In this document: in pieces, positions 1 to 35,094 of the stretch | Position numbering within the stretch: the first letter of the stretch is position 1 | Layout: the number at the start of each line of letters is the position of its first letter | Source of the DNA: Coriobacteriia bacterium | GTDB lineage: Bacteria > Actinomycetota > Coriobacteriia > Anaerosomatales > Anaerosomataceae | NCBI GenBank assembly: GCA_016926975.1 | Contig: JAFGNP010000018.1 | Location: 1-35,094, forward strand | DNA length: 35,094 nt | Reading direction: 5' to 3' | Notes under the pieces: generated by a model | The model's input: only the letters and a program-made list of their open reading frames with translations | What the model was told of the DNA's origin: nothing | Database searches by the model: none | Position numbers and translations under genes: made by a program

Positions 1-178
1 AGACCTCGCCGTGTTGGAACGGGCTCATAGTGCCGGGGTCCACATTCAAGTACGGGTCAAGCTTCTGGATGGTGACCTTGAGCCCCCGCGATTTCAGCAG
101 CCTTCCCAGCGACGCCGCGGTGATCCCCTTGCCCAGGCCCGAGACTACTCCACCTGTCACGAATATGTGCTTTGCCAT
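1..178 (-). CDS. pyrG: CTP synthase, N-terminal part (gene continues beyond the window)
   Basis: Only the first 59 codons lie in the window. The protein begins [18 protein letters not shown], the almost invariant N-terminus of CTP synthases, with the P-loop of the amidoligase domain. It continues through [20 protein letters not shown], which is equally diagnostic. The enzyme makes CTP from UTP, ATP and glutamine in the cytoplasm. The ATG at 178 is the family start. The gene follows the MraY-like gene after a 63-base gap on the same strand and may share its transcript. In mycobacteria pyrG lies next to the mctB/steB gene. Here the envelope block 242-6064 separates the two. Confidence 0.97.
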
Positions 179-241
179 GCGGTTGTCCCAGTCCTCTCGT
201 TTGCGCGCCTTCACTCTCGAATCCTACAGCACCAAGAACCC

Positions 242-1291
242 CTAGGGGACGCCTGCCGAACCATCAGCGCCACCATCTTCACTCCCGGCAAGCCTGCCCA
301 GGTTGTCTAAGAACCGAAGTGGCGGCGTCCGGTCTATCACCTTGCTGAACGACACCCTCTCGGAGAGCACATTGATGCCCACTAGCAGTACTGCGACAGG
401 TGCCAACCACTCCAGAGACAGTGAACCCGCCAGCAGATAGCCGACTATCGCACCCATCGCGTTGCTGCCCGCATCGCCGAGCATGCCCCGCTCGCCGAGA
501 TCGAAACGCCACACAGCTGCGACGGGCCCCAGAAGGACCACAAGCATGCACGCCAGAGTGACCGCCGTATCTGTGTCCGACCAGGCCATTCCGGTCCTTA
601 CGGCGAACGCGCCGAACCGCTCCACCGCGTCAAGCACGTAGACCGTGCCCGCGACAACACACAGGACCGAGTACGTCTTCAGTGCGCGTCCCGGTCGCAG
701 GTCCATCAGATTGACCAGATTGGCTGAAAGCGCGATGACCAGTGTGGCTGCTACCCACCAGATCAGACGCACCGGTATGTCCGAGACTCCGAGAGCATCT
801 GCCTGACCGGAAGCGGCGTGCCAGCCGTACACTGCGGAGACCGCCCCTACCCCCAGGAGCTTGAGTCCCCCGGTGCTGAGCCGACCTGATGCCAGCGCGC
901 GCAAGTGCCCCCGGAACCCCTTGTCACCGTGCGTTCCGAACACATCGTCTACCATGCCGAACACCACCGCGCCGAGCGTCAGGATGATCGGCACTCCGTA
1001 CAAAGGAAGCGTGAGCGGGCCCTCGAAGAGCAGCATCTCGGTGGAACCGAGCTCGCCGTCCACGAGCGCCGAGACCGCATCCAGCGCAGTGCTTGCGACC
1101 AGGAGCGCCACCGACCACGCCGCCCACACCAGACCAAGGCCGAGGAATACGCGTCTCCCGCGGTAGTTCTCCCCACCGGCTCCGCTAACCTCCAGTGACG
1201 GCACTAGCGCCCGCATAGCCAGGGCCGGGACAAGCCATCCTGCAATCGCCGCAGCAGCCACGGCGATCGCATAGCCGGCCAGCGAGCTCAT
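242..1291 (-). CDS. MraY/WecA-family (polyprenyl-phosphate sugar-1-phosphate transferase-like) membrane protein
   Basis: This 349-residue protein is strongly hydrophobic, with roughly nine to eleven predicted membrane helices. It keeps the landmarks of the MraY/WecA/TagO superfamily: GMVDDVFG with the Asp pair at 115-116, an LSTGGLK segment near 138-144, the cytoplasmic loop NLVNLMDLRPGRALK at 191-205, and MLGDAGSNAMG at 270-280, whose Asp273 matches the catalytic/Mg2+ Asp of MraY. Members transfer a sugar-1-phosphate from a UDP-sugar to undecaprenyl phosphate. The NxxNxxDG loop is altered to NLMDLRPGR, so this is not a canonical MraY and its substrate cannot be read from sequence. Its ATG overlaps the stop of the upstream gene by four bases (ATGA), which implies translational coupling with the pseudo-phosphatase membrane protein. 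Other readings are a teichoic-acid- or glycan-priming enzyme, or a non-catalytic paralogue. Confidence 0.75.
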   Translation of the reverse strand: MSSLAGYAIAVAAAAIAGWLVPALAMRALVPSLEVSGAGGENYRGRRVFLGLGLVWAAWSVALLVASTALDAVSALVDGELGSTEMLLFEGPLTLPLYGVPIILTLGAVVFGMVDDVFGTHGDKGFRGHLRALASGRLSTGGLKLLGVGAVSAVYGWHAASGQADALGVSDIPVRLIWWVAATLVIALSANLVNLMDLRPGRALKTYSVLCVVAGTVYVLDAVERFGAFAVRTGMAWSDTDTAVTLACMLVVLLGPVAAVWRFDLGERGMLGDAGSNAMGAIVGYLLAGSLSLEWLAPVAVLLVGINVLSERVSFSKVIDRTPPLRFLDNLGRLAGSEDGGADGSAGVP

Positions 1292-3591
1292 CCGCTCACC
1301 GCCGCACCGGAACCGCGCAGGCGCGCGAGCATGACGTGGAGCAGGCTCCCGGTGATGTAGAGCATCACCAGGGCCGGGATGACTATGCCCGAGTCCTCAG
1401 TGAAGTAGCCGACCAGACTGCCCCAGAGCGCCGCTGTCATCGCCACCGCGAAGAAGGGATATTCCTTCAGTGTCTCTGCGAACACTCCGTGCGGACGCCA
1501 CCGCATGAGCCCCAGGAACCCGAGTATGGCGATCATCAGTATCGACCAGTTGGTCGCTCGCAAGACGCGCCAGTTGGTCTCGGCTTTCCGGGCGACTATC
1601 AGCCACAACTCGCCGACGCCGCCGATGCCCGCACTCTCCCACGCACGTGCGAGGTGAGTCTGCGCGCCGGATCCCGATGCCAGGTCGTATGCCGAGAACG
1701 CTGCGACACCGAGGCCGATCACAGCCAGCATACCCAGTACACTCCACCACGTCACCCGACGACCGTTGACCTGGGCCCACAGGATTCCGAATGCTACGGT
1801 GCCCCAGGCGAGCACTCCCACATTCGCTCCGAAGAAGGGCGCCGCAGACAACACGACTACCAGAACGCCCAACACGAGTGGCCCGAACCGGCGAAGACCC
1901 ACCGACCACCGCTGATCCTTGAACGCTTCCATGAGCATCGCAAGCCCCGCGAGTCCTGCGCCGACCACGATGCTCGCTCCCTCGTTGCCGAGGCCGTAGT
2001 ACCTCGCGCCGAGCAGCGGCGAGTAGCTGAACATCCCCGAAAACGACAGAGGCGCGCCGACGGCCTGATCGGCAAGCAGCACTCCCGCGCTAAGCAGACA
2101 GACGAGCGCGAGCGCCGCGGGCGAGCCCCACCGGCGGTTCACCATCTCGCACACGAACCAGACCAGTAGCGCCGTGCCGACGAACAGCGCACCCACCAGA
2201 GCCGCACTGCCGGGGTATGGAACGAACAGATACATCAACGTAGCCGCCACCGGCATCGACAGAAGAAGAAGGATGCCGTGGCTGAAAACGGCGGCCAGGT
2301 AACCGCCCCAGCCCGCATACTCCCGCTGCATGGCACGGAGCAGTACGGCACACGCCAGCAGGATGAGGACGGTCACCGCTATGTAGGAGTACTGCACGAC
2401 AGGGCGGACCGTGTCCACGGCAACTGCCGTGTCGTTGATACGTGTCAGGTAGGCGGTGCGCTCGTCCAGATCGTTCGATGCGCCTTCCGCAGCAGCTGCA
2501 TTCCCCAGGACCTCCAAGGGGCGCTCCACGCCCAGACTGGAGAGTACCGTGGCAGACACGTCGAGGTCAGTCATCAGCCCCGTGCGGTGTGTCGACGAGG
2601 ACTTCACGAGCCCGCCCTCGTATCCGGGGCCGCTCAGTATGACAGGGCCGAATCCGCTGGGGCCCGAACCGGAGCGGACCTGACCGGTGGAGAGCACCAT
2701 CAAGACCGCGCCGGGCGGAAGCTCCTCCAGCGCCATCTCCACGATGCTGTCGACCTTCGCTGCCGCAGCCACACGGTGGTTCTCTGCCGCCTCCGGAGAT
2801 GCGTCCTGAACGGACACAAAAGCGCGCTCGGAGTCGCCCGGATCGAGCACTACCATCCCGGGCCCGCCGGACTCGGCCATCTCCTGAAGCGACTCCCGAT
2901 ACGCCGCCCTCATCGCCTCTATATCGGTCACGACCCCATGCGGCGCATCAGTCTCCGCTGCGAGGAGCGAGGTGGACACATCGCCGAAGTCCACAAGACC
3001 TGATGCGTCCATCGCGAGAACGGCAGCAGGACGGCTCCGGACCTGAACACCCAAACGGTAACCGCCATCCGAGTTGCCGATCGCGGCAGTGGTCCCGCCC
3101 GCATCGCTGATAGCCTGTCCGAGCACACCGGGAACGGTACTCAGCGTGCTCTGGGTGTTCGCTCTCAGAATCCGCGGAAGTCCCAGGTAGACGATCTCGG
3201 CCCCTCCGGGATCCGCTCCCATCGACCTGCGATATACATCGCCGGCGGTACCGCCCTCCAGGATGCTGTCCACCGAATACGCGGAAGGCGCCTCCACGTC
3301 GAAGGCGGCCGGAGATCCTGCCGACATCGTCATCACTATGTGCGCCTGCGAAGGATCTCTCTGAAACCGCGCACTACTGCGGATGTTCACGTTGCCTACA
3401 GTCGACGACTCGGCAAGAACACGCGTGACCGGCATCTCCCCACCGGTGACGTCGGACCAGGTGATGTATGGAGCGAGTACCACGACCACGCGCTCGGAGA
3501 CCGGCGGTTCGCCCCACGCCGAGGACACGAGACCGAAGATCAACGCCGCACAGAGGAGCAACGCAGCCAGCATGCGACCAGACCGCTTCAT
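1288..3591 (-). CDS. Large membrane protein with an N-terminal alkaline-phosphatase-like (probably degenerate) extracytoplasmic domain
   Basis: The 767-residue protein starts at ATG 3591, which has a strong AAGGAGG site; the open frame runs 54 codons further up but that stretch looks non-coding. Residues 1-27 form a signal peptide (MKRSGRMLAALLLCAAL). An extracytoplasmic domain of about 380 residues follows, and then about ten membrane helices. The soluble domain has the layout of the alkaline phosphatase/sulfatase fold: a first strand VVVVLAP, a late strand LMVLSTGQ where active enzymes have SDHG, and a final MTDLDVSATVLSSLGV that matches the usual DLAPTLL element. The metal-binding Asp and His are not where expected, so catalysis is doubtful. 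The membrane half carries a conspicuous GARYYGLGNEGAS motif. It is coupled by ATGA overlap to the MraY-like gene and diverges from murJ. A role in envelope glycan assembly is inference from neighbours only. Confidence 0.6.
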   Translation of the reverse strand: MKRSGRMLAALLLCAALIFGLVSSAWGEPPVSERVVVVLAPYITWSDVTGGEMPVTRVLAESSTVGNVNIRSSARFQRDPSQAHIVMTMSAGSPAAFDVEAPSAYSVDSILEGGTAGDVYRRSMGADPGGAEIVYLGLPRILRANTQSTLSTVPGVLGQAISDAGGTTAAIGNSDGGYRLGVQVRSRPAAVLAMDASGLVDFGDVSTSLLAAETDAPHGVVTDIEAMRAAYRESLQEMAESGGPGMVVLDPGDSERAFVSVQDASPEAAENHRVAAAAKVDSIVEMALEELPPGAVLMVLSTGQVRSGSGPSGFGPVILSGPGYEGGLVKSSSTHRTGLMTDLDVSATVLSSLGVERPLEVLGNAAAAEGASNDLDERTAYLTRINDTAVAVDTVRPVVQYSYIAVTVLILLACAVLLRAMQREYAGWGGYLAAVFSHGILLLLSMPVAATLMYLFVPYPGSAALVGALFVGTALLVWFVCEMVNRRWGSPAALALVCLLSAGVLLADQAVGAPLSFSGMFSYSPLLGARYYGLGNEGASIVVGAGLAGLAMLMEAFKDQRWSVGLRRFGPLVLGVLVVVLSAAPFFGANVGVLAWGTVAFGILWAQVNGRRVTWWSVLGMLAVIGLGVAAFSAYDLASGSGAQTHLARAWESAGIGGVGELWLIVARKAETNWRVLRATNWSILMIAILGFLGLMRWRPHGVFAETLKEYPFFAVAMTAALWGSLVGYFTEDSGIVIPALVMLYITGSLLHVMLARLRGSGAAVSG

Positions 3592-3703
3592 CACTCCTCC
3601 TTCTCTCTGTCGGCGGACATGGGTGAACACGCAGAACAGATACCGGGGAACTTGAGCGAATCGAACCGCAGGCTCGCGAGACGGTCCTGAGTGCCCGCGC
3701 TGT

Positions 3704-3709
3704 AGTATA
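3704..3709 (-). promoter_or_regulatory. Candidate -10 element for the pseudo-phosphatase/MraY-like transcript
   Basis: The minus strand reads TATACT here, in the 233-base (or 197-base, if murJ starts at 3789) divergent gap before the gene starting at 3591. The best -35-like hexamer, TTACCG at 3729-3734, sits 19 bases upstream, which is a poor fit. The leader would be about 110 bases. The rest of this gap holds no other gene I can support. Its only other notable features are a segment shared with the pilA leader and the upstream extension of murJ. Confidence 0.3.
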
Positions 3710-3824
3710 CCGAAACGTGACATGCACACGGTAACGCTCGGCCTCGGATACACTTGCAGGAAACACCCCTCGACACCTGGAGCCGACCATCAGCACACCC
3801 TCTGTAGCGCGCTCGACAGCTGCA

Positions 3825-5387
3825 ATGTCTGCGTCAACACTCGTCTCTCGCCTGACGGGCTTCCTGCGCACGTGGGCCATGGGCTACGCGCTGGGCCTGA
3901 CAGCGCTCGCAGACTCGTACGACATAGCCAACAACCTCCCGAACATGCTGTTCGAGCTTCTGGCCGGCGGCGTGCTCGCAAGCGTCTTCATACCCCTGTT
4001 CATGGAGCGCATGAAGAAACAGGGCGAAGAGGACGCCTGGAGATTCGCGAGCTACGTGCTGAACATCATCGTCATCGTGCTCGGTGCGATCGCGCTCGTC
4101 GCCACAGTCTGGCCTGAGCCGTTCGTCCGCTCGCAGACGATGACCGTTCCCGCCGAGCAAGCACGACTCGCGATATGGCTCTTCAGGTTCTTCGCGATAC
4201 AGATCGTCTTCTACGGCATGGGGCTGGTCTTCACAGGCGTGCTGAACTCCTACAGACACTTCCTCGCACCCGCGGTCGCCCCCATTTTCAACAACCTGGT
4301 CGTCACCGTGACACTCCTGGGGTTCTACGTCCCCTTCCGCGAGACCGACCCGCAGCTCGCGATGACCGGTCTGGCTGTGGGCACCACACTCGGCGTGATT
4401 GTGATGGCGGCAGTGCAGATCCCGAGCCTTCTGAAGCTAGGCGGACGTTACACCCCGCGCATCGACTGGAGCCACCCGGGAATCCGCAACATCGGTGCGA
4501 AGATGGTCCCGATCCTCGTCTACGTCGTCACGAACATGGTGGGGCTCACTTTTCGCACCAACTTCGCCATCTCCACGGGAGAAGGCGGGCAGGCCGCACT
4601 CCGCTACGCCTGGCAGTTCTACCAGCTGCCGTACGGCATCTTTGCGGTGGCTCTGGCAACCGCCATCTTCCCGGAACTCGCCGACAGGGCGACCGGGCAA
4701 GACATGTCCGGCTTCAAAAACATATTCGCACGCGGCCTGCGCGCCACGATGGTGCTCATCGTCCCGCTCGCAGCGCTTCTCGCCACCCTGTCCACCCCGG
4801 TCATCACCCTGTACCGTGCCGGCCGGTTCACCGCCGAGGACGTACCGGTGGTCGCCGGCGTCCTGATGTGGTGGGCACTCGGCCTGACGTTCTTCGCAGG
4901 CTACATGTTCGTGCTCAAGTCCTTCTACTCGCTCCAGGACACCAAGACACCCATGTACACCAACATCGCAGCTACCACGATCCACATCGGCCTGTACGCC
5001 ATTCTCACACGCGGCCTAGGGCAGTGGACCGGTCTGGGCATAATCGGCATCCCCATCGCCGACGGCGTCTTCTTCTTCTTCCACATGCTGGTACTCGTCC
5101 TCATCTTGCGTCAGCGGATAGGCCTGCTTGAGGGACGTTCCCTGGCTTCAACCCTTGCGAAGGTCGTGCTTGCCTCGGCGAGCGGTGCCTTCCTGGCCTG
5201 GACGATCATGCAACTCACGAGCGGTCTGGCCGCGATAGGCGGAGGCTTCCTGGTCCAGCTGCTGGCAGCGGGCACACTGGGTCTGTGCACCGCGTACGCG
5301 GTCATGGCGATCACCAGGGTGCCGGAGCTCACGATGATCACAAGCCGGATGATCGACTTCGTCCAGAAGAAGAGAAACCGCAAGTGA
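3825..5387 (+). CDS. murJ: Lipid II flippase MurJ (MviN)
   Basis: The protein is 520 residues from the first ATG and is a typical MATE/MOP-type flippase with about 14 helices. It starts MSASTLVSRLTGFLRTWAMG and continues with the MurJ hallmarks ANNLPNMLFELLAGGVLASVFIPLF. It moves the peptidoglycan precursor lipid II across the membrane. The start is uncertain. The frame stays open upstream and encodes STPSVARSTAA immediately before the ATG at 3825, which matches the conserved N-terminus of the family (VARSTALMSAGTLLSR). No ATG, GTG or TTG occurs in that extension. A GGAG at 3779-3782 is ideally placed, six bases before ATC at 3789; CTG at 3777 is another candidate. The ATG at 3825 has no visible ribosome-binding site. 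The stop overlaps the next gene's GTG. The C-terminus ends in a Lys/Arg-rich tail. Confidence 0.93.
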   Translation: MSASTLVSRLTGFLRTWAMGYALGLTALADSYDIANNLPNMLFELLAGGVLASVFIPLFMERMKKQGEEDAWRFASYVLNIIVIVLGAIALVATVWPEPFVRSQTMTVPAEQARLAIWLFRFFAIQIVFYGMGLVFTGVLNSYRHFLAPAVAPIFNNLVVTVTLLGFYVPFRETDPQLAMTGLAVGTTLGVIVMAAVQIPSLLKLGGRYTPRIDWSHPGIRNIGAKMVPILVYVVTNMVGLTFRTNFAISTGEGGQAALRYAWQFYQLPYGIFAVALATAIFPELADRATGQDMSGFKNIFARGLRATMVLIVPLAALLATLSTPVITLYRAGRFTAEDVPVVAGVLMWWALGLTFFAGYMFVLKSFYSLQDTKTPMYTNIAATTIHIGLYAILTRGLGQWTGLGIIGIPIADGVFFFFHMLVLVLILRQRIGLLEGRSLASTLAKVVLASASGAFLAWTIMQLTSGLAAIGGGFLVQLLAAGTLGLCTAYAVMAITRVPELTMITSRMIDFVQKKRNRK

Positions 5388-6064
5388 GCGTGATAGTCCT
5401 CATACCCGCCCATAACGAAGCGGCGACGATCACCGCCACCGTTGCTGCCGCACTGACCCTGTCCGCCGTCGACAGGGTAGTGGTTATCGACGATGCGTCT
5501 GAGGACGGCACTCCCGCACTCGCGCGTGAAGCGGGAGCAGAAGTGCTGGTTCTGGAGACCAACCTTGGAAAGGGCGGAGCTCTTCAAGCCGGCCTGAACA
5601 CAGTCCGGGATGACGCTGAAGTACTCGTTCTTCTCGACGGCGACCTGGGGACCACAGCTGCGGAAGCCGCCGTCCTGATAGAGCCGGTACTGGCCGGAGA
5701 GGCCGACATGACCATAGCCACGCTCCCCCGCCCCGCCGGTTCCGGCGGCTTCGGCCTGGTGAAGGGCCTCGCACGGTCCGGTATCCGAATCCTGTCAGGC
5801 TTTGAAGCCTCCGCGCCGCTCTCCGGACAACGCGCGCTCTCCAGACAGGCCTGGGAGGTCGCCACGCCCTTTGCGCGCGGTTACGGCGTCGAAGTGGCGC
5901 TCACTGTACGCGCGGCCAGAACCGGACAGCGACTCCTCGAAGTGCCCACCACGATGGGACACGCAGCCACCGGACGCGACCTGGCCGGATTCATGCACCG
6001 GGGTAGGCAGTTCGTGCAGGTGGGCCTGGCTCTGATGCAGCTCTCGCTCGAGCGACGGGGCTAG
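5384..6064 (+). CDS. Family-2 glycosyltransferase (DPM1/GpgS-like)
   Basis: I place the start at GTG 5384, which overlaps the murJ stop as GTGA. The product then begins VSVIVLIPAHNEAATI, the first strand of the GT-A fold. The 226-residue protein has the nucleotide-binding VVVIDDASEDGT, a VLLDGDLG segment serving as the DXD motif, and APLSGQRALSR, a loop typical of bacterial GT2 enzymes related to dolichyl-phosphate-mannose and glucosyl-3-phosphoglycerate synthases. No membrane helix is evident, so it is probably cytosolic or peripheral. It should transfer a sugar from a nucleotide-sugar to a polyprenyl phosphate or small acceptor; the donor and acceptor are unknown. Translational coupling to murJ suggests an envelope role. 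Its TAG stop shares CTAG with the stop of the convergent steB. Confidence 0.85.
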   Translation: MSVIVLIPAHNEAATITATVAAALTLSAVDRVVVIDDASEDGTPALAREAGAEVLVLETNLGKGGALQAGLNTVRDDAEVLVLLDGDLGTTAAEAAVLIEPVLAGEADMTIATLPRPAGSGGFGLVKGLARSGIRILSGFEASAPLSGQRALSRQAWEVATPFARGYGVEVALTVRAARTGQRLLEVPTTMGHAATGRDLAGFMHRGRQFVQVGLALMQLSLERRG

Positions 6065-6921
6065 GGTTCTATCTCCGGGAAGTAGGCGTCCGCCGCCGGC
6101 GCCGAACCGAAGTAGCCGCTAGCACGTCCGGACAGCAACCACACTAGCGACAGCCGTCCCTGCGGCGTGCCGATGTGATCGACTGCTGATAGTCCTTCGC
6201 TGTCACAGACGGATGCTACTCCCCCCTCCACCGGCGTCGACTCCACACCTACGGCAGCCCCGCCGGCCGCAGCCATCGCACGAGCAACCTCGAGGACGAA
6301 CGGGTCGCATCCTTCCTCGCCGTTGCCGAGCACAATCACCGCACTGGCCGAGTGGGCGGCGCTAGCCCCTTCGATGCCCAGCAGACCGTTGGAGACCAGC
6401 AGCTCCATCAGAGGACTTCCCGCACCCGATCGCCACTCGGCCACCAGGGCCTCGGCCACCTGCTTCTCCAGGGCCTCACCCGGTGGCGCCATCTCCACTC
6501 CCCGCAGCTGGAAGTAGGCTGCCAGCCCCTCGGGCTCCGCTTTGTCCAACCCCAGAGCAGGCATCCCGACGGTGAGTGTGAACGCCGAACCGCCTGCCTG
6601 GGCGACAGCGCTCATGGCAGGCTCTAGACCGTCGGCCCTATCCGTCCCCACCAGGATCGCCACGCTGTTGCCCGAAAGGCGCCCGGCCACGAGAGGCGGG
6701 ACCGCGGCCTCGGAAAAGGCAGCATCTCGCTCCAGGCCGAGCTTCAAGTCGTCATTGGTGGCGTTGAGCTCGTCGAAGCGACGCTGCAAGTCCGCGACCA
6801 GAGAGCTTGTCTGGTCGGTTATCATCCCGCGCTCGGCAACGATGGTACCCAGAAGCAGACCGACGGCCAGCGCGAGGAAGACCGCTACCAGCGAGGCGAT
6901 GTGATATCGAAGGTTGTACAT
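6061..6921 (-). CDS. steB: SteB/MctB-family membrane-anchored protein (annotated elsewhere as copper transporter)
   Basis: This 286-residue protein starts at ATG 6921 after a TTAGGAGA site. It begins MYNLRYHIASLVAVFLALAV, the signature of the MctB/SteB family. A single N-terminal helix (about residues 8-28, ending GLLLGTIV) is followed by a coiled coil (about 35-66) and an alpha/beta extracytoplasmic domain containing VILVGTDR-like and VIVLGNGEE strands. The mycobacterial homologue MctB was described as a copper-handling outer-membrane protein. The corynebacterial homologue was described as a division partner of SteA that controls septal wall hydrolysis. The position directly downstream of steA (13-base gap) and the single-pass topology favour the division role here. 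Confidence 0.85.
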   Translation of the reverse strand: MYNLRYHIASLVAVFLALAVGLLLGTIVAERGMITDQTSSLVADLQRRFDELNATNDDLKLGLERDAAFSEAAVPPLVAGRLSGNSVAILVGTDRADGLEPAMSAVAQAGGSAFTLTVGMPALGLDKAEPEGLAAYFQLRGVEMAPPGEALEKQVAEALVAEWRSGAGSPLMELLVSNGLLGIEGASAAHSASAVIVLGNGEEGCDPFVLEVARAMAAAGGAAVGVESTPVEGGVASVCDSEGLSAVDHIGTPQGRLSLVWLLSGRASGYFGSAPAADAYFPEIEP

Positions 6922-6934
6922 AGCTGCGATTCTC

Positions 6935-8056
6935 CTAAAGTCCGACGATCGTCCGCACTTGAAGCAGCACGAGCGACAGGAACGCTCGCGCCCCGGGCGA
7001 GATGAATACGACGACACTGATGACGATCAGCCCGGCCAGCACCAGCATGATGAGCTGGCTGGGCTGCACGGAAGCCCGGTACAGTTTACTCACGCCCTTG
7101 GCGTCCACAAGTCGCGAGCCGATGCGCATCCTCGTCAGAAACGTCGATGCCATACCTTTCCGGCCTTTGTCCAGTTGCTCGATGAGGTTCCAGTGGGTGC
7201 CGACGGCCACCACCAGATCTGCCCCCGCCTCGCTCGCCAGCATCAGTGCGAGGTCTTCGCTCATGCCGGGGCTGCGCCACTCGGTACCCTGCACGCCGAG
7301 TTGCTCTAGCCTCTCCCTACCGGGACAGCGCCCATCTGCGTAGGCGTGCACGACCAGTTCGGCTCCACTGCATAGCGCGGCATCGCTGACCGAGTCCATG
7401 TCGCCGACGATTATGTCCGGCTTGAAGCCGCGATCCATCAGGGCATCTGCGCCACCGTCGACTCCGATGAGCACGGGCTTCATCTCGCGGATGTACGGAA
7501 CGAGCGTTCGCAGATCGGCCTTGTAGTCATAACCGCGCACGACCACGAGCGCATGCCGCCCGTCGATCCGCGTGTGAAGATGCGGGATCGCCACTTCGCC
7601 CGTCAACAACGCGCGCTCCTTGTCCACGAACTCCATAGTGTTGCGGACGAACGCGTCAAGCTGCTGGTCCAGCCCGGCCGTAGCCTCCTCCATCGCTTTC
7701 TCGATGGCGTCTACGGTCAGTCTCTTGCCGGTGGCTATCACTTCTCCGTTGAGAAGGATATCGCCGTCGGAGACCTCTATGCGGTCTTCTTCGGACAGGC
7801 GCTCGAAGACCTCCTGCCCCACTTCGTCTATGAGCTCGACCCCCCCGCGAACGAGGAGCAGCGGGCCGAGGTTCGGGTACGCCCCGGAGATCGACGATGC
7901 TGCGTTCACGACGACGTCGACGCCGCTCTCGAGGAGCGACTCGGCACTGAGCCTATCCATGTCGACGTGGTCGATGATCGCGATGTCACCGCGATGGAGC
8001 CTCTTCGTGAGGTTCTTCGTCCGGCGGTCCAACCTGGCGATTCCCGTCAGGAGCAT
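6935..8056 (-). CDS. steA: SteA, putative cytokinetic-ring protein with thiamine-pyrophosphokinase-like fold
   Basis: The 373-residue protein begins MLLTGIARLDRRTKNLTKRL and RGDIAIIDHVDMDRLSAESL, which are very conserved in actinobacterial SteA. The middle has a TPK-like catalytic-domain fold, with GVDGGAD at 198-204 and GDMDSVSD at 218-225. The C-terminal end carries a single membrane helix (about 333-353) and a short hydrophobic tail. In corynebacteria SteA partners SteB in septal peptidoglycan hydrolysis control. TPK-type enzymes bind a nucleotide and thiamine, and whether SteA proteins bind a small ligand is unresolved. Only seven bases... more exactly six bases (8057-8062) separate it from recN, whose end carries its ribosome-binding site. 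SteB follows after 13 bases, so the two are made together. Confidence 0.88.
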   Translation of the reverse strand: MLLTGIARLDRRTKNLTKRLHRGDIAIIDHVDMDRLSAESLLESGVDVVVNAASSISGAYPNLGPLLLVRGGVELIDEVGQEVFERLSEEDRIEVSDGDILLNGEVIATGKRLTVDAIEKAMEEATAGLDQQLDAFVRNTMEFVDKERALLTGEVAIPHLHTRIDGRHALVVVRGYDYKADLRTLVPYIREMKPVLIGVDGGADALMDRGFKPDIIVGDMDSVSDAALCSGAELVVHAYADGRCPGRERLEQLGVQGTEWRSPGMSEDLALMLASEAGADLVVAVGTHWNLIEQLDKGRKGMASTFLTRMRIGSRLVDAKGVSKLYRASVQPSQLIMLVLAGLIVISVVVFISPGARAFLSLVLLQVRTIVGL

Positions 8057-8062
8057 CCGTTT

Positions 8063-9703
8063 CTATCCCTTCGCTGCCGACATACGTCCAGCACTATCGA
8101 GCAGTTCGCGCGCATGCGCCAGGCCCGTTGATGATGAGCCTCCTGCAAGCATCCTGGCGATTTCCGTGACCAGGTCCTCCCCTTCGACCAACCTGGCCGT
8201 TGTGACGGTACGCTCTCCCGACTCCGATTTCTCGACCACCACATGCGAGTCTGCGTACGCGGCCACTTGCGGCAGATGGGTCACCACCAGCACCTGATGA
8301 CCTTCGGCCAGCGAAGCCAGCCTCTGCCCTACGGCGAGTGCTGTGGCGCCTCCGATTCCGGCATCCACCTCATCGAAGACTAATACAGGCACCGAGTCAG
8401 CCACGCCGAGCACGCTCTTGAGCGCCAGCATGACACGCGAGACCTCGCCGCCGGAAGCCACCTTGGCCAGGGGTCGCGGCACCTCCCCAGAACCGGACGC
8501 GAAGAGGAACTCGACCCGCTCCGGGCCGTCGGCGGTCCAGGACTCGAACGGCAGCAACACCCTGTCAACCTGGAAGGACGCGTTCGGAAGCGCGAGATCC
8601 GCCGTTGCAGCCGCGAGGCGATCGCAGAACGGCCCGACTGCACCGTCTCGTGCAGCTACCAAGGCCTCCCCGGCGCCGCGGAGTTCCGCCTCACAAGCCA
8701 CCAGCTCGGCTCGGGCGCGCACGAGTCCTGCCTCGCCATCTTCGAGCAGTTCGAGCTCGTGAGCCGCCTCCTCACGCGTACGTATCACGTCCTCAAGACC
8801 CGGCCCGTACTTCCGAGTGAGGTCCGCGAGCTGATGAAGGCGCTGCTCAACCGCGTCCAGAGCTGCCGGATCGTGCTCGACCGTATCGGCGTACTCACGC
8901 AGCGATACAGCAGCGTCCTGCAACTCCAGGTCGATGCGCTTCACCACTTCCGACAGTGCATCCAAGACCGGGTCGAGCCCGGCTGCGGCGCCGAGTGCCG
9001 AGGCCGCCCGGGACAGGTGGTCCGAAGCTCCGTCGTCCTCTCTGAGTGATGCCCACGCCGAATTCGCTGCCCCCGAGAGTCGGTCTCCGTGGCGCAATCG
9101 CGGCAGCCGGGCCTCGAGTTCCTCGATCTCCCCGTCCCCGGGTGAGACAGCGTCTATGTCCCCGATCAGGAACCGGAGGTACTCGGCCCGTCGATCGCGA
9201 TCGGCCAGGACGCCTTCGATACCCGCCAGATGCCCGCGAGCCTCGTTCGTGCCCCGCCAGGCATTGCGGTAGCGCTCGAGAGCTTCGACCGCACGCTGGC
9301 CAATGAACCGGTCGAGATAGCCCGCATGGTTCGACGGACTCAGGAGCGCCTGGTGCTCGTGCTGACCGTGCAGGTCGACGTGGCCGCCAAGAAGCTCGGC
9401 CAGCATCGTCACCGTCGCCATCTCACCGTCGATCGTGCAGCGCGAACGACCTTCGGCCGACACGCGTCTGCACACCAGGACCTCGGCCCCGTCGATCGAG
9501 AACCGGCCCTCGACAACCGCCTCTTCAGCCCCCTGCCTCACGAGCGCTGAGTCTGCACGCTCGCCGAGCAGGAGCTTGAGGGCGGACACGAGTACGGTCT
9601 TGCCGGCGCCGGTCTCTCCCGACAGCACAGTCAGACCGGAGTCCAGCTCAAGCCACACGTCCTCAACGAGCGCCAGGTCCCGTACGTGAAGCTCACAGAG
9701 CAC
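8063..9703 (-). CDS. recN: DNA repair protein RecN
   Basis: RecN is an SMC-like ATPase used in double-strand-break repair. From GTG 9703 it is 546 residues and begins with LCELHVRDLALVEDV, as expected for the family. The open frame extends to GTG 9748, but those 15 residues are not family-like and overlap nadK. Visible features are Walker A GETGAGKT (29-36), HGQHEHQAL (about 112-120), a long central coiled coil, the ABC signature ASGGEVSR (about 416-423), and Walker B VFDEVDAGIGG (442-452) followed by THLPQVAAYAD. The chosen start lies one base after the nadK stop, a packing seen throughout this run. The order tlyA-nadK-recN-steA is the usual actinobacterial one. Confidence 0.95.
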   Translation of the reverse strand: MLCELHVRDLALVEDVWLELDSGLTVLSGETGAGKTVLVSALKLLLGERADSALVRQGAEEAVVEGRFSIDGAEVLVCRRVSAEGRSRCTIDGEMATVTMLAELLGGHVDLHGQHEHQALLSPSNHAGYLDRFIGQRAVEALERYRNAWRGTNEARGHLAGIEGVLADRDRRAEYLRFLIGDIDAVSPGDGEIEELEARLPRLRHGDRLSGAANSAWASLREDDGASDHLSRAASALGAAAGLDPVLDALSEVVKRIDLELQDAAVSLREYADTVEHDPAALDAVEQRLHQLADLTRKYGPGLEDVIRTREEAAHELELLEDGEAGLVRARAELVACEAELRGAGEALVAARDGAVGPFCDRLAAATADLALPNASFQVDRVLLPFESWTADGPERVEFLFASGSGEVPRPLAKVASGGEVSRVMLALKSVLGVADSVPVLVFDEVDAGIGGATALAVGQRLASLAEGHQVLVVTHLPQVAAYADSHVVVEKSESGERTVTTARLVEGEDLVTEIARMLAGGSSSTGLAHARELLDSAGRMSAAKG

Positions 9704-9704
9704 T

Positions 9705-10553
9705 TCAGGCCCCGAGGAAAGTGTCGGCAAGCGTACTGTAGAAGTCACGTCCGTCGAGTTTCATCAAGCGGATGTCGTGCTCGCCCACCCACACCTCGAC
9801 GCTATCGAGCGAAGTGCGGCAAGGCACCTGATCTCCGTCCGCCATCACGCACGCGTCGGCCCTGACCGGATTCGGACAGGAGATCGACACCCGGTCACCG
9901 GGGGCGAACACCATCGGCCTCACGCCAAGAGCATGCGGCGCGACGGGCACGAACAGCAAGCCGCGCACTTCGGGCGAGATGATCGGACCGCCCGCCGAAA
10001 GTGCGTACGCGGTGGAGCCCGTCGGAGTGGCGATGACGACTCCATCACAGATGAACCTGTACAGCTTCTCCCCGTTGACACTCAGTTCAAGCTCAACGCC
10101 ACGGGACAGCCCGTTCCTGCCGATGAATACCTCGTTCATCACCCGGTACCTGCCGGCTCCCCGACCACCGGCTATCACGGAGGCCTCCAGTGTCTGATGA
10201 CGCTCGATGCGCACATCGCCGGCAAGGGCCGAGTCCACCGCTTCCAGCAGCCTGTCGCCGTCCGCGCCTGACAGGAACCCCAGCCTGCCCAGGTTGACTC
10301 CCAGGACCGGTGTTTCGGAAACACCCATGAGGTGAACGGCTTTCAGGATCGTGCCGTCGCCGCCCAGAGCGATCACAAGCTCCGGATCGCCCAGCTGCGC
10401 GCGGGCAACCCCTGCCTGCGGCATGCCACAGCGCGTCGCATCGTCCTCCACGAGGACGGGCTCGTAGTCCATGGAGGCGAGATGCTCCGATATCGCCCTG
10501 GTCGCCTCGACGGACCTGGTGTTAGCCGGATTCGGAACCAGCAGTATGCGCAC
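9705..10553 (-). CDS. nadK: NAD kinase
   Basis: The enzyme phosphorylates NAD to NADP. GTG 10553 is preceded by GGAGGCTGAA and gives a 282-residue protein beginning RILLVPNPANT. The frame is open 11 codons further up, inside the end of tlyA, but without family similarity. Diagnostic motifs are GGDGT at about 64-68 (VIALGGDGTILK), VNLGRLGFLSG, MNEVFIGR, and the NAD-binding ATPTGSTAYALSAGGP at about 175-190. The gene is packed between tlyA (one base upstream) and recN (one base downstream), so all three are almost certainly on one message. Confidence 0.96.
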   Translation of the reverse strand: MRILLVPNPANTRSVEATRAISEHLASMDYEPVLVEDDATRCGMPQAGVARAQLGDPELVIALGGDGTILKAVHLMGVSETPVLGVNLGRLGFLSGADGDRLLEAVDSALAGDVRIERHQTLEASVIAGGRGAGRYRVMNEVFIGRNGLSRGVELELSVNGEKLYRFICDGVVIATPTGSTAYALSAGGPIISPEVRGLLFVPVAPHALGVRPMVFAPGDRVSISCPNPVRADACVMADGDQVPCRTSLDSVEVWVGEHDIRLMKLDGRDFYSTLADTFLGA

Positions 10554-10554
10554 T

Positions 10555-11349
10555 TCAGCCTCCCAGTGCCTTGTGTGCAGCGGCAACTACCGCTTCGGGC
10601 GTATCGCATGTGGACTCTCCCGAGCGAGAGAACCATGCCCAAAACTCAATATTACCCTCGGAACCTCTGATGGGCGACCAACCTAGCCCCCTGACGATCC
10701 AACCTTCCGCGTCCGCCAAACGTACTACGGAGTCGAGTACATCCCGATGAGTCTGCGGATCGCGCACCACGCCCTTCTTACCGACCCGACCTTTACCAGC
10801 TTCAAACTGAGGCTTAACCAAAGTCAACACCGAGCCATCGGCTTCCACGAGAGGCCATATAGCAGGCAAGACCTTGGACAGTCCCACAAAGGACACATCG
10901 ATCACGACCAGATCGTACGGTCCGCCGAGGAGCTCCCTGTCCGCAGTGCGGATGTTGGTCCTTTCCAGTACTCGGACACGCTCGTCGTTTCGCAACTCCC
11001 ACGCAAGCTGTCCGTAACCGACATCTACAGCAGTGACCGAAGCAGCGCCATTCTTCAACACGCAGTCAGTGAACCCGCCGGTCGACGCGCCCACGTCAAG
11101 CACCCGCCAACCCTCGGGGCAGATCCCGAAAGCATCCAGGGCACCGGCCAACTTGAGCCCGCCACGCGATACGAACTTCGCACCTTCGGCTACCTCGAGT
11201 CTCGCTTCCGGAGAAACGCTGGTGCCCGCCTTAGTGACAACCCGACCGTCAACGGACACCCTGCCGGCGAGGACAGCGGCGCGCGCTTGCTCGCGAGAGG
11301 CTGTAAGGCCTCTGCTAGCGAGCTCGACGTCGAGTCGGCGCCCGACCAT
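10555..11349 (-). CDS. tlyA: TlyA-family rRNA (cytidine-2'-O)-methyltransferase
   Basis: From ATG 11349 the protein is 264 residues, the usual family size, and begins MVGRRLDVELASRGLTASRE. An S4 RNA-binding domain covers about 2-60. A Rossmann methyltransferase domain of the FtsJ/TlyA type follows, with the SAM loop DVGASTGGFTD at 85-95, AVDVGYGQL at 108-115 and VKPQFEAG. In mycobacteria TlyA 2'-O-methylates C1409 of 16S and C1920 of 23S rRNA, which confers capreomycin sensitivity. The first 35 bases overlap the end of dxs. The frame is open to 11550, but that part is only the dxs coding region read in another frame. Confidence 0.93.
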   Translation of the reverse strand: MVGRRLDVELASRGLTASREQARAAVLAGRVSVDGRVVTKAGTSVSPEARLEVAEGAKFVSRGGLKLAGALDAFGICPEGWRVLDVGASTGGFTDCVLKNGAASVTAVDVGYGQLAWELRNDERVRVLERTNIRTADRELLGGPYDLVVIDVSFVGLSKVLPAIWPLVEADGSVLTLVKPQFEAGKGRVGKKGVVRDPQTHRDVLDSVVRLADAEGWIVRGLGWSPIRGSEGNIEFWAWFSRSGESTCDTPEAVVAAAHKALGG

Positions 11350-13246
11350 CGCTTCGCTCGCTATCTGCTCGGATGTCACGCACTCTGCCCAAGACCGCGG
11401 CAGTGACTGACTCAGGGGTAAGCCCGACGTCGGCAAGAAGGCGATCCATCGAACCGTGAGTGACGAAGCAGTCCGAGATCGACAGACGCAGGACCGGGAC
11501 ATCGGCACCGAGATCGGCGAGGGCCTCGAGCACCCCTGCGCCGAAGCCACCCAACCCTGTGTTCTCCTCGATAGTCACGATCAGGCTGGTGTCTGTGGCA
11601 CGCGAGACCTCTTCCAGGTCCATCGGCTTGACCCAGCGCATGTTCACAACCCGGCACTCGACTCCCTCGGAAGAGAGCATCGCTGCAGCCGTCTCAGCGA
11701 CCTCCACCATGCGTCCGACGGCCAGAATCGCGACTTCCGAGCCTTCTCTGCGCACCTCGGCGCGCCCGGCCTCCAGCACGATCGGCTCGGCCGGGAGAGC
11801 CACACCGCGACCTGTCCCGCGCGGGTATCGTATGGCCACCGGCCCGTCGGCAAGAAGCGCCGTGTGCAGCATGTTCACCAGCTCCGCCTCGTCGGCCGGC
11901 GCCATGAGCATCAGGTTCGGAACAGCTCGCAGGTAAGACAGGTCGAACACCCCGTGGTGCGTGGGCCCGTCTTCACCCACCAGCCCTGCGCGATCGATGC
12001 AGAACACGATATGGAGGTTCTGAAGTGCGGCGTCCATGATCACCTGGTCGTAGGCACGCTGCAGGAACGTGGAGTAGATGGCCACTACCGGGACCCGACC
12101 TCCATGAGCCAACCCTGCGGCAAAACCAACCGCATGCTGCTCGGCGATGCCGACATCGAAGAACCGCTCCGGAAAGCGCTCGGCGAAATGCGAGAGACCG
12201 GTGCCGGCGGGCATCGCCGCCGTGATCGCGACGATCCGTTCGTCCGCCTCCCCCTCGGCCACAAGCGCCCGGCCGAAGGTCTCCGTGTAGCTCAGCGGGC
12301 GCGTGCCCGAGCCATTCACTTTCCCGGTCTCAACAGAGAACGGGCTGATGCCATGGAAAGCATCAGGCCTGTCCTCCGCATGAACGTAGCCCATCCCTTT
12401 GCGGGTGACCGCGTGTATCAGGACGGGACCGTCGTTCGACTTGGCCCACACCACGGCGTTCTGGACCTGAGCGACGTCGTGGCCGTCTATCGGTCCGACG
12501 TACTTCATCCCCAGTTCCTCGAAGATCATGCCGGGAACGATGAGCTGTTTCACCGACTCCTTGGCGGCTTCTCCCGCTGCCACCATCGCCGCGCCGAGCT
12601 TCGTCTTACCGAGAGCGGACTCCACGTCATCGCGCAGGCGCCTGTACCTGCGGTCCAACCGCACCCGGGCCAGATAGCTCGAAAGCGCGCCGACGTTCGG
12701 AGCGATCGACATCTCGTTGTCGTTCAAGAGGATGATCAGCCTAGTGCCGAGATGCCCCGCATTGTTGAGGGCCTCGAACGCCATCCCCCCGGTGAGCGAG
12801 CCGTCGCCGATCACCGCCACGATCGCCTCATCAGTACCCGCAAGATCGCGAGCCGTTGCAAGTCCAAGGGCCACGGAGATCGAGTTGCTCGCGTGACCGG
12901 CATCGTGGACGTCGTAGGGACTTTCGCTGCGCTTGGGGAAGCCACACACGCCACCGTAGGTGCGCAGCGTATCGAACCCGCTCCGCCTGCCCGTGACGAG
13001 CTTGTGCACGTACGCCTGGTGCCCCACGTCCCAGACTATCTTGTCCCTGGGGCAATCCAGGGCCCTGTGTAGGCCGAGTGTGAGCTCGACGACTCCGAGA
13101 TTCGGGGCAAGATGACCGCCCGTCTCCGACACCGTTTCGACAAGCGTCCGGCGGATCTCGTCGGCCAGCTGCTTGAGTTCGGTGGCGTCGAGGGCCTTCA
13201 GAGCCTCCGGCTCGCTGATGGAATCGAGGATCGGCGTCTCGCTCAA
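11315..13246 (-). CDS. dxs: 1-deoxy-D-xylulose-5-phosphate synthase
   Basis: This thiamine-diphosphate enzyme joins pyruvate and glyceraldehyde-3-phosphate, the first step of the MEP isoprenoid route. Motifs are GGHLAPNLGVVELT, WDVGHQAYVHKL, the TPP/Mg site GDGSLTGGMAFEALNNAG (147-164 from the chosen start), YVGPIDGHD, and FFDVGIAEQHAVG carrying the catalytic Glu. The N-terminus is uncertain. Family similarity begins at SETPILDSI, just after TTG 13246, which has GGAG 11 bases upstream. ATG 13306 and GTG 13327 are also in frame, but the residues between are Cys/Arg/His-rich and not family-like. The TTG start leaves 119 bases after xseB, holding a small hairpin (CGGTA-loop-TACCG, 13339-13352). 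Confidence 0.95.
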   Translation of the reverse strand: MSETPILDSISEPEALKALDATELKQLADEIRRTLVETVSETGGHLAPNLGVVELTLGLHRALDCPRDKIVWDVGHQAYVHKLVTGRRSGFDTLRTYGGVCGFPKRSESPYDVHDAGHASNSISVALGLATARDLAGTDEAIVAVIGDGSLTGGMAFEALNNAGHLGTRLIILLNDNEMSIAPNVGALSSYLARVRLDRRYRRLRDDVESALGKTKLGAAMVAAGEAAKESVKQLIVPGMIFEELGMKYVGPIDGHDVAQVQNAVVWAKSNDGPVLIHAVTRKGMGYVHAEDRPDAFHGISPFSVETGKVNGSGTRPLSYTETFGRALVAEGEADERIVAITAAMPAGTGLSHFAERFPERFFDVGIAEQHAVGFAAGLAHGGRVPVVAIYSTFLQRAYDQVIMDAALQNLHIVFCIDRAGLVGEDGPTHHGVFDLSYLRAVPNLMLMAPADEAELVNMLHTALLADGPVAIRYPRGTGRGVALPAEPIVLEAGRAEVRREGSEVAILAVGRMVEVAETAAAMLSSEGVECRVVNMRWVKPMDLEEVSRATDTSLIVTIEENTGLGGFGAGVLEALADLGADVPVLRLSISDCFVTHGSMDRLLADVGLTPESVTAAVLGRVRDIRADSERSDGRAPTRRRAR

Positions 13247-13365
13247 CGTTCGGCACACTCCAGAGACTGTGCGGTCATGCTGTCTGCATGAACCTAGGGC
13301 TTGCATCGTATCACCACGGCGAGGCACTGTATCTCAGGCGGTAACCCTACCGTAAGCAGACGCGA

Positions 13366-13779
13366 TCAGGCGTCGACGTCCGCCTCCGAGGGCTCCTCCA
13401 CATCTTCATCCGCCTCTTCGAAGCCCTCACCCTCATCGCCCGACAGGTCGCTTGAGTCCGGCGAGTCCTCCTCGGTTGCAGGCTCGCCCTCCACAACAGC
13501 TTCCCGGGCTTCCGACACCTCTTCGGTCGAACCCGAAACCGGCTCATCCTCGCCCGCTTGCTCGCCAGACTGCGCAGCCTCCCCTTCTGGGGCCGGCACA
13601 GACATGCTGGCGCTCACATCGGTGTGGTCCACGAGCTCCGTACAGATGTTGGCCAGACGCACGCCCTCTTCGAGCAGGTCGAGACTCTTCTCCAGCGAGG
13701 TGTCCTTCTTGCGCACTTCCGCAGCTATCTCCTCCAGCCGGATCCGCGCCTGCTCGTAGGTGTATTTCTCGTCAGCCAT
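13366..13779 (-). CDS. xseB: Exodeoxyribonuclease VII small subunit with a long acidic tail
   Basis: Residues 1-52 (KYTYEQARIRLEEIAAEVRK, SLEKSLDLLEEGVRLANIC) are a standard XseB helical hairpin that binds the large subunit XseA. The whole protein is 137 residues, against about 70-85 usually. The extra 85 residues form a disordered tail very rich in Glu, Asp, Ser and Ala. It lies six bases after nusB. The large-subunit gene xseA, normally adjacent, is not in this window, so the partner must be encoded elsewhere or be absent. The Lys/Glu-rich core makes the identification safe; the tail's role is unknown. Confidence 0.85.
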   Translation of the reverse strand: MADEKYTYEQARIRLEEIAAEVRKKDTSLEKSLDLLEEGVRLANICTELVDHTDVSASMSVPAPEGEAAQSGEQAGEDEPVSGSTEEVSEAREAVVEGEPATEEDSPDSSDLSGDEGEGFEEADEDVEEPSEADVDA

Positions 13780-13785
13780 CCTCTG

Positions 13786-14274
13786 TCAGACCCCTTCCCC
13801 GTCACTCGCCCCGGCCGCAGCCGAAGCATCTGGCGCGAACTCGTCCGTGGCTTCCGTCTCCCGGGGAGCGACCTCGCCGTGGATCTCCGCGATCCGGCCC
13901 AGCACACCGTTCACGAACTTCGGCGACTCATCGGTACCGTATGCCTTCGCCATCTCCACAGCCTCGTTGATGGCGACGGAATCGGGCACGTCGGGCTCGA
14001 ACAGGATCTCGTAGACCGCCAGTCGCAGGATGTTTCGGTCCACGAACGGCATCCTCATCAGCGACCAGTGTTGAGACGTCGCCTCGATCTCCGCGTCGAT
14101 CACTTCACCGTGTTCTTCCGTGCCGAGGGCAAGCTCCCTGCAGTAGTCGGAGGGATCGCCGTCCTCATCGTTGTAGGCATGCGACTCGAGAATCGCCGCC
14201 ACCGTCATCTCGGTGATCTCACGCTGGTAGAGCATCTGCAGCGCTTGTCGGCGTGCTCGTGTCCGTTCCAACAT
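13786..14274 (-). CDS. nusB: Transcription antitermination factor NusB
   Basis: The 162-residue protein begins MLERTRARRQALQMLYQREI, the classic arginine-rich RNA-binding start of NusB. It contains RNILRLAVYEIL and VAINEAVEMAKAYG, then KFVNGVLGRIAE, all conserved in the helical bundle. NusB works with NusE (S10) at boxA in rRNA antitermination. About 20 residues at the C-terminus form an acidic/Ala-rich extension of the same flavour as the XseB tail. The position between asp23 and xseB matches Gram-positive synteny, where folD and xseA normally intervene. Confidence 0.93.
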   Translation of the reverse strand: MLERTRARRQALQMLYQREITEMTVAAILESHAYNDEDGDPSDYCRELALGTEEHGEVIDAEIEATSQHWSLMRMPFVDRNILRLAVYEILFEPDVPDSVAINEAVEMAKAYGTDESPKFVNGVLGRIAEIHGEVAPRETEATDEFAPDASAAAGASDGEGV

Positions 14275-14306
14275 CGTATCGGGTACCAGTCGCCGAGTCG
14301 GTCGGG

Positions 14307-14654
14307 CTACTGCTCGGGAAAGACCACGCCGTCGACGTATACGTCGACGGCCGCCACAGCCTGGCCCGTGTGGGTAAGCAGCGCATCGGTCACAGCACGC
14401 TGCACGTCACCTGCTATCTCGCGGAGAGAACGCCCGTAGACCGCACTTATCCGCACCGTCGCCACGAGCGTATCTCCCTCTTTCACTTCGACACATACGC
14501 CCCGGGAGGAGCCCTTCTGCACGAGGCCCGCAAGCCCGCCGGTCGCACCGATGATGCCGGCCACACCCTCGACACCCTCGGCAGCAGCCATGGCTATGGT
14601 CTCGAGGACGCCGGGAGCGACCCCTACGCCATCAAGCGTGATCTCCTCAGACAC
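14307..14654 (-). CDS. Asp23/Gls24 envelope stress-response family protein
   Basis: This 115-residue protein is read from GTG 14654, preceded by GGAGGAGGG. The start overlaps the accC stop by eight bases. It has the Asp23 pattern: an N-terminal helix around APGVLETIAMAAAEGVEGVAG, a central VCVEVKEGDTLVATVRISAVYG strand pair shown here only in part, and a C-terminal VAAVDVYVDGVVF strand. The family is widespread in Gram-positives and is linked to envelope stress; in Bacillus the equivalent gene (yqhY) also sits between accC and nusB. In Bacillus YqhY has been connected to acetyl-CoA carboxylase control, which makes the neighbourhood meaningful. No catalytic residues are known. Confidence 0.85.
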   Translation of the reverse strand: MSEEITLDGVGVAPGVLETIAMAAAEGVEGVAGIIGATGGLAGLVQKGSSRGVCVEVKEGDTLVATVRISAVYGRSLREIAGDVQRAVTDALLTHTGQAVAAVDVYVDGVVFPEQ

Positions 14655-16056
14655 AGCGTCCCTCCTCCACTACCTGTCCACCAGTCGCGAAATCGGCCAG
14701 CCCGCTCTCGCTGACATGTTCGTCGACGTAGTCAGTATAGACCTCACCTTTTTTGAAGTGCTCTTCCTCGACGACGAACTGATGGAACGCGATCGTCGTA
14801 GGTATGCCGACGATGATGAACTCGTCCAGCGCCCTGCGCGCACGAGCCACGGCTTCGGCGCGCGTCTCGCCCCAGACTATCAGCTTGGCAAGCAGAGAGT
14901 CGTAGTGCTGGGGCACCGTGTAGCCCCCGTACAAGTGGCTATCCACCCTCACGCCGAATCCTCCGGGCGGGTTGAAACACTCGACACGCCCGGGATGGGG
15001 CCTGAAGTTGTGCATCGGGTCCTCGGCGTTGATCCGGAACTCGATGGCATGGCCTCTCAGCTCCACCGAACTCTGCTCGGCGTGCTTCATGCGCTCGCCC
15101 GACGCGATGCGTATCTGCTCTCTGATGATGTCCACTCCGGTGACCTGCTCGGTCACGGGATGCTCGACCTGCACCCTGGTGTTCATCTCCATGAAGTAGA
15201 AGCGGCCGTCGGTATCCAGAAGGAACTCGACCGTTCCCGCGCTCTCATAGCCGACCGCTCGCACCGCCTTCAGCGCTGCTTCACCCATGGTCTGCCTCAG
15301 CTCCGGCGTGACCGCAGGGCTCGGAGCTTCTTCGATCAGCTTCTGATGGCGGCGCTGGACCGAGCAGTCACGCTCGAACAGGTGCACCGCGTTGCCGAGG
15401 GAGTCGGCGAGCACCTGGAACTCGACATGCCGCGGACGTAACAGGTACTTCTCGATGTACACGGTGTCATCGCCGAAAGCCGCAGCAGCCTCGGTCTTGG
15501 CGGCCGTCATGTTGGCTTCCAACTCCGACTCGTCGCGCGCGACACGCATTCCCTTGCCGCCGCCGCCTGCTGCGGCCTTGATCAGCACCGGGAAGCCCAC
15601 TTCTCGCGCAAACGAGAGCGCTTCTCCGTACGTCTCCACAGCGCCTTCGCTGCCCGGGACGCACGGCACACCTGCGGCCATCATCGTGCTGCGCGCGACC
15701 GACTTGTCGCCCATACGTTCGATCGAGTCGGCCGAGGGCCCGATGAACACGAGCCCGGAATCAACGCACGCCCTTGCGAAAGCCGCGTTCTCGGCGAGGA
15801 AGCCATACCCGGGGTGTACGGCATCGCAGCCGCTCACCAGAGCCGCCGAGATGACTCCGGGCATGTTCAGGTAACTCAGAGATGATTGCGCAGGGCCGAT
15901 ACAGATGGCCTCGTCGGCAATACGCGCATGCAGAGAGTCACGGTCCGCCTCGGAGTACACGGCAACGGAGCCGATCCCCATCTCTTTGCACGAGCGTACG
16001 ATGCGAAGCGCTACCTCGCCGCGATTGGCGATCAGTATCTTGCGGATCGGAGGCAC
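14647..16056 (-). CDS. accC: Biotin carboxylase (AccC / PycA type)
   Basis: This is a 469-residue ATP-grasp enzyme starting at GTG 16056, immediately after the stop of the upstream carrier fusion (TGAGTG). Diagnostic motifs are KILIANRGEVALRIVRSCKE, HPGYGFLAEN (81-90), the glycine-rich ATP lid KAAAGGGGKGM (160-170), ERDCSVQRRHQKLIEEAPSP and MNTRVQVEHPVTE. It carboxylates the biotin on a carrier protein using bicarbonate and ATP. Directly coupled to a gene that fuses carrier and carboxyltransferase, it most likely works as the first half of a split pyruvate carboxylase. It may also serve acetyl-CoA carboxylase. It is slightly longer than the usual 445-450 residues, through a C-terminal tail. 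Confidence 0.95.
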   Translation of the reverse strand: MPPIRKILIANRGEVALRIVRSCKEMGIGSVAVYSEADRDSLHARIADEAICIGPAQSSLSYLNMPGVISAALVSGCDAVHPGYGFLAENAAFARACVDSGLVFIGPSADSIERMGDKSVARSTMMAAGVPCVPGSEGAVETYGEALSFAREVGFPVLIKAAAGGGGKGMRVARDESELEANMTAAKTEAAAAFGDDTVYIEKYLLRPRHVEFQVLADSLGNAVHLFERDCSVQRRHQKLIEEAPSPAVTPELRQTMGEAALKAVRAVGYESAGTVEFLLDTDGRFYFMEMNTRVQVEHPVTEQVTGVDIIREQIRIASGERMKHAEQSSVELRGHAIEFRINAEDPMHNFRPHPGRVECFNPPGGFGVRVDSHLYGGYTVPQHYDSLLAKLIVWGETRAEAVARARRALDEFIIVGIPTTIAFHQFVVEEEHFKKGEVYTDYVDEHVSESGLADFATGGQVVEEGRCV

Positions 16057-17934
16057 TCACACCACCGGTTCGTAGTAGAACAACACAGTCCCGTACTCAA
16101 CGGGAGCTGCGTTTGCCACAGGAGCTTCGCGAATCACTCCGGCCTCCTCGGCTACGATCTCGTTCATTAGCTTCATGGCCTCGAGAATACACAGCGTCTG
16201 CCCTTCGGCGACGGTGTCGCCGACCGCTACGAACGGAGCCGCACCTGGCGAAGCTGCCGAGTAGAAGGTGCCCACCATCGGGGCTACAACCGGCTTCCAT
16301 GTGACCGGCACCTCGCCGACCGCGCCGGGAGCGTCGGTCACCTGTGGTGATTCCGGCGAACAGGGCATCGCTCCGGACGCGGCGTCAGATGTCGAGGAGT
16401 GCGCATGCGTTGCGGTGTCGGCGGTCACTCCACCCTTGCGCACCACTATCCGCGCGTCACCCTCCTCGACGACTATCTCGGTCACTCCGGACTCCTCGAC
16501 GAGCTTAACGAGTTCGGCGATCTGATTCACGTTCACGGCGTCGTCCTCTCTGGCACTGTCGATATCGCGGGAGTGCATGAAGACCGCAGTCTCCGCGCCC
16601 TCACGATGGCGCTGCAGGTAGTCGCGAGCTTCGTTGGGGAAGAGAGCGTACATCAGCACGTCCTCTTCGGTGCGGGCAAGATCACTGATCTCGGCGGCCA
16701 TCTCGTCGTAAGTGGTCGTCACGAGTGAGCCCGGACGCACATCCTCCGGCAGGGGCTTCTCGTCGCCGAGGACGCGCTTCACGATCTCCTCATCCATCGG
16801 GCCGGGCGCCTTACCGTACAAACCGCGCACGTAGTCCTTCATCTCCTGCGGGACGATCGACCAGCGTTTGGCCGTCAGCACGTTGATGACGGCCTGCGTG
16901 CCGACGATCTGCGACATCGGGGTAACCAGCGGCGGGTAGCCTACCTCGGCGCGTACGCGAGGTACTTCCGCGAGTACTTCGGGCAGACGCGATTTGGCGT
17001 TCTGCAGTTCGAGCTGACTGATGAAGTTGCTCATCATGCCGCCCGGCACCTGATGGCTGAAGACCTCCATGTGCAGCAGCGACGTCACACCGCGCTTGAG
17101 GCCCTTCTGCTGACGGATGTCCTCCCAGTACTTCGCTATCTCGAAGAGCAGGTCGAGATCGAGGCCGCTGTCGTACTGACTCTCCTTGAGTGCCGCGACT
17201 ATCATCTCCACGGCCGGCTGGCTGTTGCCGAACGCAAGCGCCACCACCGCGGTATCGATTATGTCCGCACCCGCCTCGGCGGCCTTCAGGTAGTTCATCG
17301 GCGCCATACCGCCGATGTAGTGGCAGTGTACGTGCAACGGAAGGCCGATCTCCTCCTTGAGCGCCCGAACCATCTTCTCGGTGCGGAAAGGTGTAAGCAT
17401 GCCGGCCATGTCTTTTATGCATATGGTGTCCGCGCCGAGGTCCTTCAGCTGCTGCGCGTACGTCAGGTAGCTGTCCAGCGTGTGGACCGGGCTGACCGTG
17501 TACGATATGGCGCCCTCGAAATGCGCTCCGGCTTCTTTGACGGCACTCGCCGCCACCTCGACGTTCCGGATATCGTTCAGCGCATCAAAAACTCTGAAGA
17601 CGTCGATACCGTTGCGCGCCGAAGCCAGGACGAACCTGCGCACGATCTCATCGCTGTAGTGTCGGTATCCCACGAGGTTCTGGCCGCGCAGCAACATCTG
17701 AAGCGGCGTCTTCGGACAGTGTTGCTTGATGATGCGAAGCCTGTCCCAGGGACTCTCGTCCAGAAAACGCAACGCGGCGTCGAAGGTGGCCCCGCCCCAC
17801 ACCTCCAGCGACCAATAACCTACCGAATCCATTTTCGGCAGGATGGGCAGCATGTCGCCAAGTTCCATTCGGGTTGCCCACAGAGACTGGTGGGCGTCGC
17901 GAAGCGTCGTGTCCGTGATCTTGATCGGTCGCAT
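16057..17934 (-). CDS. Pyruvate carboxyltransferase (PycB/OadA) fused to an AccB-type biotin carboxyl carrier
   Basis: ATG 17934 (AAGGACGGTGCG before it) gives 625 residues starting RPIKITDTTLRDAHQS. Residues 1-460 are the carboxyltransferase of pyruvate carboxylase, oxaloacetate decarboxylase and transcarboxylase 5S: metal Asp8, the Lys174 of CIKDMAG (the carboxylated lysine), metal His201 and His203 in HVHCHYIGG, and RGVTSLLHMEVFSHQ. From about 467 it turns into an AccB protein: the N-terminal domain QIAELVKLVEESGVTEIVVE (471-490), a Ser/Ala/Pro linker (about 503-545), then the biotinyl domain with APMVGTFY and EAMKLMNE, Lys588 being the biotin site. It sits exactly where accB lies in the efp-accB-accC order. 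The predicted reaction with AccC is pyruvate to oxaloacetate; reverse decarboxylation is possible, but I see no membrane pump subunit here. Confidence 0.92.
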   Translation of the reverse strand: MRPIKITDTTLRDAHQSLWATRMELGDMLPILPKMDSVGYWSLEVWGGATFDAALRFLDESPWDRLRIIKQHCPKTPLQMLLRGQNLVGYRHYSDEIVRRFVLASARNGIDVFRVFDALNDIRNVEVAASAVKEAGAHFEGAISYTVSPVHTLDSYLTYAQQLKDLGADTICIKDMAGMLTPFRTEKMVRALKEEIGLPLHVHCHYIGGMAPMNYLKAAEAGADIIDTAVVALAFGNSQPAVEMIVAALKESQYDSGLDLDLLFEIAKYWEDIRQQKGLKRGVTSLLHMEVFSHQVPGGMMSNFISQLELQNAKSRLPEVLAEVPRVRAEVGYPPLVTPMSQIVGTQAVINVLTAKRWSIVPQEMKDYVRGLYGKAPGPMDEEIVKRVLGDEKPLPEDVRPGSLVTTTYDEMAAEISDLARTEEDVLMYALFPNEARDYLQRHREGAETAVFMHSRDIDSAREDDAVNVNQIAELVKLVEESGVTEIVVEEGDARIVVRKGGVTADTATHAHSSTSDAASGAMPCSPESPQVTDAPGAVGEVPVTWKPVVAPMVGTFYSAASPGAAPFVAVGDTVAEGQTLCILEAMKLMNEIVAEEAGVIREAPVANAAPVEYGTVLFYYEPVV

Positions 17935-18017
17935 CGCACCGTCCTTCCAGTGGGTAGGCGGAAGCCCTCCGAAGGAGCTCCCCCCTTCGCGGGTTGGTCG
18001 GAACAGTATAGCCGAGG

Positions 18018-18578
18018 CTAGACGCGGGTGATATAGGACCCGTCGCGTGTATCGATCTTGAGTATCTCGCCGTTCTCCACGAACATCGGCACCTGGACCA
18101 CCGCGCCGGTTTCGAGCGTGGCGGGCTTCGTACCACCCTGGACTGTGTCGCCCTTGAAACCGGGATCGGTCTCCACAACCTGCAGTTCCACGAACATCGG
18201 AGGCTCCACGCCGATCATCTCGCCGCCGGCATAGACCACCTGGACCTCGTCGTTCTCCTTCAGCCACTTCGCCCCGTCGCCCACGAAGTCAGCGCTGATC
18301 TCGAACTGCTCGTAGGTCTCGGTGTCCATGAAGTGGAATGCAGCCCCGTCCCCGTAGAGGAACTGAAGCCGCTTCTGCTCCACACGAACGTCATCGACCT
18401 TCTCACCCGCACGGAACGTCACATCGTTGACCCGGCCGGTCTTGAGCTCCTTGAGCTTCGTGCGCACGAACGCGCCGCCCTTCCCAGGCTTGACGTGCTG
18501 AAAGTCGACGATGATCCACATCTTGTCGTTGTAGCTGATGCACATGCCCGTCTTGAACTGGTTGGTGGAGACAGCCAT
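18018..18578 (-). CDS. efp: Translation elongation factor P
   Basis: The 186-residue protein begins AVSTNQFKTGMCISYNDKMW and has all three OB/KOW-like domains, including VTFRAGEKVDDVRVE and PMFVENGEILKIDTRDG-like text near the end. It rescues ribosomes stalled on polyproline. The modification loop reads KPGKGGAF, so a lysine (Lys33) occupies the modified position, compatible with a lysine-type or unmodified EF-P. A GGAAGG site precedes the ATG. It lies 14 bases after pepQ and 83 before the carboxyltransferase gene, as in the classical pepQ-efp-acc order. Several products in this window are Pro-rich, including the PilP-like protein. Confidence 0.96.
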   Translation of the reverse strand: MAVSTNQFKTGMCISYNDKMWIIVDFQHVKPGKGGAFVRTKLKELKTGRVNDVTFRAGEKVDDVRVEQKRLQFLYGDGAAFHFMDTETYEQFEISADFVGDGAKWLKENDEVQVVYAGGEMIGVEPPMFVELQVVETDPGFKGDTVQGGTKPATLETGAVVQVPMFVENGEILKIDTRDGSYITRV

Positions 18579-18592
18579 ATCCCTGTACCTTC

Positions 18593-19681
18593 CTAGACTC
18601 GGATGAGTTCCTTCGGCGAGTGCGTCAGAAGCTCGTACCCGGTCTCATTCACCGCCACAAGGTCTTCGATTCTAACACCGGCGACACCGTCCACATACAC
18701 TCCGGGCTCGATCGTCACAACATCCCCTTCACGAAGGGAATGTGAGCTTCGAGCTCCGATCGTGGGCATCTCATGAACGTCCAGCCCTACGCCATGGCCG
18801 AGGCCGTGCGTGAAGTACTCGCCGAGTCCGTGACGACCCAACACCTCGCGCGCCGCCAGGTCGACTTCTACGCAAGGCATTCCCGCACGAACCGCCGCGA
18901 GTCCGGCCTCGTTCGCCTCAAGCACGGCGTCGTACATGCGCGTCAGTTCGTCGGATACCTCTCCGACTGCCACCGTGCGGGTCATGTCCGAGCAGTAGCC
19001 GCCGAACCTGGCACCGAAGTCGAGTACCACGAGATCCCCGGACTCTATGCGCCTCTCGCCGGGAATCGCGTGCGGGCGGGATGCGTTCGGACCGGAGGCA
19101 ACGATCGGCGCGAAAGGCATCTCTTCCGAACCGTTGCGTCTCATGAAGAACTCGAGTTCCAGCGCGACTTCAGCTTCGGTCTTTCCCGTAGCCAATACGC
19201 CGAGAATGTGATCGAATCCCCTGTCGGCTATCGCAGCCGCAGCGGTCATCCGATCGATCTCCTCGGCCTCCTTGACGCAACGGATCTCTTCGACGAGCCG
19301 GTTCATCACCCTCACAGCTCCGCGGAACTGCTCCGATATGAAACTGAACCGGCCATAGGGAACACTCGATTCAAGTGCGAGCGAGCTGTGTCCCTCCGAG
19401 TGCAGAAGCTCGCAGACCTCGACGTACAGGTTCTCCTTCTGCTGATGGACTTGCCATAGGCTCCCCTGCGCCGCAGCCGTTGCCGCTTCGATGTACCTGC
19501 TGTCCGTGAAGAAGCGCGCTGACGTCTCGGTCACCACACACGCCGCGTTGATCCCCCGGTCTATGACGCCCTCGAACGCCGTCAAGTACCGCATATTGGT
19601 TGCCGTGGAGACTATGGCCGCGGTGGCCCTGGCCTCGATCATCGTATTGCGCAGCGCGTCGATGCGTGAATCGACGTTCAT
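18593..19681 (-). CDS. pepQ: Xaa-Pro peptidase (M24B; PepQ/YqhT type)
   Basis: This 362-residue cytoplasmic metallopeptidase has a creatinase-like N-terminal domain and a pita-bread C-terminal domain. The five metal ligands are visible: Asp in VVLDFGARFGG, Asp in YCSDMTRTV, His in THGLGHGVGLDVHEMP, Glu in TIEPGVYV and Glu in VRIEDLVAV. It removes or splits N-terminal X-Pro bonds. Whether it is an aminopeptidase P or a prolidase cannot be decided from sequence alone. The start codon overlaps the aroQ stop (ATGA). Its place between aroQ and efp is conserved in Bacillus (yqhS-yqhT-efp). Confidence 0.93.
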   Translation of the reverse strand: MNVDSRIDALRNTMIEARATAAIVSTATNMRYLTAFEGVIDRGINAACVVTETSARFFTDSRYIEAATAAAQGSLWQVHQQKENLYVEVCELLHSEGHSSLALESSVPYGRFSFISEQFRGAVRVMNRLVEEIRCVKEAEEIDRMTAAAAIADRGFDHILGVLATGKTEAEVALELEFFMRRNGSEEMPFAPIVASGPNASRPHAIPGERRIESGDLVVLDFGARFGGYCSDMTRTVAVGEVSDELTRMYDAVLEANEAGLAAVRAGMPCVEVDLAAREVLGRHGLGEYFTHGLGHGVGLDVHEMPTIGARSSHSLREGDVVTIEPGVYVDGVAGVRIEDLVAVNETGYELLTHSPKELIRV

Positions 19682-20124
19682 CGATCCTCCTCACGTAGAC
19701 GGGCAACCAGCACCTCGAGCCCCTCGAGGTAAGAATCCACTCCAAGGCCGGAGATCTGCGCTATGCAGACCGGAGCGGTGACGCTCACCGCCCGAAAGTC
19801 CTCGCGAGCCCCGATGTCACTCAGATGGACCTCGACCACCGGCAGGCCAACGCCTGCGATCGCGTCGCGCAGAGCGTACGAGTAGTGGGTGTACGCGCCA
19901 GGGTTCAACACGACACCATCGAACACACCCATCGCTTCGTGCAGGTGGTCGATCAGCGCTCCCTCATGATTCGACTGGAAGAAGGAGACATCCACGTCCA
20001 GGACAGCCGCCTTCTCCGCGATCCTGGCTTCAATCGCCTCCAGAGTGGTCGTCCCGTAGACCTCCGGCTCGCGTACTCCCAACAGGTTGAGGTTCGGCCC
20101 ATTCATCACAAGCACACGCAACAT
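19678..20124 (-). CDS. aroQ: 3-dehydroquinate dehydratase, type II
   Basis: ATG 20124, behind GGAGGGGGCGAGTGACG, gives 148 residues, the normal size of the dodecameric type II enzyme. Motifs are VMNGPNLNLLGVREPEVYG with the catalytic Tyr, FQSNHEGALIDHLHEA, VLNPGAYTHYSYALRDAI with the catalytic His, and PVVEVHLSDIGARE. It converts dehydroquinate to dehydroshikimate. It begins two bases after the aroKB stop and overlaps the pepQ start, so the shikimate genes run straight into the efp block. Confidence 0.96.
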   Translation of the reverse strand: MLRVLVMNGPNLNLLGVREPEVYGTTTLEAIEARIAEKAAVLDVDVSFFQSNHEGALIDHLHEAMGVFDGVVLNPGAYTHYSYALRDAIAGVGLPVVEVHLSDIGAREDFRAVSVTAPVCIAQISGLGVDSYLEGLEVLVARLREEDR

Positions 20125-20126
20125 CG

Positions 20127-21776
20127 TCACTCGCCCCCTCCCGTGAAGCTCGCCCTCCAACGCCGGAGTCCGTCAAGCAGCACGGTGTCATCGACGCCAA
20201 CAGCATGCCACTGCCCCGGAGCCTCGAGCAGCACGAACCTGACAACACCCCCGCGAGACTTCTTGTCGCCTTTCATGGCTCCAAGAATCTCATCCGGACC
20301 TACGCGGTCCAGGAGGGGTCGCACCACCGGTGCGCACATCCGCTCGCCTGCACCGACCGCCTCCAGGATCGACTTCGTTCGTTCGGTGAGATCCGGCGCC
20401 GCTCCGACCAGCGCTTCCGCCAGCAGTGCCGCGAATCGCATGCCTTCGGCAACCGCAAGACCGTGCGGCAACACTCCGTACCCCGCCAGCAGTTCCAGAG
20501 CATGCCCCAGTGTGTGTCCCAGATTGAGGCACTCACGAAGACCCGCTTCACGAAGGTCGTTCGATACCACTTCAGCCTTGAACTCCACAGCATCCTCCAC
20601 TGCACCGAGAACCGCTGCAGACTCTCTGACTACTATTTCAGGAATGTCCCGCTCGAATCGGGCAAGCGCGTCACCACCGGCCAGCAGCGCGGCCTTCGCC
20701 GTCTCCACAAGCCCGTTCGTCCACTCTGCCGCAGGAAGCGACTCCAGCACATCGACGTCAGCGAGCACGAGTCGTGGCGGCCAAAAAGCGCCGGCGAGGT
20801 TCTTGCCCGCGCTCAGATCCACCGCCGTCTTCCCGCCTACCGCGCTGTCTACCTGAGCAAGCAGCGTAGTGGGCAGGTGCACCAGCGAGATCCCCCGCAT
20901 GTAGGCGGCAGCGCAGTAACCGGCGAGATCGCCTACGACTCCTCCGCCGAGAGCGACCACAGCGGAACTGCGGTCGAGACCCGATGCGGCGAACCGCTCC
21001 AGCAGGTCGCCGGCAGTCTCCCAACTCTTGGAGGCCTCCCCTGCCGCGATGCTCTCCTCCACTACGGACACGTCCGCTTCGCGGAGAGACGACGCCACGG
21101 GACCTGCGTAGAGCTCACGGACGGTCTCGTCACTGACGAGTACTGCCGACGAAACATCCAGCACTTCTCGTATCCGCTGACCGGATTCTGCAAGAAGCCC
21201 GTGCCCGATGACGACATCGTACCCACTGTCATCCGACAAACCCCCGACCCGCACGGTTCGTGCGGCGGGAGTCTCCCGGAGGACCCCGATGACCGCTTCA
21301 GCCACGTCGGCTTCGGCGCGCCCGATCGTGTCCACGACATGATCCGCTGTGGCAGCGTATAGAGACATCCGGGTGCCGAGGATGCTCCTAGCGGCAGCCA
21401 GACCGCCATCCGCAAGCAACGGCCGATCGCCGACCTCTCCCACCCTCGCCATCGCCTCCTCCGGCGTCACGGATAGGTAGACTACCGTTCCATGCCTCTT
21501 CAACAGCGCCTGATTGTCGTCCCTGAGGACTACACCACCGCCGGTGGCCACAACAGCAGGGTCGCCACCGACGATCTCCTCGAGCGCAGCATGCTCAGCC
21601 TCCCTGAATCCGTCCTCCCCGCGCGTGCGGAAGATCTCAGGGACCGTCGACCCCTCGCGACGCTCGATCTCCTCATCGAGGTCGACGAATGGTCTACCCA
21701 GCCGTGCAGCCACCAGGCGTCCGACGCTGGACTTCCCGGCACCCATGAAGCCGGTCAGGAAGAGGTGGCTCACCAC
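20127..21776 (-). CDS. aroKB: Bifunctional shikimate kinase / 3-dehydroquinate synthase (AroK-AroB fusion)
   Basis: The 549-residue product joins two shikimate enzymes. Residues 1-165 are shikimate kinase: P-loop GFMGAGKS (9-16), DLDEEIERREG, ATGGGVV and GDRPLL. Residues from about 175 are dehydroquinate synthase: NAD-binding GGGVVGDLAGY (277-287), HLPTTLLAQVDSAVGGKTAVD, CLNLGHTLGHALE with metal His residues, LPHGLAVAEGM and KGDKKSRGG. The two steps are not consecutive (synthase is step 2, kinase step 5). AroK-AroB fusions are known, for example in Thermotoga. The start is one of two adjacent GTG codons (21776 or 21773) overlapping the aroC stop. Confidence 0.95.
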   Translation of the reverse strand: MVSHLFLTGFMGAGKSSVGRLVAARLGRPFVDLDEEIERREGSTVPEIFRTRGEDGFREAEHAALEEIVGGDPAVVATGGGVVLRDDNQALLKRHGTVVYLSVTPEEAMARVGEVGDRPLLADGGLAAARSILGTRMSLYAATADHVVDTIGRAEADVAEAVIGVLRETPAARTVRVGGLSDDSGYDVVIGHGLLAESGQRIREVLDVSSAVLVSDETVRELYAGPVASSLREADVSVVEESIAAGEASKSWETAGDLLERFAASGLDRSSAVVALGGGVVGDLAGYCAAAYMRGISLVHLPTTLLAQVDSAVGGKTAVDLSAGKNLAGAFWPPRLVLADVDVLESLPAAEWTNGLVETAKAALLAGGDALARFERDIPEIVVRESAAVLGAVEDAVEFKAEVVSNDLREAGLRECLNLGHTLGHALELLAGYGVLPHGLAVAEGMRFAALLAEALVGAAPDLTERTKSILEAVGAGERMCAPVVRPLLDRVGPDEILGAMKGDKKSRGGVVRFVLLEAPGQWHAVGVDDTVLLDGLRRWRASFTGGGE

Positions 21777-22918
21777 GCTATCCTCTTGCGGTAAGACTCG
21801 AGCGCACCGAGCATGTCCCCGAGCGGACCGTGGCCGAGAAGATCCTGATATGCGTCCGCCAGCACCAGAGCCACCTCGGCCTCAGCCACTACCGCCGCCG
21901 CGGGGACCGCACACACGTCCGAACGCTCGCGCGCCGCTTCTGCCAGCTCGCCGGTCGAGATGTCTATTGTGGGCAGTGGGCTCATCAGCGTGGGAATCGG
22001 CTTCATCGCAACGCGCACCACCAGGGGCTCGCCGTTCGTCATACCACCTTCGACTCCACCAGCATGATTCGACGCCCGCCGGAGTACACCCGAGCCGTCG
22101 AGAACGATCGCGTCGTGTACCTGCGAACCCAGTCGCTCGGCGCAGGCGAAACCGTCACCGAACTCGACACCCTTCATCGCAGGTATCGACATGAGCGCTC
22201 CCGCCAGACGGCCATCAAGACGCACTCCCGCCTCCGCGTAGCCGCCTAGACCCGGGACGAGCCCCTCAGCGCACACCGCGTACACTCCGCCAAGACTCTC
22301 CCCGCTCGCTCTCGCATCATCTATCGCGCTGCGCATCCGCGAGGCCGCCTCGGCATCAGGGCTGCTCACATCGCTAGCCTGAACCGCTACCATGTCAACC
22401 GCCGAGGGATCCAGGCGACCTGTGGACACGGAGCCGATGGATTCGACCCACGAGCGCACGGTCACTCCAAGCTCCGAGAGCAAGGCCTTGGCGATCGAGC
22501 CTGCCGCCACCCGGGCGGCCGTTTCCCGCGCGCTCGCACGCTCCAGGATGTCACGGACATCTGCAGCTCCAGTACGCTGGATCCCGGGCAGATCCGCATG
22601 CCCGGGTCGAGGCGCGGTCATGCGCTCCACACCCTCGGCACTTCCCCACGGATCCATAGCCTGCGCCCAATTCGCCGAATCACGATTCGCTATCAGCAGA
22701 GCGATCGGGCTGCCTATCGTGCGGCCGAAACGCACACCCGCAACCACGTCGACCGTATCGGATTCAATCTCCATGCGTCCGCCACGCCCGTACCCTTCCT
22801 GCCGGCGTGCCAACTCGCCATCGATGAACGCCCGATCCAGCGGCACGCCAGCCGGGACGTCACTCACCACAGCAACCAGCGTACGTCCATGAGATTCGCC
22901 CGCAGTCGTATAGCGCAA
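21770..22918 (-). CDS. aroC: Chorismate synthase
   Basis: The start is TTG 22918, which gives the family N-terminus RYTTAGESHGRT and has GAAGGAG six bases before it; no ATG fits. The 382-residue protein has the FMN-enzyme signatures GESHG, NRDSANW, RPGHADLPG, RASARETAARVAAG, SNHAGGVEGGMTNG and MKPIPTL. It makes chorismate from EPSP, the last shikimate step. It is the first gene of the long housekeeping run and follows a terminator and a promoter candidate, so it probably opens a new transcript. Confidence 0.96.
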   Translation of the reverse strand: MRYTTAGESHGRTLVAVVSDVPAGVPLDRAFIDGELARRQEGYGRGGRMEIESDTVDVVAGVRFGRTIGSPIALLIANRDSANWAQAMDPWGSAEGVERMTAPRPGHADLPGIQRTGAADVRDILERASARETAARVAAGSIAKALLSELGVTVRSWVESIGSVSTGRLDPSAVDMVAVQASDVSSPDAEAASRMRSAIDDARASGESLGGVYAVCAEGLVPGLGGYAEAGVRLDGRLAGALMSIPAMKGVEFGDGFACAERLGSQVHDAIVLDGSGVLRRASNHAGGVEGGMTNGEPLVVRVAMKPIPTLMSPLPTIDISTGELAEAARERSDVCAVPAAAVVAEAEVALVLADAYQDLLGHGPLGDMLGALESYRKRIAW

Positions 22919-22951
22919 GACGGCTCCTTCACAAAGTGGCCTTACTCGCCG

Positions 22952-22978
22952 ATTCTACCCCACGCGACCTGCTATCAA
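22952..22978 (-). promoter_or_regulatory. Candidate sigma70-type promoter for the aroC run
   Basis: On the minus strand TTGATA (22973-22978) and TAGAAT (22952-22957) each match five of six consensus bases, but the spacer is a short 15 bases. It lies just downstream of the pilus-cluster terminator and about 30 bases before the aroC start, which is the right position to start a separate transcript. Confidence 0.4.
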
Positions 22979-22985
22979 GTCGCAA

Positions 22986-23009
22986 AGGGCGTCGCATGCG
23001 CGACGCCCT
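22986..23009 (-). terminator. Intrinsic-terminator-like hairpin ending the pilus cluster
   Basis: A perfect 24-base palindrome, AGGGCGTCGC-ATGC-GCGACGCCCT, lies 25 bases after the stop of the PilP-like gene. On the minus strand it is followed by TTTGCGACTTG, a weak T-tract. The stem is ten GC-rich base pairs. It separates the pilus genes from aroC. Confidence 0.7.
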
Positions 23010-23034
23010 GCAACCACATCTGCTTCCGACAGCG

Positions 23035-24066
23035 CTACTTGGTGATTCCCTGACCGACCGCCAGTGTCACCTGCACGTCTCCATACAGCATCGTGACACT
23101 CGTTGAAGATACGCGCAGAACCTCCCACGGTGTATTGGGAATCCCCTCGCCAGGTGCCAGGGTGTAGGAGACGTTGTTGTAGCGCAGCTGCGCCTTGAGG
23201 ACGCCATCCTCGGTTATAACCCCGTCCAGATAGAGAGTGCCCTCTGTTGTCGGAGTCACCGTGTCGACTGTTGTCGCGGTGGTCGTTGTCGCCGTGACAG
23301 CGGTCGGGTCTGGCAGCGGGAGAAGCAACGGCGCGAAGATGTCCCGGAATATGAACATCTCGGAGTTCGGGACTTCTGCGGCCGGCCCGGCAGCCTCAAC
23401 CGCGGGCGCGGTATCGGAAGTCCCCACGTCCGATTCTTCCGCAGTCTGTTCCTGCAGCTGCCCCTCCAAGTCATCAGTAGCCTGACCGCCGAACACGTAC
23501 AACACGATGGCGACCGCTATGCCAGCGATGATCGCGAGGACACCCAGACCCAAAGTGATGGCGACGATCTTGCCCGTCGGGGTCGCGAAGAAGCCCTGCT
23601 TCCCACCGGATCCTCCGGTTGGCGCAGGCTCGGGTTCGAGCGCAGGCTCGGGTTCGGGTTCGGACGCAGGCTCGGGTTCGAGCTCAGGCGCAGGCTCGGG
23701 TTCGGGCGCAGGTTCGGGCGCAGGCTCGGGTTCGATATCAAGTAGCGGCACGAACGCCGGCGAGGAGTCGAAGTCGGGCGCTGACTCCGGCCCGGCACCA
23801 TACGTAGGCTCGAACTCGGCCTCAGTCTCGGGCTCGAACTCGACTTCCGTCTCAAGCTCGGACTCGACCTCAGTCTCAGGCTCGAACTCGACTTCAGCCT
23901 CGGGAACGGACTCGAAGATCAACCCCGGTTCGGATTCCGGCTCGGGAACAGACATGCTCCCAGGAATCCCTTCCGAATCTCCGATAGGCTCGAAGACGTA
24001 GTCAGACTCGAACTCGGACTCCGTGGACTCCTTCGCATCGTCTGAACCGTAGAACCCGTCGGACAT
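23035..24066 (-). CDS. PilP/GspC-like pilus assembly protein with an acidic Glu-Pro repeat N-terminal domain
   Basis: ATG 24066 has GGAGGTG six bases upstream and gives 343 residues; GTG 24075 is in frame but too close to that site. Residues 1-150 are disordered and extremely acidic, with tandem TEVEFEPE-type repeats (about 58-87) and a Glu-Pro/Ala-Pro repeat (111-149). One membrane helix follows (about 166-193). Next comes a Thr-rich linker (about 255-275) and a beta-rich C-terminal domain (277-343) that resembles the HR domain of PilP/GspC. An FRDIFAPL segment at 240-247 recalls the RDPF-type motif of that family. There is no lipobox. By the positive-inside rule the acidic part is probably cytoplasmic. 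It is the last gene of pilMNO and takes the place of pilP. Confidence 0.65.
   Translation of the reverse strand: MSDGFYGSDDAKESTESEFESDYVFEPIGDSEGIPGSMSVPEPESEPGLIFESVPEAEVEFEPETEVESELETEVEFEPETEAEFEPTYGAGPESAPDFDSSPAFVPLLDIEPEPAPEPAPEPEPAPELEPEPASEPEPEPALEPEPAPTGGSGGKQGFFATPTGKIVAITLGLGVLAIIAGIAVAIVLYVFGGQATDDLEGQLQEQTAEESDVGTSDTAPAVEAAGPAAEVPNSEMFIFRDIFAPLLLPLPDPTAVTATTTTATTVDTVTPTTEGTLYLDGVITEDGVLKAQLRYNNVSYTLAPGEGIPNTPWEVLRVSSTSVTMLYGDVQVTLAVGQGITK
23620..23736 (-). repeat. In-gene tandem repeat coding for a Glu-Pro/Ala-Pro rich segment
   Basis: The plus strand shows many near copies of a 15-base unit, GCAGGCTCGGGTTCG, with shorter GGTTCG-type variants. It encodes Glu-Pro/Ala-Pro-Glu-Pro runs in residues 111-149 of the PilP-like protein. 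Such a tract is prone to length change by slippage or recombination. A second, more diverged repeat (TEVEFEPE type) lies at about 23806-23893. Confidence 0.8.
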
Positions 24067-24091
24067 GATCGTCACCTCCTTCCGTTCAGCA

Positions 24092-24706
24092 TTATGGAGT
24101 GGTCGGTGCGGTCGGCGCGGTCGACATCATGTAGACCTCAAGCATCACGCTAGCCTGGATGTAGGGCTCGACTGCCTCCACACCCTCAGAGGCCTCTATG
24201 CCTGGAACGTAGTTCAACGTGATAGAAGTTATCCTCACACCGCGATCTAGATGCTGGATCCGATAGACGTAGTCGATGATCTCCGTCCAATCGCCCTGTA
24301 TGACCAGCGACAGCTGCAGGATGTTGTAGGCGGGCGGCTCCACCTCACTAGGCGCCTTCCCGGCCATCGGTTCTGCCGGAGTGATCGACTCGAATTCGAC
24401 GCCGGCGGCATTCGCCACGTCCTGCAGTTCGATGATCACAGACGGGAGCTGTGGCGAATCGGGCATCTGGTTTGCGATCCGCATCAGCTCGACCTCGTTC
24501 GACGCAGATTGAGCCTTGGCACTCTGCCTGCGGGACAACAGCGCCTGCGCCTCAGCGAGAGTGGACTGCTCAGCCGCAATGTCCCCGTTCAGACTCGACG
24601 CTTCCTGGAATACCGGGAGAATCACCAGGAAGATGACTGCGATGGCGACGACCGCGATCGCCGCGATAGCGATGTACATCTGCGTCTTGGCGGGCAATCG
24701 GCCCAT
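24092..24706 (-). CDS. pilO: Type IV pilus inner-membrane protein PilO
   Basis: I choose ATG 24706 because GGAGGGTG stands just upstream; ATG 24724 and 24859 are in frame, but the longer version overlaps pilN and is Arg/Ser-rich. The 204-residue protein has a short cytoplasmic start (MGRLPAKTQ), one helix (about 10-32), a coiled coil (about 33-65) and a ferredoxin-like C-terminal domain with ILQLSLVIQGDWTEIIDYVY, typical of PilO. It pairs with PilN to align the pilus machine. The PilO family is divergent, and gene order supports the call. Confidence 0.85.
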   Translation of the reverse strand: MGRLPAKTQMYIAIAAIAVVAIAVIFLVILPVFQEASSLNGDIAAEQSTLAEAQALLSRRQSAKAQSASNEVELMRIANQMPDSPQLPSVIIELQDVANAAGVEFESITPAEPMAGKAPSEVEPPAYNILQLSLVIQGDWTEIIDYVYRIQHLDRGVRITSITLNYVPGIEASEGVEAVEPYIQASVMLEVYMMSTAPTAPTTP

Positions 24707-24788
24707 GGCTAGCACCCTCCGCATCGGGATGCGCGAACTCGGCGGGGCAGGCTCACCCGTCGCGGATGGTTGTCTGTGAGAATACAGC

Positions 24789-25373
24789 TCACGGCGTATC
24801 GCTCCCCGTGGCAGAAACACTCGCAGTGACTGAGAACTGGAGCGCGTCCTGCTCGGCAAAGACGGTCCTCTGGGAAGTCGTCAACCACACGTCGCTCAGC
24901 TGTTCGAGGTCAGCAAGGCGTACAAGCATCTTGGCCATGGACTTGAACCCCAGATCGGGCGAGTCTGCAGGTGCATCGACGGCAAATCCGGACATTGAGA
25001 GGCCGCTGGCCTCTTCCACTGTCATCATCTGAACCCACACGTCAGGAGGAAGAACCAGCGATAGCTCCTGGAAGAGTTTCGACCAGTTCCTGCGCTCGGA
25101 GAAGGCGAGGTCGGCAGTGGCGCGGCGAGCGTCCAGCTCGGCCGCCCGTTCTTCGAAGATCGCCAGTTGTCCCGCCTGCGCGTTAGTCGACTGGACTTCC
25201 TGCTGTACCGATGCCAGCTCGTCCCGCTTTCCCTGGAGTTGGAAGAACCCCAGCGCCCAGACACCCACGAGAAGCACCGCTATACCGATTGCGGCGATAA
25301 TGACCCAACTCATGCGCTTCTCAGCTTTTCGACGCTCGAGAATCTCCGGCGGGAGCAGGTTGATGCGCATCAT
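24789..25373 (-). CDS. pilN: Type IV pilus inner-membrane protein PilN
   Basis: The 194-residue product begins MMRINLLPPEILERRKAEKR, and the INLLPPE motif is the conserved cytoplasmic tail of PilN that docks on PilM. A membrane helix (about 22-44), a coiled coil and a C-terminal ferredoxin-like fold (ELSLVLPPDVWVQMMTVEE) follow. The start overlaps the pilM stop (ATGA), so the two are translationally coupled. It forms a platform with PilO and the PilP-like protein. Confidence 0.93.
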   Translation of the reverse strand: MMRINLLPPEILERRKAEKRMSWVIIAAIGIAVLLVGVWALGFFQLQGKRDELASVQQEVQSTNAQAGQLAIFEERAAELDARRATADLAFSERRNWSKLFQELSLVLPPDVWVQMMTVEEASGLSMSGFAVDAPADSPDLGFKSMAKMLVRLADLEQLSDVWLTTSQRTVFAEQDALQFSVTASVSATGSDTP

Positions 25374-26491
25374 AGCTGCAGCCCTCCGAGCGCAAGCCCG
25401 ATGGCTGTGACGCTGCCCATGCGGTCCGCGCTGACTGCCTGTTCTGCTGAACCGGCGATCTCAAGCCGCTCGAGCGGATCGCCCATGAGCACCTTTGCCT
25501 GGAGCCCCTTCTCGAGATAGGCCGCGAAATTGCGCAGTTGGGATCCGCTCCCGGTGAGCAGGATCTGCTGGATACTGCGCAACTGCGACGTCTGTGTCAG
25601 GTAGTAGTCGAGCGAGCGTCGGATCTCCGCGATGAACTTGTTCACTTCACGTTCCAGCGACTGATGCACGATCAACGCCATGTCGGCGCTCACGCCCGGT
25701 ATGCTGTCAGCTTCGCCGGTCTCGACATCGGGAAGTCCGACCTGGATCTTCAGCTGCTCCGCTTCATCGAAACCCACATTGAGCACGTTGGCGACGGCCT
25801 GGGTGAACGTGCTTCCCGCCAGAGACGAGATGCGGTTGAAGTGGGCTATCCCACGCTCGACGATAGTGATATTGGTCAGCCCGCCCGAGATGTGGACGAT
25901 CGCCGTTGCCTGACCCTCGTCATCGGGCAGGACTGGGCTACCCTCTCCCATCAGTGCCTGAACGATAGCGAACGATGAGACATTGATCTGGTTGAGCTTG
26001 AGACCGGCACCTTCCACAGCTGAGACAGTGTTGCCGATCATCTCTCGGTGAGCCGCCACGAGGAGCACTTCCATCATGTGCTCGTCGCTCGGCGTCATGT
26101 AGTCGCCGATGATCTGGAAGTCCAGAATGGACTCTTCTACAGCCATCGGGATGTAGTCCTGCGCCTGATACTGGATCGCACTCTGAAGTTCCCCGCGCTC
26201 CATGAAAGGAAGGTCTATCAGGCGGACGATGACCCGCTGGTTGGAAACACCGGTGCACACGTCCTTGCCGTGGACCTTGCTGGTGCGCCAGAGTTCCTTG
26301 ATGGCCGAGGACACTGCTTCGGAATCGACTATCCCACCGTCAGCCACGGCACCCATAGGGACATCTACGCGGCCATAACCGATAAGTGCAAAGCCGGACC
26401 CGGTCGACTTGACCTGGGCGACCCTGACAAACTCGGTGCCGATATCCAGCCCTATAGCAGTCTGGCTCGAACCGAATGAGAGGGAACCCAA
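25370..26491 (-). CDS. pilM: Type IV pilus assembly ATPase-fold protein PilM
   Basis: This 373-residue FtsA/actin-like cytoplasmic protein starts at TTG 26491, decided by AAGGAGGACACCG just upstream. Features are the phosphate-binding TAIGLDIGTEFVRVAQV, the SHS2-type insertion FQIIGDYMTP, AIVHISGGLTNITIVERG for the second phosphate loop, and LLTGSGSQLRNFAAYLEKGL near the end. It binds nucleotide and the PilN tail and couples the motor to the membrane complex. A perfect TTGACA lies about 155 bases upstream, so pilMNOP may have its own promoter. Confidence 0.95.
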   Translation of the reverse strand: MGSLSFGSSQTAIGLDIGTEFVRVAQVKSTGSGFALIGYGRVDVPMGAVADGGIVDSEAVSSAIKELWRTSKVHGKDVCTGVSNQRVIVRLIDLPFMERGELQSAIQYQAQDYIPMAVEESILDFQIIGDYMTPSDEHMMEVLLVAAHREMIGNTVSAVEGAGLKLNQINVSSFAIVQALMGEGSPVLPDDEGQATAIVHISGGLTNITIVERGIAHFNRISSLAGSTFTQAVANVLNVGFDEAEQLKIQVGLPDVETGEADSIPGVSADMALIVHQSLEREVNKFIAEIRRSLDYYLTQTSQLRSIQQILLTGSGSQLRNFAAYLEKGLQAKVLMGDPLERLEIAGSAEQAVSADRMGSVTAIGLALGGLQL

Positions 26492-26621
26492 CGGTGTCCT
26501 CCTTATGCTGCTGCGACTACTACGATGAAGCTGCGACTACTGCTACTGCGGCGTTCCCTCGAGCTGATACGCCACGCACATTCGGCCCGTGACGATACCG
26601 TACGAGCGCACACCAATGACT

Positions 26622-26651
26622 ATCGAACAGCACATCCATCACAATTGTCAA
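26622..26651 (-). promoter_or_regulatory. Candidate promoter for pilM-pilN-pilO
   Basis: The minus strand has a perfect -35 hexamer TTGACA (26646-26651) and, 18 bases on, a weak -10 TTCGAT (26622-26627). It lies in the 194-base gap between the PilX-like gene and pilM. The rest of the gap holds no gene; it contains two copies of GTAGTCGCAGC at about 26511-26544 near the pilM ribosome-binding site. Confidence 0.35.
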
Positions 26652-26685
26652 TAGCACAGCGCTCACGGAAGACCCCCTGCCGACG

Positions 26686-28239
26686 TCACTGATGCCGGCT
26701 CCACAGCCCGAGCGTGATGATGCCTTCCCCGCCTCCGGGAAGCGAATCGGGGAGATACGTGGGCAGCAAAGGGTTGGTCACAAGGTCGGTGTTCGGGTCG
26801 GCAAAGTCCATCTTGTTGGAGAGTACCGACCCCCGCAGAGAGGTGCCGGGGTGAGTGATGTAAATCGTACCGTCAGTGTAGTAGGCCCCCGCATAGTCGA
26901 ACGCCTGGTCGCGAATGGGTTCGAAGCCGTTGTTCGATCCTGAAGCGTGCATGGTGATCGATGACGGGGTGACTATGCCGAGTGCCCACTTGTTGTCTTC
27001 TCCCACCTTGTTGACGACCACTGAGTCCTCCGAGTAGCTGTACGGACGCAGGGCCCCGGTGAGTGTTACGGGTCCGTTGGCCACTATAGTGCCGTTGCCT
27101 ATGTACATGACGTGATCGTCGATCACGAGCGGACCGTCCACGAACACCGTCCCGCTGATGTACAACAGATCCCAGTGCTCCCCGCCATGCAGCGGCGTGA
27201 AGCTCGGGTTGTCCCAGTACGCGAAGTCATCGTAGACACCGTTGTATGTAGCCCCGTCGTACAACAGCGTCTGTCCACCCGCGGGGATAACCTGGCCGGT
27301 CGTGATGACCGAACCCCACGAACCGAAGGAACCCGCGCCTGCCGTACCGAGATGCAGGGTGGTCGATCCCTGCCCCATCGGATTGATCGTGCTCGTGGTC
27401 TCCCCGTAGAACTTGTACGTGCTATCGCCCCGGCTCTCGACCTCCCGGTTCGCAGTGGCTGTGTCCGGATTCGTAAGCCTGCTCATCTTGTCGTCGCGTG
27501 ACTGCGCCTGAGCGACAAGGGCATACGCGCGCATATCGTCATAGGTCAACCCCGGAAGCTCGATCGTAGGAACCGAGAAGAAGGGGCCGTCCACGTACAC
27601 GTTGCCCTTGTCGAGATCCACATCACCATCACAGTAGAGCCGCACATGCTTATCCTGTGTCCCGATATCCGAAGCGGCGGAGGTGGTCACGATGTTTCCG
27701 CCCTTGACGAACAGGGGGCCCTCCATGATCGACATGTTGGCCTCGACCGCCAGGTTGCCCTTGATGTAGAAGGGTCCCCAGATGTTCGACGACCCGTTCA
27801 TCCCGCTGGAACCACTCATCAGTGACTGAGAGCCCGTCCCTGCGAAGTTCATCTCCCACAGGTTGATGTAGAAGAAGCGCTGCACGACGGTCTCGGTACT
27901 CCCGTCGATTCCGACACCCCTGGAAACGATCTCGTACTCTCCCGCATCGCCGCCGGTGGACTCGAGTGTTATCGTCGCGGTGCCGTCCGGAGTGACAACC
28001 GGGTCGTAGCTCGTCACACCTGCCTCAAACGTGGCAAGTACGCTGTCGATGCCCGCACTGGCGACTCGAAACGCCCGGCTCTCGTCCTCCGCTCTGTCGG
28101 CATCGAAAAGGGCCTGCTTGGCGAGTACGAACGAGCCGATGGCCAGGACCGTCACAACTGTCATGACGCCAAGAACGGTGATCATCGCGATACCGTCTTC
28201 GGACGATGCCGGGGCCCTGTGTCGCTTCATCGAGAACAT
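26686..28239 (-). CDS. PilX-like minor pilin with a large surface domain
   Basis: The 517-residue protein has the N-terminal pattern of PilX-type minor pilins: EDG then IAMITVLGVMTVVTVLAIGSF, a single hydrophobic helix at about 15-38 without the Glu at mature position 5, as in PilX/GspK proteins. An ATG at 28239 with GGAGGCG upstream is preferred; an ATG three codons later is possible. Residues from about 130 are rich in Gly, Ser, Asn and short beta repeats (GPFYIKGNLAVEANMSIMEG, GPLFVKGG, DGDVDLDKGNVYVDG), which suggests a beta-helix or beta-solenoid. This is much longer than typical PilX (about 160-200). It likely caps the pilus as part of a minor-pilin tip complex. Confidence 0.7.
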   Translation of the reverse strand: MFSMKRHRAPASSEDGIAMITVLGVMTVVTVLAIGSFVLAKQALFDADRAEDESRAFRVASAGIDSVLATFEAGVTSYDPVVTPDGTATITLESTGGDAGEYEIVSRGVGIDGSTETVVQRFFYINLWEMNFAGTGSQSLMSGSSGMNGSSNIWGPFYIKGNLAVEANMSIMEGPLFVKGGNIVTTSAASDIGTQDKHVRLYCDGDVDLDKGNVYVDGPFFSVPTIELPGLTYDDMRAYALVAQAQSRDDKMSRLTNPDTATANREVESRGDSTYKFYGETTSTINPMGQGSTTLHLGTAGAGSFGSWGSVITTGQVIPAGGQTLLYDGATYNGVYDDFAYWDNPSFTPLHGGEHWDLLYISGTVFVDGPLVIDDHVMYIGNGTIVANGPVTLTGALRPYSYSEDSVVVNKVGEDNKWALGIVTPSSITMHASGSNNGFEPIRDQAFDYAGAYYTDGTIYITHPGTSLRGSVLSNKMDFADPNTDLVTNPLLPTYLPDSLPGGGEGIITLGLWSRHQ

Positions 28240-28266
28240 GTGCCAAGCGCCTCCGTTCGAGAGCTG

Positions 28267-28833
28267 CTAACGATTGCGGAAGAAGATGCGTCGGGAGTCC
28301 GAGTATATGGAGCCGTCCTGATCGGTGACGATCGTGACTACAACGCTCACCGCATATTTCTGGATGTACAGCCCCGTCTCGCCGCTGATGTCCGTACCAT
28401 CGATGTCGTAGTACGTCATCAGCGGGACTCCCTGGGCGCGGTTCGCGTTGTTGCGCGACCACACGATCAGCTGACTCGTAGGACGGTCCACGTCCTCGTG
28501 ATACGTGTCCACCAACTGACCATCAGTGGTCGCCTCGAAATGGTGGTACTCGTAGTGATTGTCGCGATCCTGGTCGGTCCTGACCTCACAGACGTACAGG
28601 CCTGTTTCGATCATTGGTGGCGCCTGCTGAATGAGGACACGCTCCATGTTCTCGAGCGGCTGACCGATCTCCTGACTGATCCAGGAGTCGCGGCTGCTCA
28701 TGGCAGCACCTGTACTCGTGAGGCGGAACAGCGCATACGCGCCTGCGATGACGAAGCCGATCAGCCCCATGACGACCAGCAGCTCGGAAAGCGAGTAGCC
28801 GTCATCGCTATGAATGCGAAGGGAGCGCATCAC
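28267..28833 (-). CDS. PilW-like minor prepilin
   Basis: This 188-residue class-III-type prepilin has a 12-residue leader ending DDG, then YSLSELLVVMGLIGFVIAGA. The mature protein has Glu at position 5 and a standard pilin helix. The C-terminal domain (SQEIGQPLENMERVLIQQAP, then beta strands such as AVSVVVTIVTDQDG) resembles PilW/ComGF-like minor pilins. It overlaps the preceding gene's end by four bases (28830-28833) and sits between PilV- and PilX-like genes, the usual minor-pilin arrangement. Confidence 0.8.
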   Translation of the reverse strand: MMRSLRIHSDDGYSLSELLVVMGLIGFVIAGAYALFRLTSTGAAMSSRDSWISQEIGQPLENMERVLIQQAPPMIETGLYVCEVRTDQDRDNHYEYHHFEATTDGQLVDTYHEDVDRPTSQLIVWSRNNANRAQGVPLMTYYDIDGTDISGETGLYIQKYAVSVVVTIVTDQDGSIYSDSRRIFFRNR

Positions 28834-30377
28834 CAGGTCCCCTCGTCGAAAGTGAGCGTACCGTCTTGCGTAGCAGCCGACGTCGTGTACACGGTCTCGG
28901 AGTAGAGCACCACGTCTTCAGTCGCGCCGGTTGGCCGGACCGTGACACGGGCGTAGTAGGCGGGAGCCGGCACCGGTGGCTTCGCGTTAGGCTTCACAGC
29001 GAACGCAGGTCCCGTGTACTGGTTCTGGGTGGTGGTCGCCATCGGAGTGTCCGAGCCTGCCAGATACCACGAATAGGAGACGGATTCGTACGGAAACTGC
29101 GGCAGGCTGGCCGTCAAGTAGGGTGTGACGGTCCAGAGGTTCACGTTCTGGTAGTCGACGTAGTATGTGCTGCCGGCCAGAGTGGGACGAGTCACGAAGG
29201 GGCCCGCGAGGTCCGTCCAAGGCCCGGACAGCTGGCGCGGACTCTCTGCGCGCACACGCGCGACGCACCGGGCAAAAGGAACGTCGGTCGGCACAAGCAT
29301 AGACACTCCATCGATCTCGGCGGGAGAGAGCTTGTCCCAGTCGAAGAACGACTCGTATGTGATCTGAGTCAGACCCTGTCGGTATATCTCCACCTCGTAG
29401 TGATCGGCAGCGGTGCCGCCGTCCATAGTGAGACCCCATGTGAGGGTGCCTCCTGCAGACCCGGCCGAACTGTGCTCGACACGCCTGGTGTCTTCAGGAA
29501 TCTCCGGGTAGAGCAGCGCAACCTCGCCGGGCGCGTAGGTGTCCACCAAGTAGACCCTCAAGTCCCAGTTGCTCGCATCGGCACTGTCCGTGATGTACGC
29601 CTTGACGCCGATCTCACCATCTTCTGCGGCCGTGAGTCTGTATTCACCGATATCGTCCTTCTGCGCCAGATCCCAGGAGAATGTCGGGGAAATCTCCCAT
29701 GTGGGCTCCGACCATGCGGCAACATCGCCATATACGTTCTTGAGCAGCCAGTTCTGCACTGTCTGGATCCAGACGGACTGAGCAGTCCGGTCAGTGTACA
29801 GGCTCGTTCGGACCGCCAGCTGAACGGGACGCGTGACACCACCGGCGTCCCTCCACCACGAACCACCGTCTTCAAACCAGATGACCGTCCCATCCGGCGG
29901 AGACGGTGAGATGAAGGCGATCACAGGATCGGTCGTCGGCGAGCGCGTGGCATCAGTCAGATGCTGGTCCCGATCTCGAATCACGACCATCGTCTCGAAC
30001 GTCTCACTCAGACCATCCGCCCGCTGAACCGTGATCGTCAGATACAGGTTCTTGAGCGAGGCGCTCGCTCCGTTTTCGAGAAATGGATCTATCGTCACAG
30101 TGTACTCATCGGTCACGACAACAGTTGTCTCTATCGAGCCACCCGTCATGCTGACCTGGTCGTACGGGAGAGATCGAACCCACTCGACATACGTGTTGAT
30201 TGCGTTGGTGCGCACATTCATACGTGTGGCCTGGTCGCTCATGGCAAGTGTCTGACCGAGAAGCGACAGGACCGCCGTCATGATGATGAACAGGATGAAC
30301 GAAGCGACAACGACCTCCACGATCGTCATCCCGTCATCGCGCTTCAACCGCGCCTGTAGGAGCCTAGTCGACAACAT
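28830..30377 (-). CDS. PilV-like minor prepilin with a large beta-rich C-terminal region
   Basis: ATG 30377 after GGAAGG gives 515 residues; the longer frame to 30527 adds a non-pilin-like stretch. A 16-residue basic leader ends KRDDG and the mature part begins MTIVEVVVASFILFIIMTAV, with Glu at mature position 5. Beyond about residue 170 the protein has beta-sandwich features: PVIAFISPSPPDGTVIW, a Trp-rich stretch, GTLTWGLTMDGGTAADHYEV, AYYARVTVRPTGATEDVVLY. These look like fibronectin-III/Ig-type domains, as in adhesive pilin tips. Classical PilV is about 180 residues, so about 330 residues are extra. A hairpin lies in its leader (30408-30426). Confidence 0.72.
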   Translation of the reverse strand: MLSTRLLQARLKRDDGMTIVEVVVASFILFIIMTAVLSLLGQTLAMSDQATRMNVRTNAINTYVEWVRSLPYDQVSMTGGSIETTVVVTDEYTVTIDPFLENGASASLKNLYLTITVQRADGLSETFETMVVIRDRDQHLTDATRSPTTDPVIAFISPSPPDGTVIWFEDGGSWWRDAGGVTRPVQLAVRTSLYTDRTAQSVWIQTVQNWLLKNVYGDVAAWSEPTWEISPTFSWDLAQKDDIGEYRLTAAEDGEIGVKAYITDSADASNWDLRVYLVDTYAPGEVALLYPEIPEDTRRVEHSSAGSAGGTLTWGLTMDGGTAADHYEVEIYRQGLTQITYESFFDWDKLSPAEIDGVSMLVPTDVPFARCVARVRAESPRQLSGPWTDLAGPFVTRPTLAGSTYYVDYQNVNLWTVTPYLTASLPQFPYESVSYSWYLAGSDTPMATTTQNQYTGPAFAVKPNAKPPVPAPAYYARVTVRPTGATEDVVLYSETVYTTSAATQDGTLTFDEGTW

Positions 30378-30407
30378 CCACTGCCTTCCATTCAAGTGCA
30401 GCGCAGC

Positions 30408-30426
30408 AAGACGCACATTGCGTCTT
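30408..30426 (-). promoter_or_regulatory. Perfect leader hairpin upstream of the PilV-like gene
   Basis: The sequence AAGACGCA-loop-TGCGTCTT is a perfect eight-base-pair stem with a three-base loop. On the minus strand a TATACT -10-like hexamer (30432-30437) ends five bases before it, so a transcript would begin almost exactly at the hairpin. No convincing -35 is present. The rest of the 119-base gap after pilD (30378-30496) contains nothing else I can support. Confidence 0.5.
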
Positions 30427-30496
30427 CTCGAAGTATATCGGCGGCCAACGCAACACGCTTGAAGCGCAGGCGACGAACGGCAATGCACCCGTGACC

Positions 30497-31336
30497 TCAG
30501 CCGAGTCCTATCAGGCCCAGGTACCACGCCAGCATCGACGGTCCCGCCAGGGCGGACAACACTCCTCCCGCCGCCAGCCAGGGTCCGAACGGGATCTTCT
30601 TCTCCGCCAGAGAAGTCCCCCGTGCGGAGAGAAGCCCCACTACCACACCTATCATGCTGCCGACCACGAGCGCCACTAGCACGTAGGGGCCCAGATACAG
30701 ACCGAGCGCCCCGAGCAGCTTCACATCACCGGCCCCGAGGCCCTGCCTGCCGCGAAGCGCTCCGTACGCAGCGGCAACCGCACCGGAGAGCCCCGATCCT
30801 ATCAGCGCTCCGGCGAGCGATGCCGCCAGCGGCTGAGAGAGCAGTCCTATTGCGGCGACACGGTGAAGCGGCAGAAGATCCGCCCCGCCCAGTTGTGCCA
30901 CCATAGCGCCTGCAATCCCAAGGACAGCCATTGCGCCCACGATCGGGTTCGGGAGACGCATGTGATCTAGGTCGATCACCGCAAGAACCAGAAGAAACCA
31001 GAAGAAGGCACCTGCGAAGACCGCCTGAAGTGTAACGCCCCATCCGAGCGCAGCCGCAAGGAACAGCACGCCTGACGCGGACTCCACCAGAGGATACCGG
31101 CGGGCTATCGGATCGCCGCAAGAACGGCACCTGCCGCCGAGCGCCAGCCACGAGACTACCGGGATGTTGTCGTACCAGGCGATCGCTGCGTCGCAGCCCG
31201 GGCAGTGCGAACCCGGCCTTACGATGGACTCACCCCGGGGTACACGCCATATCACGACATTGGCGAAGCTGCCGAAGAGCAGTCCCAGGACGCTCATGCA
31301 CACCGCGAAGTACCACACAGGGAAGTACACCGGCAT
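30497..31336 (-). CDS. pilD: Prepilin peptidase PilD (leader peptidase and methyltransferase)
   Basis: This 279-residue polytopic membrane enzyme has the N-terminal GSFANVVIWRVPRG segment. It has the zinc/methylase motif with CPGC and CRSC pairs (about residues 45-74), and the two catalytic aspartates of type IV prepilin peptidases: VIDLDHMRLPN in one helix loop and GLGAGDVKLLG in another. It cleaves the leaders of PilA and the minor prepilins and methylates their new N-termini. It follows pilA after a hairpin terminator, so it probably has lower expression than pilA or its own promoter. Confidence 0.96.
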   Translation of the reverse strand: MPVYFPVWYFAVCMSVLGLLFGSFANVVIWRVPRGESIVRPGSHCPGCDAAIAWYDNIPVVSWLALGGRCRSCGDPIARRYPLVESASGVLFLAAALGWGVTLQAVFAGAFFWFLLVLAVIDLDHMRLPNPIVGAMAVLGIAGAMVAQLGGADLLPLHRVAAIGLLSQPLAASLAGALIGSGLSGAVAAAYGALRGRQGLGAGDVKLLGALGLYLGPYVLVALVVGSMIGVVVGLLSARGTSLAEKKIPFGPWLAAGGVLSALAGPSMLAWYLGLIGLG

Positions 31337-31401
31337 ATTGCACCCGTCCTCGCGCGAAAAGGCCTACAACAGGATACCCCACACTCTCTGCGGGCACGAC
31401 G

Positions 31402-31432
31402 AAGGGCCGGCGGAACTCGCCCACCGGCCCTT
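31402..31432 (-). terminator. Hairpin after pilA
   Basis: A nine-base-pair GC-rich stem (AAGGGCCGG / CCGGCCCTT) with a 13-base loop lies 38 bases downstream of the pilA stop. On the minus strand it is followed by CGTCGTG, so the T-tract is poor. It may act as a partial terminator that sets pilA apart from the genes downstream. The remainder of the 134-base pilA-pilD gap (31337-31470) shows no gene. Confidence 0.6.
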
Positions 31433-31470
31433 GCGCAGTCGTTCGCCAATCTCACCGACACTCGTGCACG

Positions 31471-31839
31471 CTACTCGTCGTAGTTGTGCGTGGCGTCTAC
31501 CGTGCAGTGGAAATCCCCGTCAGTGACGGTGTACTGCGTTGTGTCCGTGGCGGCCGGGCACGTGGTCGAGCCAGACCAATCCTTCACGTACGTGCCAATC
31601 GCTGCCTCAGCCAGGGTGATAGTGTCCAGCGAGGTCTTGTCATTCGTGGGATCAGCGGCGATCCACTGCTCCACAGCTCCGTCGAGCACTCGGAGGTTGT
31701 TCTGGCAGGCGCTCCTACGCGCAGAGGCCTGAGCCGCGTTGAAGACAGGAATAGCAATAGCAACAAGAATACCGATAATCAGAACTACGACCATGAGTTC
31801 GACGAGGGTGAAGCCCTCATCCTTCCTGAACATCCGCAT
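31471..31839 (-). CDS. pilA: Major type IV pilin (PilA-like)
   Basis: This 122-residue prepilin starts at ATG 31839 behind an excellent AAGGAGGTG. The leader is nine residues (MRMFRKDEG). The mature protein begins FTLVELMVVVLIIGILVAIA, the archetypal type IV pilin helix with Phe1 and Glu5. The globular part is about 85 residues, with cysteines at 45, 94 and 112; the last two could form a C-terminal disulfide loop. It is short, like Gram-positive and Geobacter-type pilins. It is flanked by its own promoter-like and terminator-like elements, which fits a highly expressed fibre subunit. Confidence 0.93.
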   Translation of the reverse strand: MRMFRKDEGFTLVELMVVVLIIGILVAIAIPVFNAAQASARRSACQNNLRVLDGAVEQWIAADPTNDKTSLDTITLAEAAIGTYVKDWSGSTTCPAATDTTQYTVTDGDFHCTVDATHNYDE

Positions 31840-31864
31840 CGTTGTTCACCTCCTTCTTTCCCTA

Positions 31865-31890
31865 GCGGACATGGGCGGGCATTCGCCCGC
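31865..31890 (-). promoter_or_regulatory. Leader hairpin and shared motif upstream of pilA
   Basis: Between pilC and pilA the strand carries a six-base-pair hairpin (GCGGGC-ATTC-GCCCGC, 31875-31890). On its pilA side is an 11-base block, CCCATGTCCGC on the minus strand (31865-31875), just upstream of the ribosome-binding site. The same 11 bases recur at 3613-3623, in the same position relative to the ribosome-binding site of the gene starting at 3591. The function is unknown. Confidence 0.4.
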
Positions 31891-31921
31891 TGGTAAGTGT
31901 ATCGGCAATAGGACGGCGCAC

Positions 31922-31927
31922 TTTATA
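31922..31927 (-). promoter_or_regulatory. Candidate -10 element for pilA
   Basis: The minus strand reads TATAAA directly after the pilC stop, about 80 bases before the pilA start. The -35 region is poor (TCAAGT at 17-base spacing), so the site is tentative. A separate pilin promoter would explain the gap and hairpin structure around pilA. Confidence 0.3.
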
Positions 31928-31942
31928 GCGGATCTTCAGAGG

Positions 31943-33157
31943 TCACTTGATGAGCGTGATTGACTGGAACATCGGCATGTACAGCGCGACGACCATGCCA
32001 CCGACGATCACGCCGAGCACGGCCATCATGAGCGGCTCGATGATCGATGTCAGAGCATCCACCGCCATGCTGACTTCTTCGTCGTAGAAGTCGGCGATCT
32101 TGGAGAGCATCTGGTCGAGCGCACCTGTCTCCTCGCCTACCGCAACCATCTGAACGACCATCGACGGGAACACCGGTGATTCTCCAAGCGGTTTCGCGAT
32201 AGTCTCACCCTCCTTGATGGCAGCGCGAGTGTTCTTGAGGGCCTTGGCCACAACCGCGTTCCCGGCGGTGTCAGAGACTATGTCGAGCGCGGAGAGGATG
32301 GGGACTCCGGCGCCGACGAGCGTGCTGAAAGTCCTGGTGAAACGAGCTATGGCCGTCTTGCGAACCAGCGGACCGACGATCGGCATGCGAAGTAGGATCC
32401 CATCCCACGTAAAACGACCCGACTCCGTTCCCACCCAGAACTTGAAGAGCACGGTGCCTGCCACGATGACACCAACGAAGACGAGACCGGGCCAGCTTGT
32501 GGCCCCATCGGAGATCGATACCAGTATCTGCGTAGGCAGAGGCAACTCCCCGCCCATATCGGAGAACATCTTCTCGAACGTGGGCACCACGAAGATCATC
32601 ATCGCGACAAGAATCACCAGCACGAGCCCCAGCATCGCGATCGGATAGGTCATCGCCGACTTGATGCGGCCCCGCAGGTTGGCGTCAGCCTCAAAGAGGT
32701 CGGCCACGCGCAGGAGCACTTCGTCCAGCACACCACCGGTTTCCCCGGCCCGCACCATGTTGTAGAAGATCGGAGGGAAGATCTTGGTGTGCTTCATCAT
32801 CCCCTCGGAAAGCGACTGCCCCGCCTCCACGTCCTTACCCAGCTGGTTGATGATGTCGCGCAGCTCCTTGCTCTCCGACTGAGCACCGAGGATCGCCAGG
32901 CACTTCGTTAGGGACAAGCCGGCGTTGATCATCGTTGCAAACTGGCGCGCGAAGATGGTGACGTCCTTCGTCTTGACGCTCGTGCCGAACTGGATCTTGC
33001 TGAGTCTCGCAAGACGATCCTCCTCCAGATCCAGAACGATGTAGCCCATCTGCCGCAGCTTGTTGGCAACAGCCTCGCGGTTCTCGCCTTCCAGCTTTCC
33101 GCCGACGACCTTACCGGTCTTGTCGCGGACGCTGTACTTGAAGGTAATCGTCGCCAT
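31943..33157 (-). CDS. pilC: Type IV pilus inner-membrane platform protein PilC
   Basis: This 404-residue GspF-family protein begins ATITFKYSVRDKTGKVVGGK, as is usual, and has two repeated cytoplasmic GspF domains. The first contains FARQFATMINAGLSLTKCL and FYNMVRAGETGGVLDEVL; the second contains FTRTFSTLVGAGVPILSAL and MVAVGEETGALDQML. Membrane helices lie at about 170-195, 220-245 and 375-400. PilC is rotated by the PilB motor to add pilins. It follows pilB after 74 bases and ends about 100 bases before pilA. Confidence 0.97.
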   Translation of the reverse strand: MATITFKYSVRDKTGKVVGGKLEGENREAVANKLRQMGYIVLDLEEDRLARLSKIQFGTSVKTKDVTIFARQFATMINAGLSLTKCLAILGAQSESKELRDIINQLGKDVEAGQSLSEGMMKHTKIFPPIFYNMVRAGETGGVLDEVLLRVADLFEADANLRGRIKSAMTYPIAMLGLVLVILVAMMIFVVPTFEKMFSDMGGELPLPTQILVSISDGATSWPGLVFVGVIVAGTVLFKFWVGTESGRFTWDGILLRMPIVGPLVRKTAIARFTRTFSTLVGAGVPILSALDIVSDTAGNAVVAKALKNTRAAIKEGETIAKPLGESPVFPSMVVQMVAVGEETGALDQMLSKIADFYDEEVSMAVDALTSIIEPLMMAVLGVIVGGMVVALYMPMFQSITLIK

Positions 33158-33231
33158 GGCGCAGCCTCTCTAACCCGATGCCATTACGGTGAACATATCA
33201 CACAGCTCATATCGGCAGCCGTGCTCGAAAG

Positions 33232-34902
33232 CTACACGATCACCCGGACGATCTCCTCGAGTGACGTCTGACCCATCCGAGCTTTCTCGAGCCCGTCCAT
33301 CTTGAGAGTGAGCATCCCCTGTTCGATGGCCGTGTCCCTTATCGCCTCGGCTGTAGCCTCCCTCACGCACAACTCGCCGATCTCCTCGGAGACCATCATC
33401 ACTTCGTGCACGCCCATGCGCCCGCGATAGCCGGTCCCGCCGCACTTCTTGCATCCCTTTACGCGCCAGAGCTTCTCAGGAAGATCGTCTTCCCGGTAAC
33501 CGGCATCAAGGAGCACTTGCCTCTCCGGCACGTACTCCTCCTTGCAGTCCGAGCAAAGGCGCCGGGCGAGACGTTGAGCCAGCACACAGTCGACCGACGA
33601 AGCCACAAGGAACGGTTCGACGCCCATCTCGGTCAGCCTGGTGATGGCACCTGCGGCATCGTTGGTGTGGAGGGTGGAAAGGACCAGGTGGCCGGTCAGG
33701 GCCGATTCGATCGCGATCTTGGCCGTTTCCTGGTCGCGGATCTCACCGACAAGGATGATGTCGGGCGAGCAGCGAAGGAAGGATCGCAGCGCACGGGCGA
33801 AAGTCAGGCCAGCCTTCGTGTTCGTCTGAATCTGGTTGACGCCGGCAAGCCGGTACTCGACCGGATCCTCGGCTGTGAGGATGTGCTTGCCGGGGTCGTT
33901 CAACACGTTGATGGCCGCGTACAGCGTGGTGGACTTGCCGGAACCGGTAGGCCCGGTCACCAGGATGGCGCCGTACGGCTTGCGGAAAGACGACTCGAAA
34001 CGCTCCAACGCCTCCGGCAGGAAGCCCAGGTCCTCCAGGCGCATCATGATGCTGTCCTTGCGCAGGATTCGGAGCACAACGCGCTCACCGTACACGGTCG
34101 GCAGCGTGGAGACGCGGAAGTCCATCTTGTGCCCGCCGATGGTCAGGGCGCTGTGACCGTCTTGCGGCTTCCTGGTCTCGGCTATGTCCATGTCCGCCAT
34201 GATTTTGAACCGCGAGATTATCGCTTGTTGCGTGCCCTTTGGGCTCCGCATCATCTCGTGGAGAACACCGTCCACGCGGTAGCGAACGCGCAGGTCTTTC
34301 TCTTGCGGCTCGATGTGGATGTCGCTTGCCCTGTCGGCTACCGCCTTGTTGATGATGTAGTTCACGAGCTTGACGATCGGCGCCTCATCAGTGACCTCGG
34401 TAAGATCCTCCAGCGAGACGGTCTCGAGCTCGTCTCCCGAATCCATGCGCTCGTCAGTCATCGTAGTGGCCATCTTGTAGTACTCCTCGACCGCGCTGAC
34501 GATGTCGTCCTTGGTCGAGATGGCCGGCCTGATCTCGTAGCCTGTGATGATGCGCAGGTCGTCCAGGGCAAGCACATTCTGCGGATCGGCCATCGCTACC
34601 ACGAGCTGGTCTTCCGCTATCTCGACCGGCATCAGCGTGTAGCGTGTGGCGAGATCCTTCGGCACGACAGCGATCGCGTTGGCATCCGGTGTCGTCTGAG
34701 AGAAGTCGATGTAGGGAATGCCGATCTGTTTGGCCATCACCGAGAGGATGCCGCCCTGGGTGGCGTAACCCATATCGACCAGCACTCGCCCGAGAGGACT
34801 TCCGGTGGCCTTGTGCACCTCGAGCGCATCGGTGAGCTGCTGCTCGGTTATGATTCCGGCGCGCATGAGCAGAACGCCGAGTCGCTCGCCCGCCTCTGCC
34901 AC
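33232..34902 (-). CDS. pilB: Type IV pilus extension ATPase PilB
   Basis: This 556-residue hexameric motor starts at GTG 34902; the GGAG upstream is ten bases off, so the start is only fairly sure. The N-terminal MshEN-type domain reads RLGVLLMRAGIITEQQLTDA (7-26) then GSPLGRVLVDMGY. In other PilB/MshE proteins this motif binds cyclic di-GMP. The ATPase core has SDIHIEP (193-199), Walker A GPTGSGKST (317-325), TAEDPVEY, Walker B ILVGEIRD (383-390) and HTNDA (412-416). Zinc cysteines are 450, 453, 484 and 487. No retraction ATPase PilT is in the window. Confidence 0.97.
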   Translation of the reverse strand: MAEAGERLGVLLMRAGIITEQQLTDALEVHKATGSPLGRVLVDMGYATQGGILSVMAKQIGIPYIDFSQTTPDANAIAVVPKDLATRYTLMPVEIAEDQLVVAMADPQNVLALDDLRIITGYEIRPAISTKDDIVSAVEEYYKMATTMTDERMDSGDELETVSLEDLTEVTDEAPIVKLVNYIINKAVADRASDIHIEPQEKDLRVRYRVDGVLHEMMRSPKGTQQAIISRFKIMADMDIAETRKPQDGHSALTIGGHKMDFRVSTLPTVYGERVVLRILRKDSIMMRLEDLGFLPEALERFESSFRKPYGAILVTGPTGSGKSTTLYAAINVLNDPGKHILTAEDPVEYRLAGVNQIQTNTKAGLTFARALRSFLRCSPDIILVGEIRDQETAKIAIESALTGHLVLSTLHTNDAAGAITRLTEMGVEPFLVASSVDCVLAQRLARRLCSDCKEEYVPERQVLLDAGYREDDLPEKLWRVKGCKKCGGTGYRGRMGVHEVMMVSEEIGELCVREATAEAIRDTAIEQGMLTLKMDGLEKARMGQTSLEEIVRVIV

Positions 34903-34958
34903 TGGGGCATCACTCCGTCCGAATCACCCGGATGATCCAAGCACAGTCCACCGTCACG

Positions 34959-34987
34959 ATAGTACGACAGAAGACGCCCTCTGTGAC
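34959..34987 (-). promoter_or_regulatory. Candidate promoter upstream of pilB
   Basis: The minus strand has GTCACA (34982-34987) and TACTAT (34959-34964) with a 17-base spacer, each matching four of six consensus bases. A small dyad, CTGT-G-ACAG (34981-34989), overlaps the -35, as an operator might. I looked for a cyclic di-GMP riboswitch in the 103-base gap (34903-35005) and saw none. Confidence 0.3.
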
Positions 34988-35005
34988 AGGAGGCGGACGA
35001 GTGGG

Positions 35006-35094
35006 CTAGAGGTCGCGCGAAGCCTGAAGGTCGTCCAGCAAGATCCTTGCGAGGCGTTGATACTCTGCGAAGCTGCGTGATCCTGGCCTGACTC
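35006..35094 (-). CDS. C-terminal end of an unrecognised gene
   Basis: One minus-strand frame is open from the window edge to a TAG at 35006-35008. It encodes about 28 residues ending SFAEYQRLARILLDDLQASRDL, a plausible amphipathic helical C-terminus. The other two frames give less protein-like text. It ends 103 bases before the pilB start, in the same direction. In related Gram-positive clusters aroE or other pil genes can precede pilB, but this end does not look like AroE. I do not recognise the family. Confidence 0.45.
   Translation of the reverse strand, partial: VRPGSRSFAEYQRLARILLDDLQASRDL

Follow-up and report, generated by a model that had tools for sequence, protein, structure and literature searches.

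Classical PilP is a lipoprotein that links PilN and PilO to the PilQ secretin, and its importance is seen mainly in docking the pilus machine at an outer-membrane pore. In P. aeruginosa, the unstructured N-terminal region of PilP binds PilNO (PMC5805733). Whether PilP has a role besides connecting PilN/PilO with the secretin is a matter of dispute. A set of eight meningococcal proteins that includes PilP is enough for pilus assembly in a non-piliated host (PMC10191384), and two reviews hold that Gram-positive type IV pili lack PilP and take this as an argument that it does not act directly in assembly (PMC4471445, PMC6916266). Type IVa pili in Actinobacteria and the repeated loss of secretins in monoderms have already been reported, with a search model that keeps pilP as an accessory gene (PMC6668835). 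Here we analysed a stretch of 35094 nucleotides from a Coriobacteriia bacterium, apparently a one-membrane cell (assembly GCA_016926975.1, contig JAFGNP010000018.1), hereafter referred to as the window, which belongs to a 1.65-Mb draft genome in 142 contigs (completeness, 93.7%; contamination, 6.45%).

Pilus gene cluster and layout of the PilP-like protein

The window carries a type IVa pilus cluster on the minus strand, composed of pilB, pilC, a pilin gene, pilD, pilin-like genes, pilM, pilN, pilO, the pilP-like gene, and aroC. The extension ATPase PilB (33232–34902; PF00437, PF05157) has an MshEN domain and matches the c-di-GMP-binding family NF053729 (57.5 bits; cut-off, 38), so that control of pilus extension by c-di-GMP is possible. 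The platform protein PilC (31943–33157; PF00482), a pilin-like protein (31471–31839; TIGR02532, 30.5 bits; cut-off, 16.3), and the prepilin peptidase PilD (30497–31336; PF06750, PF01478) are followed by pilM (25370–26491; TIGR01175, 214.8 bits; cut-off, 133), pilN (24789–25373; PF05137, 26.8 bits; cut-off, 22.8), and pilO (24092–24859, taken from the first start, the true one being probably further in; PF04350, 38 bits; cut-off, 22). Directly downstream of the pilP-like gene lies aroC (21770–22918), recognised by eye from its translation and as a conserved neighbour. The gene between pilO and aroC occupies the pilP slot, in which the sequence-only reading had placed it, as judged from profile matches to pilM, pilN, and pilO. 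PilT is encoded outside the window, elsewhere in the genome.

Some other features of the genome are recorded here. Between the pilin-like genes and pilM lies a gene for a possibly PilX-like protein (26686–28239; 517 residues) that has a hydrophobic helix at its N-terminus and no clear Pfam match, and shikimate kinase and 3-dehydroquinate synthase are apparently fused in one ORF (20127–21776, by eye). A second PilB-like ATPase frame and secretion-ATPase matches occur in other contigs (C112, 2720–3460; C41, 11698–12168; C124, 2396–2821), so that a second pilus-type system may exist.

The coding sequence of the PilP-like protein (23035–24066, minus strand, stop codon included) starts at ATG 24066, with a Shine-Dalgarno sequence, AGGAGGTGA, upstream at 24080–24072, and ends with the stop codon at 23037–23035, giving 343 residues and agreeing with the location first proposed. 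GTG 24075, the mechanical start of the ORF, was discarded because it overlaps the Shine-Dalgarno sequence. From the N-terminus, the protein consists of an acidic arm (residues 1–154), the juxtamembrane segment KQGFFATPTGK with the predicted membrane helix (residues 155–201; 23464–23604), a conserved linker motif FIFRDIFAPL (residues 238–247; 23326–23355), and an HR domain of the PilP/GspC-like type (residues 276–343; 23038–23241). AlphaFold2 places a helix at residues 163–201 and seven strand elements at residues 277–342, with pLDDT of 94–97 across residues 281–340, and the C-terminal 114 residues folded separately gave identical strands. The single-pass anchor supposed from the sequence is thus borne out by one predicted helix, which contains no lipobox. 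The helix starts with lysines, acidic residues come after it, and relatives have lipobox-like N-termini; from these features we infer that the HR domain is outside and the arm cytoplasmic.

Gene order and distribution in Actinomycetota

The nearest named relatives of the pilM gene are in Actinomycetota assemblies, many of them Coriobacteriia, with one of the nearest from Anaerosomatales. Rows for a profile of the PilP-like protein (A1, 37 rows) were obtained from 36 of 50 loci of pilM relatives; the missing loci lie outside the phylum (L044–L050), are on cut contigs, or were missed by the motif, and L016, L018, L033, and L038 were retrieved later by profile. The 37-row profile matched 63 of the 69 sampled genomes of the own order. 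Outside the order it gave 31 of its 94 matches, of which 29 were dropped as covering just the membrane-helix half of the profile; the two retained, in family f17, cover the HR region. Of 396 phylum genomes sampled, 113 gave a match to the HR profile (A2, 59 rows) at E ≤ 0.01; this count retains 12 matches weaker than E 1e-5, that of genome G472 included, and the locus was read for a part of the 113 genomes. The unique rows number 117, one of them the PilP of the diderm contig L045, so that the Actinomycetota family has 116.

Where loci were found via the HR protein and have room upstream, pilO adjoins the pilP-like gene in 69/71; the two failures are L087 and L148 (the latter the one row among the 117 without a membrane helix in the chosen frame), in which an over-long start was chosen that overlaps pilO. 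The total of 109/111 adds to these L045 and the 39/39 loci found via pilM, which are not an independent test. Forty phylum loci, twenty selected because their open frames are long and twenty to cover different families, have a pilO match beside the pilP-like gene in every case (40/40) and a pilM match in 38, the contigs of the other two beginning in or just ahead of pilO. On the other side, aroC follows in 82 of the 88 loci with room, pilM-found loci included (34/38 for those from the phylum search). The diderm contig L045 runs pilM, pilN, pilO, pilP, and then ends, and the deltaproteobacterial contig L044 has pilM, pilN, a split pilO, pilP (PF04351), a secretin gene (PF00263), and aroB. Because pilP, secretin, and aroB follow one another in L044, the simplest reading of the Actinomycetota cluster is the diderm order minus pilQ, which looks to have been excised.

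Three loci have irregularities of their own. The pilO slot of L044 (11560–12270) is split between two frames, by a sequencing error or in a broken gene. One ORF in L091 (4437–5801) begins as AroC and runs on into a sequence identical to the second half of the PilP-like gene next to it, through duplication or misassembly. The Patescibacteria locus L048 encodes, after pilM and two pilN/pilO-like genes and before pilB-/pilT-like genes, a 145-residue protein (2039–2476) that by eye has a membrane helix and RPNPFRPIGF without an HR domain, and that is perhaps a PilP reduced to the linker motif.

Acidic N-terminal arm

The arm (23605–24066) contains 40 Glu, 8 Asp, 29 Pro, and 1 Lys, with a net charge of −47, and is predicted to be disordered (pLDDT, ~42–53; 61–72 in the X-Pro block). 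It had been described as about 150 residues of acidic Glu-Pro repeats, which goes a little too far; the acidity extends over residues 1–154, and the X-Pro/Glu-Pro repeats are confined to residues 112–149 (23620–23733; Tandem Repeats Finder arrays, 23622–23735), themselves with interruptions, the remaining arm being Glu-rich. Four copies of an ETEVEFEP-like 8-residue unit, the first at residue 56, form a 24-bp tandem repeat (23806–23915; score, 136), and a 42-bp array lies at 23623–23718 (score, 150), every period found within the arm being a multiple of three. The matches of the arm to the Trypan_PARP, DedD, and SslE models lie far under the cut-off and were set aside as due to low complexity.

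The arm, known from this one draft assembly, is not a trait of the protein type. It is absent from 4/4 congeners and from the other order members recovered by profile, so that within the order it is confined to the window genome. In the order set, 58 of 64 unique rows have clear starts; in these the helix is preceded by a median of 36 residues, and 55 of the 58 have a negative distal tail. Among all 117 unique rows, with the first start used, a tail charge of −10 or below was found in three, namely the window protein, L088 (f17), and L158 (f92); L087, a relative of L088, has −13 across 55 residues from its likely start. The long tails of L009 (65 residues) and L038 (70 residues) were discarded as artefacts of upstream starts. 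Among the relatives, acidic arms thus occur in f17 and f92, and none in the congeners and other recovered order members; since twenty of the forty phylum loci were chosen for long frames, the share of armed or lipobox-like members is not that of a random sample. The arms of the window protein, f17, and f92 show no similarity by eye, which suggests separate origins, and mapping the four armed rows onto the tree of PilM takes at least three changes, one gain and two losses being also possible.

The arm could lack any separate function and be the product of neutral repeat expansion, specific to this lineage, in a disordered tail that tolerates such growth; we consider this only a little less probable than its opposite. 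Such an expansion agrees with the rarity of strongly charged tails, with the armless congeners and other recovered order members, and with the in-frame 24- and 42-bp arrays. It also agrees with the copies of the 8-residue repeat, which differ at codon positions 1, 2, and 3 in 3, 9, and 10 of 48 comparisons, respectively; with no marked excess at the third position, these codons show no sign of strong protein-level selection on the repeat. However, a charge of −47 in 154 residues, with an intact frame, is much for a tail under drift. Acidic arms of unlike sequence in f17 and f92, the number of changes needed on the tree, and the prevailing acidity of the short tails also speak against mere drift.

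A contact of the arm with PilB or PilM, as suggested in the sequence-only reading, finds no support. PilB (−20), PilM (−19), and PilT (−10, open frame) are all net acidic, so that attraction by charge is unlikely, and with PilC also negative (−1) no basic partner stands out.

HR domain and relation to PilP

Structure comparison of the predicted C-terminal domain (VIA) gave HR domains of GspC, PilP, and GspB in the top 11 rows (Z-score, 9.4 to 5.0), headed by the GspC HR domain 3oss_C (Z-score, 9.4; rmsd, 1.9 over 62 aligned residues) and including PilP 2ivw (Z-score, 8.4), and the next, unrelated row has a Z-score of 4.7. A limit of this comparison is that scores under 8 may reflect a common arrangement, 8.0 or more being reached in 4 of the 11 HR rows. 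In Foldseek, ranks 1–13 are HR families of GspC, PilP, and GspB (best E, 5.1e-3), with no match of the domain at E ≤ 0.001. The PilP/GspC-like HR fold proposed from the sequence is thus the one predicted, and the best-ranked matches include no unrelated fold.

Sequence profiles gave matches of varying strength. Among 54 phylum members, TIGR03021 (pilP_fam) leads the NCBIfam matches with 27 at E ≤ 1 (best, 5e-8), and Pfam PilP matches eight (E ≤ 1; best, 8.3e-4). The HR profile A2 recovers the classical PilP of L045 (E, 1.1e-4), which Pfam PilP scores at 65.7 bits. In hhalign, A2 aligns with two diderm PilPs (E, 4.8e-5; probability, 68), and the alignment of the phylum profile A4 with them is weak (E, 0.0023; probability, 12.6). 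Matches of sequence profiles to GspC and PilP in the PDB are non-significant (E, 0.37, 0.13, and 1.2). For the window protein itself, TIGR03021 gives 13 bits (E, 0.16) against a curated cut-off of 34.65, the Pfam scan returned no PF04351 row, and PilP does not appear among the 25 of 38 Pfam families listed for the 37 rows of A1. A linker of the DPF/NPF type before the HR domain is typical of PilP. The window protein has FRDIFAPL at this position, the phylum consensus is RDPFxPL, and the diderm PilPs of L044 and L045 have IDPF and INPFEP. Lipobox-like N-termini were found by pattern in 3 of the 116 unique Actinomycetota members (L169, L173, and L180, of three families); a match in L018 was discarded because it falls inside the membrane helix. 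Taken together, the predicted fold and the gene order make the PilP reading well supported; strict membership of PilP is not claimed, since the window protein lacks a lipobox and scores under the curated cut-offs.

It is unlikely that the protein is instead a GspC/GspB-type secretion component recruited into the pilus cluster. A membrane helix followed by an HR domain is the layout of GspC and GspB, the top structural match is a GspC domain, and Pfam T2SSB matches 9 of the 54 phylum members (best E, 0.005). On the other hand, the gene follows pilO in nearly all of the loci found through the protein itself, lipobox-like forms occur in three families, the pilP_fam matches contrast with 5/54 for GspC_delta (NCBIfam), and none of the 149 class genomes searched has a secretin match, as described in the following section.

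Secretin and outer-membrane markers

The sequence-only reading had noted the lack of pilQ in the window, and the search for a secretin elsewhere agrees with it: the secretin domain PF00263 was found neither in the own genome (93.7% complete draft) nor in any of 149 class genomes, the own included, with a model that detects 6 of 14 controls. In the phylum, 5 of 396 genomes gave a match to PF00263; two of them (G472 and G573) belong to the 113 that are HR-positive, which leaves 111 of these without it. Six secretin loci (2.1–3.5 kb each, short stretches with little context) contain no match to pilM, pilN, pilO, or HR. One genome of family f29 (G598) has a secretin match and no HR match, through contamination or a change of the envelope; in many others of this family the HR protein is present and a secretin absent, and the f29 member L180 looks like a lipoprotein.

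With the textbook partner missing from the genome and the sampled class, the protein might be viewed as a decaying PilP relic, left without a present role after the loss of the outer membrane and pilQ; the GspD N0 and STN models, which detect just 2 and 4 of 14 controls, respectively, also match none of 41 relatives. We regard decay as very improbable, because strong conservation marks the HR domain and the linker (F244, G329, and G338 invariant in the 59 rows of A2; R241, W314, and D330 kept in 57) and the A1 profile matches the own family in 27 of 27 genomes sampled, that of the window included. That a secretin or another N0-bearing ring is present and was missed, through gaps in the draft, the ability of very divergent secretins to escape profile searches, or the low sensitivity of the N0 and STN models, is less credible still in view of the consistent zeros for the secretin domain in the class, for N0 and STN in the relatives, and, at class level, for Omp85 (0/119 genomes; model detecting 7 of 14 controls).

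Proposed function

We consider it likely that the protein is a PilP, divergent and anchored by a membrane helix, that belongs to a type IVa pilus machine with no secretin; in this machine the linker would stabilise PilN/PilO and the arm would tether partners. The basis in sequence and prediction consists of the HR-like fold, the pilMNO–gene–aroC order across the phylum, the single N-terminal helix, the RDPF/RDIF-xPL linker, and the lack of a secretin match in the genome and the sampled class. The linker would dock on the PilN–PilO heterodimer, like the unstructured part of classical PilP, and thereby stabilise PilN/PilO around the platform protein, the membrane helix taking the place of the lipid anchor. 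The HR domain, released from PilQ, may cap the PilNO ring or contact the cell wall or another component; the PilNO-binding half of the job of PilP would thus continue without PilQ. The arm may be a disordered extension on the cytoplasmic side, built up through in-frame tandem repeats on the short and mostly acidic tail that relatives have; if functional, its most probable role is to tether or crowd partners in the cytoplasm close to the machine, as the acidic region of HubP/FimV does, the core function being independent of it.

More tentatively, and with the odds somewhat against it, PilP may have an ancestral, secretin-independent role in assembly, for which it was kept when pilQ was lost, and three lineages, probably independently, grew acidic hub arms. 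Linker and HR domain would then keep the PilN–PilO ring intact or fix it in the cell wall, PilP having been mostly re-anchored by a membrane helix in Actinomycetota, and the arm would recruit motor or positioning factors, converting a periplasmic linker into a two-sided hub.

What is new is the retention of a PilP after secretin loss, in some hundred genomes or more (111/113, 12 of the HR matches being weak). This secretin-less PilP is the finding of interest, and the arm is a striking but local addition. The Actinomycetota family has probably been overlooked, because its members fall mostly under the PilP models. We take IPR007446 to be the InterPro entry for the Pfam PilP model. One of the two reviews relied on IPR007446 in its survey (PMC4471445). 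Our literature search, mostly of titles and with subscription journals outside its scope, found no title on PilP in Actinomycetota. A secretin-less PilP offers a direct test of the assembly role of PilP.

Comparison with known systems

The likeness to HubP/FimV concerns the arm only and is one of working: both have an acidic disordered region that is cytoplasmic, on the window side by the proposed topology. HubP repeats vary in length and number among close relatives (PMC12918733). The window arm precedes the membrane helix, the opposite order to that in HubP/FimV, and the protein has no LysM or FimV/TPR match (Pfam, E ≤ 1). With GspC of type II secretion, the protein shares a layout in which one membrane helix at the N-terminus leads to an HR domain, to which 3oss_C is the best structural match; it differs in that the HR domain is its C-terminal end and that it is encoded in a pilus cluster without a secretin, no type II secretion context with the secretin GspD having been found for the gene. 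The scaffold GspB/OutB likewise combines a membrane helix with an HR domain, as predicted here, and GspB variants with an extra cytoplasmic domain are known (PMC9239104). OutB binds N0 of the secretin through its HR domain and is attached to peptidoglycan by a C-terminal extension (PMC9239104), whereas the window protein stops at the HR domain and no secretin was found. From PilP (PF04351/TIGR03021), the window protein differs in its membrane helix in place of a lipid anchor, its scores under the curated cut-offs, its cytoplasmic acidic arm, and a cluster in which no secretin partner was found. With PilP it shares the C-terminal HR β-domain, the RDPFxP-type linker that precedes it, the position of the gene right after pilMNO, and the aro genes beside the cluster.
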